Shown: positions 1 to 64,000 of the stretch, piece after piece
Layout: each line of letters opens with the position of its first letter
Position numbering within the stretch: position 1 is the first letter of the stretch
Assembly: GCA_020629155.1 (NCBI GenBank)
Contig: JAHDDW010000002.1
Coordinates: 124,001-188,000 of the forward strand
Source of the DNA: Acidimicrobiales bacterium
GTDB lineage: Bacteria; Actinomycetota; Acidimicrobiia; Acidimicrobiales; SZUA-35
Direction of reading: 5' to 3'
DNA length: 64,000 bases
The notes under the pieces: model-generated
What the model saw: the letters and a program-made list of their open reading frames with translations, nothing else
What the model was told of the DNA's origin: nothing
Databases searched by the model: none
Made by a program: the position numbers and the translations under genes

Positions 1-421
1 AATCACCCAAGAACGCTGCGACTGACTCGCCTGGCTTGCCAGCATCAGGAAATGCAGTTACTAGATCGGCGGCGGTTTGCACTGCTGGGCGGACGTCTAC
101 TCGCAGACCAGCTTCCTCCAAGGCAGATGCGCTTTGTCGACCCACAGCAGCTAACTTGTATTGCTGCAAAACATTTGCTCTCTGAAACCAAGCGGCGACA
201 ACCCGCGCCCCGTTAACCGAAGTAACCACTGCCCACTTACATGAACCGTCTGCAAGCGAGGCGAGAGCCTTTGTTAACTTCTCACTCGTTGAGAACTCTA
301 TCTTTATCAACGGCACGTTGACAGGTTCGGCACCAACATTGCGTAACTGTTCGCTAAGCCACTGCGCATCTGATTCGCTGCGGGTGACAACCACTCGGCA
401 ACCAGCCAACGCAAGCGTCAC
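1..421 (-). CDS. hemD: Uroporphyrinogen-III synthase, N-terminal part (cut by window edge)
   Basis: Only the first 140 codons are visible; the gene runs off the left edge. HemD closes hydroxymethylbilane to uroporphyrinogen III with inversion of ring D. The start is GTG at 421-419, overlapping the hemC stop by four bases (GTGA). The protein opens with VVVTRSESDAQWLSEQL followed by PLIKIEFS, and later WAVVTSVNGARVV and LAAVGRQSASAL, the alternating beta/alpha pattern of the first HemD domain. Position directly after hemC is the usual one. The frame is open throughout. HemD is a weakly conserved family, so the call rests on pattern plus context. Confidence 0.85.
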   Translation of the reverse strand, partial: MTLALAGCRVVVTRSESDAQWLSEQLRNVGAEPVNVPLIKIEFSTSEKLTKALASLADGSCKWAVVTSVNGARVVAAWFQRANVLQQYKLAAVGRQSASALEEAGLRVDVRPAVQTAADLVTAFPDAGKPGESVAAFLGD

Positions 422-1296
422 AAGGTGTACCCAAGTGCAGCTTGTTTCAAACTAGCCGCCAACTTACGGCCCGGATCAGCACGCCACGCACCGATCTGCT
501 CACCGCGATGCATCGCACCAGCAGCATCGCCGAGAAACCCTCGCACACGCAGATCATTACCGTGTCGGAAAGCGTGCGCCCCAGCAGGCATATCACAATC
601 ACCGCCGAGTTCAGCTAAGAATTTACGTTCGGTGCTTACCGCCAAACCTGTCGGGCGATGATCAACAGCAGCCAAAATGTCGAGAATTTGATAGTCGTCA
701 CTGCGGGCTTCAACTGCTAACGCACCCTGCCCAACTTGCGGAATGAACATTTCAGGGTCAAGCTCTTGCACCACAGGCAAGTCTTTCCCTAGACGTTTTA
801 ACGCAACAGTCGCCATCACGATAGCGTCAACTTCGTCCAGTTTCTTTAAACGAGTATCAATACCGCCGCGCAAACCAACGATCTTCAAATCAGGGCGCTG
901 CTCTAACAGCAAGATTTCACGCCGCCGAGAACCAGTCGCCACCGTTGCACCGTTAGGCAAATCTTTCATAGTGGAGCCGACGAGGCAGTCAGTGATTTCA
1001 CCTCGCACAGGGAATGCCCCTATCCGTAAACCGTCAGGTGTTTTCGCTTGCAGGTCTTTTGCTGAATGCACTGCAATGTCGGCTTGACCTGAAAGCACAA
1101 CGTTTTGTACGCCTTTGCTAAAAGCGCCTTTGCCGCCTAGTTCTTTAATAGGAAGCGTGAGATCTTGATCGGCTTTCGTTGAAACAGGCACGAGAAAAAC
1201 TTTTAAACTGCGATCGACAGCACTTATAAGGTCATAAATATTGTTTGCTTGCCATAACGCCAACGGCGATTTTCGTGTCGCTATCCTAATAATCAC
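418..1296 (-). CDS. hemC: Hydroxymethylbilane synthase (porphobilinogen deaminase)
   Basis: Cytoplasmic enzyme that joins four porphobilinogens into hydroxymethylbilane. The 292-residue length is slightly short for the family. Visible signatures are IATRKSPLALWQA at the N-terminus, LGGKGAFSKGVQ, DIAVHSAKDLQ, GLRGGIDTRL, and MFIPQVGQGALAVEAR. The dipyrromethane cofactor cysteine lies in ELGGDCDMPAGAHA; its spacing has one residue more than the common GGC form. The start is GTG at 1296, overlapping the hemA stop (GTGA), and the stop overlaps the hemD start, so hemA-hemC-hemD are translationally coupled. Confidence 0.96.
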   Translation of the reverse strand: MIIRIATRKSPLALWQANNIYDLISAVDRSLKVFLVPVSTKADQDLTLPIKELGGKGAFSKGVQNVVLSGQADIAVHSAKDLQAKTPDGLRIGAFPVRGEITDCLVGSTMKDLPNGATVATGSRRREILLLEQRPDLKIVGLRGGIDTRLKKLDEVDAIVMATVALKRLGKDLPVVQELDPEMFIPQVGQGALAVEARSDDYQILDILAAVDHRPTGLAVSTERKFLAELGGDCDMPAGAHAFRHGNDLRVRGFLGDAAGAMHRGEQIGAWRADPGRKLAASLKQAALGYTL

Positions 1297-2552
1297 GATT
1301 GATCAAAAAATTCTCTAGAAGCCTGAGCGAGTAGCTCGCCTTCAAGGGTACCAGCTGTATCTTTAAGCTTCACCGTCGGGCCGTGCAACAACTTCGCCAC
1401 AACGCTTTTTGTTAACGCCTCAATCGCTTTTTTGTCTTTGTCTCCTAGCTCGGCAAACATTTTTGCATAACGATCGACTTCTTTATTGCGCACATCATCA
1501 GCCCACCGATGCAGATCGCCAATTAAAGGAGAAACAGAACGTTTTTTATCATCGCGTAGATACCGTTGGACTTCTTGGGAAATTATTTCTTGCACCGCAG
1601 CTACTTCCTGACTGCGTGCAGTAGCGCTCGATTGTACTTGTTCTTGTAGCTGTGCAAGAGTCAAAACGCTCGCATTAGGCAATTCTGCTATTTCTTGTGA
1701 AACGTCACGAGGTACAGCGACATCAACAAAAAGCGTGCTCTTTCCACCGACGAGCGGTGCCACGTTTTCAGTTGAGAAAAGAACCGTCGGGGCAGATGTA
1801 GCCGAAATAATCACATCACTCGAAGAAACATGTTCTAGGTAGGAATCAAACTCTATAGAACGACCAGCGAGTTCAGCGGCAAGTTTGTCGGCACGCTTTT
1901 TTGTTCGATTCGCCACGGTGAGACGTAGAGGTAAAACCTTTGCCATAGTGCGCACGATCGACGAACCAAACTCACCTGCGCCGAGCAACAGAACGTTCAA
2001 AGGGTTTTCTTCACTATGAGTAGCAAAACTGGTCTTAGTGTTTTCGATGATGGCATAGGCAATCGACATTGTATGACGCCCGATAGCAGTTTCTGTGCGA
2101 GCTTTTTTGCCGCATTCAGCAGCACGCTGAAAAAGAAGATGCAAGTTTGGCCCTGTTGTAGCAGCTTTCTGCGCAGCTGCTAGCGAACGGTGCACCTGTC
2201 CCAGAATTTCGTGCTCGCCAAGCACAGCCGAATCGAGTCCACAGGCAACAGAAAATAAATGACGGACAGCTTCTGGACCATAGTGAACATAAAGATGCGA
2301 ACTCAACAAATCTTCGTTGAGCTGGCCATGTGCTGCTAAGCATTGCAGAATATGTTGGTAAGCATCGTGAAACTTCTCACCCTGGGCATAGACCTCGACC
2401 CTGTTGCAGGTAGACACAAGCACTACTTCTGAGACAACAGGCGAAGCATGGAAGGCCGCAAGTGCGTCGACACTCTCGTCGGCGGAAAATGTTATTTTTT
2501 CTAAGACTTCAAGCGGGGCTGTTTGGTGATTGATCCCGACATTGATAAGCAC
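1293..2552 (-). CDS. hemA: Glutamyl-tRNA reductase
   Basis: First committed enzyme of C5-pathway tetrapyrrole synthesis: NADPH-dependent reduction of glutamyl-tRNA to glutamate-1-semialdehyde. The 419-residue length is normal. The catalytic cysteine sits in STCNRVEVYA near residue 50; GLDSAVLGEHEILGQVHRS and the NADP-binding LLLGAGEFG are present, and the C-terminal dimerisation helices (PLIGDLHRWADDVR) are complete. ATG start. It overlaps hemC by four bases and begins six bases after the upstream membrane-protein gene. Confidence 0.96.
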   Translation of the reverse strand: MLINVGINHQTAPLEVLEKITFSADESVDALAAFHASPVVSEVVLVSTCNRVEVYAQGEKFHDAYQHILQCLAAHGQLNEDLLSSHLYVHYGPEAVRHLFSVACGLDSAVLGEHEILGQVHRSLAAAQKAATTGPNLHLLFQRAAECGKKARTETAIGRHTMSIAYAIIENTKTSFATHSEENPLNVLLLGAGEFGSSIVRTMAKVLPLRLTVANRTKKRADKLAAELAGRSIEFDSYLEHVSSSDVIISATSAPTVLFSTENVAPLVGGKSTLFVDVAVPRDVSQEIAELPNASVLTLAQLQEQVQSSATARSQEVAAVQEIISQEVQRYLRDDKKRSVSPLIGDLHRWADDVRNKEVDRYAKMFAELGDKDKKAIEALTKSVVAKLLHGPTVKLKDTAGTLEGELLAQASREFFDQS

Positions 2553-2558
2553 AACAAA

Positions 2559-2936
2559 TCACGCCTGCTTTGCTTCACGCGCTAGCCGAGCTGCTTTAAA
2601 CGACTGTATAGCCCAGAAAAGAAACACGCCGCACAACACGACTGACAGCAACTGTGACGCTCCTGCCCAAGAAGCAGGTGATGGCCGTCGTGCAAGAAAT
2701 GAACCAGCGCTTCCAAGAACGCCCAACAATGCAACCATTGCTGCGCCGTGCATAAAGTGATGACTCATCGCAGGTTTTTGATCGGCAGCGACGCCGAAAC
2801 CTGCCAGCAGCAGCCCTAGAAAGGCTGGAATTAAGGCGGTAGGGCTTTTCCATTCAATGATGGAAGGCACTGAACCAACCACTAGCAAAGCCACACCGAT
2901 CATTATTGCTTTTTTTGACACGATTCCTCTATTCAT
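2559..2936 (-). CDS. Small four-helix membrane protein of unknown function
   Basis: A 125-residue, strongly hydrophobic protein with about four membrane segments (near residues 8-27, 33-50, 57-80 and 90-112) joined by short loops, ending in a basic helix (SFKAARLAREAKQA). It lies six bases before hemA and is probably the first gene of the hem operon. I do not recognise the family. It could be an assembly or transport factor for heme synthesis by association, but nothing in the sequence shows that. Confidence 0.65.
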   Translation of the reverse strand: MNRGIVSKKAIMIGVALLVVGSVPSIIEWKSPTALIPAFLGLLLAGFGVAADQKPAMSHHFMHGAAMVALLGVLGSAGSFLARRPSPASWAGASQLLSVVLCGVFLFWAIQSFKAARLAREAKQA

Positions 2937-3170
2937 TTTGCACAGATCACACTCGCAAACAGCGGCGGACTATTGCGAGAGAACTAGTATGTGCACCTGG
3001 CAATAAATTGTAGCAAAAACTCCTTCTAGTCCGTCAGCTAACCACTATGTTTCTGCTGTTGCCTAGACCTACGCATGAGGTTTTCTTTCTGTGGTATTAG
3101 GTTAACGGCAGCAGTCGCCGTTGATCGCATCAACGCTTTTCTGACAGTCGAACACCAGACCCACAAGAAA

Positions 3171-3207
3171 CTGAATCTATTACCATCTTGGCAGAAACTA
3201 GATTCAG
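3171..3207. repeat. Short inverted repeat in the hemA-upstream gap
   Basis: CTGAATCTA (3171-3179) and its exact complement TAGATTCAG (3199-3207) flank a 19-base spacer. There is no T-run after either arm, so it is not a clear terminator. It is the only structure I see between 2937 and 3286, a stretch that otherwise holds no convincing gene. Confidence 0.4.
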
Positions 3208-3286
3208 CAGCTACCTGTTTCTTTATTTGCTTCCATCTTGGCTACAACACCCCCCTGTTTTGACCAAAAGTGTTATAGTTGTCGAC

Positions 3287-3932
3287 ATGGAACGATTCGC
3301 CGAAAAAGATCTAGAGAAGTAGTACAAGCAATCAACTAGAAAACCCCTTGTTATCAGAGGGGCCAGACAAGTTGGGAAATCAACGCTAGTCCATAACTTT
3401 GCAACCAAACACAAACATACTTTGCATGAAATAAATTTAAAAAAACACACATATGATCGATTGTGGGATGCTGTCAACCTTGTCAGGAATCACACAGCTA
3501 CGAGAACAAGACTATAAACGGTCTGACTTTCTTTCAAAAGGAAATCTAGCTGAACAGTTCATCCATCAACATCTTCTCTATAGTATGGGCAGCAACGTCA
3601 GGCCTGAAAGTTTCTACTGGCTTCGTGAAGGCAAACAAGGCAATGCAGAAGTCGACTTTCTTCTTCAGATAAACATGCAGATCATACCAATTGAGGTGAA
3701 AGCAGGTTCTGCTGGCTCATTAAAATCACTTGTGCAGTTTCTGCGAAGTAAGGGTTCTACAGTTGCATTGCGATTTGATATGAATCCACCCTCTTCGCAA
3801 ACTATACGCCACACAGTGGAGCAGGGATTTGAAAAAATGCAACTAGTAGCAACACTGCTTTCATTACCGCTTTATGCTGTTGAGGAAACTAGACGTCTGC
3901 TCGAAACCCAAATCCGCCTAGAAACTTCTTAA
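3287..3932 (+). pseudogene. Remnant of a DUF4143-type AAA ATPase
   Basis: The N-terminal part (from ATG 3287) carries MERFAEKDL, then an in-frame TAG at 3320-3322, then the Walker A region PLVIRGARQVGKSTLV. About 25 codons later the frame breaks. From 3453 another frame encodes the C-terminal part of the same family: DCGMLSTLSGI, GNLAEQFIHQHL, YWLREGKQGNAEVDFL and IPIEVKAGSAG, the PD-(D/E)XK-like DUF4143 end. Roughly the middle two hundred residues of a normal family member are missing. So the gene has a stop, a frame change and an internal deletion, and cannot make the ATPase. Its stop overlaps that of the convergent MOSC gene. Confidence 0.85.
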
Positions 3933-4906
3933 GCCCTAACCCAGTTTGTTTCTGGTGAAAGCACTGCTGTGGCTGCGTCGCCAACATTGATCGTTGCATA
4001 GTTGTCGCTGCCCTTATCTTGAGCCAACATTTCTTTCGGCGGCTCAACTATAAAGTTCTGTCCGAAGAAAACCTCTTTACCAACCCCATATCTGGCTGCA
4101 TCTTTATGCACGCCGCGACGGTTCTTTCCCAAGACTGATCGAACATCTCGCTTGCGGACGCCTGTTTTTTGATCCGTATCAGGAATAGGGCATCGACCAC
4201 ACGCTTTTACCCGACGCAGCGTTAGCGGCAAACCTTTATAAACAAGCTCAATTTTCTCTATATAGTCTTCGGCGAAAGCTTCAACGTCGCCAAGCACAAT
4301 ATTTGCACGGAAACGATCAGCAGGAACAGTTTCAGCACCTTTTTCGCTAAGCCACCGATTTAACTCGGCGACCGACGCAACGCTAGTAATAACAAGAGGG
4401 AACCCGTCGCTGAAACCTAGGTGTCCTAGCGATGGATCACCTTCGACAAACCTTGGCCGACTGTCACTTCTGGCAACAAGCCGAACAGGTCGGCCAAGCA
4501 GAAGTGAACCCCATGCGGCAGCTTCATCGCCTTGATCGACTCCAAACCCATTCCAACTCCAAACTGATACCGCTACAAGGTTATCTGCACGCTCTGCAAC
4601 ACGGTTATGTCGCAGTGAAGCTTCAGAAGCATTCGCATTCCGATGCGAGAACACAACTGTTTCAAGATCGTCGCTGTATGAAGCTGTCATCTGCGTCATA
4701 GACCGATCTTCGCGTTGCGTGAGAAATCTACCTGGAAGCGAAACTTGCCCTTTCTGATACGTTTCATTCGTATGGGCTTCACCTTCAACCCACATATATT
4801 CTCGATCGCCGAACAAGCCACAGCGATCGAAAGTAAGTGAGTTGACAGTTGCTGCTGGCACAGATTTACAGGGCGCGAGCCATAGCTCTGCGATAGTAAG
4901 GTTCAT
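3929..4906 (-). CDS. MOSC domain protein (molybdenum-cofactor-binding type)
   Basis: A 325-residue protein with an N-terminal MOSC beta-barrel (ELWLAPCKSVPAATVNSLTFDRCGL, about residues 5-110) and a C-terminal MOSC domain. The hallmarks DRFRANIVL and CGRCPIPDTDQKTG contain the cysteines expected near the Moco site, and GVGKEVFFGQNFIVE closes the domain. Family members such as YcbX and mARC reduce N-hydroxylated compounds using Mo cofactor. The substrate cannot be told here. A molybdopterin adenylyltransferase gene (mog) lies elsewhere in the window, in keeping with Moco use by this organism. Confidence 0.85.
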   Translation of the reverse strand: MNLTIAELWLAPCKSVPAATVNSLTFDRCGLFGDREYMWVEGEAHTNETYQKGQVSLPGRFLTQREDRSMTQMTASYSDDLETVVFSHRNANASEASLRHNRVAERADNLVAVSVWSWNGFGVDQGDEAAAWGSLLLGRPVRLVARSDSRPRFVEGDPSLGHLGFSDGFPLVITSVASVAELNRWLSEKGAETVPADRFRANIVLGDVEAFAEDYIEKIELVYKGLPLTLRRVKACGRCPIPDTDQKTGVRKRDVRSVLGKNRRGVHKDAARYGVGKEVFFGQNFIVEPPKEMLAQDKGSDNYATINVGDAATAVLSPETNWVRA

Positions 4907-5035
4907 GACCTCAATACTAAGCGAACGTGCTTTTGATCTCTACTGTACTGCAGTTGTTACAAGTTTCTGCCGAAAACCAATAGGCAACATATTTGAGGGG
5001 ATCGACACGATTTCGATTCTATACTAGGAGTTGCG

Positions 5036-5866
5036 ATGAACAGCCAAATGCAAAGCAGCCATTTAGTACCTTTATTTGATCGGGCAACTGGTCATCTTCG
5101 ATTACCAAATGATTTGATCGATGTTACACAACGCATGTCACATATCGAAAGCTTAGAATCAGAAGCGCTGCGGGCAAAAGACACGACTGAGCCGCCTTCT
5201 ACTGAAGAGCTCAAACGTTTAGGTGACGGCAAAGTGGCCACTGAAGGCATTCTTGATCCGCTGGCGTACCAAATTTTTAGCACCATAAAAAATGCAAGCC
5301 TAGTCGTTAAAGTCGAGATCGAAATCGATGTACGAACCTCTACAACTGACCTTTGGGCCACCACAACGCGCGGTGTTCGTGGACACAGTCTTGACAGCAT
5401 CACGACAGACTATCAACCAATCGCAACCGAACGCATTCCGCAGATCTTAGCCGATCTGATTGTGCTACGGCGACCTAAACAAATGGGCACGGCCCCTATT
5501 TCAATCAGTTCAGAAATTCTTTTAGAAGCACAACGCAAACGCCCTGTTGCCGAAGCAGCTCTTTCTATATTAACTAAAGGCGGCCTAAGCGATCGACAGG
5601 CTGACTTAATCTTGAAATTTCACGGCAAAAATGCTAGACGTTGGAAGATAAGCACCACATGGTCGACAGATGACTCTCAAGAGCAATCTGAGCTTTATGG
5701 GGTGGACGCAGGCAATGAAGGCCAGTGGTTAGCCGCTAAAACAGGCAGCGAAGACCGTCCTGGTCAGCTCACGTATACGCCTATCAGCACCACTGAGATA
5801 ACAAAAGGTATTAGAAAAATTATGCCTAGGAACTGGGTCAGCAGGCCTGTTGAGCTAGGAATATAA
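5036..5866 (+). CDS. Unknown protein, possibly EspG-like
   Basis: 276 residues, ATG start with an AGGAG box eight bases upstream. No signal peptide or membrane segment. Order of elements (a helix-rich start; LDPLAYQIFSTIKNASLVVKVEIEI; an A/T-rich strand with RGVRG; a middle part ending in LSILTKGGLSDRQAD; then RRWKISTTWS and LYGVDAGNEGQWLA before a short end) is reminiscent of EspG proteins, the chaperones of type VII (ESX) substrates. No other ESX gene is in the window, so this is a weak pattern match and the gene may equally be a lineage-specific hypothetical. Confidence 0.6.
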   Translation: MNSQMQSSHLVPLFDRATGHLRLPNDLIDVTQRMSHIESLESEALRAKDTTEPPSTEELKRLGDGKVATEGILDPLAYQIFSTIKNASLVVKVEIEIDVRTSTTDLWATTTRGVRGHSLDSITTDYQPIATERIPQILADLIVLRRPKQMGTAPISISSEILLEAQRKRPVAEAALSILTKGGLSDRQADLILKFHGKNARRWKISTTWSTDDSQEQSELYGVDAGNEGQWLAAKTGSEDRPGQLTYTPISTTEITKGIRKIMPRNWVSRPVELGI

Positions 5867-5957
5867 CCTATCCGACACCTTAGTGAGCCCTCACTCGCTT
5901 AAGTAATTTTAGGTCTTCGTCGATACACAACTCGTAGCTATCTGACGGGGAGTCGCT

Positions 5958-6770
5958 ATGCATACAAGTAGCATTTTTGGCTCACGCATAGCTCATGGCG
6001 TAGTTGCCTTAGTGATCGCCTTTTCCGCTATCGTATTCGCTACGAGCACACCAGCCCATGCTGGCACAACGCAAGACGAAGCTGATTTTGTCGAGTTGAT
6101 TAACAATTTGCGAGTTTCTAAAGGTTTAGCGCCGTTGCAAGTTGACGGCGAGCTTACTGCTGCTTCACGCAGCTGGGCACAAACCATGTCGACACAAGAC
6201 AAGCTCTATCACGCACCTGATATCAGCGCTGGAGTCACTTCGAACTGGAAAGCGTTAGGCGAAAACGTTGGCGTAAGCACTTCACATGACACCGCCAGTC
6301 TGTTTGAAGCGTTTGTGCAAAGCCCATTGCACTATAAAAACCTTATCGATCCTCGTTTTACGCATGTCGGCGTGGGCGTGGTGTATGCCCCTAGCGGCAA
6401 AATGTGGACAACGCATCGCTTTATGCAGCTAGGCCAGACAACGCAAACAACGTCGCCGCCAACAATCCAAGCCCCAGCGACAACTGCCGCGCCTGCAACC
6501 GCACCGCCGCAGACAGCAGCGCCCGTGACGCAACCCCCAGCCACAACAACGCCACAAACACAAGCGACTGCTGTACCAACAACACAAAAGCCAATAGCGA
6601 CACAGAAGCCGACAACGACTGCCGCTACCGTCAAAGAAACAGCAACTTCAACTGAGAAGCCAGAAGACACCAAAAAAGACCCTGAAGAGTCGAAGAATAT
6701 TATCTATTTCGAACCAAAGTATTCACAAACCGAGCTTCGAGCAAAAGTGCTCTTAGAAGCAGGCTCATAA
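5958..6770 (+). CDS. Secreted CAP (SCP-like) domain protein
   Basis: A signal peptide spans about residues 1-35 and ends near TPAHA. The CAP domain follows at residues 38-155: FVELINNLRVSKGLAPL, ASRSWAQTMS, YHAPDIS, LGENVGVS, SPLHYKNLIDPRFTHVGVG and the terminal TTHRFMQL. The histidines and glutamate of the CAP cavity are visible. The next 90 residues are a low-complexity Thr/Pro/Ala linker with several TTA/APAT-like units, then a charged end. Probably exported and cell-wall or surface associated. Such domains in bacteria have mostly unknown roles. The start has a GGGGAG box nearby. Confidence 0.88.
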   Translation: MHTSSIFGSRIAHGVVALVIAFSAIVFATSTPAHAGTTQDEADFVELINNLRVSKGLAPLQVDGELTAASRSWAQTMSTQDKLYHAPDISAGVTSNWKALGENVGVSTSHDTASLFEAFVQSPLHYKNLIDPRFTHVGVGVVYAPSGKMWTTHRFMQLGQTTQTTSPPTIQAPATTAAPATAPPQTAAPVTQPPATTTPQTQATAVPTTQKPIATQKPTTTAATVKETATSTEKPEDTKKDPEESKNIIYFEPKYSQTELRAKVLLEAGS

Positions 6771-6780
6771 CGAGTGGAGC

Positions 6781-8334
6781 CTAGTTCTTTTTGAATAAAG
6801 CAAACTGCCGCAAGCCACTCTCTGTAGCGTTCTGAACTATTTCTGCGTTGAGGACTCTTGCCATTTCATCGAACAAAGAATTTTCATAGTATTTAACTTC
6901 AAAGAGGTGAACCTTACGGCTGGAAAATCGTTTGTGAGATACATTCTTGCAATAAAGTTTCACTGACTTGCCATGTTGATGATCCTCAATTTCGGGGACA
7001 AGATTGGCAGTATCATACTCAGCTTCAATAGACCACAGGGGGTTACAGTAGAATTCTTGTGCTGCAACGCTCGATCTTAAGGAATCTTTATACCCAACGA
7101 CTCTCTCTAGCCTTCCTACATCTATCAGAAAGAAGTCACCTGGTGAAAGAACCCTATTAATTCTGTTAATAAGATTCCATTCGTTAACAATATTCCCAAA
7201 CGTATTACCTGAGATAGTAACAAGTTTTCGCGCACCTCTACTGCTTGCCTCCAATGAGTCATTGATGCGCACCAACTTGCTTGTAAAGTCTGCGACCACA
7301 CCAGAAATATCGACCTCGAAGAGCTGACCTTTCATATGAGATATCGCCGTTGCTAACATAAGCGGGCTAATATCAATTGGCCGATAGCAGATATCCTCAA
7401 CTTCGACCAGCAAAGAACTAATTATTTTGGTGTCTACCACACCATCGCCAGGCCCTAAACTTATAAAGTCCAACGAGGGGACATCTGAAAAGTTTTGAGC
7501 AATCTGAGGGGCAATACGTTCGATTTCGGCGACAGCAGCCGCTTGAGGCGCATGAGTTTTCACATCAGCTAGTGTGAGCCATAACTTTGTCCCAGCGTAG
7601 TTATCATAGAAATAGTATGAAGGGATTTTTTTGTCGTCGAGGATCGCTTCGATTATTTTGTCTTCACGGTTAACGAGTTTGTTGAGCTCTGTTGCGTTCC
7701 AAAAGAAATCTGCTGAAAACTCGCCGATTTCTTTCGGAATACCAGGCTGTTCAATAAAACCACTCTGCAAATTTTGCATATACTTACAGAACGTTCCGAC
7801 CGTTGGCAGCACCTTAGAGTCAAGAAATTGAAACGCGACCTCTCGTGACGAACCCCACAGCGAAACAGCTTTCTGCAAATCGTCATCGAGCAGCTCTTGC
7901 GGACTGCCCTCAATCAACTTTTTCAGCGCCGTCACCGACAACTCTTTATGCTCTTCTGGTTCGTATTCGAGAACAAGATTGTCAGTCATTTCCGCCATCA
8001 ACCAATAGTCCACTTCTATCCATGGCTGCAAACTTACAGCCCCTTTAGAAAATCTGAGAATAATTTTCCATGAAAGTTCACTTTTTTTAAACCCTAAACG
8101 TTCCTTGATCTCATCGATAGTGTCGATGCGATCTAAAAGTTTTGAAAGGCTTTTCTTCGTCGAACGCCAGCCCGTTGGCGAAACATCAACACCGCGTCGA
8201 GATAGAACAATGTGGCGGACAAGTTCTAACAAGTCGATAGAGCGGGAACGCAAATCGACAGGCTCGTCCAAACCAGGGAAAACAAAATAAGGTGTTGCCG
8301 GAGCTGTCAACAACCACACTTTCGATTCATCCAC
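6781..8334 (-). CDS. EgtD-like SAM methyltransferase with an unusual N-terminal half
   Basis: 517 residues. The C-terminal half (about 285-517) has the SAM-binding DFISLGPGDGVVDTKII, RPIDISPLMLATAI and VTISGNTFGNIVNEW, resembling the Methyltransf_33 fold of histidine N-alpha-methyltransferase EgtD. The first 280 residues match nothing I recognise and make the protein much longer than EgtD (about 320). No egtB or other ergothioneine gene is adjacent, so the substrate is open. ATG start; it converges on the CAP gene, leaving a ten-base gap. Confidence 0.65.
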   Translation of the reverse strand: MDESKVWLLTAPATPYFVFPGLDEPVDLRSRSIDLLELVRHIVLSRRGVDVSPTGWRSTKKSLSKLLDRIDTIDEIKERLGFKKSELSWKIILRFSKGAVSLQPWIEVDYWLMAEMTDNLVLEYEPEEHKELSVTALKKLIEGSPQELLDDDLQKAVSLWGSSREVAFQFLDSKVLPTVGTFCKYMQNLQSGFIEQPGIPKEIGEFSADFFWNATELNKLVNREDKIIEAILDDKKIPSYYFYDNYAGTKLWLTLADVKTHAPQAAAVAEIERIAPQIAQNFSDVPSLDFISLGPGDGVVDTKIISSLLVEVEDICYRPIDISPLMLATAISHMKGQLFEVDISGVVADFTSKLVRINDSLEASSRGARKLVTISGNTFGNIVNEWNLINRINRVLSPGDFFLIDVGRLERVVGYKDSLRSSVAAQEFYCNPLWSIEAEYDTANLVPEIEDHQHGKSVKLYCKNVSHKRFSSRKVHLFEVKYYENSLFDEMARVLNAEIVQNATESGLRQFALFKKN

Positions 8335-8413
8335 GGCACTATTGTAGCTATAGACAATTTCGCCTGCTTGAATCCGACGAAATAGCTATCAAAATGCAAC
8401 TTAAAACTGTTTG

Positions 8414-9217
8414 TTACCCTTTGCCATTATGTAGGAAACGCAGCGTTGCATCTTGGAAATCGCTTCCTTGATTCCAGATGTTTTGGAAAAGCTGACGCTG
8501 CATTTTTGCAAACGATTCGTTTATGATTTCAACACCGACTTCACCATCTTCAAGCCAATTTATGATAGAAACTGTATGCCCAGAAATAGCAACGTGATGT
8601 TTTATCTCACACAAGGCGGGCGAAATGGTTCGCAGTTTATAAAATTTTTCCCACCCTTTTAGCTTGGTATACACTTCATCATCTTGCTCGGTATCATTCT
8701 CTACTTCATAAAGCATGATCTGTTTTTTTATTTGCTCAGCACGTATCGTTTCGGCAAACTTTTTGCCTACTACCGCATTCCGGTTCAAATGACTAAAACA
8801 CAAAATCTTTCTATCTGGCGCAGCTAACTGATTCCAAAACATTTGCCGCAGGCCGTCTTTACCAACATAATTTTTGATCTCAAAACCTGCGCTAGCACCA
8901 AAACTATTCGCTTGAAGTTCACTGATTATCGAAGCGATATTTTCCTGTTTGGCTTGCGCTTGTTCTACCTCGGCTTGCACAAGGAGTGCAAGGTTTTCAG
9001 CTGGGGCTGCTTTGATTTTCTTTCCCCATCCAGCTTGACTATGTTCAATAAGTTTGCGTTGCCGAAGCTGTTCGATCACACGGTAAACCTTTGAACGATC
9101 TAAAGACAAAAAACGAGAAATAGCTAGCACTGTCTGTGGGCCTTGCTTTAACAAAAGCACATACACCAGCGCTTCGCTTGCCCTAAGTCCATATTCTTCA
9201 AGTTTCGACGCTTCCAT
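8414..9217 (-). CDS. TrmB-type transcriptional regulator
   Basis: With the ATG at 9217 the protein has 267 residues. An AGAGG box lies about nine bases upstream, and the start leaves the palindrome at 9235-9254 outside the gene; an upstream ATG at 9274 would put it inside. The winged helix covers residues 5-70 (EEYGLRASEALVYVLLLKQG, LSLDRSKVYRVIEQLRQRKLI), followed by a coiled linker (AEVEQAQAKQENIASIISEL) and a C-terminal effector-type domain beginning near FEIKNYVGKDGLRQMF. It is divergent from the dehydrogenase-like gene at 9325 and probably regulates that gene and itself. Confidence 0.82.
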   Translation of the reverse strand: MEASKLEEYGLRASEALVYVLLLKQGPQTVLAISRFLSLDRSKVYRVIEQLRQRKLIEHSQAGWGKKIKAAPAENLALLVQAEVEQAQAKQENIASIISELQANSFGASAGFEIKNYVGKDGLRQMFWNQLAAPDRKILCFSHLNRNAVVGKKFAETIRAEQIKKQIMLYEVENDTEQDDEVYTKLKGWEKFYKLRTISPALCEIKHHVAISGHTVSIINWLEDGEVGVEIINESFAKMQRQLFQNIWNQGSDFQDATLRFLHNGKG

Positions 9218-9234
9218 GCCCACGACCTCTATTT

Positions 9235-9254
9235 GTTTGTTCACGTAAACAAAC
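9235..9254. promoter_or_regulatory. Palindromic operator candidate between divergent genes
   Basis: GTTTGTTCACGTAAACAAAC: 18 of 20 positions are symmetric around ACGT, with perfect seven-base arms. It lies 18 bases upstream of the TrmB-type regulator start and 71 bases upstream of the dehydrogenase-like start. A -10-like TATAGT follows at 9285-9290 on the plus strand. Confidence 0.65.
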
Positions 9255-9324
9255 ATTGTATATTTATGAGACATTCCTTTGTTTTATAGTGAAAATTACA
9301 CAAAAGTTTTCCACAAAGGGCCAA

Positions 9325-10269
9325 ATGTTTAAACAAATACTCGCTTTAGGATGTACAGAAGATGATCTACCTAAACCACAGCTCGATAAGCTTCCAGAAA
9401 TTGCAGAAAAAACAGTTTTCACTCCAGATCTGCATGAAGTTACTCTGGATGTGACAATCCAAACTGATGCATTATTGCTCAAGTTAGGAACCGTTGCCGA
9501 TAAAACCTTACTCGAAAAAATGCCAGCAATACGCTACGTCGGCATACTCGGCACAGGTCACTCTAAAATAGATAGTGACTATTGCAAGAAAAAGTCGATT
9601 GCTGTCTGCAATATCGCTGACTACAGCACAAATGCGGTAGCAGAATTTGCCGTCTCAATGCTGCTTGCGCATTATCGTCGGCTGCACACAGCCCATTATC
9701 AAGCGCTAAGTGAGAACTATAGCGAAGACGACTACAGCGGAACTGAGCTAGCGTCACTCAAATTCGGCATTGTCGGCTATGGAGCAATCGGGCAGCGGCT
9801 AGCTTCTCTCTTGCATGACGGTTTTGGGGCGAAGGTTTGCTATTGGTCCCGCACTCGCAAACCTGAAAAAGAAAATGCTATACCGTATATGCCTTTAAAC
9901 GAGTTGCTTCAAACCTGTGATGTTGTTTCAATACATCTAGAAGCCAACAAACAAACCCAGCAGTTTTTTGATCAAGACAGGTTATCGAATATAGGAAATG
10001 ACACGGTGCTAGTTACTACTTCACCTATGGAATTATTTGACTTAGATGCTCTTGCAGAAACGTTGCGGCTAAAAAACATTTCACTCCTTTTTGACCATGC
10101 AGATGAAATGAGCCCAAAGGATGCTCGATGGTTCGCTTCTCTCCCTCAGACAACGCTGTATCCTCCAATTGGCTACACGACAACACAGGCCTCGGCTAAA
10201 AAGTATGCAACCTTCATAGCCTGCATGGAAGCTTTTCTGGCAGGTGAACGGCTTCATAGAGTTGTGTAA
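9325..10269 (+). CDS. 2-hydroxyacid dehydrogenase-like protein lacking catalytic residues
   Basis: 314 residues from the ATG at 9325, preceded by AAAGGG; an upstream in-frame ATG at 9256 would overlap the promoter region. The family outline is clear: RYVGILGTGHSKID, DYSTNAVAEFAVSMLLAHYR, Rossmann motif GIVGYGAIGQRL (residues 148-159) and VVSIHLEANKQTQQFF. But the usual NTARG segment is TTSPMELF, so the substrate-binding Arg is absent near residue 234. The usual PHI-type catalytic His segment is YPPIGYTT, with Pro at 281. It may be a non-catalytic NAD(H) sensor or have a changed reaction. It pairs with the divergent TrmB-type gene. Confidence 0.8.
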   Translation: MFKQILALGCTEDDLPKPQLDKLPEIAEKTVFTPDLHEVTLDVTIQTDALLLKLGTVADKTLLEKMPAIRYVGILGTGHSKIDSDYCKKKSIAVCNIADYSTNAVAEFAVSMLLAHYRRLHTAHYQALSENYSEDDYSGTELASLKFGIVGYGAIGQRLASLLHDGFGAKVCYWSRTRKPEKENAIPYMPLNELLQTCDVVSIHLEANKQTQQFFDQDRLSNIGNDTVLVTTSPMELFDLDALAETLRLKNISLLFDHADEMSPKDARWFASLPQTTLYPPIGYTTTQASAKKYATFIACMEAFLAGERLHRVV

Positions 10270-10384
10270 CATCTCGATTTCACAGGTTTAGTGATAGTGC
10301 AGCTAGCAAAGGAGTGCATAACGCTTAAACAAAACTGTTGCGTTGTTGTTTGCAAACGCGACACAGACGGCAGAATGGAATTGT

Positions 10385-11260
10385 ATGCTTCTCAACCACC
10401 TCGGCCTTTTACCAGCTCGCATTTTTTGGATAATCTTACCTTTTGCGATGTGGCAAACTTTCGCCGATGCGACAGCAAACCTTCCTGCCGCAGGCCATCT
10501 TTTTTTAGAGATAACCTTATGGGGTGGCTGGTTTCTTGGCCTCATTGCTATTCTCACACCTTCGGCTTTAAGCCTCACCGTTATCCGCATGCTCGCTCCG
10601 GTATCTGTCGGCAGTAGCGCCATTGCGGCATACCTGCAGGGAGCATCAAATGTTTCGCTGCTAACGGTAAGTGTCGCATTGATTGGCAGTGTTTCGATTT
10701 TTCTCCCAAGCTTTGGCGACCCGATGATTAACGGATCTGCCTATGGGCCAGAACGACGCATGGCGTTGCGGCCGCCTACGATAATGATGTTTGTGTTGCC
10801 TTTGCTTTGGCTAGCAGCGTTTCTTGTCGTCGCAAGCGGTGTCCTTCTGCTTGCGAACGATCGTCGGCTTTTTGGTGCCCTTATCACAGTGGTAAGTATT
10901 GGGGTCGGGTTTCTAAGCTTCAATGTCTTTCACCAATTTTCTAGACGATGGCTTGTGTTCGTGCCAGCAGGTTTTGTTGTGCATGACTATTTGCAACTTC
11001 TCGACGCTGTTCTTCTGCAAAGAAAAAATACGCTGCGCCTCAGCCCAGCCGCTGATGAAGACGCAGACAAAACGCAAACAGCCGACTTGTCACGCACTAC
11101 CTATGGGCTAGCGCTTGCAGCCCACACAAAAGAAAACGTTGAGTTGACGTTGCGCGACCGCAAGCAAAACAAAACTTTGACGACAGATACAATTATTTTC
11201 ACCCCCACACTGCCTGGTAAAGTTATAAAAGAAGCACAGATCAGAGGCATAAAAACCTAA
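10385..11260 (+). CDS. Membrane protein of unknown function
   Basis: 291 residues from the ATG at 10385 (a TTG at 10343 is possible). Hydrophobic segments occur near residues 8-30, 36-65, 75-105, 130-160 and 165-190. A soluble C-terminal domain follows, containing RRWLVFVPAGFVVHDYLQLLDAVLLQ and a stretch of predicted strands. The second half after the membrane part may sit in the cytoplasm. I do not recognise the family. It is followed closely by DUF503 and META genes on the same strand. Confidence 0.7.
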   Translation: MLLNHLGLLPARIFWIILPFAMWQTFADATANLPAAGHLFLEITLWGGWFLGLIAILTPSALSLTVIRMLAPVSVGSSAIAAYLQGASNVSLLTVSVALIGSVSIFLPSFGDPMINGSAYGPERRMALRPPTIMMFVLPLLWLAAFLVVASGVLLLANDRRLFGALITVVSIGVGFLSFNVFHQFSRRWLVFVPAGFVVHDYLQLLDAVLLQRKNTLRLSPAADEDADKTQTADLSRTTYGLALAAHTKENVELTLRDRKQNKTLTTDTIIFTPTLPGKVIKEAQIRGIKT

Positions 11261-11285
11261 CACTGTTGCGATACGCTGACTCGTA

Positions 11286-11573
11286 ATGCATGTTTTAATT
11301 TTACATATTGACGCTCGCGTGCCCGCCTCGCAATCGCTAAAGAACAAGCGCGCTGTTTTGCAATCTTTAGTTAGAAGAATTGATCAACTCCATAGCGTAG
11401 GGGCAGCTGAAGTTGGCGGACAAGATAGTTGGCAACGTTTGCAACTTGGCGCGTCTATTGTTGGCGACAATGTCAGCCAAGTCGAAGCTATTGCCGATTC
11501 GATCGAGCGGATGGTTTGGGCCGAGCCACAGCTTGAAGTTTTAGAAATTGAACAAACCTGGGCTGATTGTTAA
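11286..11573 (+). CDS. DUF503 (YlxP-like) protein
   Basis: 95 residues, full length for the family. Signatures: HVLILHIDARVPASQSLKNK, RAVLQSLVRRID, and the conserved SVGAAEVGGQDSWQRLQLG core. DUF503 proteins are small ferredoxin-fold proteins usually found near rbfA or infB, with a supposed link to ribosome maturation. That context is not present here. Function otherwise unknown. Confidence 0.85.
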   Translation: MHVLILHIDARVPASQSLKNKRAVLQSLVRRIDQLHSVGAAEVGGQDSWQRLQLGASIVGDNVSQVEAIADSIERMVWAEPQLEVLEIEQTWADC

Positions 11574-11606
11574 CGAGAACCTGCTTGTCTGCTACGATAA
11601 CCAGCG

Positions 11607-12446
11607 ATGCCGAAACTCTATCTTCTACTGACGACATGCTTGCTGCTAGCCAGTTGTGGCGCCAGTACTGAAACTTCACAGACAACGCAAAACGCAACAA
11701 ATTTTGAAGGAAGCTACAGTGCCACAGCGCTTACTCAAGATGCGACTAGTTTAGCGATTATAGAAAACACACGTATTGATTTGACTTTGGAAGATGACAC
11801 TATTTCGTTTTCGACGGGATGTAATAGCGCTGGCGGCTCATACGAAATTATCGATAACAAGTTAGCCACAACAGGGCTTTCGCAAACGCAAATAGGCTGC
11901 GATCAGGCCTTGACGCAGCAAGAAAATTTTGTAACCGCTCTTATCAGCGGAGCGCCAACGGTTGATTTGCAAAGCGACATGCTTACGTTAACAAACGACA
12001 GCGGTGAAGTAACCTTCACACGCCAAGACGGCGATGCGTTATCGCTTATTGACACGAAATGGGTTGCGACCTCATTTTTGGAAGGCAACACAGCTTCGAC
12101 CCTGCCAACTACAGAACCAGGCCATCTAACGTTTATTCAAGACGAAACAGGAGCATCACTCAAAGGGTTTGACGGCTGCTTGCTAACCGAAGGAGCTGTG
12201 ACTATTAACAATGGCAAAACAGGCGGACCGATCGTAACCAGCGGCGACGGCGAAATAACATTCGGCATAATCACATCGAAACCACCAGCAGAAGACCATG
12301 TTGCATGTGCCTATGACGAACGCAAATACGCAGGCACATTCACCAAACTCTTTGATGCACAAAAAGTGAGCTACACCATCGAAGCAGATACACTAACGTT
12401 GCTTGATAAAGACGGTTCGGGCATCGCCTTCACCGCCGAGAAGTAA
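11607..12446 (+). CDS. META domain lipoprotein
   Basis: 279 residues. A lipoprotein signal ends at LLASC (Cys about residue 17), then a Ser/Thr/Gln-rich linker. The first META-like domain covers about residues 35-135 with FSTGCNSAGGSYEI and GCDQALTQQENFV, the HslJ-like pattern. A second diverged copy (about 145-279) has WVATSFLEGN, FDGCLLTEG and ends LTLLDKDGSGIAFT. It probably sits on the outer face of the membrane. META domains have been linked to resistance to secreted compounds and to motility, but no function follows from this sequence. Confidence 0.85.
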   Translation: MPKLYLLLTTCLLLASCGASTETSQTTQNATNFEGSYSATALTQDATSLAIIENTRIDLTLEDDTISFSTGCNSAGGSYEIIDNKLATTGLSQTQIGCDQALTQQENFVTALISGAPTVDLQSDMLTLTNDSGEVTFTRQDGDALSLIDTKWVATSFLEGNTASTLPTTEPGHLTFIQDETGASLKGFDGCLLTEGAVTINNGKTGGPIVTSGDGEITFGIITSKPPAEDHVACAYDERKYAGTFTKLFDAQKVSYTIEADTLTLLDKDGSGIAFTAEK

Positions 12447-12452
12447 ATTCTG

Positions 12453-13693
12453 TTATAAACCCAAGCTGTTTATTTTAGGCGTTGTCACACAACTTGAAGA
12501 CAGCACTGAGCCCGCTTCAAAACTTGGATGCTTACACATCGCTTCACGATAAAGGTTCACGTAGCTTTCAGCCATTCTTTCAGGAGTGAACCAGCTGGCT
12601 CGCTCTCGACATGCAGTTGAAGTAATGCCTTCCAAACAATCGATGGCTTCAACTGCTTGTTTGATAAATGCTTTCTCTTCTTCGCTGCCTTTTATAACTT
12701 CTCTAGTCAACCGAGTTTCTCCGCAGACAACACCTACCTCACCATCAAAACCTACTATTTCTGGGAAGGCTCCAATATGAGGGACGATAACAGGAGTGCC
12801 AGCAGCTAATGCTTCAATTACTATCAGGCCAAAAGGTTCCAGCCATAGAAAAGGGAGAAGCACACCTGCAGCACCAGCAAGCAACGCAGGCTTATCCGAT
12901 TCACTAACTTCTCCTATGAAGTCGACATGATCGCTCGTTTCAATTAGTTCTTTGATTTCACTATTGTAATAATCTACATCAGCTGGATCTATCTTGGCTG
13001 CCAAAATCAAACGACGTCCAGCTTGTCGTGTGATTTCTATAGCTACATCTATTCTTTTAAACGGCGTGATTTTGCCCATGCAGACAAGCGGCGCGTCAGA
13101 ACCTACAGATTTTGTGCTGAGAAGTATTCACCTAAAGGCAGCCCATGTGGCACTGTAGGAGTCCAGTTAGGCTGGGTCTTGCCGTCGAATTGTTCTTTGA
13201 AGTATTCATCGAGAACCGTTTTTTGAGCATCGCTTATCGGTGCGAGTAGCGTTTCTGGATGCTTCTTCAGCCCTTCTTGCTTATATTCTCGGTCGAAAGG
13301 CCCGTGACAAGTTGTCAAGACGGGGATAGAAAGTTTTTTTCCGAACCCATAGGTTACCTCTTCCAAGTGAGAGTGAAGAATGTCATAGTTGTCTTGTTCG
13401 GATTCGATACGCGTAAGAGCGTCAGAAAGTAAGATTGCATGCCGACGTTTCATCTCATCAGGATCAGCCGCTTCTTTACGCAGAATAGGCCCTATCTCAA
13501 TATGTCTAGCAATACCAGGAACGTGTGAACCTTCTGATGAATAAAGCGTAACCTCATGACCCATTTGCGCTAACGCCTCAGCCAGCGCATACACAACCCG
13601 TTCAGTTCCTCCATATTTCATCTCTTTCACAACAGGCTCCATGCAAGGAGCTGCAAGAGCTATTCGTAAAGAACTAGAATTGTTCGTTGCCAT
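12453..13693 (-). pseudogene. Family-4 glycosyltransferase with a single frameshift
   Basis: Two adjacent frames give one GT4 protein. The first (13693-13103) has APCMEPVVKEMKYGGTERVV, an LAEALAQMGHEVTLYSS start and HSHLEEVTYGF; it stops at TAG 13105-13103. The second frame carries VGSDAPLVCMGKITPFKRID, LLPFLWLEPFGLIVIEALAAGTPVI (the E-x7-E donor-site motif) and a normal C-terminus. They rejoin if one T is added to the four-T run at 13110-13113 (A-run on the coding strand). So the gene is either a recent pseudogene, a sequencing error in a homopolymer, or a slippage site. Substrate unknown. Confidence 0.85.
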
Positions 13694-13824
13694 AGAGAAA
13701 ATTGTAGCTCACTAAACCCTTAAGAGCTTCAATTCAAAAACGAATGTAACCTCTGTCGACACATTTCAACCTTTTCCTACTAGGATGGACAATAAAAGAA
13801 CTGTGCGTGCAGAATGGAGACCAC

Positions 13825-14397
13825 ATGTCAAGCTTTTCAGAAACTTCCCCTATGAGGGGGCAACCTCTTAGGCAGGCCGCAGCTACTTTGATCGCAGCGC
13901 TCTATCTAGATCCCTCAGCACTTATTCGACGCACCCGATCATCAATAGTAGATCCCTGGGACAAAGACCACTGGCCTGAACTAGACTCATCCCAACAAAA
14001 CGATTTTTTTCGCCGTTTCGGAGTATCCTATGCCAGCTTAACCGAGGCTAGTTCCACCGAGTCTAAACCTGCTGGCCAACCAGCCTTCTTTGGAGACACG
14101 CAACAAGCAAAGGCAGGCTCCAAAGATAATTTATCTTCTCTTTGCGACAAACTTCTAAAAGCCACGCTAGAAGATTCAGAACTAGCAAAAACACAAATAC
14201 TGTCTATAAAAGAAAACTTCGATGGCGAAACAGCATCGACAGCTCATAGGAAAAAACAGACCAGGCGAATAGAAACGTGTGAGCAACGTGCGAAGCATCT
14301 AGTACGCGCTCATAGCCTAGTCACAGCTAAATTATCAGCTGCTGCTGAATCAGCGCCCACTCAAAATCAACCCTCAAAACCAATTTCTCCCAAATAA
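13825..14397 (+). CDS. Unknown polar protein
   Basis: 190 residues from ATG 13825, which has a GGAGA box four bases upstream; a GTG at 13807 is less likely. Residues 10-40 are a mixed helix (LRQAAATLIAALYLDPSALI), the middle is polar and Ser/Ala rich, and the C-terminal third is basic with KKQTRRIETCEQRAKHLV before a Pro/Ser tail. No signal peptide or known motif. It leads a same-strand group with a GNAT and an EamA gene. Confidence 0.6.
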   Translation: MSSFSETSPMRGQPLRQAAATLIAALYLDPSALIRRTRSSIVDPWDKDHWPELDSSQQNDFFRRFGVSYASLTEASSTESKPAGQPAFFGDTQQAKAGSKDNLSSLCDKLLKATLEDSELAKTQILSIKENFDGETASTAHRKKQTRRIETCEQRAKHLVRAHSLVTAKLSAAAESAPTQNQPSKPISPK

Positions 14398-14433
14398 AAC
14401 TTCAGTGCTTGTTTTTTGTGACGAAAAACTAGT

Positions 14434-15102
14434 GTGACAATTCTGGGCGATAGTAAAAGAAACGAAGCAAAGTTTCACATCAGACCTTTTAACCCTTCAA
14501 TAGATTGGTCTCTAGATATAGCTGGAGCACATCTCACGATCAGGAAAGCGCAAACCCAAAACACTACTTTTTCAGATGTTCTTAGCTCCCAGAAAGACCT
14601 GAACAATATTGAAGAGTTCTATTTACACAGAAAAGGGACTTTTTTCATCGCATTGTGTAACGAAAAACTAGCAGGTTTTGCAGCGTTAAAACATCTAAAG
14701 AATTCACCTAAGGTTGGTGAAATGAAACGACTTGCTGTTGTCGAAGAATTCCGTCGTCAAGGCATTGGCACTAGGCTGTCTAGCGCCATTATACGATGGA
14801 GCCTTGCCCGAAACTTCGATTATCTCCTATTAAGAACAGACGTAGAAGAAAAAGCTACCCCTATCTACGAAAATCAAGGCTTTACATACGTAGGTTACAC
14901 TAGAAGCAGCAACGACTATGAAATGGCGCTTTCGCTTACGGGCAAACCACTCGAACCTTTAACACGTTTTTCTGATTTGCCAGACTTCTCATTCCAGGTT
15001 CTTACAGGAGAACTACAAGTCTCAGAAGGTCACACGTCTAAATCAAGCATCCAAAACGAGTTGAAGTCGTTTAACAGTAGAACTTCTAACTTTGCATTTT
15101 AA
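14434..15102 (+). CDS. GNAT family N-acetyltransferase
   Basis: 222 residues, GTG start. The GNAT core covers about residues 60-175. Motif A is MKRLAVVEEFRRQGIGTRLSSA, followed by LLLRTDVEEKATPIYENQGF, the usual motif B. About 45 C-terminal residues lie beyond the domain. The acceptor is unknown. The stop is two bases before the GTG of the EamA gene, so the two are probably one transcript. Confidence 0.88.
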   Translation: MTILGDSKRNEAKFHIRPFNPSIDWSLDIAGAHLTIRKAQTQNTTFSDVLSSQKDLNNIEEFYLHRKGTFFIALCNEKLAGFAALKHLKNSPKVGEMKRLAVVEEFRRQGIGTRLSSAIIRWSLARNFDYLLLRTDVEEKATPIYENQGFTYVGYTRSSNDYEMALSLTGKPLEPLTRFSDLPDFSFQVLTGELQVSEGHTSKSSIQNELKSFNSRTSNFAF

Positions 15103-15104
15103 TA

Positions 15105-15956
15105 GTGGGTCTACTGTTTATTAGCCTGCATGTTTTAGGTGTCGTAATCTATGTTGTTATTCTACGCAAATCTGCGTTAGCGGGCGTTAACCCTTACGCC
15201 TTAATACTTGTCTTACAGGCAGCTTCTTTTGCGATAACACTAGCGTTGCTCGCTACTGGCGTTTTAGACTATGACCTCGGCCAAATCGGTGTTGGCAACA
15301 TAGTCACACTTATTGCAGGCTCCATAGCTGTGGTAACCTATATGATTTTGAGCGTTGTAGCGCTAAAGAAAATGGAGGCAGCAAACTTTGCTATAGCGTT
15401 CAACCTCAGACTCTTGTTAACAACTATTTTCGCTGCGATCTTTCTCTCCGAGTTGCCAGCAACTTTACAAATAGTTGGTGGCGTTAGTATCTTCGGGTCG
15501 ATTTTGATCTTAAGCCTCAAAAACCTACGCAGCATCGACTCTTCAATGCTTTGGGGTATCGCAACAGCTATCACTTTTTCTATTCACGCTATTTTCGAAA
15601 AACATAACGTTGACACTTTAGGCCTCGGAACCCATATGCTACTCGCCTTACCGCTCAACATACTTTTTCTGAGCGGCCTCTCACTCCTAACAAAAGTAGG
15701 CACAGCACAGTACAAAGAAATTCTTCTCAAAGATAATGTCGCTGTTATCCTTGCACGTTTACTTCAAGGGTGGATGTATGTTCTCGCTGTCACTCAATTT
15801 AAAGTGGCTATTGTCAACTATGCTTCTGGTTTAAGCCTTATTGCGATAGCAATAGCCAGCGCACTCTTCTTAAATGAAAAAACTGACCTGCGACGCAAAA
15901 CAGCAGCGACAGGAGTTTCGCTTCTAGGGTTAACCTGCATTTTAACTGGCTCATAG
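15105..15956 (+). CDS. EamA/DMT superfamily transporter
   Basis: 283 residues, GTG start. Ten hydrophobic segments form two EamA repeats: residues 1-135 (LFISLHVLGVVIYVVILRKS to FGSILILSL) and 145-283 (WGIATAITFSIHAIFEKHNV to GVSLLGLTCILTGS). FNLRLLLTTIFAAIFLSELP carries the helix before the conserved Glu-Leu-Pro end of repeat one, and LFLNEKTDLRRK the matching one in repeat two. Probably an inner-membrane metabolite exporter. It is coupled to the GNAT gene and converges on the TPR gene. Confidence 0.87.
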   Translation: MGLLFISLHVLGVVIYVVILRKSALAGVNPYALILVLQAASFAITLALLATGVLDYDLGQIGVGNIVTLIAGSIAVVTYMILSVVALKKMEAANFAIAFNLRLLLTTIFAAIFLSELPATLQIVGGVSIFGSILILSLKNLRSIDSSMLWGIATAITFSIHAIFEKHNVDTLGLGTHMLLALPLNILFLSGLSLLTKVGTAQYKEILLKDNVAVILARLLQGWMYVLAVTQFKVAIVNYASGLSLIAIAIASALFLNEKTDLRRKTAATGVSLLGLTCILTGS

Positions 15957-15970
15957 CCTGACATAATTGG

Positions 15971-17473
15971 CTATCCAGGCATAGCAACAGCCAGTTTAAT
16001 CTTTGAAATTAGATCATTTCTGTCGACCCATTGAAAACTAGTTCGAGCCGAATTAATGTTTTTGTCAAGCGCGACGGTCGGACCAATGAGAAGATGATCA
16101 TACGTTTCTATTCCTGCAACTACACCGCTGAGCTCATCAAAAATTCTCTCTGCTTCTGCGATCTCTCCCATACCTACATTGATATAACATAAGTTTTGCA
16201 ACGCGAATGCTTCACCGGCGACATATCCACTCGATTTAGCGTTTGCTATAGATTTACATGCCGCAACCTTTGCACTATCGAACTGGCCTACTTTCCCCAA
16301 AGCAGCAGCTTTTGCCGCATAGCATTTACCTAGTTCAATTTGATTTCCTAGCGCTGAGTTTAAGGAGCATGCTTTCTCGACATATTGCAAAGCAAGATGC
16401 GGGTCATACAACGCATAACTTTCAGCTAAATTGGTATGCAACTTCGCGGCCATACTCGGGGCGTTACTTACAGCATGCAACGCTTTACTATAGTGAAAAA
16501 CTGCTTCTCTATAATCAAAAGAAAATCTATAACTGTGTGCAATATGTCGAGTAAATTCTACCCAGTCAAGAGTATTTACATCAGCAGAATGCACAGCTGC
16601 CTCTTCAAGTACTGAAATGGCGGCCAAAAAATCTCCATCCATTATCAACATATCTCCATAGTAAAGACGGGATCGCACATGATCTCGTCTTTCGGGGTTA
16701 AAAGGAACCAAAGTTGTACACAACTTTAAGAACTGACGACGAGCAGATGTGTAATCACCAGCCAATCCATTTATATAGCCTAATTCCAACTCAAAAAAGC
16801 TTTCAAATTTTCCAGAAGGAACCTTGTCTTGCAAACTGTTCAACAAATTTTTCGCTTGCACAACACCTAAATTTCTGCGAGTTGCAAGCGCTTCAAAAAA
16901 ACTATTTAAAACATAAATTAAATTACCAGACGATATTTCTTTTGGAGAGATAGCTGTTAGCTCATTCCAATACCCACTGTCATAAAACGCATAATAGACG
17001 TCAAGCAAAAGCTCTAACGCCTCTTCAGAAACCTTGTCGGAAGAAGCCCAACCTGTTTGGATCCCTTTCAGAATTTTCAGTAAACTATATGGATTCTCAA
17101 TGACTTCATCGTCTACTGCGTTATGCAAATACTTTGTTGCTGAAAGTAACACTTTCAGCCGTTTTGACATTAATTGCTCCGAAGAACGAATTGCTTGCGA
17201 AATAACATCTTGACATCTATATATAGGAATATCTGTATCTTCTTCTATAGAAATTGGCTCAATGATAAGCCAAGAAGTAACTGACTCAAATTCAAAAGAG
17301 CTCACTTGCAGATTAAGATCTTGAACAAGAAAGTCAAATAGATTTTCAGAAAAATTTTGTACAATTCCCAGAGCAACAGCTAAATCTTGCTGTTCTTTTT
17401 TTAAATGCTCAATTAAACGATATGCCTCTGCGTCAAGAGCTTCATTGTAAGTAGCAGTCAATCTACTATGCAT
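15971..17473 (-). CDS. Tetratricopeptide-repeat protein
   Basis: 500 residues, soluble, almost wholly helical. The C-terminal two thirds fit TPR units: FFELELGYINGLAGDYTSAR, RLYYGDMLIMDGDFLAAISV, HIAHSYRFSFDYREAVFHYS, LHTNLAESYALYDPHLALQ, CYAAKAAALGKVGQFDSAK and LQNLCYINVGMGEIAEAERI, each with the small/large residue spacing. The N-terminal 120 residues have no clear motif. The fold is that of a protein-protein scaffold or a regulator with a peptide-sensing TPR domain. No DNA-binding helix is visible. Codons are A/T-rich relative to housekeeping neighbours. Confidence 0.75.
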   Translation of the reverse strand: MHSRLTATYNEALDAEAYRLIEHLKKEQQDLAVALGIVQNFSENLFDFLVQDLNLQVSSFEFESVTSWLIIEPISIEEDTDIPIYRCQDVISQAIRSSEQLMSKRLKVLLSATKYLHNAVDDEVIENPYSLLKILKGIQTGWASSDKVSEEALELLLDVYYAFYDSGYWNELTAISPKEISSGNLIYVLNSFFEALATRRNLGVVQAKNLLNSLQDKVPSGKFESFFELELGYINGLAGDYTSARRQFLKLCTTLVPFNPERRDHVRSRLYYGDMLIMDGDFLAAISVLEEAAVHSADVNTLDWVEFTRHIAHSYRFSFDYREAVFHYSKALHAVSNAPSMAAKLHTNLAESYALYDPHLALQYVEKACSLNSALGNQIELGKCYAAKAAALGKVGQFDSAKVAACKSIANAKSSGYVAGEAFALQNLCYINVGMGEIAEAERIFDELSGVVAGIETYDHLLIGPTVALDKNINSARTSFQWVDRNDLISKIKLAVAMPG

Positions 17474-17569
17474 TTTTGCAAACCCCCCATTAAATCTTTT
17501 ATTTCTTGAGTATACCGACAGACCAACCTTACGATACAGAAACCATATTTGTGAAAGTTAAAATAAAAA

Positions 17570-18001
17570 TCAACTAGAAGGTTTGTATTCATAAGGCAAA
17601 TACTGGCCAGGAGGCGCTTTGGTTGGCCCAACAGCACCAAGCTGACCCAACGCTAGTTGCGTTGCGGCAACATCTTTTTTGAAACGGCGATGCAACCATA
17701 CTTTGTCGTTATTGATATGACCTTTAGTCCAGATACCTGACACTTCTGGCAAGGTTGGAGTGGTTATCGTATAGAGAAGCTCCTTCGGCTTCGACGGCCA
17801 CCAACCTGAGGCAGAAAAAACGTGCAGGCCACTATTCGTTAAAGCGAAAACTCTATACCTTGCGCCGAAGATAAGAATCCACCAAGAAAGAAACGCCCAA
17901 TAAGGGCTTGGGCCAGTTTGACCCATAAACACCTGATAAACAGGTTGACCTGGCCCTAATTTCTCTTCTGTCCGTCGCTTCAACTTGTCACGCAATGCCA
18001 T
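17570..18001 (-). CDS. Unknown conserved-looking protein
   Basis: 143 residues from the ATG at 18001, which has GAGGG upstream; the frame is open to 18070. One hydrophobic stretch (YWAFLSWWILIFGARYRVFALTN) spans about residues 33-55, followed by strand-rich sequence GLHVFSASGWWPSKPKELLYTI and a Lys/Gly tail. The shape is compatible with a small PH-like membrane-anchored protein, but I do not recognise it. Confidence 0.6.
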   Translation of the reverse strand: MALRDKLKRRTEEKLGPGQPVYQVFMGQTGPSPYWAFLSWWILIFGARYRVFALTNSGLHVFSASGWWPSKPKELLYTITTPTLPEVSGIWTKGHINNDKVWLHRRFKKDVAATQLALGQLGAVGPTKAPPGQYLPYEYKPSS

Positions 18002-18089
18002 AACGCCCTCTGATTCTTTGCTAGATTGCTTACTAAAGCATAGCCAAGCCTGACGCAAAGAACTAAGCAAAACCTGAACGATAATCCTA

Positions 18090-18299
18090 TTAGAAAGAAA
18101 CGCCCGAAAAAATGTTATCTTTCACTATGTTGCCGAAAGCAGCGCAGCCAAGCAAACCGCCAATGTCTTGTGTTCGAGTTTTTGGATTCGTTAACGCCAG
18201 CTCTAACGCAGTCTCGATCGCTTGAGAGGCCGCAAGAAGTTCGGCGTTATTAGTTTTTTCTGCCTGCCATCTCAACAGCATATTCGTAGACGAAATCAT
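18090..18299 (-). pseudogene. C-terminal remnant of an isopropylmalate/isocitrate dehydrogenase
   Basis: The 69 codons read MISSTNMLLRWQA, then LAASQAIETALELAL and TRTQDIGGLLGCAAFGN. This is the last helix-strand region of the LeuB/Icd family, where T-x-D-l-G-G is invariant. No upstream part exists: a stop occurs three codons before the ATG. The remaining three hundred residues, including the metal and NAD sites, are gone, so the fragment cannot be active. Confidence 0.7.
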
Positions 18300-18354
18300 T
18301 GAAGTCAGTCAAATACATGCGCCGACAAAAATTAGCATACGGCAAAAATGTTAT

Positions 18355-18371
18355 GTATAGTTAACCTATAC
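18355..18371. promoter_or_regulatory. Palindromic operator candidate upstream of the XRE gene
   Basis: GTATAGTTAACCTATAC has perfect six-base arms around TTAAC. It lies 26 bases upstream of the XRE start. HipB-type proteins commonly bind such sites and repress their own operon, so this is a likely autoregulatory operator. Confidence 0.5.
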
Positions 18372-18396
18372 TAAGGTTGAGTAAATTATAGACAAC

Positions 18397-18753
18397 ATGG
18401 AGCCAAGTATGGTCGCACGCAAACCAGCAAATAGTCTCCCCGCTCCAGTTGAGGCTTCTCTTAAAAAATTGGGATCCAATATCAAAACGGCCCGACTTCG
18501 TCGTGTTATCACAATGCAAGAACTTGCCGAAAAAGTAGGCGTTAGTCGCCAAATAATAGCAGCTATAGAAAAAGGAAACGCAACAACCTCTATCGGCTCT
18601 TACATCAAAACACTTTGGATGCTCAACTTGCTCGACGATTTGCACTACGTAGCAGACCCTGACAACGACGAAGAGGGCAAAACACTAGAACGCATCAATC
18701 GACCAAGCAAAGCAGTCAAATCACAACGACAAGAACTAGACAATGACTTCTAG
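18397..18753 (+). CDS. XRE-family HipB-like antitoxin/regulator
   Basis: 118 residues. The helix-turn-helix covers about residues 25-80: LKKLGSNIKTARLRRVITMQELAEKVGVSRQIIAAIEKGNATTSIGSYI, a HipB-like arrangement, followed by a longer acidic/basic C-terminal tail. It is followed four bases later by a short HipA fragment, so it is an orphan antitoxin of a decayed hipBA module. The module at 63464-63712 is a separate, unrelated copy. Confidence 0.8.
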   Translation: MEPSMVARKPANSLPAPVEASLKKLGSNIKTARLRRVITMQELAEKVGVSRQIIAAIEKGNATTSIGSYIKTLWMLNLLDDLHYVADPDNDEEGKTLERINRPSKAVKSQRQELDNDF

Positions 18754-18757
18754 TTCA

Positions 18758-18898
18758 ATGGCAACTACCGACCTCAAAGAACTTTTTGTTCGCATGTGTT
18801 TTAATGCCTGTGTCTCGAACCTTGACGACCACCCCCGCAACCATGCACTTCTTGCTCACAAGCTAAGTCAAAGGAGAATCAGCTTTGCGATGAGCTAA
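18758..18898 (+). pseudogene. Short relic of a HipA kinase
   Basis: 46 codons: MATTDLKELFVRMCFNACVS, then NLDDHPRNHALLAHK, the HipA catalytic-loop region (N-x-D-D-H-x-R-N). Everything before and after is missing, including the substrate-binding and ATP-binding segments, so no toxin can be made. It follows directly on the HipB-like gene. Confidence 0.8.
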
Positions 18899-18942
18899 AC
18901 ACGGCTTCTCAAACTGCAAGAGCTATCTTCGAAAGCCAGACC

Positions 18943-19350
18943 TCAATTTGCTGAGGATGCAACGGCCCGAGCTGTTAGCACACAGCGGCTGGCCCGTTCA
19001 ATAGCTCTCGCAGCAACTGGCAACGCAATCTCGTCAGGCTCATACTCGCTTTTTGTCTTTAACGGCAAGAGCCGCTTAAGTTCCTTAGCCACTTTTTCAC
19101 CATCACGACCTGCTTGTCGCAGCAGCTTGACGACTTGTGAGTGATCCCCACCTTTTGCCCTCTCTCCAAGCCGAACGCCGCAAACTACATCAGCTGCGTT
19201 AATTGCAGAATGGATCGCTAAACTTGTCGCCGCAATAGTCCGTCCTGCAGCTAGCTCACTCTCGGCAGCCGACAGAAACTCTTTTGCCTTGCTCAGATAC
19301 GACGAAACTTGGCTAGCCATAACTTTTTTAGTTCGTATTGGCTTAGGCAT
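18943..19350 (-). CDS. HEPN domain protein (toxin of HEPN/MNT module)
   Basis: 135 residues of helical HEPN fold. LSKAKEFLSAAESELAAGR leads in; IHSAINAADVVCGVRLG is the core helix. The R-x(4-6)-H RNase motif is present as Arg64 and His70 (RAKGGDH). In type VII-like modules the HEPN protein is an RNase toxin, and the partner nucleotidyltransferase blocks it by modifying it. The start overlaps the partner's end by eight bases. Confidence 0.82.
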   Translation of the reverse strand: MPKPIRTKKVMASQVSSYLSKAKEFLSAAESELAAGRTIAATSLAIHSAINAADVVCGVRLGERAKGGDHSQVVKLLRQAGRDGEKVAKELKRLLPLKTKSEYEPDEIALPVAARAIERASRCVLTARAVASSAN

Positions 19351-19957
19351 GTTTAATCGCCAGCTCTTTTAACGAGTATCCATAGACAAGAATGCTCACT
19401 TCACAGATATCTTTCCACAACTGCGTAGGCTTTTCCATTCTGCCACCGATTTCACACTCATCTAACTCCAAAATATCCGCCTCGTTCCCAGTGCTCTCTT
19501 CTACAAAAGTAGAAATCGAATCAACAGTATGTAGCCACAGGTTTTCGTCGACCCCACTTGGACGAACAACGGCAATATCTATGTCACTGTCCACATCAGC
19601 TTCCCCAGTTACGAACGAACCAAAAATAGTTACGTTTGAAGGGGGTGCTTCCAGGGTGCTGATCTTCTGAGCCAGAATTTTTACAAACGTCTCACGGCTT
19701 TGCACTATCTCTAACAAAGGTGCGGCCAAGACATGTTTTTTGTTGAACATAAAAAGTGATGCAGGTGCGACTTCGCGCCGTATAAGCAAACCTAGATCAA
19801 CTAGTTGCGCCAGAACTCTTGAAGCTTGAGCGTTACTAACCGAGGCTAATCGAGCAATCGTACGTACGTTGAGCTCACTTTCAACAGTAACCAGTACGGA
19901 CAATATTTTGCCTTGAGAGCCAGGAATTATTGCTTGGAGCGGACGTGCAAAGTTCAC
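19343..19957 (-). CDS. Minimal nucleotidyltransferase with N-terminal winged helix (MNT antitoxin)
   Basis: 204 residues. Residues 12-65 form a winged helix (LSVLVTVESELNVRTIARLA, ASRVLAQLVDLGLL). The nucleotidyltransferase follows: Gly113-Ser114, Asp125 and Asp127 in GSFVTGEADVDSDIDIAVV fit G-S-x10-D-x-D. It probably AMPylates or otherwise modifies the HEPN partner encoded directly after it. The fused DNA-binding domain and the 44-bp palindrome 11 bases upstream together suggest autoregulation of the operon. Confidence 0.85.
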   Translation of the reverse strand: MNFARPLQAIIPGSQGKILSVLVTVESELNVRTIARLASVSNAQASRVLAQLVDLGLLIRREVAPASLFMFNKKHVLAAPLLEIVQSRETFVKILAQKISTLEAPPSNVTIFGSFVTGEADVDSDIDIAVVRPSGVDENLWLHTVDSISTFVEESTGNEADILELDECEIGGRMEKPTQLWKDICEVSILVYGYSLKELAIKHA

Positions 19958-19967
19958 AACACAACCC

Positions 19968-20011
19968 TATCACATCATAAATGAAACAATTGTTTCATTT
20001 ATGATGTGATA
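19968..20011. promoter_or_regulatory. Perfect 44-bp palindrome upstream of the HEPN/MNT operon
   Basis: All 44 bases are symmetric, centred between 19989 and 19990. The central part is ATGAAACAATTGTTTCAT. It ends 11 bases before the MNT start, so it covers the promoter or 5' untranslated region. Symmetry stops exactly at 19968 and 20011. Such a long exact dyad is best explained as a multi-half-site operator for the winged-helix MNT protein, although an RNA hairpin is also possible. Confidence 0.8.
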
Positions 20012-20022
20012 CAACACGATCG

Positions 20023-20041
20023 AGCTGTCTTAAAGACAGCT
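20023..20041. terminator. Hairpin after the phosphoribosyltransferase gene
   Basis: AGCTGTCTT (20023-20031) pairs with AAGACAGCT (20033-20041) around a single A; realistically a seven-pair stem with a five-base loop. It lies 17 bases after the phosphoribosyltransferase stop and 12 bases before the palindrome. No T-run follows on the minus strand, so an intrinsic terminator is only possible, not clear. Confidence 0.35.
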
Positions 20042-20057
20042 GAGTTCTCTATTTTCT

Positions 20058-20489
20058 CTATTCCCAAGGAAACGATGGAATAGCTTGAACTTCTGACACA
20101 TAGTCAGGCTTGTAACGACTGCTTACCTGTCTTAGCAGAGCTGCCGAGGCAACAACGTTATCGCGATCGACAAGTTGACTTTTCCCGTATTCCAATGACC
20201 GCCCCGATTCAACAGCATCCTCGATAATAAGAACTCGTTGTCTTTCGATGACAGTATTTTGATAGAGATCTACGTCTGTTCTGCTTTCGTCACTATATGC
20301 AATACCGAAGTTATAAAGCCTTTTTACAGTAAGTTCAGAAGCAAGAAGCCTTGCAGGTATCCAACCGCCACGGGCAACACCAACAATACAATCCAGATCT
20401 CCAAAATCTTCACGCACCTTGAGAGAAAGGATCTTCACCAATTCTTGGACTTGCCGCCAACCCATTATTGAGGGCCCAATATCGTTCAC
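20058..20489 (-). CDS. Phosphoribosyltransferase-fold protein
   Basis: 143 residues. The PRPP-binding loop VLIIEDAVESGRS is at residues 86-98, and CIVGVARGGWIPARLLA is the N-terminal loop of the type I PRTase fold, close to Gpt/xanthine-type enzymes. The substrate hood cannot be assigned. ATG overlaps the tsaC stop by four bases, so it is the last gene of the iscS-mnmA-tsaC operon. A purine-salvage role is possible. Confidence 0.85.
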   Translation of the reverse strand: MNDIGPSIMGWRQVQELVKILSLKVREDFGDLDCIVGVARGGWIPARLLASELTVKRLYNFGIAYSDESRTDVDLYQNTVIERQRVLIIEDAVESGRSLEYGKSQLVDRDNVVASAALLRQVSSRYKPDYVSEVQAIPSFPWE

Positions 20490-21436
20490 AAGCGAGGAGC
20501 GGCGGCTTTTGCGAGGCGGTCAAGCACCGCTTCGAGTAGTTCACCTTCGCTTGGCGGCACGATAAGTAACTTTTTTACGCCGCGAGCGTCGGCTTCTCGA
20601 AGCACAGCATAAAGATTCTTGGCATAGGCAGTTGCGTCAACGGGTAGCGTCCACGAAGGAGAAACATCGACACTCACCGAAGCGATAACGCCCGTACCAG
20701 GTTCAACAGTGAAATCTTCAGCCGTCACTTCTTCTAAAGTTTTCAGCTCAATCGACGCATTGGGCGCATAGTGAGAAGAAAGCATGCCTGGAGCGCGAGC
20801 TTCGCCAACATCATCTGCTAATGACACGCCAAGCGCCGACTCGATAGCCGCAGCTGAAACGCCGCCTGGACGCAAAACAACAGGCATATCACCAGTGAGA
20901 TCAACGATTGTTGATTCGACGCCCACGCCGCATTTGCCGCCGTCGATAACCACGTCAACGATGTCATCCAAATCGTCCACAACATGCGCCGCAGTGGTTG
21001 GGCTCACGCCTCCAAATTTGTTCGCCGATGGCGCAGCGACACCGCCGTCGAAAGAAGCCAGCAATTCTAAAGCAACTGGATGGTCGGGCACACGAATAGC
21101 AATAGTTGGTTTAGAACCAACTGCTTCGGCAGCTACCCTGCCGTTGCGAGATAGCACCATTGTTAGCGGCCCAGGCCAAAACGCTTCGGCTAGTTTCTCG
21201 GCAGACTCGGGGACTTCTCGCACCCATAGACGCAGTTGCTCAGCATTGGCTATGTGCACAATAAGAGGATGGCCAACAGGGCGACCTTTCGCTTCAAAAA
21301 TGTTCGCAACCGCCTCAGGGTTTGTTGCGTCTGCGCCAAGACCATAGACCGTTTCGGTCGGGAACGCAACCAGCTGGCCGTTGCGTAACGCCTCAGCAGC
21401 TTCGTCTATTTGTTCAGACGAAAACGTCTTTGTCAT
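20486..21436 (-). CDS. tsaC: Threonylcarbamoyl-AMP synthase (Sua5/YwlC type)
   Basis: Makes threonylcarbamoyl-AMP from Thr, bicarbonate and ATP for the t6A37 tRNA modification. The 316-residue length is that of the two-domain Sua5 type. FPTETVYGLGADATNPEAV, KGRPVGHPLIVHI, WPGPLTMVL, IRVPDHP and SANKFGGVSPTTAAHV are all present. The C-terminal Sua5 domain starts near residue 205 and includes APGMLSSHYAP. It overlaps mnmA and the PRTase gene by four bases on each side. Confidence 0.93.
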   Translation of the reverse strand: MTKTFSSEQIDEAAEALRNGQLVAFPTETVYGLGADATNPEAVANIFEAKGRPVGHPLIVHIANAEQLRLWVREVPESAEKLAEAFWPGPLTMVLSRNGRVAAEAVGSKPTIAIRVPDHPVALELLASFDGGVAAPSANKFGGVSPTTAAHVVDDLDDIVDVVIDGGKCGVGVESTIVDLTGDMPVVLRPGGVSAAAIESALGVSLADDVGEARAPGMLSSHYAPNASIELKTLEEVTAEDFTVEPGTGVIASVSVDVSPSWTLPVDATAYAKNLYAVLREADARGVKKLLIVPPSEGELLEAVLDRLAKAAAPRL

Positions 21437-22509
21437 GACGCAGCCTCGACGGTTGCCTGCACATCACCGTCGGCAGCGCTCGCCCCAGCAACAACCGCAT
21501 CATCTTTGTAGAGCACAACAGATTGACCAGCAGCCACTTTGGGTTGCGGCTCTGACCATCGCAAAACATAATTTTCGCCTGTGGTTTCTAACGTCGCTTC
21601 ACGAGTCGACCCATGCGCCGAGCACTGCACCAAAAAGCTGCCATCAAGCGGCTCATGCGTCCACGCAAAACCGCTAAGCAGCTGCGTTTTAACCAGCAAA
21701 TCACTTTTCGGTCCGACGGTGACCACGCCAGCTTGCTTATCGATCGCGGTGACATAACGTCGGCTTTGATCGCCGCCAAGGTTCAACCCTCGACGCTGCC
21801 CCAGCGTTACCAGTTCAATCGAATCGACGCTGCCCACTTGCTGGCCATCGTTATCAACCAGCTTGCCAGGTTTCAGGCTGATACGGTCACCAAGAAACAC
21901 TTCACGACCGCCCGTTGAATGGATAAAACACACATCTTGACTATCGGGTTTGTCGGCTGTTCGCAGACCCAACTCGCCCGCTAGTTCACGAACACGCTCT
22001 TTGGTGATATCGCCGACTGGTAGCAGCACACGGGCAAGTTCTTCTTGGCCTAGCATATGCAAAACATAGGACTGGTCTTTCGCGTCGTCAGCACCACGGG
22101 CGATGCGGCGCACGCCAGTAGCATCGGTTGTGATACGGGCGTGGTGGCCGGTCGCCACCTGGCTGATACCTAACGCATCAGCACGGCGAAACAATTTCGC
22201 GAACTTGATATGACGGTTACATTCAACGCACGGGTTCGGGGTAAGACCAGCTTGATGATCAGCAACATACGGGTCGACTACAAACTCGTCGAACTCTTCA
22301 CCGAAGTTAAAAACATGATGCTCAATATCGAGCTCGTTTGCGACACGGCGAGCATCTTCAACATCAGAAACAGAGCAACAGCCCGAGTCGGACTCGCCGC
22401 CCCATAGTTTCAACGTGACACCCACAATGTCGTGGCCTTGCTGTTTTAATAAAGCGGCCGCCACTGAAGAGTCAACCCCACCTGACATTGCTACAAGAAC
22501 TTGACTCAT
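21433..22509 (-). CDS. mnmA: tRNA 2-thiouridylase
   Basis: Adds sulfur to U34 of tRNA-Glu/Gln/Lys using persulfide from a cysteine desulfurase. The PP-loop SGGVDSS is at residues 9-15. The nucleophilic pair is Cys94 (NPCVECN) and Cys194 (SQDVCFI). GHHARI and ARGADDAKDQSYVL are conserved, and the C-terminal beta-barrel is complete; 358 residues is the normal length. The ATG overlaps the iscS stop, consistent with direct sulfur relay. Confidence 0.96.
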   Translation of the reverse strand: MSQVLVAMSGGVDSSVAAALLKQQGHDIVGVTLKLWGGESDSGCCSVSDVEDARRVANELDIEHHVFNFGEEFDEFVVDPYVADHQAGLTPNPCVECNRHIKFAKLFRRADALGISQVATGHHARITTDATGVRRIARGADDAKDQSYVLHMLGQEELARVLLPVGDITKERVRELAGELGLRTADKPDSQDVCFIHSTGGREVFLGDRISLKPGKLVDNDGQQVGSVDSIELVTLGQRRGLNLGGDQSRRYVTAIDKQAGVVTVGPKSDLLVKTQLLSGFAWTHEPLDGSFLVQCSAHGSTREATLETTGENYVLRWSEPQPKVAAGQSVVLYKDDAVVAGASAADGDVQATVEAAS

Positions 22510-23645
22510 CGGTTAGCCCCCCTGATTTGCTGCACTGCAATTGGCAAATAGTCGATCACGGCATCAACGTCTGCGTCGGTAGTTTCATAGCCCAAAGACA
22601 GCCGCAACGACCCAACAGCCTGAGATTTGGAATAGCCCATAGCAGCGAGCACATGGCTGGCCTCGGCAGCGCCACTCGCGCACGACGACGCAGCTGACCC
22701 CATAATATTTTTTCTTTCCAATAAAAATAACAACGCTTCGCTCTCCACGCCTTCAAAACACAAATGACAAATATTAGCTGTCTTATGCGACCGATCGCCA
22801 TCTGTCACGCCAGATTCAACCACATTGTCAACACGAGACAAAATGCCTTCAACCAGTCTATCTCGCAAACGGGCGACCTGTTTGACTTTCTCGTTGCGCT
22901 GCGCGTCTGTCTCGACAGCAGCAACAGCCATCGCTATAGCGCCAGCAACATTTTGAGTGCCGCCACGACGCTCGCGTTCTTGACTGCCGCCGATGAGTTG
23001 TGGCGCTATTTTATGGCCATCGCGCACTATAAGCGCGCCTACACCTTTAGGGCCGCCAAATTTGTGGGCGCTTAACGTGAGCAGGTCAGCTTTTGCGCAA
23101 TGTTCTTTAATGTCGAGCCAGCATAACGCCTGCACCGCATCACAATGGAACACCGCAGCAGGGTTTTTTTGTGCGATAACGTCTGCTATCTGGCCGATTG
23201 GCTGAATAACGCCAGATTCGTTGTTGGCTGCCATAACCGACACAACAGAAACTTCTTCATCAACAAGTGACGCTAACGCTTCAAGGTCGACAACGCCAGA
23301 AGGCGTCACAGGAGCTATTTTGCCGCCTAGCGCCTCGACAGGGTGCAGCACTGCGTGATGTTCAATAGCAGAACATACAGCCAGACCGCCTTGCAAGTCA
23401 ACAATTCCTTTAATAGCAAGATTGTCGGCCTCGGTGCCTCCCCCAGTGAAGACAATATCGCCTGGTTTACAACCAATAACGTTGCTGAGCATCTCTCTAG
23501 CGTCGTCTAAAACCCTGTTCGCATCGCGTGCCATTTTATGAGCCCCAGAAGGATTGCCATAGGTTTGCGTCAACAAAGGAATCATCGCGTCCAACGCAGA
23601 CTGTTTCATCGCAGTTGTCGCTGCGTTATCAAAATAGTGAACCAC
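22506..23645 (-). CDS. iscS: Cysteine desulfurase
   Basis: PLP enzyme that takes sulfur from L-cysteine. YFDNAATTAM and GNPSGAHKMARDA open the protein; PLP-binding His and Asp are in FTGGGTEADNLAIKG and FHCDAVQA; the Schiff-base Lys is Lys195 in LSAHKFGGPKGVG. The active Cys is Cys322 in SSCASGAAEAS. 379 residues. The GTG start has a GGAG box four bases upstream. It is the first gene of the tRNA thiolation/t6A operon and probably supplies MnmA. Confidence 0.93.
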   Translation of the reverse strand: MVHYFDNAATTAMKQSALDAMIPLLTQTYGNPSGAHKMARDANRVLDDAREMLSNVIGCKPGDIVFTGGGTEADNLAIKGIVDLQGGLAVCSAIEHHAVLHPVEALGGKIAPVTPSGVVDLEALASLVDEEVSVVSVMAANNESGVIQPIGQIADVIAQKNPAAVFHCDAVQALCWLDIKEHCAKADLLTLSAHKFGGPKGVGALIVRDGHKIAPQLIGGSQERERRGGTQNVAGAIAMAVAAVETDAQRNEKVKQVARLRDRLVEGILSRVDNVVESGVTDGDRSHKTANICHLCFEGVESEALLFLLERKNIMGSAASSCASGAAEASHVLAAMGYSKSQAVGSLRLSLGYETTDADVDAVIDYLPIAVQQIRGANR

Positions 23646-23756
23646 AACTCCATGCTAATGCCAGCAAATGCCAAACAGTTACTACCGAGCCGCATATTCA
23701 GCTACTTCATACTGTTATTACACACATTTTGGTTGAAAGTTTATTAATTTTGTGCC

Positions 23757-23772
23757 GATATAGCGCTATATC
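23757..23772. repeat. 16-bp perfect palindrome upstream of the iscS operon
   Basis: GATATAGCGCTATATC is fully symmetric. It lies 112 bases upstream of the iscS start and 40 bases after the GNAT gene stop. Both an operator and a transcript-end hairpin are possible; the sequence does not decide. Confidence 0.45.
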
Positions 23773-23811
23773 TTTAGTACTTATATTGGTGGCTGAAGCG
23801 ACGCAACACTC

Positions 23812-24336
23812 CTATTGGTCAGCTTGATCTGATGACTGCCCCAATTGGACATCTCGTCGCATTTCTAATCGCTCCAAACCTGCGTACATAGTAGTCTTAC
23901 CTGTTTCTGCCCATTTCTTACGGGCATAAAAACTTCTAGCTCTTGCTGCCCCTGCAGGAACCCAAAGCCTCACTGTTGTACATTTTCTAGTCTTCAACTC
24001 TGTCAATAACGCATCGTGAATTTGTGCTGACACTCCCGACCCATGCATAGTAGGCCGAGCGAAAAATGTTGACAAATGAGCACTTTGCGACGATTGGCTA
24101 GAAGGTTCATATGAATCACGCTCAGGACCTGCTGAAGACACAACAAGCACTTCACCTTTGTCATAGCAAAGCGTACTATTTTCTGGGTTGGCGATACGAT
24201 CAACCCAGAATGCTGCAAGTTCTTTGTGATCATGTTTTTCAAGGGCTTCCCCAGCCCATGAACGCCAATCTTCCCGACAAGAAATAATGATGTCAGCAAT
24301 CACATCTGCATCGTCTATCACTGCTGGGCGAATCAT
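23812..24336 (-). CDS. GNAT family acetyltransferase
   Basis: 174 residues. MIRPAVIDDADVIADIIISC is a typical GNAT start and LSTFFARPTMHGSGVSAQIHDALL is a motif A variant; TVRLWVPAGAARARSFYARKKW is motif B with its conserved AxxFYxxxG-like end. The middle has a short Ser/Gln run (YEPSSQSSQSA). Acceptor unknown. No partner gene is close. Confidence 0.85.
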   Translation of the reverse strand: MIRPAVIDDADVIADIIISCREDWRSWAGEALEKHDHKELAAFWVDRIANPENSTLCYDKGEVLVVSSAGPERDSYEPSSQSSQSAHLSTFFARPTMHGSGVSAQIHDALLTELKTRKCTTVRLWVPAGAARARSFYARKKWAETGKTTMYAGLERLEMRRDVQLGQSSDQADQ

Positions 24337-24443
24337 AGTTACACGCTATAGGCTCCTCACAAATTTCCAGCTGCTAGTGCGCTGACACTTTGCCGCTGCT
24401 GGACCTGAAATACAACAGATTCAAGTCTAGGAGATACTCGGAT

Positions 24444-24746
24444 TTAGTTTGTATCGAGCGGTGTTCTTGGGTTTCTTCTACTATGCAATATGCGGATTAT
24501 GTATATATGCGTTTTCTCTATTGCATAGTAGATTTGATGATTTTTGAACGAAAAAACATGTAAAGGGCTATGTCTTTCGTCCAGTTTGCCCATTTGTGGA
24601 TAGCTGACTAGCATTTTTAATGTTTTTACGATTCCTGTTTTATATTTTTCGGCTGCGTAGAATCCGAATTCGTATAAACCGTAGTCGTTTATTTCTATTA
24701 GGTCTTGTTCTGCGAGTCCGCTTAGAACGTACTTTCTAGTTGTCAT
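24444..24746 (-). CDS. ParE/RelE-superfamily toxin
   Basis: 100 residues. LSGLAEQDLIEINDYGLYEFG, a KTLKMLVSYPQMGKLDER loop and VFSFKNHQIYYAIEKTHIYIIRILHSRRNP fit a ParE-like fold: N-terminal helices, central strands, and the C-terminal HxRRxP end. ParE toxins poison gyrase; RelE relatives cut mRNA. The start directly follows the stop of the small upstream gene, as in ParD-ParE modules. Confidence 0.82.
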   Translation of the reverse strand: MTTRKYVLSGLAEQDLIEINDYGLYEFGFYAAEKYKTGIVKTLKMLVSYPQMGKLDERHSPLHVFSFKNHQIYYAIEKTHIYIIRILHSRRNPRTPLDTN

Positions 24747-24956
24747 TTATACGTGGGTGCTTAGTCTTTCTACAGAATCTCGCCAAATATCTTCAACAGT
24801 CTTTTCGCTTGGCCGTGAGTCTACGCCAGTTTGTATAGCGTCATCGAATACTTTTTGTTTCTGCTCAGATGTAAGCTTTTGCCATGCTTCATCGTCCTCT
24901 TTCGATGGCGCTGCCAAAGATCCGTTATGCAAAGAATGTTTATATTCCATAGCCAT
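24747..24956 (-). CDS. Small antitoxin of the ParE-like module
   Basis: 69 residues, acidic and helical (SKEDDEAWQKLTSEQKQKVF, SEKTVEDIWRDSVERLSTHV). No ribbon-helix-helix start is obvious, so the family is uncertain. The gene lies immediately before the ParE-like gene with no gap, which supports the antitoxin role. Confidence 0.65.
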   Translation of the reverse strand: MAMEYKHSLHNGSLAAPSKEDDEAWQKLTSEQKQKVFDDAIQTGVDSRPSEKTVEDIWRDSVERLSTHV

Positions 24957-25255
24957 ATTTTAACATATCGACCGCAAATTAGCGATCAATATCGTTCCCA
25001 AAATGACGCGAGATCAAAAGCGAAGTTTAGCCCGCCAGGTTTCACCATTTCTGGAATCCTCACCACTCAACAAAGAACCAGCGTTCTAAAAGAATTTAGG
25101 AAATCAACATGAACAAGAACAGTTCGATCACTCCATCAGAGCTTCTGGAGGAATTTGGTAGAACGCTTAAAGAACTTAGACAAGCCAGAACTAGACGATG
25201 CTGACACCAACGACACAACAACTAATAACGACCCTACCTCTGGTAACAATTCTGG

Positions 25256-25735
25256 GTGAAAGCAAGAGTTATAGTTATCGGCACTATTTGGAACTATATC
25301 TGAAAACCTTCCTCCAGAAGCTGAACGATCTATCGAAGTAGACGTCGCAGCGATACACGACCCAAACTCTGAGAAATCAGATTTACTCGATGGATCCATA
25401 GGCGAACTTTCCATGTTCCATGACACTTTTAGAATTTATGCTCAGGGCGTCTCAAAACAACCGCTATTTTGCCACAAGGTTGGGAAGAGCGTTTAGTACG
25501 CTATCGCACACCTTCCACTGATGGAGTGACTGCCCTTTGCCTAGAGATACATGATCTATGGATTTTTAAAGCATTAGCCAACAGAGACAAAGACATTGAG
25601 TTCTGCAAAGCTCTTTATCAGATCAAACTTGTTGCTCTTGAAGAGATAAAGAATCGGCTTCAAAAAGTCGACCAGCAACACGGGACTAAAGTAGAACATG
25701 CTGCAAAGCTAGTCGATCGACTCGCCAGACTTTAG
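25256..25735 (+). pseudogene. Frameshifted DUF6036-type nucleotidyltransferase remnant
   Basis: Pieces in different frames form one protein. VKARVIVIG (25256-) is followed by a frame break, then ALFGTISENLPPEAERSIEV, SDLLDGSIGELSMFHDTF and IYAQGVSKQ. A second break follows near 25460, and ILPQGWEERLV, LCLEIHDLWIFKALANRDKD continue in the ORF that ends at 25735. This order is that of DUF6036 proteins. At least two frame changes and a lost GGxA-type loop make it non-functional. A short ORF from 25109 (SELLEEFGRTLKELRQA) lies upstream and may be part of the same wreck. The 24957-25255 stretch holds no other gene. Confidence 0.7.
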
Positions 25736-26024
25736 CCCCTATCAGCCGTGTACCAACAAGCTTTTCCACTCTTGTTCGCTAGCAGAAAGACCCGACTGGC
25801 GTCAGTTAAATCAGCGCCGTCTAAATTCGTGTTATTCAACTCCGCCTGTCCAAGTTGAGCACCCACCATTGAACGTTACTGAGATCAAGATTAGAGAAAT
25901 CAAAAAAGATAAGTTTACGACGAGTAAGGTCTTTGCCAGCAAGGCTCAACTTATCATTCTTCATCTTAGACCTGGCTTCGTTACAAGCTTTATATACCTT
26001 CTCTATTAGTTCAAACACATCCAT
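25732..26024 (-). pseudogene. Frameshifted pentapeptide-repeat gene
   Basis: From ATG 26024 the first frame reads MDVFELIEKVYKACNEA and then LAGKDLTRRKL and FSNLDLSNVQW. The next frame continues with MVGAQLGQAELNNTNLDGADL, a clear A(D/N)LxN pentapeptide series, and ends at TAA 25734-25732. The break is around 25869-25875. The two parts join into a short pentapeptide-repeat protein of about 95 residues. Its stop overlaps that of the opposing DUF6036 remnant. Confidence 0.65.
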
Positions 26025-26083
26025 CGGGTGACAAAAGCGTTGTTGCTTGTTGATTATGGTACAGTTAGTATATAGGAGTAAAT

Positions 26084-26776
26084 GTGAGCCTTTTTGGAGA
26101 TGGTCCACCTCTTGGCGGGTCTCAAGAAGTTAATTCTCAAGAAGTAGTTACCCCAGCGGAAGCTCTTGAAGGACTGATAGCTGCGTTGGGAGCTGATGCG
26201 GCGAACAAGTATAAGGGTGTACCTATCGACTCAGATCCGACCTTTTTGTTAGATCTGGTTAACATCTACAAGGAGACAAACGACACCCGAATTGCCACTT
26301 TGAGAGATGTGTTGAGCAAAGCACTTGATGAACGGTCTGCCAATGAACTGCATAGAATGGAGACCTTACAGACACAGCACGAAATAGATTCTGCTAAAGC
26401 TGAGGTTGATGATGCAGACTTGGAATTAACGCAGTTCGAAGAGCTTGTTGAAGCCTTGAAAGATTTCAATGATGGATTCCAAAAAGTAGGAGTTTCTGGT
26501 ATCGATCAAGAAGCCTTGGCTGCGAGACTTTCTACGAGTAGAGATTTAATAGCCCGTCGCCTCCCTGAGGCAGTGAAGGATGGCAAAGTAGATCTAAAAA
26601 AAATTGACAAAGCCTTAAAATCCGCGCCACTAGGAATACAGGGCAGGCAAGCTGCAGCGGATAGCGCTAGAGAGACGCTAAAGGGAGCAGTAACAGCTGC
26701 TGGCGTTAAACATCATGAGGAAATGTTGAAAGCGGGCCTAACACCTGGTCCATGCGCTAGTCAGGATAAAACATAA
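26084..26776 (+). CDS. Unknown coiled-coil protein
   Basis: 230 residues, GTG start with AGGAG upstream. A Gly/Pro-rich N-terminus (MSLFGDGPPLGGSQ) is followed by an acidic helical part. Residues 75-155 have coiled-coil spacing (LRDVLSKALDERSANELHRM, ADLELTQFEELVEALKDFND). It is intact although surrounded by broken genes. Family not recognised. Confidence 0.6.
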   Translation: MSLFGDGPPLGGSQEVNSQEVVTPAEALEGLIAALGADAANKYKGVPIDSDPTFLLDLVNIYKETNDTRIATLRDVLSKALDERSANELHRMETLQTQHEIDSAKAEVDDADLELTQFEELVEALKDFNDGFQKVGVSGIDQEALAARLSTSRDLIARRLPEAVKDGKVDLKKIDKALKSAPLGIQGRQAAADSARETLKGAVTAAGVKHHEEMLKAGLTPGPCASQDKT

Positions 26777-26826
26777 CGAGACTTCTAGGAATGCTGCAGC
26801 TAGCTTTGCCTAAGTAAGCGCCTTCA

Positions 26827-27340
26827 TTACTCGCTGTTACGTATTACTAGCAGCCACGTTAAAGAACCAGAAACGCTAAGTAAGATGAGTGAGAGTAGCC
26901 CTGATTTGGTTGCAAAACTTTCACCTTCGGCGCTAAAAATCTCTGTCGCTAACGTCTCGAACTCAATTGGCGCAAGCAGTAGCGTAGCTGGGAGTTCTTT
27001 AATCGTCGCCAGCATGATGAGACCAGCACCTGCAATGAGTCCAGGGCTCATCAGGGGCCAATGCACTTCTCTCCACCGCCTAAAATCGAATCACTCAGAA
27101 GTCTCGATGAATCTTTTAAAGAATGAGGCACTGCTTGCAGTGCTGTTTCAGCTGACCCAAGACCAAGCGAACCGAAATGGATGATATAGCCGAGCAAGAG
27201 CAGATAGAAGCTTTGATAGATAAGAGCGAACCCAGGGACCTTTAGAGCCCAGGTTACTAACGTTAAAGCGGAGCTAATGGTTCTAGAATACTTGGCTACA
27301 GATTTTTTACTTATCGCTCTCGATTTAAACTGGCCAACCC
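26827..27340 (-). pseudogene. Truncated, frameshifted ABC permease (iron(III) type)
   Basis: One frame gives VPGFALIYQSFYLLLLGYII, HFGSLGLGSAETALQAVPHS and LKDSSRLLSDS; the next, after a break near 27085, gives WREVHWPLMSPGLIAGAGL, IMLATIKELPATLLLAP and a final membrane helix. This is the C-terminal half of FbpB/SfuB-like permeases, including the EAA-type loop. The N-terminal half is missing. Confidence 0.75.
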
Positions 27341-27370
27341 GCTTTTCTTATCTTAACCAAGAAGGCGTCG

Positions 27371-27636
27371 TCAACTAAACAGTTTGCCTCGGTGAACTTT
27401 ATGATTCGCGCTTTGAGCCAGCGGGCGGATAGTCACCTGATCAATATTGACATGCAATGGCAAGCCAACTGCAAGGTGTATACAGTCCGCAACGTCTTCA
27501 GCCGTCGAAGGTTTGTCAACATCGGCATAGACTTTTTCGGCCTTTTCTGCATCGCCACGGAGCCTGTTTAAAGAAAACTCTGGTGTATGCACCATCCCAG
27601 GCGCCAGTATAGCAATGTCGGCTATTCTAGTGCGAT
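27371..27636 (-). pseudogene. C-terminal remnant of a short-chain dehydrogenase
   Basis: Reads IADIAILAPGMVHTPEFSLN, then AEKVYADVDKPSTAEDVADC and VGLPLHVNIDQVTIRPLAQS. This is the end of a YdfG-like SDR, from the PG(M/L)V-T motif onward. The Rossmann fold and catalytic Tyr-Lys are absent. It ends exactly where the duplicated STAS segment begins (27631). A similar 30-bp piece of SDR end lies at about 29118-29148 next to the true SulP gene. Confidence 0.75.
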
Positions 27637-27769
27637 GACACTTTGCCTGTGGTATTCACATGCAGCTTTTCTGCATGCTCGTTGAGTCCGACAAGTTCAG
27701 CTTTGATGCCACGATCAGCAAATTTAGCGACCACAGCATCAAGAACAGCAACCGCCGGCGTGTCCCAAA
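27631..27769. repeat. Direct repeat, copy A: duplicated 3' end of the SulP gene
   Basis: 139 bases that match 29152-29290 with six mismatches. The source is the last 45 codons of the SulP STAS domain. Copy A sits between an SDR remnant and the lipoprotein gene, and cannot form a transporter. Confidence 0.9.
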
Positions 27770-28893
27770 GTCGCATCATCTGCAGCTTTAACCCCATCGA
27801 GAAGTCCAGAACTCTCTTGTGTGCCCCCTTGAGAACCTTCTTCCGAGACAGACGATTTCTTACTTTCAAACGTTGGGTTTGGATTTGCTCGACTTTCGAT
27901 TGCTTCTAAAGTACGATCTTCGATTTCGTTAAAATCTGGCATCTCCACATTTTTTACTTCTTGATAATCAAAATCATAAGTGATCATTTTTTCTTGTTTG
28001 TAAGGCTGCGGGTAGTCTTCTTTTAACTGTTCCAAACGAGACTCTTCCAAACCGAAAGGATTTCCAGTTATCGCTTCCGATATCACCTGTCCAAGATCAG
28101 CTTGTATCTCAATCTTGCTAATTTGATTACTGTCATTAACAGTAACTGAAATTTCAGTATCCAAACTACTAATAGCATTCTTGTAGTAGTCCTCAACAGT
28201 GCCCTCACTAGCTTCGCTAGAAGAGACAAGACCGCTATTGCGCCATTCGGTTTCTACAGACCAATCCAGATATTCAATAACGTCAAGATAAGACAACGTG
28301 CCTCTAAAAATCTTGCCTTCAGAAATTTTCTGCTCCTCAATAGATTCCATGTTATTGACAAGATTAGAGACGGTCCGCTTCCAGTCTTCCGGCAAAACTA
28401 TTCCTGAGGAATCAACAAGAGAACCTTGCAACTCAGGTCTTGAACCATCGATATAGAATACGCCTAACTCTTCTTTCGCAATACCCTCAAAACCAAACGC
28501 TTCCAACTTCTCCATTTGTGTTGTATCTACTACTACGTCATCACCCTTTGTCCATATAACCATTTCCACGCTCTCATCAACGAAGGGAAATAGCCGATCA
28601 AAATAGAAAATATTTTCGGATACATCACCATCAACAAACGTACTCCCTACAGGTTCACCATTTCCAAAATCAACAGTTGCTGACTCATCTGAACCTGTCT
28701 GGACAAAGTGACTTTGTGAATACTCAACTCGATATGTATCTGTATCAACAAAACTGCTTAAAACTTTTTCAAGTGATCTCTCAGTCGACCCTGCGGCAGA
28801 AACTGACGATTCCTCAGCTGAGTTTAAAGAATCGCTACAACCTGCCAACAATATCGCAGCAGAAGCGAGTATCAACTTCACTAATTTTCTCAT
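27739..28893 (-). CDS. Lipoprotein with a rearranged C-terminus
   Basis: 384 residues from the ATG at 28893, which has AAGGG nearby; lipobox LLAGC at residues 15-19. A Ser/Glu linker is followed by a globular part: SFVDTDTYRVEYSQSHFVQT, an aromatic FYFDRLFPF and EISVTVNDSNQISKIEIQAD, roughly like LppX/LprG-type or LolA-like lipid-binding folds. The last 10 to 16 codons run into the STAS duplication (copy A) in another frame, giving the odd end AGGCCS. So the native C-terminus has been lost. Function unknown. Confidence 0.75.
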   Translation of the reverse strand: MRKLVKLILASAAILLAGCSDSLNSAEESSVSAAGSTERSLEKVLSSFVDTDTYRVEYSQSHFVQTGSDESATVDFGNGEPVGSTFVDGDVSENIFYFDRLFPFVDESVEMVIWTKGDDVVVDTTQMEKLEAFGFEGIAKEELGVFYIDGSRPELQGSLVDSSGIVLPEDWKRTVSNLVNNMESIEEQKISEGKIFRGTLSYLDVIEYLDWSVETEWRNSGLVSSSEASEGTVEDYYKNAISSLDTEISVTVNDSNQISKIEIQADLGQVISEAITGNPFGLEESRLEQLKEDYPQPYKQEKMITYDFDYQEVKNVEMPDFNEIEDRTLEAIESRANPNPTFESKKSSVSEEGSQGGTQESSGLLDGVKAADDATLGHAGGCCS

Positions 28894-29147
28894 ATACGGC
28901 AACCCTTCGCGCTCTTTCGATCGAAATCTTATTCCGAAATCATGTGAGGGCTCCCTGGTTAAAACTTTCCAACATATTCAAATGAATTTTACCAGTTGAA
29001 AGCTGTCCGCAAATGCCGCCCTATTGCATTGATTACTACTAATTACTGTAGCGCTAGGAATTAAAAACCCAAACCCGTGGCAATATCTAACATAACGGAA
29101 CCAAAAGCGAAGTTAGACCAGCGGGCGAATAGTCACCAGATCGATAT

Positions 29148-30701
29148 TTAATGCGATGACACTTTGCCTGTGGTGTTCACATGCAGCTTTTCTGCATGCT
29201 CGTTGAGTCCGACAAGTTCAGCTTTGATGCCACGATCAGCAAATTTTGCGACTACAGCATCAAGAGCAGCAACCGCCGAAGTGTCCCAAATACGCGCGCC
29301 ACTTAAGTCAATTTCGACACGATCCACTTTCACTGCGTCATAATCAAATAAATAAACAAGATTATTTGTTGACGCAAAGAAAAGCTCGCCTGTCACAGCA
29401 TACAACCGCTCAATGTTGTCAGGGTCAACCACACTGGTAACTTTCACAATGTGGGCAACGTGACGAGCAAAAAACACTGCTGAAAGCAGCACGCCAGCGG
29501 CAACGCCATACGCCAAGTTATGTGTTAACACAACAATTGCGACCGTTGCAGCCATAATAAGCGACTCGGTTAACGGCACCGTTTTCAGCGTTGGCAACGC
29601 AACGCTTCGCCAGTTGAACGTGCCGACAGAAACCATAATCATTACTGCGACAAGAGCCGCCATAGGAATTTGAGCAACCCATTCGCCAAGCAACAAGATA
29701 AGCACTAGAAGAAACACGCCAGATGCTAAGGTTGAAAGTCTTGTTCGCCCACCACTGCGGTGGTTAATCATTGACTGGCCAATCATAGCACAGCCTGCCA
29801 TGCCCCCGAAAAAGCCAGTCACAATATTAGCAATACCTTGACCTTTCGACTCGGTATTTTTGTTCGAGAGCGTATCTGTCATATCATCAAGAAGCTGTGC
29901 AGTAAGTAACGATTCAAGCAGACCGACAAGCGCCAGCGTGATTGAATACGGCAAAATAATGCGTAGTGTTTCAGCAGAAAAAGCGATATCAGGCAGGCTT
30001 AGCAAAGGTAGCGACGACGGCAAATCGCCTTTGTCGCCAACCGTCGGCAAGTCATAGTTAAAGCCAATAACAACTGCAGACAACACAACAATCGCTACAA
30101 GAGGCGAAGGAACTAACTTAGTTATACGCGGCAAGCCGTAAATAATCACCAAACCAGCAACAATAAAACCAGCGTTGAAAGCAAAACGGCCAAAGTCAAG
30201 ATCGCCCAACTTACCGAAGCCGAAATGCTCACCCTTTTCAAGCATAAAAATTTCTGGAAGTTGCGCCAAGAAAATAAGGATCGCCAACGCGTTAACAAAC
30301 CCGATCATGACGCTACGTGGCACAAATCGCATCAAGGAACCCACACCCAGATACCCAAAACCAATCTGCAAAATACCAGCCAAAATAGTCGCCGCAAACA
30401 AATATTGCAGGCCGTAATCTGCAACTAGCGGCACGATAACAAGGGCCATAGCGCCAGTTGCCGCCGAGATCATTCCCGAACGACCACCAGCAAAAGCGAT
30501 CACAATAGCGATCGAGAACGAAGCGTATAAACCAACTTTAGGATCCACCCCAGCGATAATCGAAAACGAAATAGCTTCAGGGATCAAGGCTAAGGCCACG
30601 ACAAGCCCCGAAAGCAAGTCAGCTTTCGGGTTCGACAACCAGTTCTCTTTGAACGATGCTGATACTCCTGCAGCAGACAGAGACTTTTCTTTCAAAAACA
30701 T
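29148..30701 (-). CDS. SulP-family anion transporter with STAS domain
   Basis: 517 residues. Multiple membrane helices cover residues 25-430: DLLSGLVVALALIPEAISFS, LYASFSIAIVIAFAGGRSGM and a SulP-type AMIGQSMINHRSGGRTRLS. The cytoplasmic STAS domain follows (about 435-517, ELFFASTNNLVYLF, IDLSGARIWDTSAVAALD). Substrate is probably bicarbonate or sulfate; SulP members differ and the sequence does not decide. A TTGAGG box about ten bases before the ATG serves as RBS. Confidence 0.93.
   Translation of the reverse strand: MFLKEKSLSAAGVSASFKENWLSNPKADLLSGLVVALALIPEAISFSIIAGVDPKVGLYASFSIAIVIAFAGGRSGMISAATGAMALVIVPLVADYGLQYLFAATILAGILQIGFGYLGVGSLMRFVPRSVMIGFVNALAILIFLAQLPEIFMLEKGEHFGFGKLGDLDFGRFAFNAGFIVAGLVIIYGLPRITKLVPSPLVAIVVLSAVVIGFNYDLPTVGDKGDLPSSLPLLSLPDIAFSAETLRIILPYSITLALVGLLESLLTAQLLDDMTDTLSNKNTESKGQGIANIVTGFFGGMAGCAMIGQSMINHRSGGRTRLSTLASGVFLLVLILLLGEWVAQIPMAALVAVMIMVSVGTFNWRSVALPTLKTVPLTESLIMAATVAIVVLTHNLAYGVAAGVLLSAVFFARHVAHIVKVTSVVDPDNIERLYAVTGELFFASTNNLVYLFDYDAVKVDRVEIDLSGARIWDTSAVAALDAVVAKFADRGIKAELVGLNEHAEKLHVNTTGKVSSH
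29152..29290. repeat. Direct repeat, copy B: 3' end of the intact SulP gene
   Basis: The source copy for the duplication at 27631-27769. Immediately downstream (29118-29148, minus strand) a short SDR-like end (NIDLVTIRPLV) is also found, matching the SDR remnant next to copy A. Confidence 0.9.
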
Positions 30702-30712
30702 TATGTGCAGAC

Positions 30713-30724
30713 CTCAACGTTGAG
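30713..30724. promoter_or_regulatory. Palindrome just upstream of the SulP start
   Basis: CTCAACGTTGAG is a perfect 12-bp palindrome 11 bases before the SulP ATG and overlapping its ribosome-binding region. It may be an operator, but a short palindrome can occur by chance. Confidence 0.3.
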
Positions 30725-30883
30725 CAACTAGGGCAAGCTCTAAAAATGATAGATCACGCAGATCCCACCATGCGTTTAACCAAGCAGATCGACAGAAAAA
30801 CTGATTTTTAGAAGCGCACTAGATTGTACAGAGCTGAACCTATCATAGAGCACAGCACGCAACATGTAACAGATCTGACGCAG

Positions 30884-32428
30884 TTACCCTGACACGAAAA
30901 AAGGGATAGAACCTGTCTCTTTCACACCCGCCGCAGTTTCTATAGTGACTTCCATAGGGATGCCCTGCTGAAGTTGCTCATCTGTATAAATGATAGGGCT
31001 TTCAACTTCTGCCTCGACGACAGAACCGCTCACACAGGACTGACCTGCTCGCGCCTCAAGGAATGAATGCGTCACGAGATAGGTGGTAGATGGGCATCGG
31101 TAAGAATAACTGACACGTACGAAATTTCCTCCATCTCTCGGCCCAGCACCTGCGCTATATACTTTCAAATCAAGCTTCTCGAAAGGCAGCTCAGTTGTTG
31201 ACGCTGCAGGTGACGACTCAGCCATGGCACTCATTGTGGTGGTTGATCCATCAGAAACTGTACTAGACTCTGACGGATCGGCCGACGTGCCGCTCGCCTC
31301 TTGTGATTGAGTGGCGCTACTAGATGACAGCCCCTCGGGTGCTTCTTTTGCACCTGACGTTACCGAGGTTTCAGTTAGTTCGCTAGCTGAAACGCTCAAG
31401 CTCTCGACATCTACCTCACCTGCGTTTTCTTGCGATGCTTGAGACAACGACCACAACGCTATTGCAGACCCGACGAGAAGAGCACTAATCGATAGCGCTG
31501 AACCAACTAAAATAGCTTTTTTAGACTTTTTGTCAGAATATTCACGCCGTTGAGCATTCGCAGCATTTGTTGACCGATCATTAAATGAAACCACACTAGG
31601 CAAGACGCTACTGGTTGTAGGATTTGGACTATGAAGCTGCTCTATAAATGATTCAATAGTCTGATAACGCAGCGTAGGATCTTTCGACATCGCTGTTTCT
31701 AAGACAGAAACAACTGCACGACTCACATGAGCGCCAGGAGAACCAACAGGCTCGCTATCAATATAGACAAGCTGCGCTAACGGGTCAGTCGGCACGCCAT
31801 CGCCACTGAAAGGGGCATGACCAGCCAGCAACGCCCACGCCATAGCTGCCAAACCATAGCCATCAATCGCAACACCATCAACAGCATTGCGGCCTAAACG
31901 GAAAGCCTCAGGTGGGCAATAGTTCGCTGTGAAAAGGTTAGACGTAGTCGCGGTTCGACCATCGTCTATCTCAGTAATACCGAAATCGGTTAGCCAAAGC
32001 GCACCATCATCGCCAATGAGCACATTGCCTGGTTTAACGTCTCGATGATAAATGCCACGGCTGTGGCACGCAGTGAGTATCTCGCCTAGACGAGAGATCA
32101 TCAGCAACGCTTCTTGCTCACTCATAGAACCAGAGTTTTTCAAGCGATCTTGCAGTGAACCTCCTGGGTAATAGGGCATCACAATAAACGGCGCGCCTTG
32201 TGAAGAAACACCTGTGCCCAGCAAGGGAACCACCCCAGCAATACTTTCAAGACGATACATAGCTTCTTGCTCACGCGAGAACCGCCGCAAATCATCAGCC
32301 GACCAGACACCTGACAAAACTTTAATCGCAACTACCCGACCATCAGCACCAACCGCGCGAAAAACCGACGCTGAACCCCCACGACCAATCAACTCAATCT
32401 GGGAGTATCCACCAATACCTATATCCAT
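30884..32428 (-). CDS. Membrane-anchored Ser/Thr protein kinase (PknB-like), second of a tandem pair
   Basis: 514 residues. Kinase domain about residues 7-265: ELIGRGGSASVFRAV (Gly loop), VAIKVLSG (Lys), HRDVKPGNVLI (catalytic loop), LTDFGITEID (DFG). A membrane helix near 305-325 (ILVGSALSISALLVGSAIALW) is followed by a Ser/Glu/Thr-rich linker and a C-terminal external domain of about 100 residues with two cysteines. No PASTA repeats are seen. The external domain probably senses a signal at the surface. Closely similar to the adjacent kinase; a local duplication. Confidence 0.92.
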   Translation of the reverse strand: MDIGIGGYSQIELIGRGGSASVFRAVGADGRVVAIKVLSGVWSADDLRRFSREQEAMYRLESIAGVVPLLGTGVSSQGAPFIVMPYYPGGSLQDRLKNSGSMSEQEALLMISRLGEILTACHSRGIYHRDVKPGNVLIGDDGALWLTDFGITEIDDGRTATTSNLFTANYCPPEAFRLGRNAVDGVAIDGYGLAAMAWALLAGHAPFSGDGVPTDPLAQLVYIDSEPVGSPGAHVSRAVVSVLETAMSKDPTLRYQTIESFIEQLHSPNPTTSSVLPSVVSFNDRSTNAANAQRREYSDKKSKKAILVGSALSISALLVGSAIALWSLSQASQENAGEVDVESLSVSASELTETSVTSGAKEAPEGLSSSSATQSQEASGTSADPSESSTVSDGSTTTMSAMAESSPAASTTELPFEKLDLKVYSAGAGPRDGGNFVRVSYSYRCPSTTYLVTHSFLEARAGQSCVSGSVVEAEVESPIIYTDEQLQQGIPMEVTIETAAGVKETGSIPFFVSG

Positions 32429-32437
32429 TACAGCAAC

Positions 32438-34081
32438 CTACTCAATTGTTTCTATTTCGCAGGTTTCTTCATAACAACCCGTTTTGATTTTATAAGGGTT
32501 TTCAAACGTCACAGATTGGCTCTCTTTTAAACCATCGCGAGTTTCTATAGTAATCGTGATGACTTGCCCAAATGGCACTTGCCCCACTTTGCGAACTTCT
32601 GGTTCGGTGACAGAGGTTTCCACTATCTCGCCTGGTTGACAAGTGTTATCAGCACGAGGCAGTTTAAATGTGTACGTTATGTCAAATGATGAAGAAGGAC
32701 ATCTATAGGAGAAATAAACTTTTTTCTGAACACCACCGTCGGTTCTCGCTAGACCCCATTTCGAGATCGTAAGATCTAGTTGGTCAACTAGTACAGGTTG
32801 GGCTGTTGTCGGAGCAGCTACTTCTGCCAGACTCATCGCTGTTTTTTCGGTGCTAGTTGTTTGTTCCTCAACAGGCACTGTAACCGCCTGTTCGGGTTGA
32901 CTTGCTACTGCTTGTTTACTTTCAACTCCAGGTAGTGACGTTGCAACGTTAGCAACATCGGCTGTAGGTGTCGGCGCCGCTTTTGGCGTGCCACTTCCAG
33001 GCGCTACCCACAAAAAAGTTGCGCCAGCAATTATCGTTAAGACAAAAGCTGCAGCAAGCAGCGGCAACATAAGGTTCTTTGTTTTCCGATCTTCAGCTTG
33101 GCCAGACGCCTCAATTTGAGGCTGAATTTGTGTCGCTTCACTTGAAAAAAGCTGAACTGCTTCCTCATACGGAACTTGCCGTGTTAGCTCATCGTTTGAA
33201 ATAGTACTTGACGAGTGCGAACCAGCAATCGCCCGCGTTGCACTCGGTGCTATGACCATCGGTTGAGGGCTATGAAGTTGCGCTATAAACTCTTCAATTG
33301 TTTGATAGCGCTGCGTCGAATCCTTCGCCATAGCCGTCTCGATAACCGAAGCAACCGTTGAACTTACCTGATCGCCAGGTGAGCCAACGGGGTCAGAAGC
33401 TATACGCATAAGCCGCACAAGCGAATCTGTCGGGCCGACACTGTTAGAAAAAGGCGCACGACCAGAAAGCAACGCCCATGCAGTCGCAGCTAACCCATAG
33501 ACATCGATTGCGACTCCACTTGCAGCGTCTTTTTCGACACGGTGCATCTCAGGCGGGCAAAAACTGGGCGTATAAGAAATGTTTGCGGCTAAAGGCTGCC
33601 CATCGTGTATCTGTGTAATACCAAAATCGGCGAGCCAAAGAGAATCGTTTGCATCGATTAAAATGTTGCCTGGTTTAATATCTCTGTGATAGATCCCACG
33701 TTTGTGACACGCAGCTAGTATTTCACCTAGCCGCAAGATGTGACGCAGCGCTTGCTGCTCTGGCAAAGGCCCAGCATTGTCTAGCTGACTTTGCAATGAA
33801 CCTTTCTGATAATAAGGCATCACAATGAACGGCGCGCCTTGTGAAGAAACGCCGACGTCAAGCAGCGGAACAACGCCGTCGATGTCATTTAGATAATGCA
33901 TCGCTTCTTGTTCGCGAGAGAATCGATGCAGATCATCTGCCGACCACATTCCAGATAAAACTTTAACAGCGACTAACTGTTGGTTTGCGTTGACAGCTTT
34001 GTATACAGTCGCAGAACCACCCTGGCCGACCAATTCAACATTAACGTATTCGCCAATAGCACTGTCTGCATACACAGGCAT
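32438..34081 (-). CDS. Membrane-anchored Ser/Thr protein kinase (PknB-like), first of a tandem pair
   Basis: 547 residues. VELVGQGGSATVYKAV loop, Lys40, HRDIKPGN at residues 132-139, DFG at 152-154. Membrane helix at about 335-358 (LPLLAAAFVLTIIAGATFLW). A long Pro/Thr/Val-rich linker leads to an external Cys-containing domain (SYRCPSSSFDITYTF) that resembles the end of the neighbouring kinase. Only nine bases separate the two genes, so they are probably co-transcribed. Paralogues with diverged linkers suggest different ligands. Confidence 0.92.
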   Translation of the reverse strand: MPVYADSAIGEYVNVELVGQGGSATVYKAVNANQQLVAVKVLSGMWSADDLHRFSREQEAMHYLNDIDGVVPLLDVGVSSQGAPFIVMPYYQKGSLQSQLDNAGPLPEQQALRHILRLGEILAACHKRGIYHRDIKPGNILIDANDSLWLADFGITQIHDGQPLAANISYTPSFCPPEMHRVEKDAASGVAIDVYGLAATAWALLSGRAPFSNSVGPTDSLVRLMRIASDPVGSPGDQVSSTVASVIETAMAKDSTQRYQTIEEFIAQLHSPQPMVIAPSATRAIAGSHSSSTISNDELTRQVPYEEAVQLFSSEATQIQPQIEASGQAEDRKTKNLMLPLLAAAFVLTIIAGATFLWVAPGSGTPKAAPTPTADVANVATSLPGVESKQAVASQPEQAVTVPVEEQTTSTEKTAMSLAEVAAPTTAQPVLVDQLDLTISKWGLARTDGGVQKKVYFSYRCPSSSFDITYTFKLPRADNTCQPGEIVETSVTEPEVRKVGQVPFGQVITITIETRDGLKESQSVTFENPYKIKTGCYEETCEIETIE

Positions 34082-34175
34082 CTACAATCCCACCGTTAGA
34101 ACTACACCAGCTTAAATTCTAGCGACTCCTACATGATTCCACTAGCAGCACGATTACGCTAACAGATTATCACTA

Positions 34176-34877
34176 TCAGCTAGCTTCCTGGGTGAAAATC
34201 TCACGAAAGTTTTGCCCTTCTTTACTAGCGAATAGAGAAGAGAACGTGTCAGTTTTTCCTTGTTTCAATTCACCATCTTCTGTCAGATGTAAAATCTCTT
34301 GAAACCTATAAGTTCCATCATCAAGCCTCGCATCTAGAGTCAACCCAAATAGCTCATTACTATTTGTTTCATTTACACGGAGACCACAAGCTTCAAAAAT
34401 GGCTGTTCGCGTAGCGCTCGGTTCATTACCAGAAGCTTGATACCCAAATATAGGAACTTGGATTCTGTTTTCAGGTTCGCCTTTAATAACTTCAACTACT
34501 TCAAATTCAAGAAGCAATTGCTCGTTCCAAACTGTCGCTGGATCAGTATCATCTGCTTCCAAATCATTTTTTCCATAAAAGTACCCTGATTGAACAGCAT
34601 CCAATCGTGCGACGATAATCGAATCAGCTTGATCAGCTAAATTTTCGATGGAGTCAGCAATCGAACCGCAGCTTGTTGTTACAACTGGCAGTTCTTCCAA
34701 AGGTTGCCCTGGCAAGGTCTTCGAATCTGCTGCTTCGGTCTTAGTGCTTTGAGAATCAGAGCCGGCTGACCCTTGATCTTCCGTTGCTCCCCCGCACGCT
34801 GAAAAAAGAAATACCGTTAAGGCAACTGCTGTTAGCCATCTACGGTTTCTCCCAGCTGCACTGTTTATATTAATCAA
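34176..34877 (-). CDS. Putative lipoprotein of unknown function
   Basis: 233 residues. A signal with twin Arg (GRNRRW) and a FSAC lipobox is followed by a Ser/Gly/Thr linker. The rest is strand-rich (SIIVARLDAVQSGYFYG, LLEFEVVEVIKGEPENRIQV) and resembles surface proteins with an oligonucleotide-binding-like VxxVxKG pattern. Cysteines near residues 70 and 165 may pair. Not assignable to a named family. Confidence 0.7.
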   Translation of the reverse strand: MININSAAGRNRRWLTAVALTVFLFSACGGATEDQGSAGSDSQSTKTEAADSKTLPGQPLEELPVVTTSCGSIADSIENLADQADSIIVARLDAVQSGYFYGKNDLEADDTDPATVWNEQLLLEFEVVEVIKGEPENRIQVPIFGYQASGNEPSATRTAIFEACGLRVNETNSNELFGLTLDARLDDGTYRFQEILHLTEDGELKQGKTDTFSSLFASKEGQNFREIFTQEAS

Positions 34878-34960
34878 AACTTATCCAATACCACTTATCT
34901 TAAAACACATTTCTTCGAGGAGAACACATTCTGTTCGAATATGCCTCCCCGACTTCACTA

Positions 34961-35215
34961 CTAAATGTAAAGGACGCAACTCTTATATGTTGAACTTTGG
35001 CGTACCCCATTGCTGTAAATATCTACTCTCCAAAGTTTATGGTTTATTTTCACATGTTTAACTGAATAGTTGTAGGGGTGAGAATGTGTGCCCACGCCAC
35101 TGCAAGCTTGGTGAGCTGTCGCTTGCGAGGAATGAAGGAACATAAACGAACCAGCAAGCATGACGCCCGACGCCATTGCAACACACGCTTTTTTGAACAC
35201 TCTATTTTTTATCAT
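34961..35215 (-). CDS. Small secreted protein
   Basis: 84 residues. A basic start and a hydrophobic stretch to ATA-H (about residue 34) form a signal peptide. The mature part of about 50 residues has several aromatics and Cys-His (HQACSGVGTHSHPY, KSCVLYI). Two cysteines could form one disulfide. Family not recognised. Confidence 0.65.
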   Translation of the reverse strand: MIKNRVFKKACVAMASGVMLAGSFMFLHSSQATAHQACSGVGTHSHPYNYSVKHVKINHKLWRVDIYSNGVRQSSTYKSCVLYI

Positions 35216-35310
35216 TTGTCCACCGTTTCAAATTTTTAGGCTGTTTCACCCAAGATGCTACCCTCGTGGCAGTCAACAACAAACATTGGAAAGGACAAAA
35301 CCATGCCGCA

Positions 35311-35838
35311 TTAATGTTTGTGGACAGGGTGAAAGGCCGTGAATCTGGTTGTGTTCGTTTCCAAATGTGGGCCGCCAGCCATTTCAATACATGCAGGAAT
35401 TGCTGCAAACACTGCATCAAGACATTGCGCTATCGCTTTAGGTTTGCCAGGTAAATTAATCACAAAAGTTGTGCCACATAGTCCAGCGATTTGGCGAGAT
35501 AGAATCGCAGTTGGTACATACTGAAGCGACGCTGTTCTCATCTGTTCACCGAACCCAGGCAACAGCTTGTCACACGCTGCTTCGGTCGCTTCGGGGGTAA
35601 CGTCGCGAGGCGCTGGCCCGGTGCCGCCTGTCGTAATAACCATGGCGCACTCTTGCGTCGCAAAGTCTTTGATCGCTGCTGCTATCGTGTCTTGCACATC
35701 GGGAACAATCACAGTGATTGGTTCCCATTCACTTATTACCACTTCGTTTAAGTAGTCAACAATCGCTGGACCGCCCAAATCTTCGTATTCGCCTTTGCTT
35801 GCCCTGTCAGAAACAGTGAGTACACCTATTTTTATCAT
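35311..35838 (-). CDS. mog: Molybdopterin adenylyltransferase
   Basis: 175 residues, MogA/MoaB fold. IKIGVLTVSDRASKGEYEDLGG, VIPDVQDTIAAAI-type positions, MVITTGGTGPAPRDVTPEAT (the GTGxxPxDxT motif), and INLPGKPKAIAQCLDAV are all present. It adenylates molybdopterin before metal insertion. ATG overlaps the pyrC stop by four bases; the pairing with pyrC is not an obvious functional link. Confidence 0.92.
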   Translation of the reverse strand: MIKIGVLTVSDRASKGEYEDLGGPAIVDYLNEVVISEWEPITVIVPDVQDTIAAAIKDFATQECAMVITTGGTGPAPRDVTPEATEAACDKLLPGFGEQMRTASLQYVPTAILSRQIAGLCGTTFVINLPGKPKAIAQCLDAVFAAIPACIEMAGGPHLETNTTRFTAFHPVHKH

Positions 35839-36881
35839 AGTTGCTCAACTTTCCACAAAGCGGCTTCATCGGTTCCGAAAAGGACGACCTCGTCGCCAGC
35901 AGCGGTTGTGAAACTTGTTGCTATGTCTGCGTCTACTGCTTCTCTTGTGAGTCGAATCTTGGTGTCAGCAACATCTACACCGTAGGCTTTAGCGCCGTTA
36001 CGCGAAGTGAACGCTTCAAGTTGATCTAACTTGTTTTGCTGATAGAAAACTTCAGCGACAACTTCTAGCCCGTAGGCGGCGTTGAAAATACCAGCCTTAG
36101 CTGTTGGCCCATATTTTGCTGTTGTTGGATGCGGGGCTGAATCTGTTCCTAAGAAAAAACTGCTCTCCCCGCTAGTTGCAGCAGCCACAAGGGCATCTCG
36201 ATCAGCTGCCGAGTTAATAATTGGTTTACAAAAAAGGTCTGGTTTCATGCCATGTGCCAACAAATCAGAACGCTCTTTCGACAAATGATGCGGCGTTATA
36301 GTTGCAACAGCTTGATCATGAGCTGCAACAAAATCTATGCCCGCAGCAGTCGAAACATGTTCGACGGTGACTTGCAACTCGGGAAGTCGCTCACACACAG
36401 TTGCCAGTTGGCGTTCAAGAAAAACAGCTTCACGATCAAATAAGTCAACCGTTGGGTCTGTCGATTCGGCATGAACAAGTAAACGAACCCCAGACTCAGC
36501 AAGCACTTCATAGAGAGTCATAAAATCGGCCATCGACTGGCCACCAGCGGCAGAGTTTGTTGTGGCTCCAGCTGGATAATATTTCACTGCAGCTATAGCG
36601 CCGGAGGCAATCCCTGCTTTGAGATCATTTAGGTCAACGGTATCTGAACAATAGATGGCCATTTGTGGGTTAAAACCGCTTTTTGATGCAGGCACATGTT
36701 GAAGAATTTGTGCTCGATATGTTGCGGCTGCTTCGCTTGAAGTGATCGGTGGCATAAGGTTCGGCATTACCATCGCATAGCGGAAACGCTGTGCACTGTA
36801 GCCAACAACAGCGGCTAACATTTCATCATTGCGCAAGTGGACATGCCAGTCGTCTGGTTGAAGAAGCTCAATCGTTGTCAT
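35835..36881 (-). CDS. pyrC: Dihydroorotase, class II (PyrC type)
   Basis: Pyrimidine synthesis: cyclises carbamoyl aspartate to dihydroorotate. 348 residues. Metal-binding DDWHVHLRNDEML (HxHxR; the usual final Asp is Asn), PNLMPPITSSEAA, VKYYPAGATTNSAAGG (carboxylated Lys), LLVHAESTD, VEHVSTAAG and LGTDSAPH (Asp) are seen. It matches the E. coli class in length. Confidence 0.93.
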   Translation of the reverse strand: MTTIELLQPDDWHVHLRNDEMLAAVVGYSAQRFRYAMVMPNLMPPITSSEAAATYRAQILQHVPASKSGFNPQMAIYCSDTVDLNDLKAGIASGAIAAVKYYPAGATTNSAAGGQSMADFMTLYEVLAESGVRLLVHAESTDPTVDLFDREAVFLERQLATVCERLPELQVTVEHVSTAAGIDFVAAHDQAVATITPHHLSKERSDLLAHGMKPDLFCKPIINSAADRDALVAAATSGESSFFLGTDSAPHPTTAKYGPTAKAGIFNAAYGLEVVAEVFYQQNKLDQLEAFTSRNGAKAYGVDVADTKIRLTREAVDADIATSFTTAAGDEVVLFGTDEAALWKVEQL

Positions 36882-37112
36882 GGCTCACATGATAGTGGCA
36901 GCAACGACCCCACCACACCAGACTCGCCCAGAACATTAAAGACTATCTCTGTTTATCTGCTGGCCATAGTGTTCAGCTATGATGGCATGAACTGTTAAAA
37001 ACGATGATTTCACGCTGTTTGTCGTTGGTTTGTTGCGTTGTGGGGTTGATTTTTTGGTTGGTTTAGCCGATAATAGACAGTAGGACATGTGGTGATGCTG
37101 CATGTAAGTAAG

Positions 37113-37144
37113 CCTCGGATTGGTCTTGTAGCAAGATCCCGAGG
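37113..37144. repeat. Stable stem-loop downstream of the DUF3800-like gene
   Basis: CCTCGG pairs with CCGAGG, and an inner GGTCTTG pairs with CAAGATC around a three-base loop with one three-base bulge. The stem lies 25 bases after the gene end. On the plus strand a short GTTTTTG follows; on the gene strand no T-run does. Terminator function is uncertain. Outside the stem I see nothing in 36882-37168. Confidence 0.5.
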
Positions 37145-37168
37145 TCTCTGCGTTTTTGGGAACTGTTT

Positions 37169-37804
37169 TTATTCTGATTTGATGATTGTGGCTCTATGTC
37201 CGATTCTTGGGTAGATTGATTCGTCTTTAGCGCAAAGCATGTCAGTTCTTGAGCTAGCAAGAAGGTCAGCTATTTTAAGAATCGTCTCGTTTTTAGTGAC
37301 GTGATCGAGACGGAAATTATTGTCTATATCTGTTTGGTGGCGAAGTTTTTCTAAGACTGATGCGTCTTTAGCATCTAATGTTTGGTTTCCGTTAGGCATC
37401 GCACGTGTTTCTAGAACCAGATTTTTTATTTCTAATGAATGTAAATAAGAAAAGCAGCTACGAAGTTGTGAGGCTCGTGCTCCATGTTCGTAGTCTGCTC
37501 CTGGTTTTATTGGTTTGTTAGTTTCTGTTATGTAGCTTTCCCATTCGGTGATTTCGCCGATTGCGTCTATGGCGTTACGGCGGCGTGTGTGGCTTTTCAT
37601 TTCGTGGTAGTGCAGCTCGTAGTTTAGATCTGCTTCTATCTGTAGTATCTTACGGCGTACATTGTCTAGGTCTGTTCGCATGATGACAACGGCGGCTAGG
37701 ACGTAGTGCCATTGGGTGGTATCTGCTTTGCCTGTTCGACGGTTTCGTATAGGGCGTTTTGATTCATCTATGAACGCTATGAGATCGTCGGGTTTTCCTG
37801 CCAT
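37169..37804 (-). CDS. DUF3800-like protein
   Basis: 211 residues from ATG 37804 (a TTG at 37828 is possible). DLIAFIDESKRP near the start is the DxDxS-type motif of DUF3800, and WHYVLAAVVIMRTDLDNVRR follows. Then LHYHEMKSHTRRR, a basic helix, and a second half with LETRAMPNGNQTLDAKDASV. The RNase H-like fold of this family is often found in mobile or defence contexts, but I see no such neighbour. Base use (many G/T in the third position) differs from the surroundings. Confidence 0.6.
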   Translation of the reverse strand: MAGKPDDLIAFIDESKRPIRNRRTGKADTTQWHYVLAAVVIMRTDLDNVRRKILQIEADLNYELHYHEMKSHTRRRNAIDAIGEITEWESYITETNKPIKPGADYEHGARASQLRSCFSYLHSLEIKNLVLETRAMPNGNQTLDAKDASVLEKLRHQTDIDNNFRLDHVTKNETILKIADLLASSRTDMLCAKDESIYPRIGHRATIIKSE

Positions 37805-37828
37805 TAGATGATCAAGTATAGGCAGCAA

Positions 37829-38624
37829 ACAAGGTGCGTTAACCGCCTGGGATGTGAGACATCCAAAAGTGTTGAAAGAAATTTCGTATGTTTGTCGAAT
37901 AGGGAACGCTCGCTGATTGTATGGGCTGTAGTCGCCGTACTGTGCAACGCACTCGTGCTATGGTTCGTTCATGTGAGTTTGAGGTGTGGCACCGCCTGTT
38001 TCGGTTTAGGCGTTGGATTAACACGAAGATTAACGCTGGGAGCAACGTCGGGTTGGAATGTATGGCCAGGCGGACGGTCCACAAAGTTATCTTTGATCGG
38101 CGGGTTAGTTGTGAGCGTGTTTTTGTTCCATAAGGTTTTCCGGTGCGAATTTTTTTGGCATGTTTTCAACTGTGCCAGTATCTGCTAGCAGGTTTCGTAG
38201 CTGTTCGTTTTGGGTTTGGTTTTCTATTCGACGTTCAGCACCGATCGGGCCGACTATTGTTTCGAGCTGTGTCCGTTCGATTCGGTAGATCCCTGGAGAT
38301 AGCTGCTTACTCGATGCGGTAGCGACAATGATGTAAATATCGTCGACAGGCGGTATGTCAATGGCATCAAGGTCGGTCCAAGCTGCAGCTGACACCACTC
38401 GGCCCGGCATCTTCGTCTTTTCGGGCTATTTTGTAGACGTCGCCTGATTCGTCCATAAAAAAATGTTAAACCGAAGCCTCTACCACCGTTCCAACATTTG
38501 ACGGCCGCTTCTTGCCATCTATACCTGGACAGATCTGGCCTATCCCCGTTTCGTTGATGTCACTGTCAAGGCTGTCCAATGCTCGTCGGAGCCAGTACAG
38601 GAGAAAGCACAGGCATCAGCAACG
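37829..38624. other. Gap with only uncertain reading frames
   Basis: About 800 bases without a clear gene. A minus-strand frame (38105-38410) reads WTDLDAIDIPPVDDIYIIVA and ELIERTQLETIVGPIGAERR-like sequence (residues are approximate at the junction) and could be a real small gene or a fragment, because MDESGDVYKIARKDEDA continues it upstream in another frame. A second minus-strand frame (about 38467-38620) gives YWLRRALDSLDSDINE. The stretch is probably a decayed gene. Confidence 0.35.
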
Positions 38625-38687
38625 TTGCCTAAACGCGGCGAATATTTTATGTGTCGACGACTAAATATCGGTGAGATACGGCACACT

Positions 38688-40349
38688 ATGTATGTGGCTA
38701 GCAGCGGAAAATCAAGAGACGAAGTGGCTTCTGCGATCGCTATTCAACAACGGACAGAACAACGACGCTTGCCAAAAAAGCGGTTGGCACCAAAAATAGT
38801 AGGTGCGGTTCTTTGTGTTTTCTCACTCACAGCTTTTACCGTTGCCAATCAACAATTTAGACCTGATTCGGTTGTTGCTGCTAGTGATGTAGATGAAACC
38901 GAAGCGACAGTGCCAGCTGGCCCAACATCGCAAGAACCTAGCGATAGACAAGATATCGAAACTAAAGAAATCGACCAAGTAACCTACTGGGTTGACCCTG
39001 CTTCTTCTCAAACACCTTGGACAGATGAAGGTTTGCTTACCTTTCGTGGTAACCCAACGAGAACCTACTATGGGCAGGGCCCATTGCCGAAAGACCCAGC
39101 CCCAAAATGGAATCAACCGATAGGCTGCTCTCTCACGGTTGATGGTGTTTTCCCAAACCAGACAACGAAGCAATGGTGTGGCACTGGATGGACAGGGCAG
39201 CCAGCGGTTTTTAAATCGCCAAAGAATGATGGCCGCTGGTGGGTTGCTGTCGGGGCTTATAACAAAGCAGTCAATTTTTATGATGCCGAGACGGGTGACA
39301 AAGTTTTTGAACCGTATTTCACCGAAGACATTATTAAAGGTTCGGTCACTATAGACCCAGACGGTTATCCGTTGCTTTACACAGGCAGTCGCGATGGTTT
39401 TTTTCACATTGTGGCGATGGATCGGCAGGCTCCTGAGCAGCTCTGGAGCCTTTCGGCTGAACTTGGTGGGCAAGATGCTACACGTTGGAATGATGATTGG
39501 GATTCGTCTGCGCTTGTTATCGATGATTATCTCTTTATCGGAGGCGAGAATTCACGATTCTATATCTATAAACTTAACCGATCTACCAATCTGCAGGGGT
39601 TAGTAACGATAGCACCCGAACAGGTTTTTTCTGAGCAAGGATGGGATAGCCAACTTGAACAAGACCTTGCTGGACAACCTAATCGCAACACCGATCTTTC
39701 AATCGAAAATTCGCTAGCGATAAGTGGCAATACGCTTTATTTCGCTAATTCGGGTGGCCTTATACAGGGGTGGGATATTTCTGGTGTGAAAGAAGGAGAA
39801 ACTCCAACGCGTAGTTTTCGTTTCTGGGCAGGTGACGATATTGATGCGTCAATTGTTGTAGACAAACAAGGTTTTCTTTACGCGGTAGCTGAGTATGAAC
39901 GCGGCACTTCTAGAGCAGATGAGATAGGGCAAATCATCAAGTTGGATCCGACGAACGCTGACGACCCTCTTGTATGGAGCAAACCAGCCAACATTGGCAA
40001 AAATAGTGGCGTATGGGCTACTCCTGCGCTTTATAAAGACACACTCATCGTTCCAACCTCCTATGGCAAAGTTTTAGCGTTAGATACCTCAACTGGGCAA
40101 GAGCAGTGGCAGCTTTCGTTTGGCAGCAAGCTTTGGGCATCGCCTGTTGTGATCGACGACACTCTTTTGCAAGGTGACTGTTTAGGCACGTTGCATTCGT
40201 TTGACTTGACTGCATCAAATACGCCAAATAAAAACTGGGCGTACACGGTCGCTGACTCAGGTTGCATAGAGTCCACGCCAGCTGTGTGGGATGGATCAAT
40301 CTATGTTGGTTCTCGTGGTGGAAGTTTCTACGCGATTAAAGATCAATAA
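38688..40349 (+). CDS. PQQ-like beta-propeller protein, membrane-anchored
   Basis: About 553 residues from the ATG at 38688; in-frame ATGs at 38625 and 38649 are alternatives. A membrane anchor (VGAVLCVFSLTAFTVA) is followed by an acidic linker and an eight-bladed PQQ-like propeller with repeated blades: WWVAVGAYNKAVNFYDAETG, LLYTGSRDGFFHIVAMDRQ, LFIGGENSRFYIYKLN, LYFANSGGLIQGWDIS, LIVPTSYGKVLALDTSTGQE and IYVGSRGGSFYAIKDQ. It probably faces outside as a binding or scaffold protein; BamB-like and WD40-like proteins share the fold. Confidence 0.85.
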   Translation: MYVASSGKSRDEVASAIAIQQRTEQRRLPKKRLAPKIVGAVLCVFSLTAFTVANQQFRPDSVVAASDVDETEATVPAGPTSQEPSDRQDIETKEIDQVTYWVDPASSQTPWTDEGLLTFRGNPTRTYYGQGPLPKDPAPKWNQPIGCSLTVDGVFPNQTTKQWCGTGWTGQPAVFKSPKNDGRWWVAVGAYNKAVNFYDAETGDKVFEPYFTEDIIKGSVTIDPDGYPLLYTGSRDGFFHIVAMDRQAPEQLWSLSAELGGQDATRWNDDWDSSALVIDDYLFIGGENSRFYIYKLNRSTNLQGLVTIAPEQVFSEQGWDSQLEQDLAGQPNRNTDLSIENSLAISGNTLYFANSGGLIQGWDISGVKEGETPTRSFRFWAGDDIDASIVVDKQGFLYAVAEYERGTSRADEIGQIIKLDPTNADDPLVWSKPANIGKNSGVWATPALYKDTLIVPTSYGKVLALDTSTGQEQWQLSFGSKLWASPVVIDDTLLQGDCLGTLHSFDLTASNTPNKNWAYTVADSGCIESTPAVWDGSIYVGSRGGSFYAIKDQ

Positions 40350-40418
40350 ATCTGATACATTTTTGTGTCGAATCGTAGGAGAACTACAAAAACCCAGTAC
40401 TATAGTTATCTCTGTTCT

Positions 40419-40492
40419 GGGGCTGTAGCTCAGTTGGCTAGAGCGCCTGCTTTGCAAGCAGGAGGTCGCGAGTTCGATTCTCGCCAGCTCCA
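40419..40492 (+). tRNA. tRNA-Ala (TGC)
   Basis: A complete cloverleaf. Acceptor GGGGCTG pairs with CAGCTCC. D arm GCTC-GAGC; anticodon stem CCTGC-GCAGG with loop TTTGCAA (anticodon TGC); T arm GCGAG-CTCGC with TTCGATT. Discriminator A; CCA is not encoded. Confidence 0.97.
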
Positions 40493-40527
40493 CAGATACG
40501 ATGTGTCAAAACATCAGAAACTTACGG

Positions 40528-40560
40528 ACCCCCCATTCTGGGGGTTCTTTTTCTTTTTAA
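40528..40560 (+). terminator. Intrinsic terminator after tRNA-Ala
   Basis: A stem ACCCCC / GGGGGT with a short loop (40528-40545) is followed by TCTTTTTCTTTTT. It ends 68 bases after tRNA-Ala. Confidence 0.85.
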
Positions 40561-40626
40561 GGTTTACTTGGCGCCTTAGGCTAGCTTGCAGATTCTCCAA
40601 TGAACCTTGCCGTTGAAGGGTCATTT

Positions 40627-40785
40627 ATGAAGTTAAACATTATTGGTTGCGGTCGTTTGGGCAAACCCATTGGACGAGCTTTTTCGTCTTTGAATACAAT
40701 TACAGTAGGCGGGGTTGTTAATCGATCACCTGAATCAGCCGAGCGGTCTGTAAACATATCTGGCTTGACACTGACAATGCTTTAA
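40627..40785 (+). pseudogene. N-terminal fragment of a DUF2520/Rossmann protein
   Basis: MKLNIIGCGRLGKPIGRAFS and VVNRSPESAERSV are the start of a Rossmann fold (G-x-G-x-x-G with a basic arm) like DUF2520 or PanE-type proteins. After about 43 codons the sequence becomes unrelated and stops. ATG 40627 has a GAAGGG box. The rest of the gene is missing, six bases before the tilS stop. Confidence 0.65.
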
Positions 40786-40790
40786 GACTT

Positions 40791-41705
40791 CTATTGATCA
40801 GGCTGGTGTTCAATGCGCAGCCTTCCGTCGGTTCGAGTGATTCGACGTCGCCCGCTTATTTCACACGCCAAAACACTGTGATCGACAACGCTACGCACTC
40901 GTTCAAGCTCGGCCGAAGATGGAGGATGACCAAGCGCATCACGAAGCCAGCAAGCAAGGGCATACTGCTGCAACAGCGGATCTTGCTTTTTCAACATCCG
41001 TGTATCTGTTGGGTCTAATGTGGCAGCTTGCGCAGCGATATAGTCGTCTGCTTGACGGCTATATCGGGCGGTGCGATTCAATAGCGCAACACTATCTCGA
41101 CCCGAGATTGCATCCATAAGTGGAAGCAGTTCATGGCGAACTCGATTACGCACAAATCGGGGGTCTTCATTGGACGGATCTTGCACAGGTGCCAGGTTAA
41201 GGTCTTTGCAAAGCTGCACGGTGTCGCTGCGGCGAAGTCGCAAGATTGGATGAATGCCGCCTGGCTTCATAGCCGCTAAACCGCCAAGCCCAGCACCGCG
41301 CAACAAGTTGATGAGCAGCGTTTCAGCCTGGTCATCAGCGGTGTGGCCTGTTAACGCATCTGGACCAAGTGTCTGCTTGCGTGCTAGGCGCGATTTCTCT
41401 TCTATGTTCGTGTTGCCTTCGATCACGACTTTTTCTGAGCGAAACCTAGCCCCGAAACGTAATGCTGCCTCGCGCACAACACCAGCTTCGCGAGCCGAAC
41501 CTTCTCGCAAGCCATGGTCGATATGGACGGCTTCAACGTCGAGCCCATGTGCCACAGCTAACACAAGCAACGATAGCGAGTCGGCGCCGCCAGAAACCGC
41601 ACATGTAACGGCAGTGCCAGCAGCAGGAAAGTCACAGCTGGTCAACAGCACTTCAAGTTGTGAGCAGCCATATGCTTCTGCGAGCGCTTGACTTGCGGAA
41701 GCCAT
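40791..41705 (-). CDS. tilS: tRNA(Ile)-lysidine synthase
   Basis: Converts C34 of tRNA-Ile2 to lysidine so that AUA is read. The PP-loop SGGADS is at residues 38-43; VHIDHGLREGS, TGHTADDQAETLLINLLRG and QDPSNEDPRFVRNRVRHELLP are conserved. 304 residues; the C-terminal substrate-binding part is short compared with E. coli TilS, as in other actinobacteria. ATG overlaps the metalloprotease stop by one base. Confidence 0.94.
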   Translation of the reverse strand: MASASQALAEAYGCSQLEVLLTSCDFPAAGTAVTCAVSGGADSLSLLVLAVAHGLDVEAVHIDHGLREGSAREAGVVREAALRFGARFRSEKVVIEGNTNIEEKSRLARKQTLGPDALTGHTADDQAETLLINLLRGAGLGGLAAMKPGGIHPILRLRRSDTVQLCKDLNLAPVQDPSNEDPRFVRNRVRHELLPLMDAISGRDSVALLNRTARYSRQADDYIAAQAATLDPTDTRMLKKQDPLLQQYALACWLRDALGHPPSSAELERVRSVVDHSVLACEISGRRRITRTDGRLRIEHQPDQ

Positions 41706-42844
41706 CAGGCCGAAATTCTGTCAATCCACAATTGTGGGGTGCGAATTTCTTCTAACGTCGGCAGCGCTTCTGGCCCTGTCCACACCTGATCGAAAAGCTC
41801 TTTGCCGCCAGTGGCTTCAACACTATGAATAAAAGCTTCGCCTTCTTCATATTGCGCAAGTTTCGCTTGCATACCTGTCGCTTTTTGAAACAACTTATTG
41901 AACCCAGAAGCTTCAGTACGGCGAGTGCTCATAATTCGAGAAAACCGTGGCTGACTAGGAATTATATCTTTCGTCGCTCGATCCATCACGATATCGCCAT
42001 GGCCTTCAAGTAGGCTCATCAAACCAGCAACTTTATCCATCGTTTTCTTTTGATCTTCTGACGCGAACAAGCTAGCAATGCCAGCGCTTTGCGGCTGTGA
42101 GTCGTCGCCTTTGTTACGTTTGTTTGCGATAGCGTTTTTGATTGAAGAAATCAGCTGCTGCGAATCTGGGTTCACGTCGTCAAGCAAAGAGTTCACAAGC
42201 GACAAGAAATAGTCTCGCAGCCAAGGCACGCCCATAAACTGCGCCCGATGCGTGCATTCATGGACCGCAATCCAAAGCCTAAACTCTTTCGGTGGGAAAC
42301 CATAGCGCTTCTCTAGAGACACAATGTTAGGCCCAACATAATAGACCCAATCTTGATCTTGCGGAGCGTCGTCTTCGGTGATAAGCAAATCATATTGGCC
42401 GAGCACACGACCTGACATCCAGCCCAGCAACGCACCGACTTCAGCACCAGCAAGTTTCTTGCCTGACGTATGAAATTTGGATCGAGCGGTATCAACGAAA
42501 GGGTTTAAACGAGTAGCACGTGCGCCAAGCCTGCGCCCTAGTTTTGAGTCAGAAAAGTCAGGTGCGTCTTCATGGTCTTCCATTTTGTTAAAAAACGGTT
42601 TCAGCAAACGGTTAAAACTTGAAATGTTCGCTTCGACCCAACTGATGCGGTCAATCACCTTTGCTTTGGCGACAGAGGGGGTGATTAAACCAGTTTCTTT
42701 ACGCACAAGCGCTTCAGCTTGAGGTGTTGCTTGAGCAAAATCTTCGTCGACCGAGTCAGCTAAATAACTTTTCTCAAAGTCTTCTTTCTTCGCTATTTTT
42801 GTGGCAATTTTAAGGGCAAAATCCCAATCGACAGCTTCGTTCAT
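41705..42844 (-). CDS. Zinc-dependent metalloprotease (F420-biosynthesis-associated family)
   Basis: 379 residues. His195-Glu196-x-x-His199 in AVHECTHRAQF is the zinc motif. YYVGPNIVSLEKRYGFPP, GHGDIVMDRA and KATGMQAKLAQYEEGEAFIH fit the actinobacterial DUF2342 family. Its annotation as F420-associated is contextual in other genomes and no F420 gene is visible here. It is directly before tilS, as in many actinobacteria. Confidence 0.9.
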   Translation of the reverse strand: MNEAVDWDFALKIATKIAKKEDFEKSYLADSVDEDFAQATPQAEALVRKETGLITPSVAKAKVIDRISWVEANISSFNRLLKPFFNKMEDHEDAPDFSDSKLGRRLGARATRLNPFVDTARSKFHTSGKKLAGAEVGALLGWMSGRVLGQYDLLITEDDAPQDQDWVYYVGPNIVSLEKRYGFPPKEFRLWIAVHECTHRAQFMGVPWLRDYFLSLVNSLLDDVNPDSQQLISSIKNAIANKRNKGDDSQPQSAGIASLFASEDQKKTMDKVAGLMSLLEGHGDIVMDRATKDIIPSQPRFSRIMSTRRTEASGFNKLFQKATGMQAKLAQYEEGEAFIHSVEATGGKELFDQVWTGPEALPTLEEIRTPQLWIDRISA

Positions 42845-42975
42845 TATTGCTTCTTCGGATACTGCGGTTTACGCACAATAATTAAATAAAGGATTGCGAT
42901 AGTGAGGACAAGACCAACGGCGCTAATAGCCAAAATTCGACTGAGATGCCAATGCCAGATAACTAGAAGACTCAT
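42844..42975 (-). CDS. Small single-pass membrane protein
   Basis: 43 residues: MSLLVIWHWHLSR, one membrane helix (LAISAVGLVLTIAILYLIIV) and a basic end RKPQYPKKQ. The stop TAA shares a base with the metalloprotease ATG (TAATG), so the pair is translationally coupled. The tight coupling supports a real gene. Function unknown. Confidence 0.6.
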   Translation of the reverse strand: MSLLVIWHWHLSRILAISAVGLVLTIAILYLIIVRKPQYPKKQ

Positions 42976-43215
42976 AATGCTTTAGTCTATGCGGTCGTTT
43001 CCAAAATGAGCAGGTTCAGTTGAGATCTATGAGTTACTGATTTATGCCACTTTTTATGACGCAGACTGTTTCTGGCACCTTCCGAATTAATCGTACTAGC
43101 ATGACAAATCTCAACGGAGCACTGAAACCTTAAGAGACACTAACGCTCGAGTCGAGAATCAGGTAGCCTTTCGCCAATGGAAACTACCTTCAGCTTTTTC
43201 TCGCCTAAGTTATTG

Positions 43216-43271
43216 CATAATTCGAAATTTAATGTGCCAGGATTCCCCAACACATTAAATTTTGAATTATG
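43216..43271. repeat. Inverted repeat with 21-bp arms at the start of the four-gene operon
   Basis: Left arm 43216-43236 and right arm 43251-43271 are complementary except for one position, which is a G-U pair in RNA. The loop is 14 bases. The right arm ends five bases before ATG 43277. It may be an operator or an mRNA hairpin controlling translation of the first gene. No other feature stands out in 42976-43215. Confidence 0.8.
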
Positions 43272-43276
43272 ACAGA

Positions 43277-44812
43277 ATGGACTGGCGGTGTGACCCTAAT
43301 CTGTATGAGTTTTTCAGGACAAAACATTTTTGGTTTGGCGAAGAAGATGTCTGCATGGCCTGGCAGAACATGATTTCTAAATCATTAAACAAACAAGACA
43401 AGAACGATTTTCTTAAATCAAGCACCACTGCAAAGTTGTTGCGAGCACGAACTGCTTTATCGGGCAGTGACACTCAAACAGATGAGCGGTGGCCAAGCAT
43501 GTTTGACCATGATGTAATTTCTTTTGCACATGGCGAAGGAATACGCCGGCCTTACCCAGAGGCAATTAAGAACATGATTTCTGCTTTGCATGATCCAGAC
43601 AGTTTTCCAGTCGAGAACTACATGTTTCTTCAGCGACATGAAGAACTCGAAGATTGTATATCGCAAGAAATGCAAAGTATTGGCATCCCGATTGACCTGT
43701 CAAAAAATATTGTTATCGATGCTGGGACTTCACGTTTGATTACTGCAGCTTTAGACTATTTAACCAAACCAGGGGACTCAGTAATCACATTTCCAGGTTT
43801 TTATCATCCACTTGCATCCTGGTGTGACTATCGCAGTCTAAAGTTGGTCGTAGTTCCACAACGCAATGGTGATGATCTTATACCAAACGCTTTCGCGCTT
43901 GACCGTGCAATCCAAAATAATACAAACGTGAGAAAGCCAGTTGTGGTGTTATTCAACCCATCAATATCGGGCGTTGTATGCCGTGGTCAAACTTTATTGG
44001 AGATTGCTCGCGTACTTACTCGTTCTAATATATGGGCAATAGAAGATGCACTATTCGCTAATTGCTTGCCTGCAGGGAAAAGCAAGGTTCAGCGTCTTGC
44101 CCAAACAGAAGCTGCACAACAACTTCTTACAGTATCTGGGGCCAGTAAAATGCATGGTTTGGCCAACATGAGAATCGGGTGGGGTTGTGGGCCTGCCGAC
44201 TTAGTTAGGAACCTTCAAGATTCTATAACTTCGAGTTCCGCAACAATTCCACATCTATCGAAAGTAGCTGCATTAGGAGCCCTAAAAGCTTCTACGGTTT
44301 ACAAAAAAGCAAATCTTGAAGAAATTCAAAAACGCATAACCTTGCTTTCCTCAGAAATAAAGGAACTCGATTCTAAACTAAGATCTGCACACGGCATACA
44401 AGATCCCCTCATAACGGTGCATCATCAACCTATTGCTGGCCATTCCCTGTTGTTGGACTTTAACGGTTTCGTCAAACAAGTTACATCGGCTGAGACAAAA
44501 TTAACTGAGAGTGCGGATCTAACAAAGTGGATCTTAAAGCGATGCAAGGTGGCTTTTGCTCCTGCGCAATCACACGGATTTAACGGTTTTTTGTTAAGGG
44601 CAAATATCGCTTCTATCGGAACATCATTTACTTATTCAGCTTCTCTCGAAATAGAGAAAGCGTGGCGAGGAGAATGGAATAATGAGCATGAGAAACTTTT
44701 TGAGAAACCATTTACACGATGCCGCAATGAAATAAGGTCGGCTATCACAGATAGAATTACTCCAGTATTTCTGGAAGCACTCAGCAGCCAAAAACACAGT
44801 TGGAGACCATGA
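43277..44812 (+). CDS. PLP aminotransferase (class I/II), first gene of a four-gene pathway
   Basis: 511 residues from ATG 43277 (a TTG at 43262 lies in the hairpin). The first 80 residues are an extension; the fold type I core follows: VIDAGTSRLITAALDYLTKP, GDSVITFPGFYHPLASWC, VVLFNPSISGVV, AIEDALFANC (Asp), and the PLP Lys in SGASKMHGLANMRIGWG. The C-terminal part has GFNGFLLRANIASIGTSF, with the substrate Arg. Substrate unknown. No Shine-Dalgarno is clear. The ATG of the next gene overlaps its stop (ATGA). Confidence 0.85.
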   Translation: MDWRCDPNLYEFFRTKHFWFGEEDVCMAWQNMISKSLNKQDKNDFLKSSTTAKLLRARTALSGSDTQTDERWPSMFDHDVISFAHGEGIRRPYPEAIKNMISALHDPDSFPVENYMFLQRHEELEDCISQEMQSIGIPIDLSKNIVIDAGTSRLITAALDYLTKPGDSVITFPGFYHPLASWCDYRSLKLVVVPQRNGDDLIPNAFALDRAIQNNTNVRKPVVVLFNPSISGVVCRGQTLLEIARVLTRSNIWAIEDALFANCLPAGKSKVQRLAQTEAAQQLLTVSGASKMHGLANMRIGWGCGPADLVRNLQDSITSSSATIPHLSKVAALGALKASTVYKKANLEEIQKRITLLSSEIKELDSKLRSAHGIQDPLITVHHQPIAGHSLLLDFNGFVKQVTSAETKLTESADLTKWILKRCKVAFAPAQSHGFNGFLLRANIASIGTSFTYSASLEIEKAWRGEWNNEHEKLFEKPFTRCRNEIRSAITDRITPVFLEALSSQKHSWRP

Positions 44813-45672
44813 GAGAAACTCCAACCCAGCTAACTAATGCTAGAGAAATCATCACAAACTTCAAAGTTGTTTTCTTAGATATATGGGGAGTGCTAATTGA
44901 TGGACAAACAAAATTTCATCGTGCTGTTGAAGCCCTAAAAATCTTCACTGAATTTGGGATACAAGTCGTTCTAATCTCGAATACTAGTCGAACTGCAAGT
45001 CAAGTTATACATTTTCTAAGTTCGCTTGGGATAGAACAAGACCTCTACACCGGCGTCGTCACTGGAGGTGATCTGGCTTTAGAGAGTATTCGGAAACGTA
45101 CCTTAAATAACCGAAAGTTTGGCTCTAATGCTTTCATCTTGGGGACGCAAGCAGAAGGTAATTGGATCTCAGAGACAGGCCTCAGAATTGTATCAAAGAT
45201 CGAAGATGCTGATGTGATAATAAGCATGGGACTGCTAGAACAGGCACAGGTTTCACAAAAAATGTTGGATATGCTGCGCCAAGCTTCGGATCAAGACGTG
45301 CCCCTAATTGTTACAAATCCAGATGTTAAAGTTCGGATAGGAGACACAACCCACACAGGAAGCGGAGTCCTCGCCCCGATATACAAAAATCTAGGCGGCG
45401 CAACGTATTTGTTTGGTAAGCCTGCTGTCAATATTTTTCAGAATGCAAAACTAATAGCAGAAAAAAGTCGACAGCTGAAATCATTTGCCAACAATGAGAT
45501 ACTCACAATTGGAGACTCACTCAAGACCGATGTCTTGGGAGGCAAAAAATTTGGCACAGCGACACTTTTGGTAACTGCGACTGGCATACATGAAGTCAGA
45601 TCGAAGGAAAATTCTTCCTTCAATAAAAACGAAATCCAACCAGATTATTTGATAAAGGAATTGAGATGGTGA
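44809..45672 (+). CDS. HAD-superfamily class IIA phosphatase
   Basis: 287 residues, ATG 44809 overlapping the aminotransferase stop. Motif I is FLDIWGVLIDG, where Trp stands in place of the second Asp, as in TIGR01459-type members. Motif II is VVLISNTSRTAS; Lys is in FGKPAVNIF; motif IV is LTIGDSLKTDVLGGKKFG. A cap domain lies between residues 75 and 190. NagD-like enzymes remove phosphate from small organic phosphates. In this operon it probably dephosphorylates a pathway intermediate. Confidence 0.86.
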   Translation: MRETPTQLTNAREIITNFKVVFLDIWGVLIDGQTKFHRAVEALKIFTEFGIQVVLISNTSRTASQVIHFLSSLGIEQDLYTGVVTGGDLALESIRKRTLNNRKFGSNAFILGTQAEGNWISETGLRIVSKIEDADVIISMGLLEQAQVSQKMLDMLRQASDQDVPLIVTNPDVKVRIGDTTHTGSGVLAPIYKNLGGATYLFGKPAVNIFQNAKLIAEKSRQLKSFANNEILTIGDSLKTDVLGGKKFGTATLLVTATGIHEVRSKENSSFNKNEIQPDYLIKELRW

Positions 45673-46808
45673 AACAAGGCCGGAAAAAGATTCTTGTATT
45701 CGGCATCGGAGTAATAGGAGGCAATGTAGTTGATTTTTTATCGCGGATGAACGATCAATATCAAATAATAGTTGCATCTCGCAATACTGAGAAGATGCGC
45801 AAACGAGTGAACCTTAGCATCACTGTTGCTATGAGTTTAGGATTTAAACCTCAGATAGATTTTAGAAGAGTGGACGTATTTGACAAAACTCAAGTCATGA
45901 AACTTCTCAATGATTTTTTGCCAGATTTAGTTATCAATGCAACAAGTCTTCAGAGTTTCTGGGAAATTTCATTGCTGCCCAAACCTATATATCAAGAATT
46001 ACTTCAAGCCAACATAGGTCCATGGTTGCCGAACCATCTTTCGACAGCAAAAGCTGTTATGGAAGCTAGTATCGATTGCGATACTAGCCCTCTTGTTGTT
46101 AACGCCTCATTTCCTGATGCGGTTAACTGTGCACTTCACACACAGGGTTGTGCTCCAACAATCGGAGGAGGTAATATCGCTAACTTAGTGCCGACACTAG
46201 AGCGTATTATTTCGAAGGAACTTGACGTACCCCAAAGTCGATTACAAATCCGATTTGCGGCTCACCATGTAGCCTGCAACTCTATTTCAAGCATTGGATC
46301 TCCTGGGGATGCACCTTATATGCTTAAAATCTTAGTAGATGGCTGTGAAGTAGATTCAAAACTAAATCATCATAAAGTGTTCACAGGCGTAGTTAACGAC
46401 TATCGTCGTGTGCGTGGAATTGATGGACAAGCTGTTGCCTCTTCCAGCGTCGCTAGGGTGGCAAGTGCTTTGTTGGATGAAGAGAATAGGCACAGGCTCC
46501 ACGCCCCTGGACCACAAGGACTCGTTGGAGGGTATCCGGTGCGCATAGGTAACGGAAGTGTGAGTCTCGATTGTGGAACAGCATCAAACGAGAAGGAAGC
46601 TAAAAGGGTCAACCTTGAAGGTTCAGCAGTTGAAGGAATTAAGGAGATTAAACCTGATGGAACAATTATTTTTACCGACCGCGAGATGAGCGTTCTTCAG
46701 TATCATTTCGGATATTACTGCAAGAGTATGCATGTTAATGATGTTCACAGTGTGGCTACTGAACTAAGAGCAAAATACAATGAATTCAAAAGGAGATATA
46801 GCAAATGA
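45666..46808 (+). CDS. Saccharopine-dehydrogenase-like Rossmann protein
   Basis: 380 residues; it overlaps the phosphatase gene by seven bases. NAD(P)-binding ILVFGIGVIGGNVVDFLSR is at residues 9-27, followed by IIVASRNTEKMRKR, a possible NADP-favouring Arg pair. DLVINATSLQSFW and VVNASFPDAVNCAL are the next strands. The second domain has GGGNIANLVPTLERIISKEL, FAAHHVACNSISSIGSPGD and a C-terminal GLVGGYPVRIGNGSVSLD, ending with DGTIIFTD. The overall shape fits saccharopine or opine dehydrogenases, but no exact family is recognised. Confidence 0.7.
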   Translation: MVKQGRKKILVFGIGVIGGNVVDFLSRMNDQYQIIVASRNTEKMRKRVNLSITVAMSLGFKPQIDFRRVDVFDKTQVMKLLNDFLPDLVINATSLQSFWEISLLPKPIYQELLQANIGPWLPNHLSTAKAVMEASIDCDTSPLVVNASFPDAVNCALHTQGCAPTIGGGNIANLVPTLERIISKELDVPQSRLQIRFAAHHVACNSISSIGSPGDAPYMLKILVDGCEVDSKLNHHKVFTGVVNDYRRVRGIDGQAVASSSVARVASALLDEENRHRLHAPGPQGLVGGYPVRIGNGSVSLDCGTASNEKEAKRVNLEGSAVEGIKEIKPDGTIIFTDREMSVLQYHFGYYCKSMHVNDVHSVATELRAKYNEFKRRYSK

Positions 46809-47548
46809 ACTCTGAACATAGCAATAATTCAGCCAAGAACGAGAGTGTTGTAACTTTAAATAAGCTAGGCAGGACAACAACTGTCTTGAATGAAATCAAC
46901 CAAAGGTTTGTTGAAGAAGCACGACATGCTAACCGTCCTGTCCTCGACCTTGGGTGCGCTATGGGCGTTGCAACTTTGGCTGCTTTAGAAGTAGGGGCGA
47001 CAGTCTATGCAAATGACGTTGACGAGAACCACCTGAAGGCCATACAAGAATCAGTGTCGCTTTCAGCAAAGAAACGCCTCCACACTATATCTGGATGGTT
47101 TCCCGAAGATCTAGACTTTGAAGCCAACAGTTTCGATGTGATACACGCTTCAAATCTGCTCAACTTTTTGAGCGGACCAGAAATCGACAGAGGTTTACAA
47201 AGAATATATGAATGGCTATCACCTAACGGAATTTTTCTTTCCATCTCAGGTTCACCGTATGCGGCAAACATTAAGGGCTTCATTCCTGAGTATGAAAAAG
47301 CTGTAGCATTAGGCGAAACTTGGCCTGGTGAATGCGACAATCTTAAACAGTATTCCTCAGATCCGACCATATCTGAGCTGCCAGATAGACTACATCTGTT
47401 AGATCCCTATGTGCTTTCAAGATCAGCAAAACTTGCGGGCATGCACGTTGAGGAGTCGTATCTGTTTAACAGACGTGACACCCCAAAGTATATAGCGCTA
47501 GACGGACGTGAGAATGTAGTTTTAATCGCACGAAAAATTGGTGAGTAA
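46805..47548 (+). CDS. Class I SAM-dependent methyltransferase
   Basis: 247 residues, ATG overlapping the upstream stop (ATGA). SAM motif I is PVLDLGCAMGVATLAALEVG, then VYANDVDENHLKAI; the motif around FDVIHASNLLNFLSG is the post-II strand, and LSPNGIFLSISGSPYA is post-III. Last gene of the four-gene operon. It would methylate the product of the previous steps. A C-terminal piece with YLFNRRDTPKYIALDGRENV may shape the active site. Confidence 0.87.
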   Translation: MNSEHSNNSAKNESVVTLNKLGRTTTVLNEINQRFVEEARHANRPVLDLGCAMGVATLAALEVGATVYANDVDENHLKAIQESVSLSAKKRLHTISGWFPEDLDFEANSFDVIHASNLLNFLSGPEIDRGLQRIYEWLSPNGIFLSISGSPYAANIKGFIPEYEKAVALGETWPGECDNLKQYSSDPTISELPDRLHLLDPYVLSRSAKLAGMHVEESYLFNRRDTPKYIALDGRENVVLIARKIGE

Positions 47549-47656
47549 CTGTTGATAACTAAACCTCATCGGTCGAAGCATCTTCTGTCAAGAGAGCTTT
47601 TGGGTTGCTAGTAGATTTTGTTTTGGGCATGAGGAGGGAATGGCTAAATCGTCAAC

Positions 47657-47673
47657 TTTGCGCATCGCGCAAA
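47657..47673. promoter_or_regulatory. Palindrome in the peroxiredoxin promoter
   Basis: TTTGCGCATCGCGCAAA has perfect seven-base arms around ATC. It ends 22 bases before the peroxiredoxin ATG. The -10-like TAGTAT (47683-47688) begins nine bases after the palindrome and lies about eight bases before the ATG, so the mRNA may be leaderless and the palindrome would cover the -35 region. Confidence 0.55.
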
Positions 47674-47695
47674 TAGATCAGGTAGTATATTCCCT

Positions 47696-48154
47696 ATGCT
47701 TGCTACTAACTCTAAAGCCCCCACATTCAAACTGCAAACACATCTGAATCAGGAGTTCCAGCTCGACTTAGCTGTCTGGAACTTCCTTTGGTGGTACCCA
47801 AAGGCCTCTACGCCAACTTGCACCAAAGAAGGTTGTGCGCTGCAAAACACTATCAAAAGTTTCAGTGACCACGGTTGCGTCATCGCTGGTCTTTCTTACG
47901 ACACACCCGAAGATAACAAAATCTTTGCAGAAGAATATGGCTTCGAATTTCCATTGCTGTCTGATGTTGACAGGAAAGTCTCCCAGCAGTATGAAGCTGT
48001 GAGAAGTCCTGACGACCAATACGCAGATATGCCACTTCGCATAAGCTACCTAATTGCGCCAAGCGGAAAAATAGCGGCGGCTTACGAGGTCACTGACGCC
48101 CCAAATCATGCTTCCCAAGTATTAGACGATCTCGAACTATACAAGCAAAAATAA
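47696..48154 (+). CDS. Peroxiredoxin (BCP/PrxQ type)
   Basis: 152 residues. The thioredoxin fold has the peroxidatic Cys42 and resolving Cys47 in PKASTPTCTKEGCAL. VIAGLSYDTPEDNKIFAEEYGFEFPLLSD and LRISYLIAPSGKIAAAYEV complete the domain. It reduces peroxides with electrons from thioredoxin or a similar donor. There is no Shine-Dalgarno; the ATG probably sits at the transcript start. Confidence 0.93.
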   Translation: MLATNSKAPTFKLQTHLNQEFQLDLAVWNFLWWYPKASTPTCTKEGCALQNTIKSFSDHGCVIAGLSYDTPEDNKIFAEEYGFEFPLLSDVDRKVSQQYEAVRSPDDQYADMPLRISYLIAPSGKIAAAYEVTDAPNHASQVLDDLELYKQK

Positions 48155-48458
48155 ACTAGACAGAAGCTGATCCGAGTATTTCCTCTGATGTTGTGGTCTA
48201 TTCTCTGTTCAGAAATCTATTCGAGTCCCTCCACAAACCCCAGGGTGAATCAGTTTTGGCGGGTCGTTTCAAAAGGTTACTTTTGGGACCCATGGCGTAG
48301 GCGGATTATCTAGTTATTACTAGTAGTTGGACTAGAACTCATCGAGTGTTAGCGCACTCTTTGAGCTTGCTCTATTTAATTATTTAACACGGAATATGCT
48401 CTAATCAAGAGTTCGAGTTTGTCAATTTATTGTTAATTGTTTTGCTGGCAAGTAGTTT
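48155..48458. other. Intergenic, no gene seen
   Basis: A/T-rich sequence with several TAG-rich steps. A run at 48226-48234 looks like a tRNA T-loop but has no complementary stem. I see no gene or clear repeat here. Confidence 0.5.
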
Positions 48459-48578
48459 GTGGCAAGACCAAAAATTGAAACACCCAAAGACGAGGGTCAA
48501 CGCCTAAAGAAATTATGCTTAAGAGCAAGCCAGCAAACTAAAGCTGATTCAAAAAAGATGAAGGCTAAGCTCACTTAG
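48459..48578 (+). CDS. Short basic peptide gene (possible regulator fragment)
   Basis: 39 codons from a GTG: MARPKIETPKDEGQRLKKL, then a Lys-rich end. The first residues resemble the start of TetR or phage-type regulators, but the frame stops early. It may be a fragment of a larger gene. From 48579 to 48966 I see no gene. Confidence 0.3.
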   Translation: MARPKIETPKDEGQRLKKLCLRASQQTKADSKKMKAKLT

Positions 48579-48966
48579 GCCGTAATCTACTATTTCTTCG
48601 ATATCTTTTCAGCGAGTGAAATATCCTATAGGTTTCATCCGCGAGATTATGCTTCCTCAGAACTCTTGCTTTGATATCTTCCATTGTTGTATCAGTTGGT
48701 CTGGATTTACTGGCTTCGTCTAACGTTTTACTTAGAAGTTACACTTGTTCACCATATTTCAAGGCGTGCCATTTTCTACTTGCGCCTCTGTGGGCACAGC
48801 TGACAGCAGTAGGGGGCTAACGCAACTTTTTCTATAATTAAAAAAGCATAAAACAGTGTTGACACTCTTGAAATAGTTCGATGCAAGTCAGCTGACATAT
48901 TTCCTGGATTTTTATCGAGCTTGATATCTTGGAAACTGTTTGGTCAGCGTTTCCCTGGTGAGAGTG

Positions 48967-49010
48967 GAGCCCGAAGGCGGAGTTGAACCGCCGACCTACT
49001 CATTACGAAT
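48967..49010. repeat. Left attachment site (attL), 44-bp copy of the tRNA-Thr 3' half
   Basis: Identical to 52940-52983, which is the 3' end of tRNA-Thr through the anticodon loop, plus one base after the tRNA. Beyond position 49010 the match ends. The copy marks the distal end of a genomic island. Confidence 0.92.
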
Positions 49011-49144
49011 AACATCTAGCCTGTTTCGTCTAGTAGTGTGATTCGCGGAAACGCTCTATTTGGTAGGGTTTTGGGAACATGACTATCCGTCTATTTTGGT
49101 TTCGTAGTTTCTATTTGTAGATTTTAGGGCCAAAGAATGGCCAA

Positions 49145-49780
49145 ATGTTGATAAAAATAGATATGGCTCATGTGGAGAAAAGAGAATACTGGTCGCAGGC
49201 AAAGAAGCCAGACGGAACTTCTAAGCGGAAAAGGTTGAAACGCTGGTTTGTTATCGCAGAAGACTCAAGCATCAAGGGCAAGCGCAAACGAAAAAGCCTC
49301 GGCGGTTTTGACACCAAACGTGAGGCTGAACGGGCTATGCCTGAACTTTTGCGCAAATTTTATAGCGGGGAGATGGGCCAGACGAAAGAAACTTTCAAAG
49401 AGTACATAGATCGATATTTAGAACAGCGTGACCCTAAAGCTAACCCTGGGAAGAAACACACACTTAAACGTCGAACTCATCAAGATTACGAGCAGATGCT
49501 TAATCGATACGCCGTACCGCTTATGGATAGCAAGCAGTTATCAGCGCTTACAGCAAACGATTTCGACGACGTGTACCAGTACATGCACAATAAAGGGCTG
49601 AGGTTCTCCTCGATCCGCAAGATGCACGCTACCTGTCATAAAGTGATGGCTGATGCTGTACGAGATCGACTCATTCAAAGCAACCCGACTGACAGGTGTA
49701 TGAATAGCCGCTGTCGCAGCAAACAAATTCAAGTGCTGGCCAGCAGTTTAAAAGCTACTTCGAATCGATCCATCCTTTAG
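49145..49780 (+). pseudogene. Truncated tyrosine integrase
   Basis: The N-terminal arm-binding region (RKSLGGFDTKREAERAMPEL) and the core-binding SAM-like domain (YIDRYLEQRDPKANPGK, TLKRRTHQDYEQMLNRYAVP, FSSIRKMHATCHKVMADAV) are present. About residue 185 the similarity stops; the catalytic domain with Arg-His-Arg-Tyr is missing and the last codons are unrelated. So the island can no longer excise by itself. The gene is just inside attL, as expected. Confidence 0.88.
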
Positions 49781-50369
49781 TGACAGAAAAATCTACTAGT
49801 GAAACAAACAGCTCCCATAGTTTCTCCGAGCCATCACGAATAGCTGACTTTTTAGCAAGAAAAGCAGATCTACTTGTTCTATACTCCCCCCATGCTTTCC
49901 CATCATCAACACAGTTCACTAACGTTGGCATAAACATATCTATCGCTTGAGCATACTTAGCTTCTGCCGAGTCAGAAAATTCAAATTCAAACCAAATCGA
50001 TCGTACTGCTTGCACAGGTACCGTGCTGTCAGCAGGAAATAAATCATTCGCAGCTTGTAATTCCGCCGCAGCCTTTTCATCATAGTTATCTTCAAAAAAC
50101 TTGTAGTCACCAGCATTAACCTCGACAAGCTCATGCACAACAAGCATGCTAAGAACCTTCAAATGGTCTATCCCTTCTGGTTCATATTCGCGCAACAAAA
50201 GACATGCTAGCGATGCATGCCAACTATGCTCAGCTGAGTTCTCGCATCGCTGACCTTTAAGAACTTTGGTATGACGTTCAACTGCTTTGAGGCCTTCACA
50301 CTTAACAAGAAGCTTCAACGCCTCATCAGTTAACAAAACATTTTCAGAACTCATTGATTTCCCCTTCAA
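49755..50369 (-). CDS. HD-domain phosphohydrolase (YfbR/HDDC2-like), island cargo
   Basis: 204 residues. RCENSAEHSWHASLACLLL is the first metal-binding part (His), then VVHELVEVNAGD, where the usual HD pair is His-Glu rather than His-Asp. The rest (helical, ending RSIWFEFEFSDSAEAKYAQAIDMF) resembles the HD_3 family, whose YfbR members are 5'-nucleotidases of deoxynucleotides. The substitution may alter metal use. Last gene of the island operon; overlaps the PurH-like gene by 26 bases. ATG starts exist at 50369 and 50354. Confidence 0.82.
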   Translation of the reverse strand: MKGKSMSSENVLLTDEALKLLVKCEGLKAVERHTKVLKGQRCENSAEHSWHASLACLLLREYEPEGIDHLKVLSMLVVHELVEVNAGDYKFFEDNYDEKAAAELQAANDLFPADSTVPVQAVRSIWFEFEFSDSAEAKYAQAIDMFMPTLVNCVDDGKAWGEYRTSRSAFLAKKSAIRDGSEKLWELFVSLVDFSVTKGWIDSK

Positions 50370-50955
50370 TAAAGTGTCGATTTAAAAAGCTATAATACTC
50401 ATGTAGAACAACTGCTGCCTTGCTGGCTAAATACTTACGGTATCTTTTGTCATCATCTGTACTGCTAAGATGAGCTGAGCACTCCTCGTAATCAGTTTGG
50501 CATGTTAATACAAATATTGATTGATAATTTCTTATCGCATTAGTTAAAAGAGCTGGACCCCCTACATCAACCCACTCCAAAGTTCTTGCCAGGGCATCGT
50601 CTGAAGTGAAATCTTTTAAAGGGTAAAGATTACTGCACACAAGCCCAATTGGAGGTATGCTCTTCTGAGTAATTTTGAATCTTGCTTCATAATCAGGTTC
50701 CTGTCGGAAAAACCCTTCGTGGACACAGTGCTGCAAGGTTTTTGATAAGTACTCTGTGCCTTGCAAAGGAGAGATTTCCTCAATAGATACAACTTCTAGG
50801 TTTTTGTTTCTGAGGTAACGGTATGATCCTGATGAAGCGATCAGATCGAATCCACTTTCTAAACAGCTTTCAGCAAGTGTTTCGATTCCAGTTTTGTCGT
50901 AGCAACTGAACAAAGCTCGTTCTCTTGATTTCTCTTGTTTACGCATACTTTTCAT
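50344..50955 (-). CDS. Stand-alone PurH-like IMP-cyclohydrolase domain, island cargo
   Basis: 203 residues, resembling only the N-terminal MGS-like domain of PurH. ALFSCYDKTGIETLAESCL, IASSGSYRYLRN, SKTLQHCVHEG, VCSNLYPLKDF and VDVGGPALLTNAIRNYQSIF correspond in order to the DKTG, STGGT, KTLHP, NLYPF and GGP-x-x-AAKN motifs. Several key positions differ: SSGSY for STGGT, KTLQH for KTLHP, and Arg for the Lys of AAKN. It probably binds an IMP/FAICAR-like or other purine nucleotide. The transformylase domain is absent. Confidence 0.8.
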   Translation of the reverse strand: MKSMRKQEKSRERALFSCYDKTGIETLAESCLESGFDLIASSGSYRYLRNKNLEVVSIEEISPLQGTEYLSKTLQHCVHEGFFRQEPDYEARFKITQKSIPPIGLVCSNLYPLKDFTSDDALARTLEWVDVGGPALLTNAIRNYQSIFVLTCQTDYEECSAHLSSTDDDKRYRKYLASKAAVVLHEYYSFLNRHFIEGEINEF

Positions 50956-52190
50956 CTATTCTTAGTCGGGTACGGTGCATAATGTCTTTTTTGACTTTGA
51001 GATGGACCCTTAGGGATCAGCGGTTTAAATCTTTGAGGAGGCTGTCGATATTGTCGGGAAGAAACCTTTGGATTAAGAACAGCATATAGACTAGTTAATT
51101 TTGAGGTGCAGCCAGTACAGATATCGATTGGATTCCTAGGAACAACTTCGTCGATTGTGAACTTTTTTATGATTTCAACACAAGCACGACAGTACCAAGA
51201 TTTGTGCTCGACCTCATTCTTTGAACGCATTCTTTCAATGACAAGGCCTTGTGTATCTTTGGCTCGAATTGGACGATGCGGAACATTCGGAGGCAATATG
51301 CACATATCACCCTCATATAAAACTAGCTGCCTAATTTTTCGAGACTGGATAAATTCAATTGTGACTGACCCTTTAAGCTGCACCAGGACCTCTGGAGATG
51401 GGTTATCATGAAAAGCAGTTTCATACGAAGGTCCTCCCACTAGCATTACTACCATTTGGTCTTCATGAATAGTTTCGAAAGCTTTTTCAGGAACCAGCCA
51501 ATTATTTAGTGTTCTTGTGACTGGAGCGTCAGATTTTTTAACTATCTCAGGCGACGCTTGAGATAGTTGTGCTGACTTTGAAGATAGTCTCTTCAAAATT
51601 GGATCTATGTTTGCTAATACACGAAATACATCGACATTGCGAGACTCATAAGATCCATCAAAAGGAAAAAAGTAGTAGCCCGGATGTTTACTCCATAGGC
51701 TCCGCAATCGAGATTCAAGTTTGATTGTTGCTTCTATATCTGGATCAGAAAACTTTTTTTGCTGCTTATCTAAATCTCCTCCTAGATGGAGAACATAATC
51801 ATATCGAGTTAAATCCATTTCTAGAGAGCGGCCAAATATTCTTTCATAGTCCTCGTGGCTTTCAAGATAGGAACCATTATCCACTGTTCCTCTATCCATA
51901 AGCAAAAAAGGAATGTTCGCTTGAGACGCAACTTCAACCCAATAGCGTTCAAACGCTATACGCGTTTCTTGAATCACTTGCATGAAACTAATATCGTCTG
52001 CTCGTGATTGTGTTAGCGACTCCCAACCTTTAGCGCTGAGACCGCTATCTACAAACACAGTTGGGACCTCTGGGACCACTAAAAAAATTTGTTTCTTAGC
52101 GGCCTTTTGAATTTCAAGTAGTTGATTGAGAAACCATGACTTTCCAGAACCTGGCACGCCAGTAAAAACAATCTTTTGCACAGAAGTCAT
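50952..52190 (-). CDS. P-loop NTPase fused to a HAAO-like cupin, island cargo
   Basis: 412 residues. N-terminal NadR/Ttd14-like (AAA_28) NTPase: GVPGSGKS (residues 11-18), FVDSGLSAKGWESLT and LLMDRGTVDNGSYLE. Residues 225-375 are like 3-hydroxyanthranilate 3,4-dioxygenase: iron ligands His261, Glu267 and His305 keep the family spacing (6 and 44), ILPPNVPHRPIR and QGLVIERMR match, and Cys334, Cys337, Cys358 and Cys361 form the rubredoxin-like site of bacterial HAAO. Position 257, where HAAO has a substrate-binding Arg, is Glu. The tail is basic, Pro/Gln rich. It overlaps both neighbours by four bases. Confidence 0.85.
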   Translation of the reverse strand: MTSVQKIVFTGVPGSGKSWFLNQLLEIQKAAKKQIFLVVPEVPTVFVDSGLSAKGWESLTQSRADDISFMQVIQETRIAFERYWVEVASQANIPFLLMDRGTVDNGSYLESHEDYERIFGRSLEMDLTRYDYVLHLGGDLDKQQKKFSDPDIEATIKLESRLRSLWSKHPGYYFFPFDGSYESRNVDVFRVLANIDPILKRLSSKSAQLSQASPEIVKKSDAPVTRTLNNWLVPEKAFETIHEDQMVVMLVGGPSYETAFHDNPSPEVLVQLKGSVTIEFIQSRKIRQLVLYEGDMCILPPNVPHRPIRAKDTQGLVIERMRSKNEVEHKSWYCRACVEIIKKFTIDEVVPRNPIDICTGCTSKLTSLYAVLNPKVSSRQYRQPPQRFKPLIPKGPSQSQKRHYAPYPTKNR

Positions 52191-52921
52191 TGGTGTACAT
52201 ACTTTTCCACGAATTTATCCCATGCTCTGATTCTATCTGGACACTTTCTTACTAAAGCCTGGTTTTCAGATGAGCTTAATGAAATATACCTTTGTTCCGC
52301 AGAAGGCATTTCTACAACGTTTTGAATGTCAACTCCTGCTAAAGAAATACTGGTGGTTTTTAAATGATCGATGTATGAAGCCATTTCCTCGCATGACCCA
52401 TCATCAGCTATGAAAATTGGGACGTCGCCTTTGTCTAAGATATCAGTCAGGTTCTGAATTTTAACTAACTTATCTAGGTCGATTGGCGAGGTGCCAGGGA
52501 GCAGGAGATCTGGCTGGTAAACTGAGCAGTCCACAAGGACACTATCGTTTGGGCTAAGAATATTGTTCAAGTAGTCAAAATACTCTTTGAAGTCGATCTG
52601 CTGAAGACCAATTGTGGCAATAACCGAATTATTAAATCTAGTCCTAACGGAATCTATAAAGTTCTTGTTAACTCTATGCTGGAATTGAAGAATGAGATTA
52701 CTTTTATCTAGACCGTACAACTTCACGACCTCAGATATTCTCGTTGGATCCAAAATCTCTTCGAATAGTAGTACCCTTTGAATTTCTTGGAAATACTGGT
52801 TAGTTTCGCGTATAGCGTCAACAAATCGTCTGCTTATAGTTTTTGGGTAGAAGAATGGCCAAATACTCAGTCTGTTGAATTCAACTAGGAGAAGCGCCGA
52901 ATCTTTCAAAACCCTAACCAA
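52187..52921 (-). CDS. Unknown protein, first gene of the island operon
   Basis: 244 residues, assumed to start at TTG 52921. The frame is open further upstream into the tRNA but has no ATG or GTG, so the N-terminus may be truncated or use a non-standard start. Alternating strands and helices (LLLVEFNRLSIWPFFY, SVIATIGLQQIDFKEYFDYL, DSVLVDCSVYQPDLLLPG, VPIFIADDGSCEEMASYIDH) suggest an alpha/beta, possibly Rossmann-like, fold. No motif identifies it. The start lies 20 bases after the tRNA 3' end and the stop overlaps the NTPase-cupin start. Confidence 0.6.
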   Translation of the reverse strand: MVRVLKDSALLLVEFNRLSIWPFFYPKTISRRFVDAIRETNQYFQEIQRVLLFEEILDPTRISEVVKLYGLDKSNLILQFQHRVNKNFIDSVRTRFNNSVIATIGLQQIDFKEYFDYLNNILSPNDSVLVDCSVYQPDLLLPGTSPIDLDKLVKIQNLTDILDKGDVPIFIADDGSCEEMASYIDHLKTTSISLAGVDIQNVVEMPSAEQRYISLSSSENQALVRKCPDRIRAWDKFVEKYVHQ

Positions 52922-52939
52922 TAGTAGGGATTTTAACCA

Positions 52940-52983
52940 GAGCCCGAAGGCGGAGTTGAACCGCCGACCTACTCATTACGAAT
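52940..52983. repeat. Right attachment site (attR) inside tRNA-Thr
   Basis: 44 bases identical to 48967-49010. It covers the tRNA from just after its 3' end to the anticodon loop, where tyrosine integrases commonly cross over. The island between the two copies is about 4 kb. Confidence 0.92.
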
Positions 52984-53013
52984 GAGTTGCTCTACCAACT
53001 GAGCTATCCGGGC
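52941..53013 (-). tRNA. tRNA-Thr (CGT)
   Basis: A complete cloverleaf on the minus strand. Acceptor GCCCGGA/TTCGGGC (one G-U), D arm GCTC-GAGC, anticodon loop TTCGTAA (anticodon CGT), T arm GGCGG-CCGCC with TTCAACT. CCA is not encoded. The 3' half was restored by island integration. The island operon follows on the same strand. Confidence 0.96.
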
Positions 53014-53093
53014 ATAAAGACCAGCCTAGCATTCAGGACAAATGTTGACGCCACATTAAGACAATATTTGTAGTAGTCAGATTTAAAGCATAG

Positions 53094-54179
53094 TCACGCT
53101 GAAAGTTTTAGCAGAAGGTTTTGCAATTGCAGCACCTCATTAGGGTTACGGACAAGCTCTTGTGAGAACTGTTGAATGTGAGTAAGTTTCGTGACAGTTG
53201 TTTCTTGGTAGTTCTCAACAAGTGAATCTCGGTACCATCTTGACAAAGTGGCCAACCCAAAGGTTAGTTCGTCTTGACGCAGTGAGCGTTGTTCACGTTT
53301 GTGCCGGGCGACAAGATCACTGCGGCCTGAACCTCTCGCCCCGAACTCTTTTTCATGCGCCTCTAACTCCTGTAATTCCTCTGCTTGTTGGGCTTCAAGT
53401 GGAGTAAGCGCAGATGTCACACCTTCTTGAATAGTTTTTACCACCTCAAAAACGCGTGCACCTGAACCGTCTAACTTCTCGGGAATAGTTTGCCACACTC
53501 CAAGCCGAGCCAAAAGACCGTCATCTTTGGCAAGCAAGCGGGCGCGATCAATGCTGCCTCCTGCTGCGAGCGCAGCGTTTTCTGCTTGCACATCTTCAAC
53601 GTTTTCGTCAAGTAGCGCCTGTTTAATCTCTTCACTTGTGTAAGGCGCGAAACTGACTGAAACGCAACGACTTGCAATAGTGATCAATTCAGGAGGCAGC
53701 TCTGCTCCAAGGAGAACAAACACGGTTGATTGTGGCGGCTCTTCGATAACTTTAAGCAGTTTGCCAACCGCATTCTGCTCAAGCGTTTCGATTTTTGAGA
53801 TGACGATCACCTTCCTAGCTGACTCAAACGGCGAGCGGCTTGCCGCTGCAATTGCCTGCTGAGCTTCAGCGACACGCAAACTTGATCCTTCGGCTTCAAT
53901 GCGCACAATATCTGGATGCGTCAACGATTTAACTTGTGCAACTGCACGTTCTTGATCTTCCTGCGGCAAAGAAGGGGCAAGAAGCAATGAAGCAAACCCT
54001 GTCGCTGCCTGGTTCATCCCACTACCAGCAGCCCCCAAAAAAAGATATGCATGCACAGGATCCTTCGCGGCATTTTCAAGAATTTGACGAACGCTGTGCT
54101 GTTTGTAGAGATCAGACCAGGCCATAGCACAGACTGTTTCGCTAACGTGGCTTGTTTCTTTCGTCGTTGTAGATCCCAT
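53094..54179 (-). CDS. holB: DNA polymerase III delta' subunit
   Basis: Clamp-loader component. Up to 361 residues; translation may start at an internal ATG (54125, MAWSDLYKQHSVRQIL). HAYLFLGAAGSGMNQAA is a degraded P-loop (GxxGxGK lost), as typical for delta' subunits. IVISKIETLEQNAVGKLLKVIEEPPQ and LPPELITIASRC (SRC sensor motif) are present. A charged insert around residues 265-300 is rich in Glu. Lies near tmk and topA as in other actinobacteria, but separated from tmk by a pilin-like cluster. Confidence 0.9.
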   Translation of the reverse strand: MGSTTTKETSHVSETVCAMAWSDLYKQHSVRQILENAAKDPVHAYLFLGAAGSGMNQAATGFASLLLAPSLPQEDQERAVAQVKSLTHPDIVRIEAEGSSLRVAEAQQAIAAASRSPFESARKVIVISKIETLEQNAVGKLLKVIEEPPQSTVFVLLGAELPPELITIASRCVSVSFAPYTSEEIKQALLDENVEDVQAENAALAAGGSIDRARLLAKDDGLLARLGVWQTIPEKLDGSGARVFEVVKTIQEGVTSALTPLEAQQAEELQELEAHEKEFGARGSGRSDLVARHKREQRSLRQDELTFGLATLSRWYRDSLVENYQETTVTKLTHIQQFSQELVRNPNEVLQLQNLLLKLSA

Positions 54180-54280
54180 AGTGAATGAGTCTAGATGGTT
54201 TATTCCAGGGTGTTTGTGTATTTTAGGTTATTCAAGATGTAGCAAAAAACTATTGTCGATTTTCTTCATACCCAGCCACA

Positions 54281-54359
54281 GTCATCCCCACTTGGTCTCG
54301 TCATCCCCAACTTGACCACGTCATCCCCAACCTAGTCTCGTCATCCCCAACTTGATTGG
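54281..54359. repeat. Four tandem 20-bp repeats with inverted partial copies
   Basis: GTCATCCCCAACTTGACCAC-like units start at 54281, 54300, 54320 and 54340 (first unit one base shorter). Related TGGGAATGAC-type pieces in the opposite orientation follow at about 54390-54420. It resembles small genome-wide repeats around GTCAT[C/T]CCC; other copies are not visible in the window. The remaining 54360-54701 stretch has no gene. Confidence 0.7.
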
Positions 54360-54701
54360 GGATCTCTCCTTGGTTAGATTCCCAGTCGCAGCTGGGAATG
54401 ACGTGGTCGTGGCTAGGAATGACACGTGTTCAACTGAGAAAGAGGACTTACTTGCTACTTGTCGAGGCGATATCCACCGATGACTAGTAAATTTTTCCCC
54501 AAATAGCAGCGTTAGAAAGGTAAGCTTCGGGGTTTTTTCAGACTTTCTTCCATTGTTTCTTGTTGTATGTGTTTCTTTTTGCTTCAACATGGATTAGTTT
54601 GGTGCCTGGTTCTACTGTGAACCACTTGAAACTTGGGACGAAACCAACGACGCTTTCGGCTCTTTCTTCGGGTGAACGGCACCCGTTTTGACAAGAAAGT
54701 T

Positions 54702-54902
54702 ATGGCGATGAAAGCGTTTTCTATGGTTAGCAAAGTTCATGCGTGGTGTTTATTTCATCAAGCACGTGCAGGCGAAAAAGGTGGCGTGTCTATCGAAGCC
54801 GCTTTCGTGATCGGAACACTGATCACAATTGCAACGATTATCGCTGCAAGGTTTGTGACACTTGGCGACAACATAGCTGACAACGTACCAACGACCTTAT
54901 AA
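54702..54902 (+). CDS. Small TadE/Flp-like pseudopilin
   Basis: 66 residues from the ATG at 54702. A basic start is followed by GEKGGVSIEAAFVIGTLITI, the GG-x-S-x-E prepilin pattern of Flp/TadE proteins, and a single hydrophobic helix. It is probably processed by a prepilin peptidase not seen in the window. First of a run of such genes. Confidence 0.65.
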   Translation: MAMKAFSMVSKVHAWCLFHQARAGEKGGVSIEAAFVIGTLITIATIIAARFVTLGDNIADNVPTTL

Positions 54903-54906
54903 CCAG

Positions 54907-55290
54907 GTGCCTACTCAAAAAAACCAGGCTGGTTTCGTTTCAATCGAAGCTGCTCTAGTGCTGCCATTTTTCTTTTTTGTGATCGCTCTTTTAGCGCAAC
55001 TGGCTTTGCTGGCGGTTGCAAACACTGCTGTGCAAGGGGCGGCAGAAAATAGCGCAGAAGCCGCTGCGCAGTTTGGTTCAGATAAGCAGCGTGGCTACGC
55101 AGCGGCAGAGAACGCTGCTAGAGAAATTCCAGGGCTCAATACTATTGAATCTTCAATTACCTATAGCACCGACACTGTTTCGGTTGAGATAACAGGGACG
55201 CCGTTTAAGATTCTGCCGATCGACTTACGCGTTTCTGCACAAGTCGACACGCCGATCGAACGAGCTATTTCTCCTGGGCAGCGGCGATGA
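54907..55290 (+). CDS. TadE-like protein
   Basis: 127 residues, GTG start. QAGFVSIEAALVLPFFFFVIALLAQLAL is the TadE signature: a short basic leader with processing motif before a long hydrophobic helix. The C-terminal part is a small alpha/beta domain with SSITYSTDTVSVEITGT. Such proteins are minor pilins of Tad pili. It overlaps the next gene by four bases. Confidence 0.82.
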   Translation: MPTQKNQAGFVSIEAALVLPFFFFVIALLAQLALLAVANTAVQGAAENSAEAAAQFGSDKQRGYAAAENAAREIPGLNTIESSITYSTDTVSVEITGTPFKILPIDLRVSAQVDTPIERAISPGQRR

Positions 55291-55694
55291 GGGGCAAAGA
55301 GCGTGGTTCGCTGGCTTTAGAATCGGCGGTTATTTTACCTCTTTTCGTAGCAGTGCTTTTTCTTATTTTCTGGTTTACGGTGATTGTGCAGTCAACGTCT
55401 TCTTCTGCACAAACAGCAGCAGAAGAGGCAGCCCGTGCGGCATCACAGCAGGTGACAGTAAGCGGTGCTCGTTCGGCTGCAAATAACGTTGTGCAAAGCG
55501 GGTCTACCAGTGAAGGGGTTGTTTGCTCGGTGGTTTCTCTTGAAGCTGATCTTTCTCCTAACGGTTTCGTCGAAGTGGCGGTGACTTGTTCAGGGACGAC
55601 AAAAGGTTTCATGGGTTTTGCAAGTCGCGATATTTCAAAGACTGCCACAGCGATAGAAGTCGTAGACAAACGAAGGAGCGGCGGTGCGAACTAA
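55287..55694 (+). CDS. TadE/TadF-like pseudopilin
   Basis: 135 residues, ATG overlapping the upstream stop. ERGSLALESAVILPLFVAVLFLIFWF is the prepilin-like segment. The external part is Ser/Ala rich, with AASQQVTVSGARSAANN and VVCSVVSLEADLSPNGFVEV, including two cysteines. It overlaps the next gene by 11 bases. No tadA, tadB or tadC is nearby. Confidence 0.8.
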   Translation: MRGKERGSLALESAVILPLFVAVLFLIFWFTVIVQSTSSSAQTAAEEAARAASQQVTVSGARSAANNVVQSGSTSEGVVCSVVSLEADLSPNGFVEVAVTCSGTTKGFMGFASRDISKTATAIEVVDKRRSGGAN

Positions 55695-56097
55695 CGATAT
55701 TGATTGCGATTGCGATTGCGAGCGCGGCTCAATAGCTATCGTGTCGGCGTTTCTTATGATTTTTATGGCTGTGTTGTTTGTTGCGGTTATGGCACACGCC
55801 CAGTATGTTAAAGCGCATACGACAACTCGCGAAGCAGCAACAAATATGGCTAGAGCTGGGGCGCAAGCTCTAGATGAAGACGTTCTGTATCTTGAGGGCG
55901 GCGAAGCATTTAGTCAAGAGTTAGCTCGACAAGCTGTGTATCGTTTAGCTACTCGTTACCCAGAGCTAGAAGTGGTCTCGATACAAGTGCAAGATGATCG
56001 TATCGAGGTAACAGTATCTGAACAGGTTGAAGCTGTGACAGGTGTGACAAAAACAATATCGTCGACTGGCAGCGCTGCGCTTGTTACACCTGATTAA
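55684..56097 (+). CDS. TadE/RcpC-like protein with an Asp-Cys repeat
   Basis: 137 residues, GTG start with AGGAG. MRTNDIDCDCDCERGSIAIV begins with a three-times repeated hexamer (GATTGC) that encodes Asp-Cys, giving three cysteines before the GSIAIV hydrophobic helix. The rest (ATNMARAGAQALDEDVLYLE, IQVQDDRIEVTVSEQVEAV) is like the Flp/TadG-associated helicase-type secretory proteins (Rv3654c-like). Function within the Tad apparatus is inferred. Confidence 0.7.
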   Translation: MRTNDIDCDCDCERGSIAIVSAFLMIFMAVLFVAVMAHAQYVKAHTTTREAATNMARAGAQALDEDVLYLEGGEAFSQELARQAVYRLATRYPELEVVSIQVQDDRIEVTVSEQVEAVTGVTKTISSTGSAALVTPD

Positions 56098-56110
56098 TAT
56101 GTGAATATAG

Positions 56111-56758
56111 ATGAGATGTATGATGGAGACGAAAATGAAACAACTGAAAATGGCAGCACTTGTGGCTGGGTTTTTGCTCGTGTGTTCTGGGTGCACCAAT
56201 TCACCTAACGACGAAACGGGTGCAGCTAATACCTCACTAGATTCGCTGAATCTTACGACACAAACCACAGTGGCAGAAGCCACACCTACAACCGACCGAA
56301 TCCAAATCGACACACGAGAAGGCGAAGGAGCGATGCGTCGATATGAGGCTTACTGGCAAGCATTCGATGCAGCAATTGGGCCGCCTTTCGCCGATGCGGA
56401 CTATAGGCCTTTATTAGAGCTTGGAATGGATAGTCAAAACAAACCAAATATTCGCTTCATTACAGATCTGCAAGAAGAGAATCGAATTATACGTTTACCC
56501 ACTAACGCTATTGACTCACATACTTTTAGCGATGTAGAGAATGCGCCTGTTGGTGAACACATCCTACAATTTCAAGACTGTCACTATACAAATAGCTATA
56601 AGGCGGCACCTGAAGAACCGCAACGTCAAGATGCTGATGCTTTCACTTTTATCTATCTTGTCGAATTGTTACGTGAAAACAATGACTCTGATTGGCATGT
56701 TAGCGCAGTGCAATATATCAAAACCGTTGAAGGGAAAAGTCCATGCGTAAAATTGTAG
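56111..56758 (+). CDS. Lipoprotein of the Tad-like cluster
   Basis: 215 residues; several ATGs (56111, 56123, 56135) are possible. LVAGFLLVCSGC is a lipobox. The external part has an acidic Thr-rich linker and a globular region, RRYEAYWQAFDAAIG, FTFIYLVELLRENNDSDWHV and SAVQYIKTVEGKSPCVKL. Two cysteines may pair. Overlaps the next gene by 16 bases. Confidence 0.72.
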   Translation: MRCMMETKMKQLKMAALVAGFLLVCSGCTNSPNDETGAANTSLDSLNLTTQTTVAEATPTTDRIQIDTREGEGAMRRYEAYWQAFDAAIGPPFADADYRPLLELGMDSQNKPNIRFITDLQEENRIIRLPTNAIDSHTFSDVENAPVGEHILQFQDCHYTNSYKAAPEEPQRQDADAFTFIYLVELLRENNDSDWHVSAVQYIKTVEGKSPCVKL

Positions 56759-57645
56759 TTCTATTTATATTGGGTGCCGTTTTCTGTGCTTTATTTGGAT
56801 CCAAATCTTATGCTCAAGAATCAGCGCCCTATGAACGTGTTGCAGAAGAAGCAATGGTGCGCACAATCCCGAATGGCGTCGAAGTTACTGCTAGTGATCA
56901 GCTTTATAAACCGAAACCAAAGAGTGGCAGTGGAGACAACACGTGTGATGATGAAGGAAACAAGTGGCGGATTTGGACAGACGATGATACCGATAGAAGC
57001 TTTCCTATTGCTTCCTTTGGGAGCGATGGCACCGGTTTTGATATTGGGCAGGCAGTGCCAGCAAACCCTACCGCTGAGACCCTCTCGATGCTTGCTTACT
57101 CTAAGACTGGTCGCTGGTGGGCATGTGGCAGTGGTTATAACGACATTTTATATCCTGAAAATGGTTTGATTGATATCGAAGCGTTAGTTGCAACGGCTAT
57201 TGATTCGGTATCACCTGGAGTGCCTCAGTTTAGTGTGCAGCCTGGGTTTGATAAAGTGTATGCACAGACACCGTTGCTGTTTCACATCGATGATGAATAT
57301 TGGAAGAGCTACACTGCATCGGCATCGGCTGGGCGTGTAACGGTTACTGCGACAATGACACCAATTGAATCTTCATGGCAGCCAGGCGAACCTGGAGCGT
57401 CAACTGTTTATTGCGGTCAAGGCGAGAAATACCAGCGAGGCCGTTCGTCAGATACCTATCCGTGCGCCTATACCTATGGGCGGGCAACAGAGGGTAGTCC
57501 TCATACGCTAGCAACAACAGTTACTTTTAAAGTTGAGGCCACATCAAATGTTGGCCCTCTTGGCGACTTTGCCAGCATCCCAATCTCAACAACACAAGAC
57601 ATCGCCGTCAAAGAACTCCAAGCTGTCGTCGTAGCAAACGAGTAA
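56743..57645 (+). CDS. Secreted protein of the Tad-like cluster
   Basis: 300 residues. A signal peptide runs to about SYAQES. The mature part has strand-rich segments with Trp (WRIWTDDDTDRSFPIASFGS, RWWACGSGYNDILYPENG) and Cys pairs. It has a partly repeated structure (VTVTATMTPIESSWQPGEPG). Family not recognised; it probably lies at the surface. Convergent with tmk, with a one-base gap. Confidence 0.72.
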   Translation: MRKIVVLFILGAVFCALFGSKSYAQESAPYERVAEEAMVRTIPNGVEVTASDQLYKPKPKSGSGDNTCDDEGNKWRIWTDDDTDRSFPIASFGSDGTGFDIGQAVPANPTAETLSMLAYSKTGRWWACGSGYNDILYPENGLIDIEALVATAIDSVSPGVPQFSVQPGFDKVYAQTPLLFHIDDEYWKSYTASASAGRVTVTATMTPIESSWQPGEPGASTVYCGQGEKYQRGRSSDTYPCAYTYGRATEGSPHTLATTVTFKVEATSNVGPLGDFASIPISTTQDIAVKELQAVVVANE

Positions 57646-57646
57646 T

Positions 57647-58237
57647 CTACACTAACCGTGGCGATACTTTTTGCCAAAGATCTTCAGCGACACGTTGCTG
57701 GTCGCCGCTTGCATCAACAGTGACCCAGCGATCAGGCTCTAGCGACGCAAGCTTGCGGTACGCGTCAAATATTGAACGGTGAAAGGTTTCACCTTCTTGC
57801 TCGAACCTATCTAGCGAGTCGCCGAGACGTGCCCGTGCTTGAGCAAAGTCAATATCAAGCAACACCACAAGATCTGGCCAGTGGTCACCTAACGCCCACT
57901 GGTTCACTTCACGGACAGCATCAAAACCAAGTTGGCGACCTTCGCCTTGATAAGCCATCGATGAATACACCGAACGGTCAGTCACCACGTGGCGGCCATC
58001 TGCAAGCGCAGGCAACACAACATCACGCAAGTTTTGTGCACGATCAGCGGCCATCAGCAAGGTCTCAGCGTGCGCGTCAATCGTGCCTGTTTTTGGCGAA
58101 AGCAGCAGCGAACGCAACTGCACGCCTAGCGGCGTTGCACCTGGTTCTCTTGTTAACACCGCATCGATGCGTTCGGCAAAAAGCGCTGCCTGGGTGCTTT
58201 TGCCAGAGCCTTCGCCGCCTTCAAACGCTATCCACAT
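57647..58237 (-). CDS. tmk: Thymidylate kinase
   Basis: 196 residues. P-loop FEGGEGSGKST (residues 5-15), LTREPGATPLG (DR-x/LREPG), VTDRSVYSSMAYQGEG and VVLLDIDFAQARARLG are the TMPK motifs. Converts dTMP to dTDP. Eight bases after topA, as expected for an actinobacterial topA-tmk pair. Confidence 0.96.
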   Translation of the reverse strand: MWIAFEGGEGSGKSTQAALFAERIDAVLTREPGATPLGVQLRSLLLSPKTGTIDAHAETLLMAADRAQNLRDVVLPALADGRHVVTDRSVYSSMAYQGEGRQLGFDAVREVNQWALGDHWPDLVVLLDIDFAQARARLGDSLDRFEQEGETFHRSIFDAYRKLASLEPDRWVTVDASGDQQRVAEDLWQKVSPRLV

Positions 58238-58244
58238 GCGCCAC

Positions 58245-60959
58245 TCACCCTTTGGTGGTTTTCTTTTTAGCGGCAGGTTTTTTCTTGGCCGCAGGTTTCT
58301 TTTTGGCTTTAGCTTTTTTCTTCGCTGGTTTCTTTTTCGCTGGTTTCTTTTTCTTTTTAGGATCTGGTGGATCTAATGCCAGTTTGCGACGTCTGCCTGC
58401 AAGCAGCTCAGACGCGCGAGTAATGTCAATACGTTCAACCGAATCGTCAACCGTCAAACTTGCGTTTATTTCACCATCAGTAACGTATTCGCCGAAGCGA
58501 CCGTTTTTGACCACCACAGGCAAATCAGTTGTTGGGTCAACGCCAAGCTCTTTCAACGGCCCAGCAGCTGCACGTTGGCCTTTGCGCCGTTTCGGCTCGG
58601 CAAACATTTTGCTTGCTTTTTCGAGGCTTATTGTCAAAAGCTCTTCTTCGTTTTCAAAGCTGCGTGTATCGGCTCGTTTGCCTTCTTCTAGTGGCTCTTT
58701 CTTGATGTATGGCCCGTGCGGCCCGTTATAGGCCGTGATTTCACGCCCGTCTGTTGGGTCGTCGCCCAGCACACGGGGAATCGTCAAAAGCTCTAACGCG
58801 TCTTCCAGCGTGGTGCGTTCCATTGTCATGGTTTTAAACAACGACGACGTGCGAGGTTTTTCGGCCTTTTTGTCTTCACTCATTTGACCAAGCTGCACAT
58901 ACGGGCCATATTTGCCGTCTCGCACCATAACTTCCAACCCAGTTTCAGGGTCTTCTCCAAGCGCAATGATATCTGGCACGCTTAAAATTTCTTCGGCATA
59001 TGCAGCGGTCAACTCGTCAGGTGCGATGTCATCAGGAATAGATTTTGTGTCTTCGCCTCGCTCAAGATAGGGGCCAAATTTACCAACGCGAGCGACGATA
59101 GGTTCACCATTTTTGTCGGCACCAATCAAAATCGAGTTGATAGCCCGCGCATCAATGTCGCCGAGACGATCATTAACTTTGTCACGCAAACCTGGATCTT
59201 CATTCACACCGAAATAGAACTGTGTCAGCCACGGAACAGCATCTTGGTCGCCGGCGGCGATATTATCCAAGTCATCTTCCATGCGAGCGGTGAAGGCGTA
59301 ATCTACCAGATCTAAAAAGTGCTGTTCAAGCAAGGTTATAACAGCAAACGCGAGGAAGCTTGGCACAAGTGCCGTGCCTTTTTTCCACGCATAACCTCGT
59401 GCTTGGATCGTGCCCATAATCGACGCATAGGTTGACGGGCGACCAACACCAAGCTCTTCTAGGCGTTTCACAAGTGACGCTTCGGTGTAACGAGCAGGCG
59501 GCTGCGTGTCGTGGCCAGCGGCAACGAGTGAAACAAGAGTAGCGTTGTCACCTTTTTCTAACGCTGGCAAGCGTTTCTCGGTGTTGCCTTTTTTGTCTTT
59601 TGTCTCTTGCCTGTCGCCATAGACTTTCAAAAAACCTTGATGTTTAATAACGGTTCCAGAGGTTGAGAAAAGTCCTGTCTGGTCGTTGCTTGATTTTGCT
59701 GATAGGCGAAGCGTCACTGTTTCACCAGTTGCGTCAGTCATCTGCGACGCAATCGTGCGCTGCCAAATCAACGTATAGACACGCAACTCGGGAGGGCTTA
59801 ATTGCGAAGCGACTTCTTCAGGTGTGCGGAACTTATCACCAGCGGGGCGGATCGCTTCGTGTGCTTCTTGTGCGTTTTTGACTTTTTTCTGATAGCTGCG
59901 AGGCGCATCGGGTACATATTGTTTACCAAAGCGTGCAGCGATCTGGCTGCGCGCTGCATCGAGTGCCGATTTTGACAACGTAGTTGAATCGGTACGCATA
60001 TAGGTTATAAAACCGCGCTCGTAGAGCCCCTGGGCGACGCGCATCGACTGTGCTGACGACAAGCGAAGTTTACCGCTGGCTTCTTGCTGAAATGTTGAGG
60101 TAATAAACGGTGCTGATGGGCGGCGACGATAGGGTTTCGCTTCACGAGAAACGACGGTTGCTTTTTTGTTTGTAAGGTCTGTGACTAATGCTTTAGCAGT
60201 TGGTTCATCCAAGTGAACGAGATCTTTTTTGCTTAAGACGCCATCTTGGCCGAACTCTTTACCTGTAGCAATTCGTTTGCCGTCAAGCTCAAGTAGTGCG
60301 GCAGTAAAGTTTTCTTTTTCGGCAGAAAACGTGCCGACGACATCCCAATAGTTAGCCGATACAAAGGCAATGCGTTCACGCTCGCGTTCGACAATGATTC
60401 GTGTTGCGACACTTTGCACACGCCCTGCCGAAAGACGCGGTTTTACTTTTTTCCACAGCACGGGCGACACTTCATAGCCATAGAGCCGGTCAAGCAGACG
60501 ACGTGCTTCCTGGGCGTTCACGAGGCGTTGGTCAACTTCACGTGGATTATCAATTGCTCGACGGATAGCTTCAGGCGTGATTTCGTGAAAAACCATTCTT
60601 TTCACAGGCACTTTAGGTTTGAGGACCTCTAACAGGTGCCACGCGATAGCTTCCCCTTCGCGATCCTCATCAGTTGCGAGAATAAGTTCACTCGCGTCTT
60701 TGAGCATATTTTTTAGTTTTTTGACGTGATCTTTTTTCCGTTCGGACACTACATATATAGGTGTGAAGTCGTTATCGACATCGATGCCCATACGTGCCCA
60801 CTTCTCGGACTTGTATTTTTTAGGGATCTCAGCAGCCTTTGCTGGCAAGTCTCGCACGTGGCCGATTGAGGACTCGACAAGGAAATCATCTCCTAAATAT
60901 CCAGAGATGGTTTTCGCTTTGGCTGGGGACTCGACAATTACTAACGGTTGGCTCACCAT
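58245..60959 (-). CDS. topA: DNA topoisomerase I (type IA)
   Basis: 904 residues. N-terminal TOPRIM (VIVESPAKAKTISGYLG, LATDEDREGEAIAWHL), the catalytic Tyr in GFITYMRTDSTTLS, and the repeated C-terminal D4-like domains with GPYVQLGQ/GPHGPYIKKE/NGRFGEYVTDGE. No zinc fingers, as in actinobacteria. The tail is a Lys/Ala/Pro run of about 40 residues (KKPAKKKAKAKKKPAAKKKP) known to aid DNA binding in related enzymes. Confidence 0.96.
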   Translation of the reverse strand: MVSQPLVIVESPAKAKTISGYLGDDFLVESSIGHVRDLPAKAAEIPKKYKSEKWARMGIDVDNDFTPIYVVSERKKDHVKKLKNMLKDASELILATDEDREGEAIAWHLLEVLKPKVPVKRMVFHEITPEAIRRAIDNPREVDQRLVNAQEARRLLDRLYGYEVSPVLWKKVKPRLSAGRVQSVATRIIVERERERIAFVSANYWDVVGTFSAEKENFTAALLELDGKRIATGKEFGQDGVLSKKDLVHLDEPTAKALVTDLTNKKATVVSREAKPYRRRPSAPFITSTFQQEASGKLRLSSAQSMRVAQGLYERGFITYMRTDSTTLSKSALDAARSQIAARFGKQYVPDAPRSYQKKVKNAQEAHEAIRPAGDKFRTPEEVASQLSPPELRVYTLIWQRTIASQMTDATGETVTLRLSAKSSNDQTGLFSTSGTVIKHQGFLKVYGDRQETKDKKGNTEKRLPALEKGDNATLVSLVAAGHDTQPPARYTEASLVKRLEELGVGRPSTYASIMGTIQARGYAWKKGTALVPSFLAFAVITLLEQHFLDLVDYAFTARMEDDLDNIAAGDQDAVPWLTQFYFGVNEDPGLRDKVNDRLGDIDARAINSILIGADKNGEPIVARVGKFGPYLERGEDTKSIPDDIAPDELTAAYAEEILSVPDIIALGEDPETGLEVMVRDGKYGPYVQLGQMSEDKKAEKPRTSSLFKTMTMERTTLEDALELLTIPRVLGDDPTDGREITAYNGPHGPYIKKEPLEEGKRADTRSFENEEELLTISLEKASKMFAEPKRRKGQRAAAGPLKELGVDPTTDLPVVVKNGRFGEYVTDGEINASLTVDDSVERIDITRASELLAGRRRKLALDPPDPKKKKKPAKKKPAKKKAKAKKKPAAKKKPAAKKKTTKG

Positions 60960-61156
60960 CGAAATCTTAAAGAATTTATTTTGTTTTCGGTCATATTTGT
61001 GACATTTCTGCTCTAAATCTTAACGTTCGACACCTCTGAGACGCAAATGTAGCCGTTTTTGGGCCTGCCTGCACGCTGCACTCAACGTATCCTTCTGCTA
61101 ACCCACCCTCCTACGCTGTATCGTTTAGCTCTTTGCAGGAAATGGCTTCACTTATT

Positions 61157-62155
61157 TCATAAATCTCTTAGTGGTTTTTTTGATCTTGCCAGTAACCATA
61201 AAGCTATTACCGCCCAGGCTATAACCACCAGCACAGAGAATTTCAGCTCAAAGTAGTATTTGGTTGGAACATATTCTATATAAACTATCCCGTTTGTGAC
61301 CTCACCTAAAGAGTTTATTGCATCTGCATTTCTAAAAAAATCAATATAACTCAGCCAAGGCAAGAACTCCCATAGATACAAACTGAGTGAGAACAACCCA
61401 AAAAGCGACAAGACGGCCCTACTCGTTGACTTTAGAAGGACACTAAATGAGAGCAAGATAATCATAAAAACAGCCTGTACTCCTGCTATGCGGATCATCG
61501 CAAACACGATGTCCCAATAGAATCTACTATCTGCTCCAAAAAAAGTTCCCCTTGTAGCAGCAACACCTAATAAGCTTACTACCAAGACTGATGCAACAAT
61601 CAAGGCAAATAGGATCGAAGCGATAACAGGAACCGAGACACGATTATTGTTAGACTTTTTTATATATGACAAACCTATAAGTGCTGAACCAACAAACAAT
61701 ACAAGCCCTGCATCAGGCAGTGCTCCTTGAAGCCCTAACCTGGCCATTCTTTCTGGGTACGTTCTGGGTTTATCAGATTCCCCATATTCTCGGGAAACAG
61801 TGATAAAAGAAGGCTCAAGAATTTCTTGCATATGAGAATTCCAGCTATACCTGCCTTCTGATCTGTAACTCATCATGAATGGTCTTTCCTCGTCTAGAAT
61901 CTCAACGGCGTAGTAACGTTGGTCAGCCTGCAAGAAGCATCCGTCTTCGACCAGAGAAGCGTTATTCAAAGAAAAATTATCGCTTTGTTTCTCAGTTTGG
62001 ATACAAAGATCCACTTCATCTGATTCAAATCCACTACGAGAGTGAAAAAATTCAACTACGGCCAGACCAATGAAGCAGACAGAAAACAATAAGACTGTTG
62101 CGATGAAAGTCTTCTGTCTCAAAAATATAAGTAGTTCTTTAAAAATAACGCCCAC
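61157..62155 (-). CDS. Membrane protein, ABC-2 permease-like, with abnormal start
   Basis: 332 residues if it begins at GTG 62155. Hydrophobic helices lie near residues 17-37 and 150-320. An external loop (about 45-145) has two cysteines. The reading frame stays open upstream to 62229 and encodes more hydrophobic sequence (AFSILFLILIVIV), but there is no start codon there, so the N-terminus may have been lost when hipA arrived. No ATPase partner is adjacent. Function unknown. Confidence 0.6.
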   Translation of the reverse strand: MGVIFKELLIFLRQKTFIATVLLFSVCFIGLAVVEFFHSRSGFESDEVDLCIQTEKQSDNFSLNNASLVEDGCFLQADQRYYAVEILDEERPFMMSYRSEGRYSWNSHMQEILEPSFITVSREYGESDKPRTYPERMARLGLQGALPDAGLVLFVGSALIGLSYIKKSNNNRVSVPVIASILFALIVASVLVVSLLGVAATRGTFFGADSRFYWDIVFAMIRIAGVQAVFMIILLSFSVLLKSTSRAVLSLFGLFSLSLYLWEFLPWLSYIDFFRNADAINSLGEVTNGIVYIEYVPTKYYFELKFSVLVVIAWAVIALWLLARSKKPLRDL

Positions 62156-62220
62156 AACGATAACTATAAGGATTAGAAATAGGATTGAGAATGCCCTTGG
62201 TCTATCGAAAATTATAGTGG

Positions 62221-63474
62221 CTAGTATTCACGCAAGATTTTCTGCGTCATCTTATTGATAACCTGTTCGACTCTTTGCAGCGCAGGATACGGGCCATGCT
62301 TTTCTTCAAAGTCGGTCTTCACTATGTCAAGGTGTCGTCTAATCGAAGTCCCCATTTTTGTTACTAACGCATCAAAATACGAGGGTTTAATACGGCACTC
62401 TTTCGCAAGGGCATGCATATGTTCCTTGGTTATTCTTCCAGGATCAAACTCGCCGCCAATCGAAAAAGCCATTTTTGCATCAATGTGATCGATCGCTCGC
62501 GTGCACACCAGATCATAAAAAGGAGCCAAAGAAAGACTGCCGTTTTCGCCGTAAAGCAACGATATATTTTTGGCATGGCCATCAGAGTTGCCGCACAATA
62601 AATTAAAGACTAACCACTGCAGCAAGCTTTCACTGTCATCTATTGGGTTCGCACACACTTCCCTCACAAGTTCTAAGCATTGAGCAAATGAAGGACCGTT
62701 AAATGCCTGATACTTGTTATTGTGACTCAAGCCAAGAGCCTGACAGAAGTCTTCCTGATGCCTGCGCTGGACGGTGGCTCCGTTTTGGAGCCGGTCATAG
62801 CGTTCAACCAACAAATATCTGTTCGATTGAGATCCATAGAAACCACAAGCAACTACTGGCAGTGCGCAGGATCGGGCAAGTTCTGTTAAAAAATATTCAT
62901 ATGCTGGCACGTTAGAATAACCGGCAATTTCAAATTTTATAATATGGTTCGAAGCTGCTGATTTTTGAGGTAAATAAAAGTTTGCACCATCGTAATAAAC
63001 TGCTAACTTCTCTTGAGCTCCAGCAAGAGAAAGCCTAGGCAGGTTCCCTTGTGCCCATGGTTTGAGTGTTGACCCTTTAGAAAATAGTATGTCTTCAAAC
63101 TGTTGATCATTCAATTTTTTATACGAACCATCAGTCGTGTTTTGTTCTTTCTCTGGGAGAATAGTTAAAGCTCCAGCACATTCACTGCCTAAAGACCGCA
63201 GTAAATCAAAATCTGTATCTGGAATCTTTAGATTTCTGCAAAGACGATCCCTTGCATTGCCCTCGGGTAACAAGTTGCTGAAGAAACGGTGGGCTACCCC
63301 CTCAGAACTTGAATAATAAGTTGTTTTAAGAGGCATTCGTTGAGAAATGCCATATCCAGATTTTTGCCATGACTCCGCATACCTGAAATCCATTATTCCT
63401 GAAACATCACGAGTTATAGACCCTACTATTTGGTCCTGCATCCAGACAGACAACTCGCTAGTGTCACTCATCAA
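62221..63474 (-). CDS. hipA: HipA-type Ser/Thr kinase toxin
   Basis: 417 residues. The N-subdomain (SVWMQDQIVGSITRDVSGIM) and Gly-rich SLAGAQEKLAVYYDG, then the ATP loop, RYLLVERYDR, the catalytic NLLCGNSDGHAKNISLLYG (N-x-D-x-H-x-K-N), and LAPFYDLVCT, the DFD-type metal site. HipA phosphorylates GltX and induces dormancy when unneutralised. It overlaps hipB by 11 bases. Confidence 0.93.
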   Translation of the reverse strand: MMSDTSELSVWMQDQIVGSITRDVSGIMDFRYAESWQKSGYGISQRMPLKTTYYSSSEGVAHRFFSNLLPEGNARDRLCRNLKIPDTDFDLLRSLGSECAGALTILPEKEQNTTDGSYKKLNDQQFEDILFSKGSTLKPWAQGNLPRLSLAGAQEKLAVYYDGANFYLPQKSAASNHIIKFEIAGYSNVPAYEYFLTELARSCALPVVACGFYGSQSNRYLLVERYDRLQNGATVQRRHQEDFCQALGLSHNNKYQAFNGPSFAQCLELVREVCANPIDDSESLLQWLVFNLLCGNSDGHAKNISLLYGENGSLSLAPFYDLVCTRAIDHIDAKMAFSIGGEFDPGRITKEHMHALAKECRIKPSYFDALVTKMGTSIRRHLDIVKTDFEEKHGPYPALQRVEQVINKMTQKILREY

Positions 63475-63712
63475 TAGCTACTTTTGTTTCATGATTTCTT
63501 GACTGAATCACAACTTCTAAGCCAAGACTGTGTAGCACTTCCAGCGTCTTGCCAAGATGCGCCGACTTCTTTCCTCGTTCAAGCTCTGACAGAAACCGTG
63601 TTCCAAGTGTTGTAAGTCCAGAAACTTGCTCTAATGTAATCGCATTGGACTTTCTGAAACTTCTAATAACACTTCCCAGCTCTTCAGATGTACGAACTTT
63701 TTTAACAACCAT
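63464..63712 (-). CDS. hipB: HipB antitoxin/autorepressor
   Basis: 82 residues. Helix-turn-helix LGSVIRSFRKSNAITLEQVS, GLTTLGTRFLSELERGKKSA at residues 12-60, and a short C-terminal strand LEVVIQSRN. It binds operators upstream and neutralises HipA. Start ATG six bases after the first operator; the only plausible ribosome-binding sequence (GGGA) is inside that operator. Confidence 0.92.
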   Translation of the reverse strand: MVVKKVRTSEELGSVIRSFRKSNAITLEQVSGLTTLGTRFLSELERGKKSAHLGKTLEVLHSLGLEVVIQSRNHETKVAIDE

Positions 63713-63717
63713 AAGTA

Positions 63718-63828
63718 TCCCGATCGGTAAAATTCATATCCACTATAGCAAAGAATCCATATTTTTTACCGATCGGTACAAATGTCACTATTTTAGGATT
63801 CTCAAGTAGATTTTTGTCCCGATCGGTA
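63718..63828. promoter_or_regulatory. Three operators upstream of hipBA
   Basis: TCCCGATCGGTA at 63718-63729, TACCGATCGGTA (perfect palindrome) at 63767-63778, and TCCCGATCGGTA at 63817-63828, spaced 49 and 50 bases. The middle one lies in the -35 region of a minus-strand promoter with TATAGT as -10. The first overlaps the hipB ribosome-binding region. HipB dimers binding all three could loop DNA. Confidence 0.85.
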
Positions 63829-64000
63829 AACAATCCAGTTGTCAAATCTCAAAAGAGTCGGTTTTTACAACAAGCTAACGTTGTCAAAAACTTTTGCACC
63901 CACATAACACAGTTAAATATATTTAAAAAAAATTGCAAGTAACTAATAGCATTTTAGTTTCCTTGAGCAGAATCATCAGATGTTAGCGTTAACGTTTGCT

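Follow-up and report, generated by a model that had tools for sequence, protein, structure and literature searches.

Stand-alone IMP cyclohydrolase (IMPCH) domains have a precedent in nucleoside pathways, namely ForH of formycin biosynthesis (PMC8724604), and PRTase/HAD modules producing 'nucleoside-like' metabolites or signals have been proposed for Ter systems (Anantharaman et al. 2012, as cited in PMC7824862). The stretch of DNA analysed here (64,000 nucleotides from an Acidimicrobiales bacterium, contig JAHDDW010000002.1 of GCA_020629155.1; hereafter, the window) contains a tRNA-Thr island with a stand-alone IMPCH domain, a kinase-like domain fused to a 3-hydroxyanthranilate 3,4-dioxygenase (HAAO) domain, an HD hydrolase and a broken gene of a HAD-containing family (Table 1). 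The island is probably best viewed as a trimmed, stuck element, with a cargo that would be a part-operon serving to make or remodel a small molecule that resembles a nucleotide or nucleoside; in our judgement, this reading has equal chances of proving right or wrong. If true, it would indicate a so far unrecognised family of mobile genes for nucleotide-like biosynthesis, whose marker is a ~950-aa HAD/PRPP-loop/TrpF-like fusion present both on mobile DNA of the human gut and on a plasmid of Streptomyces.

The tRNA-Thr island and its integrase remnant

The tRNA-Thr island is real. As originally predicted, two direct repeats, each corresponding to the 3' half of tRNA-Thr(CGT), are identical in 44 of 44 bp, and the tRNA gene at one of them is intact; there is no third copy of the repeat at up to three mismatches in the window, and 0 in 100 shuffles. 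Both ends of the island additionally carry an exact 14-nt direct match (AAGAATGGCCAAAT), reached in 0 of 1000 shuffles, and one arm each of an 18-nt inverted pair, equalled in 2 of 1000 shuffles. These repeats look like the arm sites of an integrase.

The tyrosine integrase is represented by its Arm and SAM-like domains only; the catalytic domain is missing from the reading frame, and inspection of the other frames by eye revealed no remnant of it. Because this domain is lost, the island is apparently now stuck. The predicted course of events, mobile arrival followed by immobilisation, is supported by the lost catalytic domain, the element-end repeats and a sister genome of the same genus (G001), in which the holB-tRNA-Thr order is kept without the island (L045:3405-3478). 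The tRNA-Thr locus of G001 is an imperfect empty site, and the genes beyond it differ from those in the window. The low GC content extends outside the repeat-bounded region, with an onset already near position 43000.

Table 1. Features of the tRNA-Thr island, in window coordinates
Feature	Position	Strand	Evidence or remark
Distal att copy, perfect 44-bp match to tRNA-Thr 3' half	48967..49010	+	
18-nt inverted repeat arm, left end	49056..49073	+	89% pair
Arm-type-like direct repeat AAGAATGGCCAAAT, left end (14 nt)	49133..49146	+	
Tyrosine-integrase remnant limited to Arm-DNA-bind_4 and SAM-like domains	49145..49780	+	PF14657, PF13102; phrog_1 positions 117-255 of 611
Gene D, HD_3-family phosphohydrolase, complete	49755..50354	-	PF13023 112.8 bits, 1-165 of 165; 3kh1
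Gene C, stand-alone IMP-cyclohydrolase (MGS-like) domain of PurH	50344..50955	-	PRK00881 108 bits, positions 3-193 of 510
Gene B, AAA_28 P-loop NTPase/kinase-like domain and 3-HAO cupin, C-terminal CxxC...CxxC	50952..52190	-	PF13521 41.2 bits; PF06052 94.1 bits
Gene A', C-terminal fragment of putative HAD/PRT-motif/TrpF-like barrel fusion	52187..52921	-	Lacks an ATG start; joined to DNA of the element end
Arm-type-like direct repeat AAGAATGGCCAAAT, right end, inside first ~28 codons of ORF A	52851..52864	+	
18-nt inverted repeat arm, right end	52907..52924	-	Partner of 49056..49073
tRNA-side att copy (tRNA-Thr 3' half)	52940..52983	+	
tRNA-Thr (anticodon CGT), intact gene targeted for integration, lying downstream of holB	52940..53013	-	ARAGORN

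A broken first gene and three intact ones

The original prediction envisaged an operon of four genes, the first encoding an unknown alpha/beta protein. Three intact, tightly overlapping genes stand (an NTPase-HAAO fusion in a single frame, the N-terminal domain of PurH and a full-length HD_3 domain, all as predicted), and the fourth is only a fragment. Judging by homology, gene A' is the 5'-truncated remnant of a ~950-aa fusion that would combine a HAD phosphatase, a middle region containing a PRPP-loop-like motif and a barrel like that of phosphoribosylanthranilate isomerase (TrpF). Homology becomes clear at about residue 28-50 and continues from there (below ~52840), the first ~28 codons overlapping the element-end repeats, and covers only the C-terminal ~190 aa of the 952-aa Streptomyces plasmid protein (35%, 2e-26), with a further match to a 939-aa gut-scaffold ORF (7e-14). 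The missing upstream part is absent across the whole genome, so a protein in its own right gives way to a fragment; the single-sequence AlphaFold model of A (pLDDT 38.6) is too poor for fold use. The island is trimmed in that only the later part of the TrpF-like barrel is left of this gene, and the pathway in the window would therefore be incomplete. The once 'unknown' first gene may be a fragment that reveals the ancestral pathway.

The full-length relatives are the HAD family hydrolase OG520_RS00915 (952 aa) of the Streptomyces sp. NBC_00984 plasmid (NZ_CP108736.1) and the 939-aa ORF of MT835751.1, a gut mobile scaffold; both adjoin kinases and a conserved partner of 373-396 aa. In the full-length relative, a HAD domain was detected and no other part falls under any Pfam model. 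Comparison of the full-length relatives with TrpF gives a collinear hhalign match of 180 columns (probability 22%; E 0.00096, calculated for this one comparison). The TrpF-type features examined in this alignment are a KxC in strand 1 and an Asp in a late strand, and the window copy does not include strand 1. The PRPP-loop-like motif is a motif-level match only, best with a ComF-like PRTase. The TrpF and PRTase assignments are remote because PF00697 (TrpF) has no match in the Streptomyces or gut record and PF00156 (type I PRTase) has none in the full-length relatives. PDB profile searches with the barrel returned weak matches only, mostly to other TIM barrels, and the search with the partner protein returned nothing useful. 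Among 396 genomes of the phylum and 395 of the class, searches for the A family and its partner, one of them run without a positive control, recovered only A itself plus two weak, chance-level matches. The genome also encodes its own trpF, and the AAA_28 domain of gene B is not closely related to those encoded by the gut scaffold.

Gene B shares with 3-hydroxyanthranilate 3,4-dioxygenase (EC 1.13.11.6; PF06052; PDB 1yfu, 1zvf) the Fe ligands His/Glu/His, Arg99, Glu110 and four Cys in rubredoxin-like C-terminal CxxC pairs. It differs by the AAA_28 fusion, by Asp49 to Ala, by Glu in place of the substrate-carboxylate Arg47, a difference from all 11 relatives compared, and by scores far below the NCBIfam equivalog cut-offs (104.1 of 220 and 98.1 of 145.95 bits). 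This kinase-fused, Arg47-to-Glu HAAO is a candidate for an altered substrate pocket.

The product of gene C is 203 aa long and lacks the AICAR transformylase domain; its structural profile matches are PurH and ForH (6nko). It retains what we take to be Lys66, Tyr104 and Asp125 of PurH and changes Lys137 to Arg and Arg64 to Leu. A housekeeping PurH is ruled out because the genome has its own full purH. So is a split PurH: the only seemingly stand-alone PurH among the relatives, that of G088, is frameshifted, with the remainder in another frame, and gene C in the window shows no such arrangement. Gene D starts with ATG at 50354, TTG at 50369 being a possible alternative, and its His-Asp doublet reads HE, compared with HD in 6 of 6 relatives. 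Genes B, C and D each keep the fold signature of their family yet change a canonical active-site residue. Altered substrates would account for these changes (HAAO Arg47 to Glu; Lys137 to Arg plus Arg64 to Leu in C; HD to HE in D), and decay would account for them equally.

Proposed pathway and competing explanations

The operon is co-directional with holB and tRNA-Thr, and no terminator is predicted in between, so that read-through from these genes would be the likeliest route of expression. A second copy of the B-C-D set was not found in 198 relatives, plasmids, phages and 79 candidate stretches of GTDB contigs, and the case for joint function therefore comes from one genome and the overlap of the genes. 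Viral and genome contigs yielded nothing with the B, C, A1, A2 and A3 patterns. No co-occurrence of the four domains was found elsewhere, and because the fetched flanks of the A relatives contain no HAAO, IMPCH or HD gene, the four-gene linkage appears to be specific to the window element or extremely rare. No literature was found on HAAO with IMPCH or TrpF-like nucleoside clusters.

The predicted nucleotide- or nucleoside-type chemistry is backed by the enzyme families, and what the broken gene A turns out to be backs it more strongly still. A tRNA-Thr-targeting integrative element would have brought in the part-operon. In the ancestral full system, a PRPP-using, TrpF-like protein with a HAD domain would assemble a ribosylated aromatic amine and remove its phosphate. 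The cupin half of B, an HAAO-like iron dioxygenase, would oxidise or open the aromatic amine ring, gene C could close a ring by dehydration, as is thought for ForH, and the kinase-like half of B, together with the HD enzyme D, might set the phosphorylation state. We infer such a pathway for a trimmed mobile operon of a nucleotide- or nucleoside-type biosynthetic cluster that is either retuned or decaying. Under a bolder version, which we consider distinctly unlikely, this would be a new mobile system, in which the fusion makes the ribosylated aromatic amine, the kinase-fused HAAO opens the ring and the IMPCH recloses it into a new heterocyclic nucleoside or nucleotide, with the Streptomyces plasmid and the gut scaffold carrying other versions.

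The island could instead be decaying junk, a stranded fragment with enzymes that no longer act together, such that residue changes and truncations are stages of one erosion. Truncation on both sides (integrase and gene A), altered canonical catalytic residues in all three remaining enzymes and the lack of a promoter-like site upstream of the operon speak for erosion. However, the frames of B, C and D are full-length, with coding-like codon-position GC and overlapping starts, the HAAO ligands and cysteines and the three PurH residues persist, and a good Shine-Dalgarno sequence precedes gene D, and we hold this explanation to be rather unlikely. A phage-defence role, put forward in the original prediction, found no backing, as PADLOC models give only weak, unconvincing matches to the cargo proteins and no known defence system was noticed next to the island (a HipA kinase lies ~9 kb and a HEPN/MNT pair ~29 kb away in the window). 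Given also that no effector (nuclease, membrane or NADase) was recognised in the island, an anti-phage system making or destroying a modified nucleotide signal is highly improbable, even with a mobile, tRNA-adjacent site, the combination of kinase-like NTPase, HD hydrolase and purine-type enzyme, and the 'nucleoside-like' signal modules suggested for Ter systems (PMC7824862) in its favour.

HAAO and NadR-type kinases are both connected to NAD metabolism, and a set of enzymes that salvages or breaks down tryptophan/NAD intermediates would bring together a kynurenine-type ring cleaver, a NadR-type ribonucleoside kinase (AAA_28) and a nucleotidase. The conserved Fe ligands and rubredoxin-like cysteines of B agree with such a set. 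The loss of Arg47, in contrast to 11 of 11 relatives, does not; a stand-alone IMPCH domain has no role in NAD synthesis, and the island lacks kynureninase and quinolinate PRTase, which leaves salvage the faintest prospect. The part-operon for nucleotide- or nucleoside-like chemistry is the reading that we prefer.

Comparison with known systems

The island resembles tRNA-targeting integrative elements with tyrosine integrases in the direct repeat of the tRNA 3' half, the integrase adjoining one att copy, the arm-like repeats at both ends, the low-GC cargo and the absence from a sister genome; unlike these elements, it has an integrase without the catalytic domain, spans only 4 kb and contains a cut gene A. 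With the Ter-linked modules it shares the general idea of a nucleotide derivative made by a PRTase and a HAD phosphatase that are encoded on mobile elements, but searches gave no match to a Ter or Ter-PRTase Pfam family. The other genes of the formycin cluster (the C-glycoside synthase ForT and the Pur paralogue set) were not recognised among the island genes; gene C itself is of the same size class and fold as ForH and the IMPCH half of PurH (e.g. 4ehi) and, like ForH, stands alone, differing from PurH in the two substitutions given above. OG520_RS00915 and the MT835751.1 ORF differ from the window in their fetched flanks, and are uncut homologues of the truncated gene A, both residing on mobile DNA with kinases and the partner protein alongside.

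Mobility features of the tRNA-Thr island

The draft genome totals 3.17 Mb, and the window belongs to one of its contigs, 253 kb long. The island in it is delimited by an intact tRNA-Thr(cgt) gene, located directly downstream of holB, and an exact repeat of the 3' half of this tRNA (44/44 bp). No further copies of this repeat were found in the window at up to 3 mismatches, and none are expected. Another genome of the genus carries this tRNA-Thr right after holB and has no island there; this locus is an imperfect empty site because the genes further out differ. The repeat and the island-free locus bear out the tRNA-Thr island of the original prediction.

Each att copy has, within ~140 bp, one copy of an exact 14-nt direct repeat and one arm of an 18-nt inverted pair. 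When the two 150-bp ends were shuffled 1000 times with dinucleotides preserved, the direct match was reached in no shuffle and the inverted match in 2; none of the interior segment pairs compared reached these matches either. These repeats look like putative integrase arm-type sites. The integrase ORF encodes Arm and SAM-like domains only, in keeping with the claim that the operon is mobile cargo now fixed; its frame stops at the point where the HD_3 gene (D) ends on the opposite strand, and the other frames, read by eye, contain no catalytic remnant. Mobilisation in trans is unlikely because the only other integrase relatives found in the genome show ~30% identity.

Just outside the island, a low-GC operon of overlapping genes encodes a class I/II aminotransferase, a HAD hydrolase, a saccharopine-dehydrogenase-like NAD(P) protein and a SAM methyltransferase, and looks like another acquired small-molecule pathway. 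Elsewhere in the window are a toxin-antitoxin-like pair, in which a HEPN protein overlaps an MNT-type nucleotidyltransferase with a winged helix, a gene for a HipA-like kinase that carries HipA_C and Couple_hipA domains, and an apparently truncated DUF4143-type fragment, the C-terminal part only of a larger AAA protein.

Features in the window and, with L prefixes, in fetched stretches of other genomes
Feature	Position	Strand
tRNA-Thr 3'-half repeat	48967-49010	
18-nt inverted pair	49056 and 52907	
14-nt direct repeat, AAGAATGGCCAAAT	49133 and 52851	
Integrase ORF	49145-49780	
ORF A	52187-52921	-
tRNA-Thr(cgt), intact	52940-53013	-
DUF4143-type fragment	3453-3932	+
HEPN-MNT pair	18943-19957	-
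Low-GC operon	43262-47548	+
HipA-like kinase	62221-63474	-
373-396-aa family	L033:5492-6613, L032:8531-9721	
D relative and neighbours	L063:734-6573	
Broken purH	L020:8020-8538	

The truncated first gene and its full-length relatives

The first gene of the operon, ORF A, has no match above chance in Pfam, NCBIfam, PADLOC or PHROGs. With tblastn, two relatives were detected, both matched in the C-terminal part: a 952-aa 'HAD family hydrolase' of a Streptomyces plasmid (35%, 2e-26) and a 939-aa ORF of an unannotated human-gut scaffold filed as phage (7e-14). ORF A covers just the barrel part past strand 1 of the TrpF-like domain, lacks an ATG start and overlaps the element-end repeats with its first ~28 codons; the missing ~700 residues are absent from the whole genome. 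Given these features, A is read as a probable truncated remnant of a larger fusion, so that three genes of the predicted four-gene operon are intact and the first is a fragment. The two congeners of the source genome contain no convincing relative either.

The two full-length proteins align throughout (27%), with a HAD domain at the N-terminus of the Streptomyces fusion, HAD motifs common to the gut protein and a PRPP-loop-like stretch, VLL.DNNVTTF.TL, in both. Their C-terminal domain is collinear with TrpF over 180 columns, with a single-comparison E of 0.00096 and a probability of only 22%. The TrpF and PRPP-loop likenesses are taken as remote resemblances, not memberships, since neither PF00697 nor PF00156 matches the full-length fusions.

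On the plasmid, a 396-aa unknown protein, the fusion, a PfkB-type kinase and an efflux transporter follow one another; on the gut scaffold, the order is two AAA_28/dNK-type kinases, the fusion and a 373-aa relative of the 396-aa protein. Kinase-type NTPases recur beside the fusion, at the family level only, and no relatives of HAAO, IMPCH or HD were found in its flanks on either molecule. The 373-396-aa family, without a convincing Pfam match, is a conserved neighbour of the fusion on both.

Folds and active-site changes of the intact genes

The second gene, B, encodes a fusion protein in which the AAA_28 P-loop domain scores 41 bits and the 3-HAO cupin 94 bits. It retains the Fe ligands, Arg99, Glu110 and both CxxC pairs; Arg47 is replaced by Glu, a difference from eleven relatives and from PDB HAAOs, and Asp49 by Ala, also against PDB HAAO chains. 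The third, C, is a stand-alone IMP-cyclohydrolase domain, with relatives that include ForH of formycin biosynthesis; Lys66, Tyr104 and Asp125 are retained, and Arg64 is changed to Leu and Lys137 to Arg, again visible against PDB chains. The sequences compared also included HAAO of C. metallidurans and PurH of E. coli, and the PDB chains show the same changes in B and C. D is a complete HD_3 protein with HE in place of the HD doublet (HD in 6/6 relatives). Complete purH and trpF genes of the genome's own are present.

On a plasmid of Streptomyces sp. NBC_01471, a relative of D lies beside an RdgB-type purine NTP pyrophosphatase, a methyltransferase, a P450 and a nucleoside hydrolase, a set resembling a nucleoside natural-product cluster. 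In one sampled relative genome (G088), purH is broken after the IMPCH domain by a frame change or sequencing error.

Proposed pathway and comparison with known systems

The best-supported reading derives the operon, as a mobile and since trimmed piece, from a biosynthetic cluster of the nucleotide or nucleoside type; the modified-nucleotide chemistry originally proposed is favoured, and phage defence, suggested with it, finds no support. The mobility features, truncation, folds and changed active-site residues are established. We infer that the enzymes share one pathway, in which the lost fusion would have performed a ribosylation step, B would oxidise the ring, C would close it by dehydration, and the AAA_28 and HD domains would adjust phosphates. 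Read-through expression seems plausible because the operon has the same orientation as holB and tRNA-Thr, and no terminator-like site separates it from the tRNA. The main rival, that the island enzymes are decaying, draws on the alteration of the canonical active site in every remaining enzyme.

Among 198 relatives, plasmids and phages, the gene combination was seen only in this genome; this absence is weak evidence because contig scans used short exact patterns and a few hundred genomes were sampled per group. The literature searches turned up no account of the AAA_28-HAAO fusion or of the HAD/PRPP-loop/TrpF-like family; the type of island is already known.
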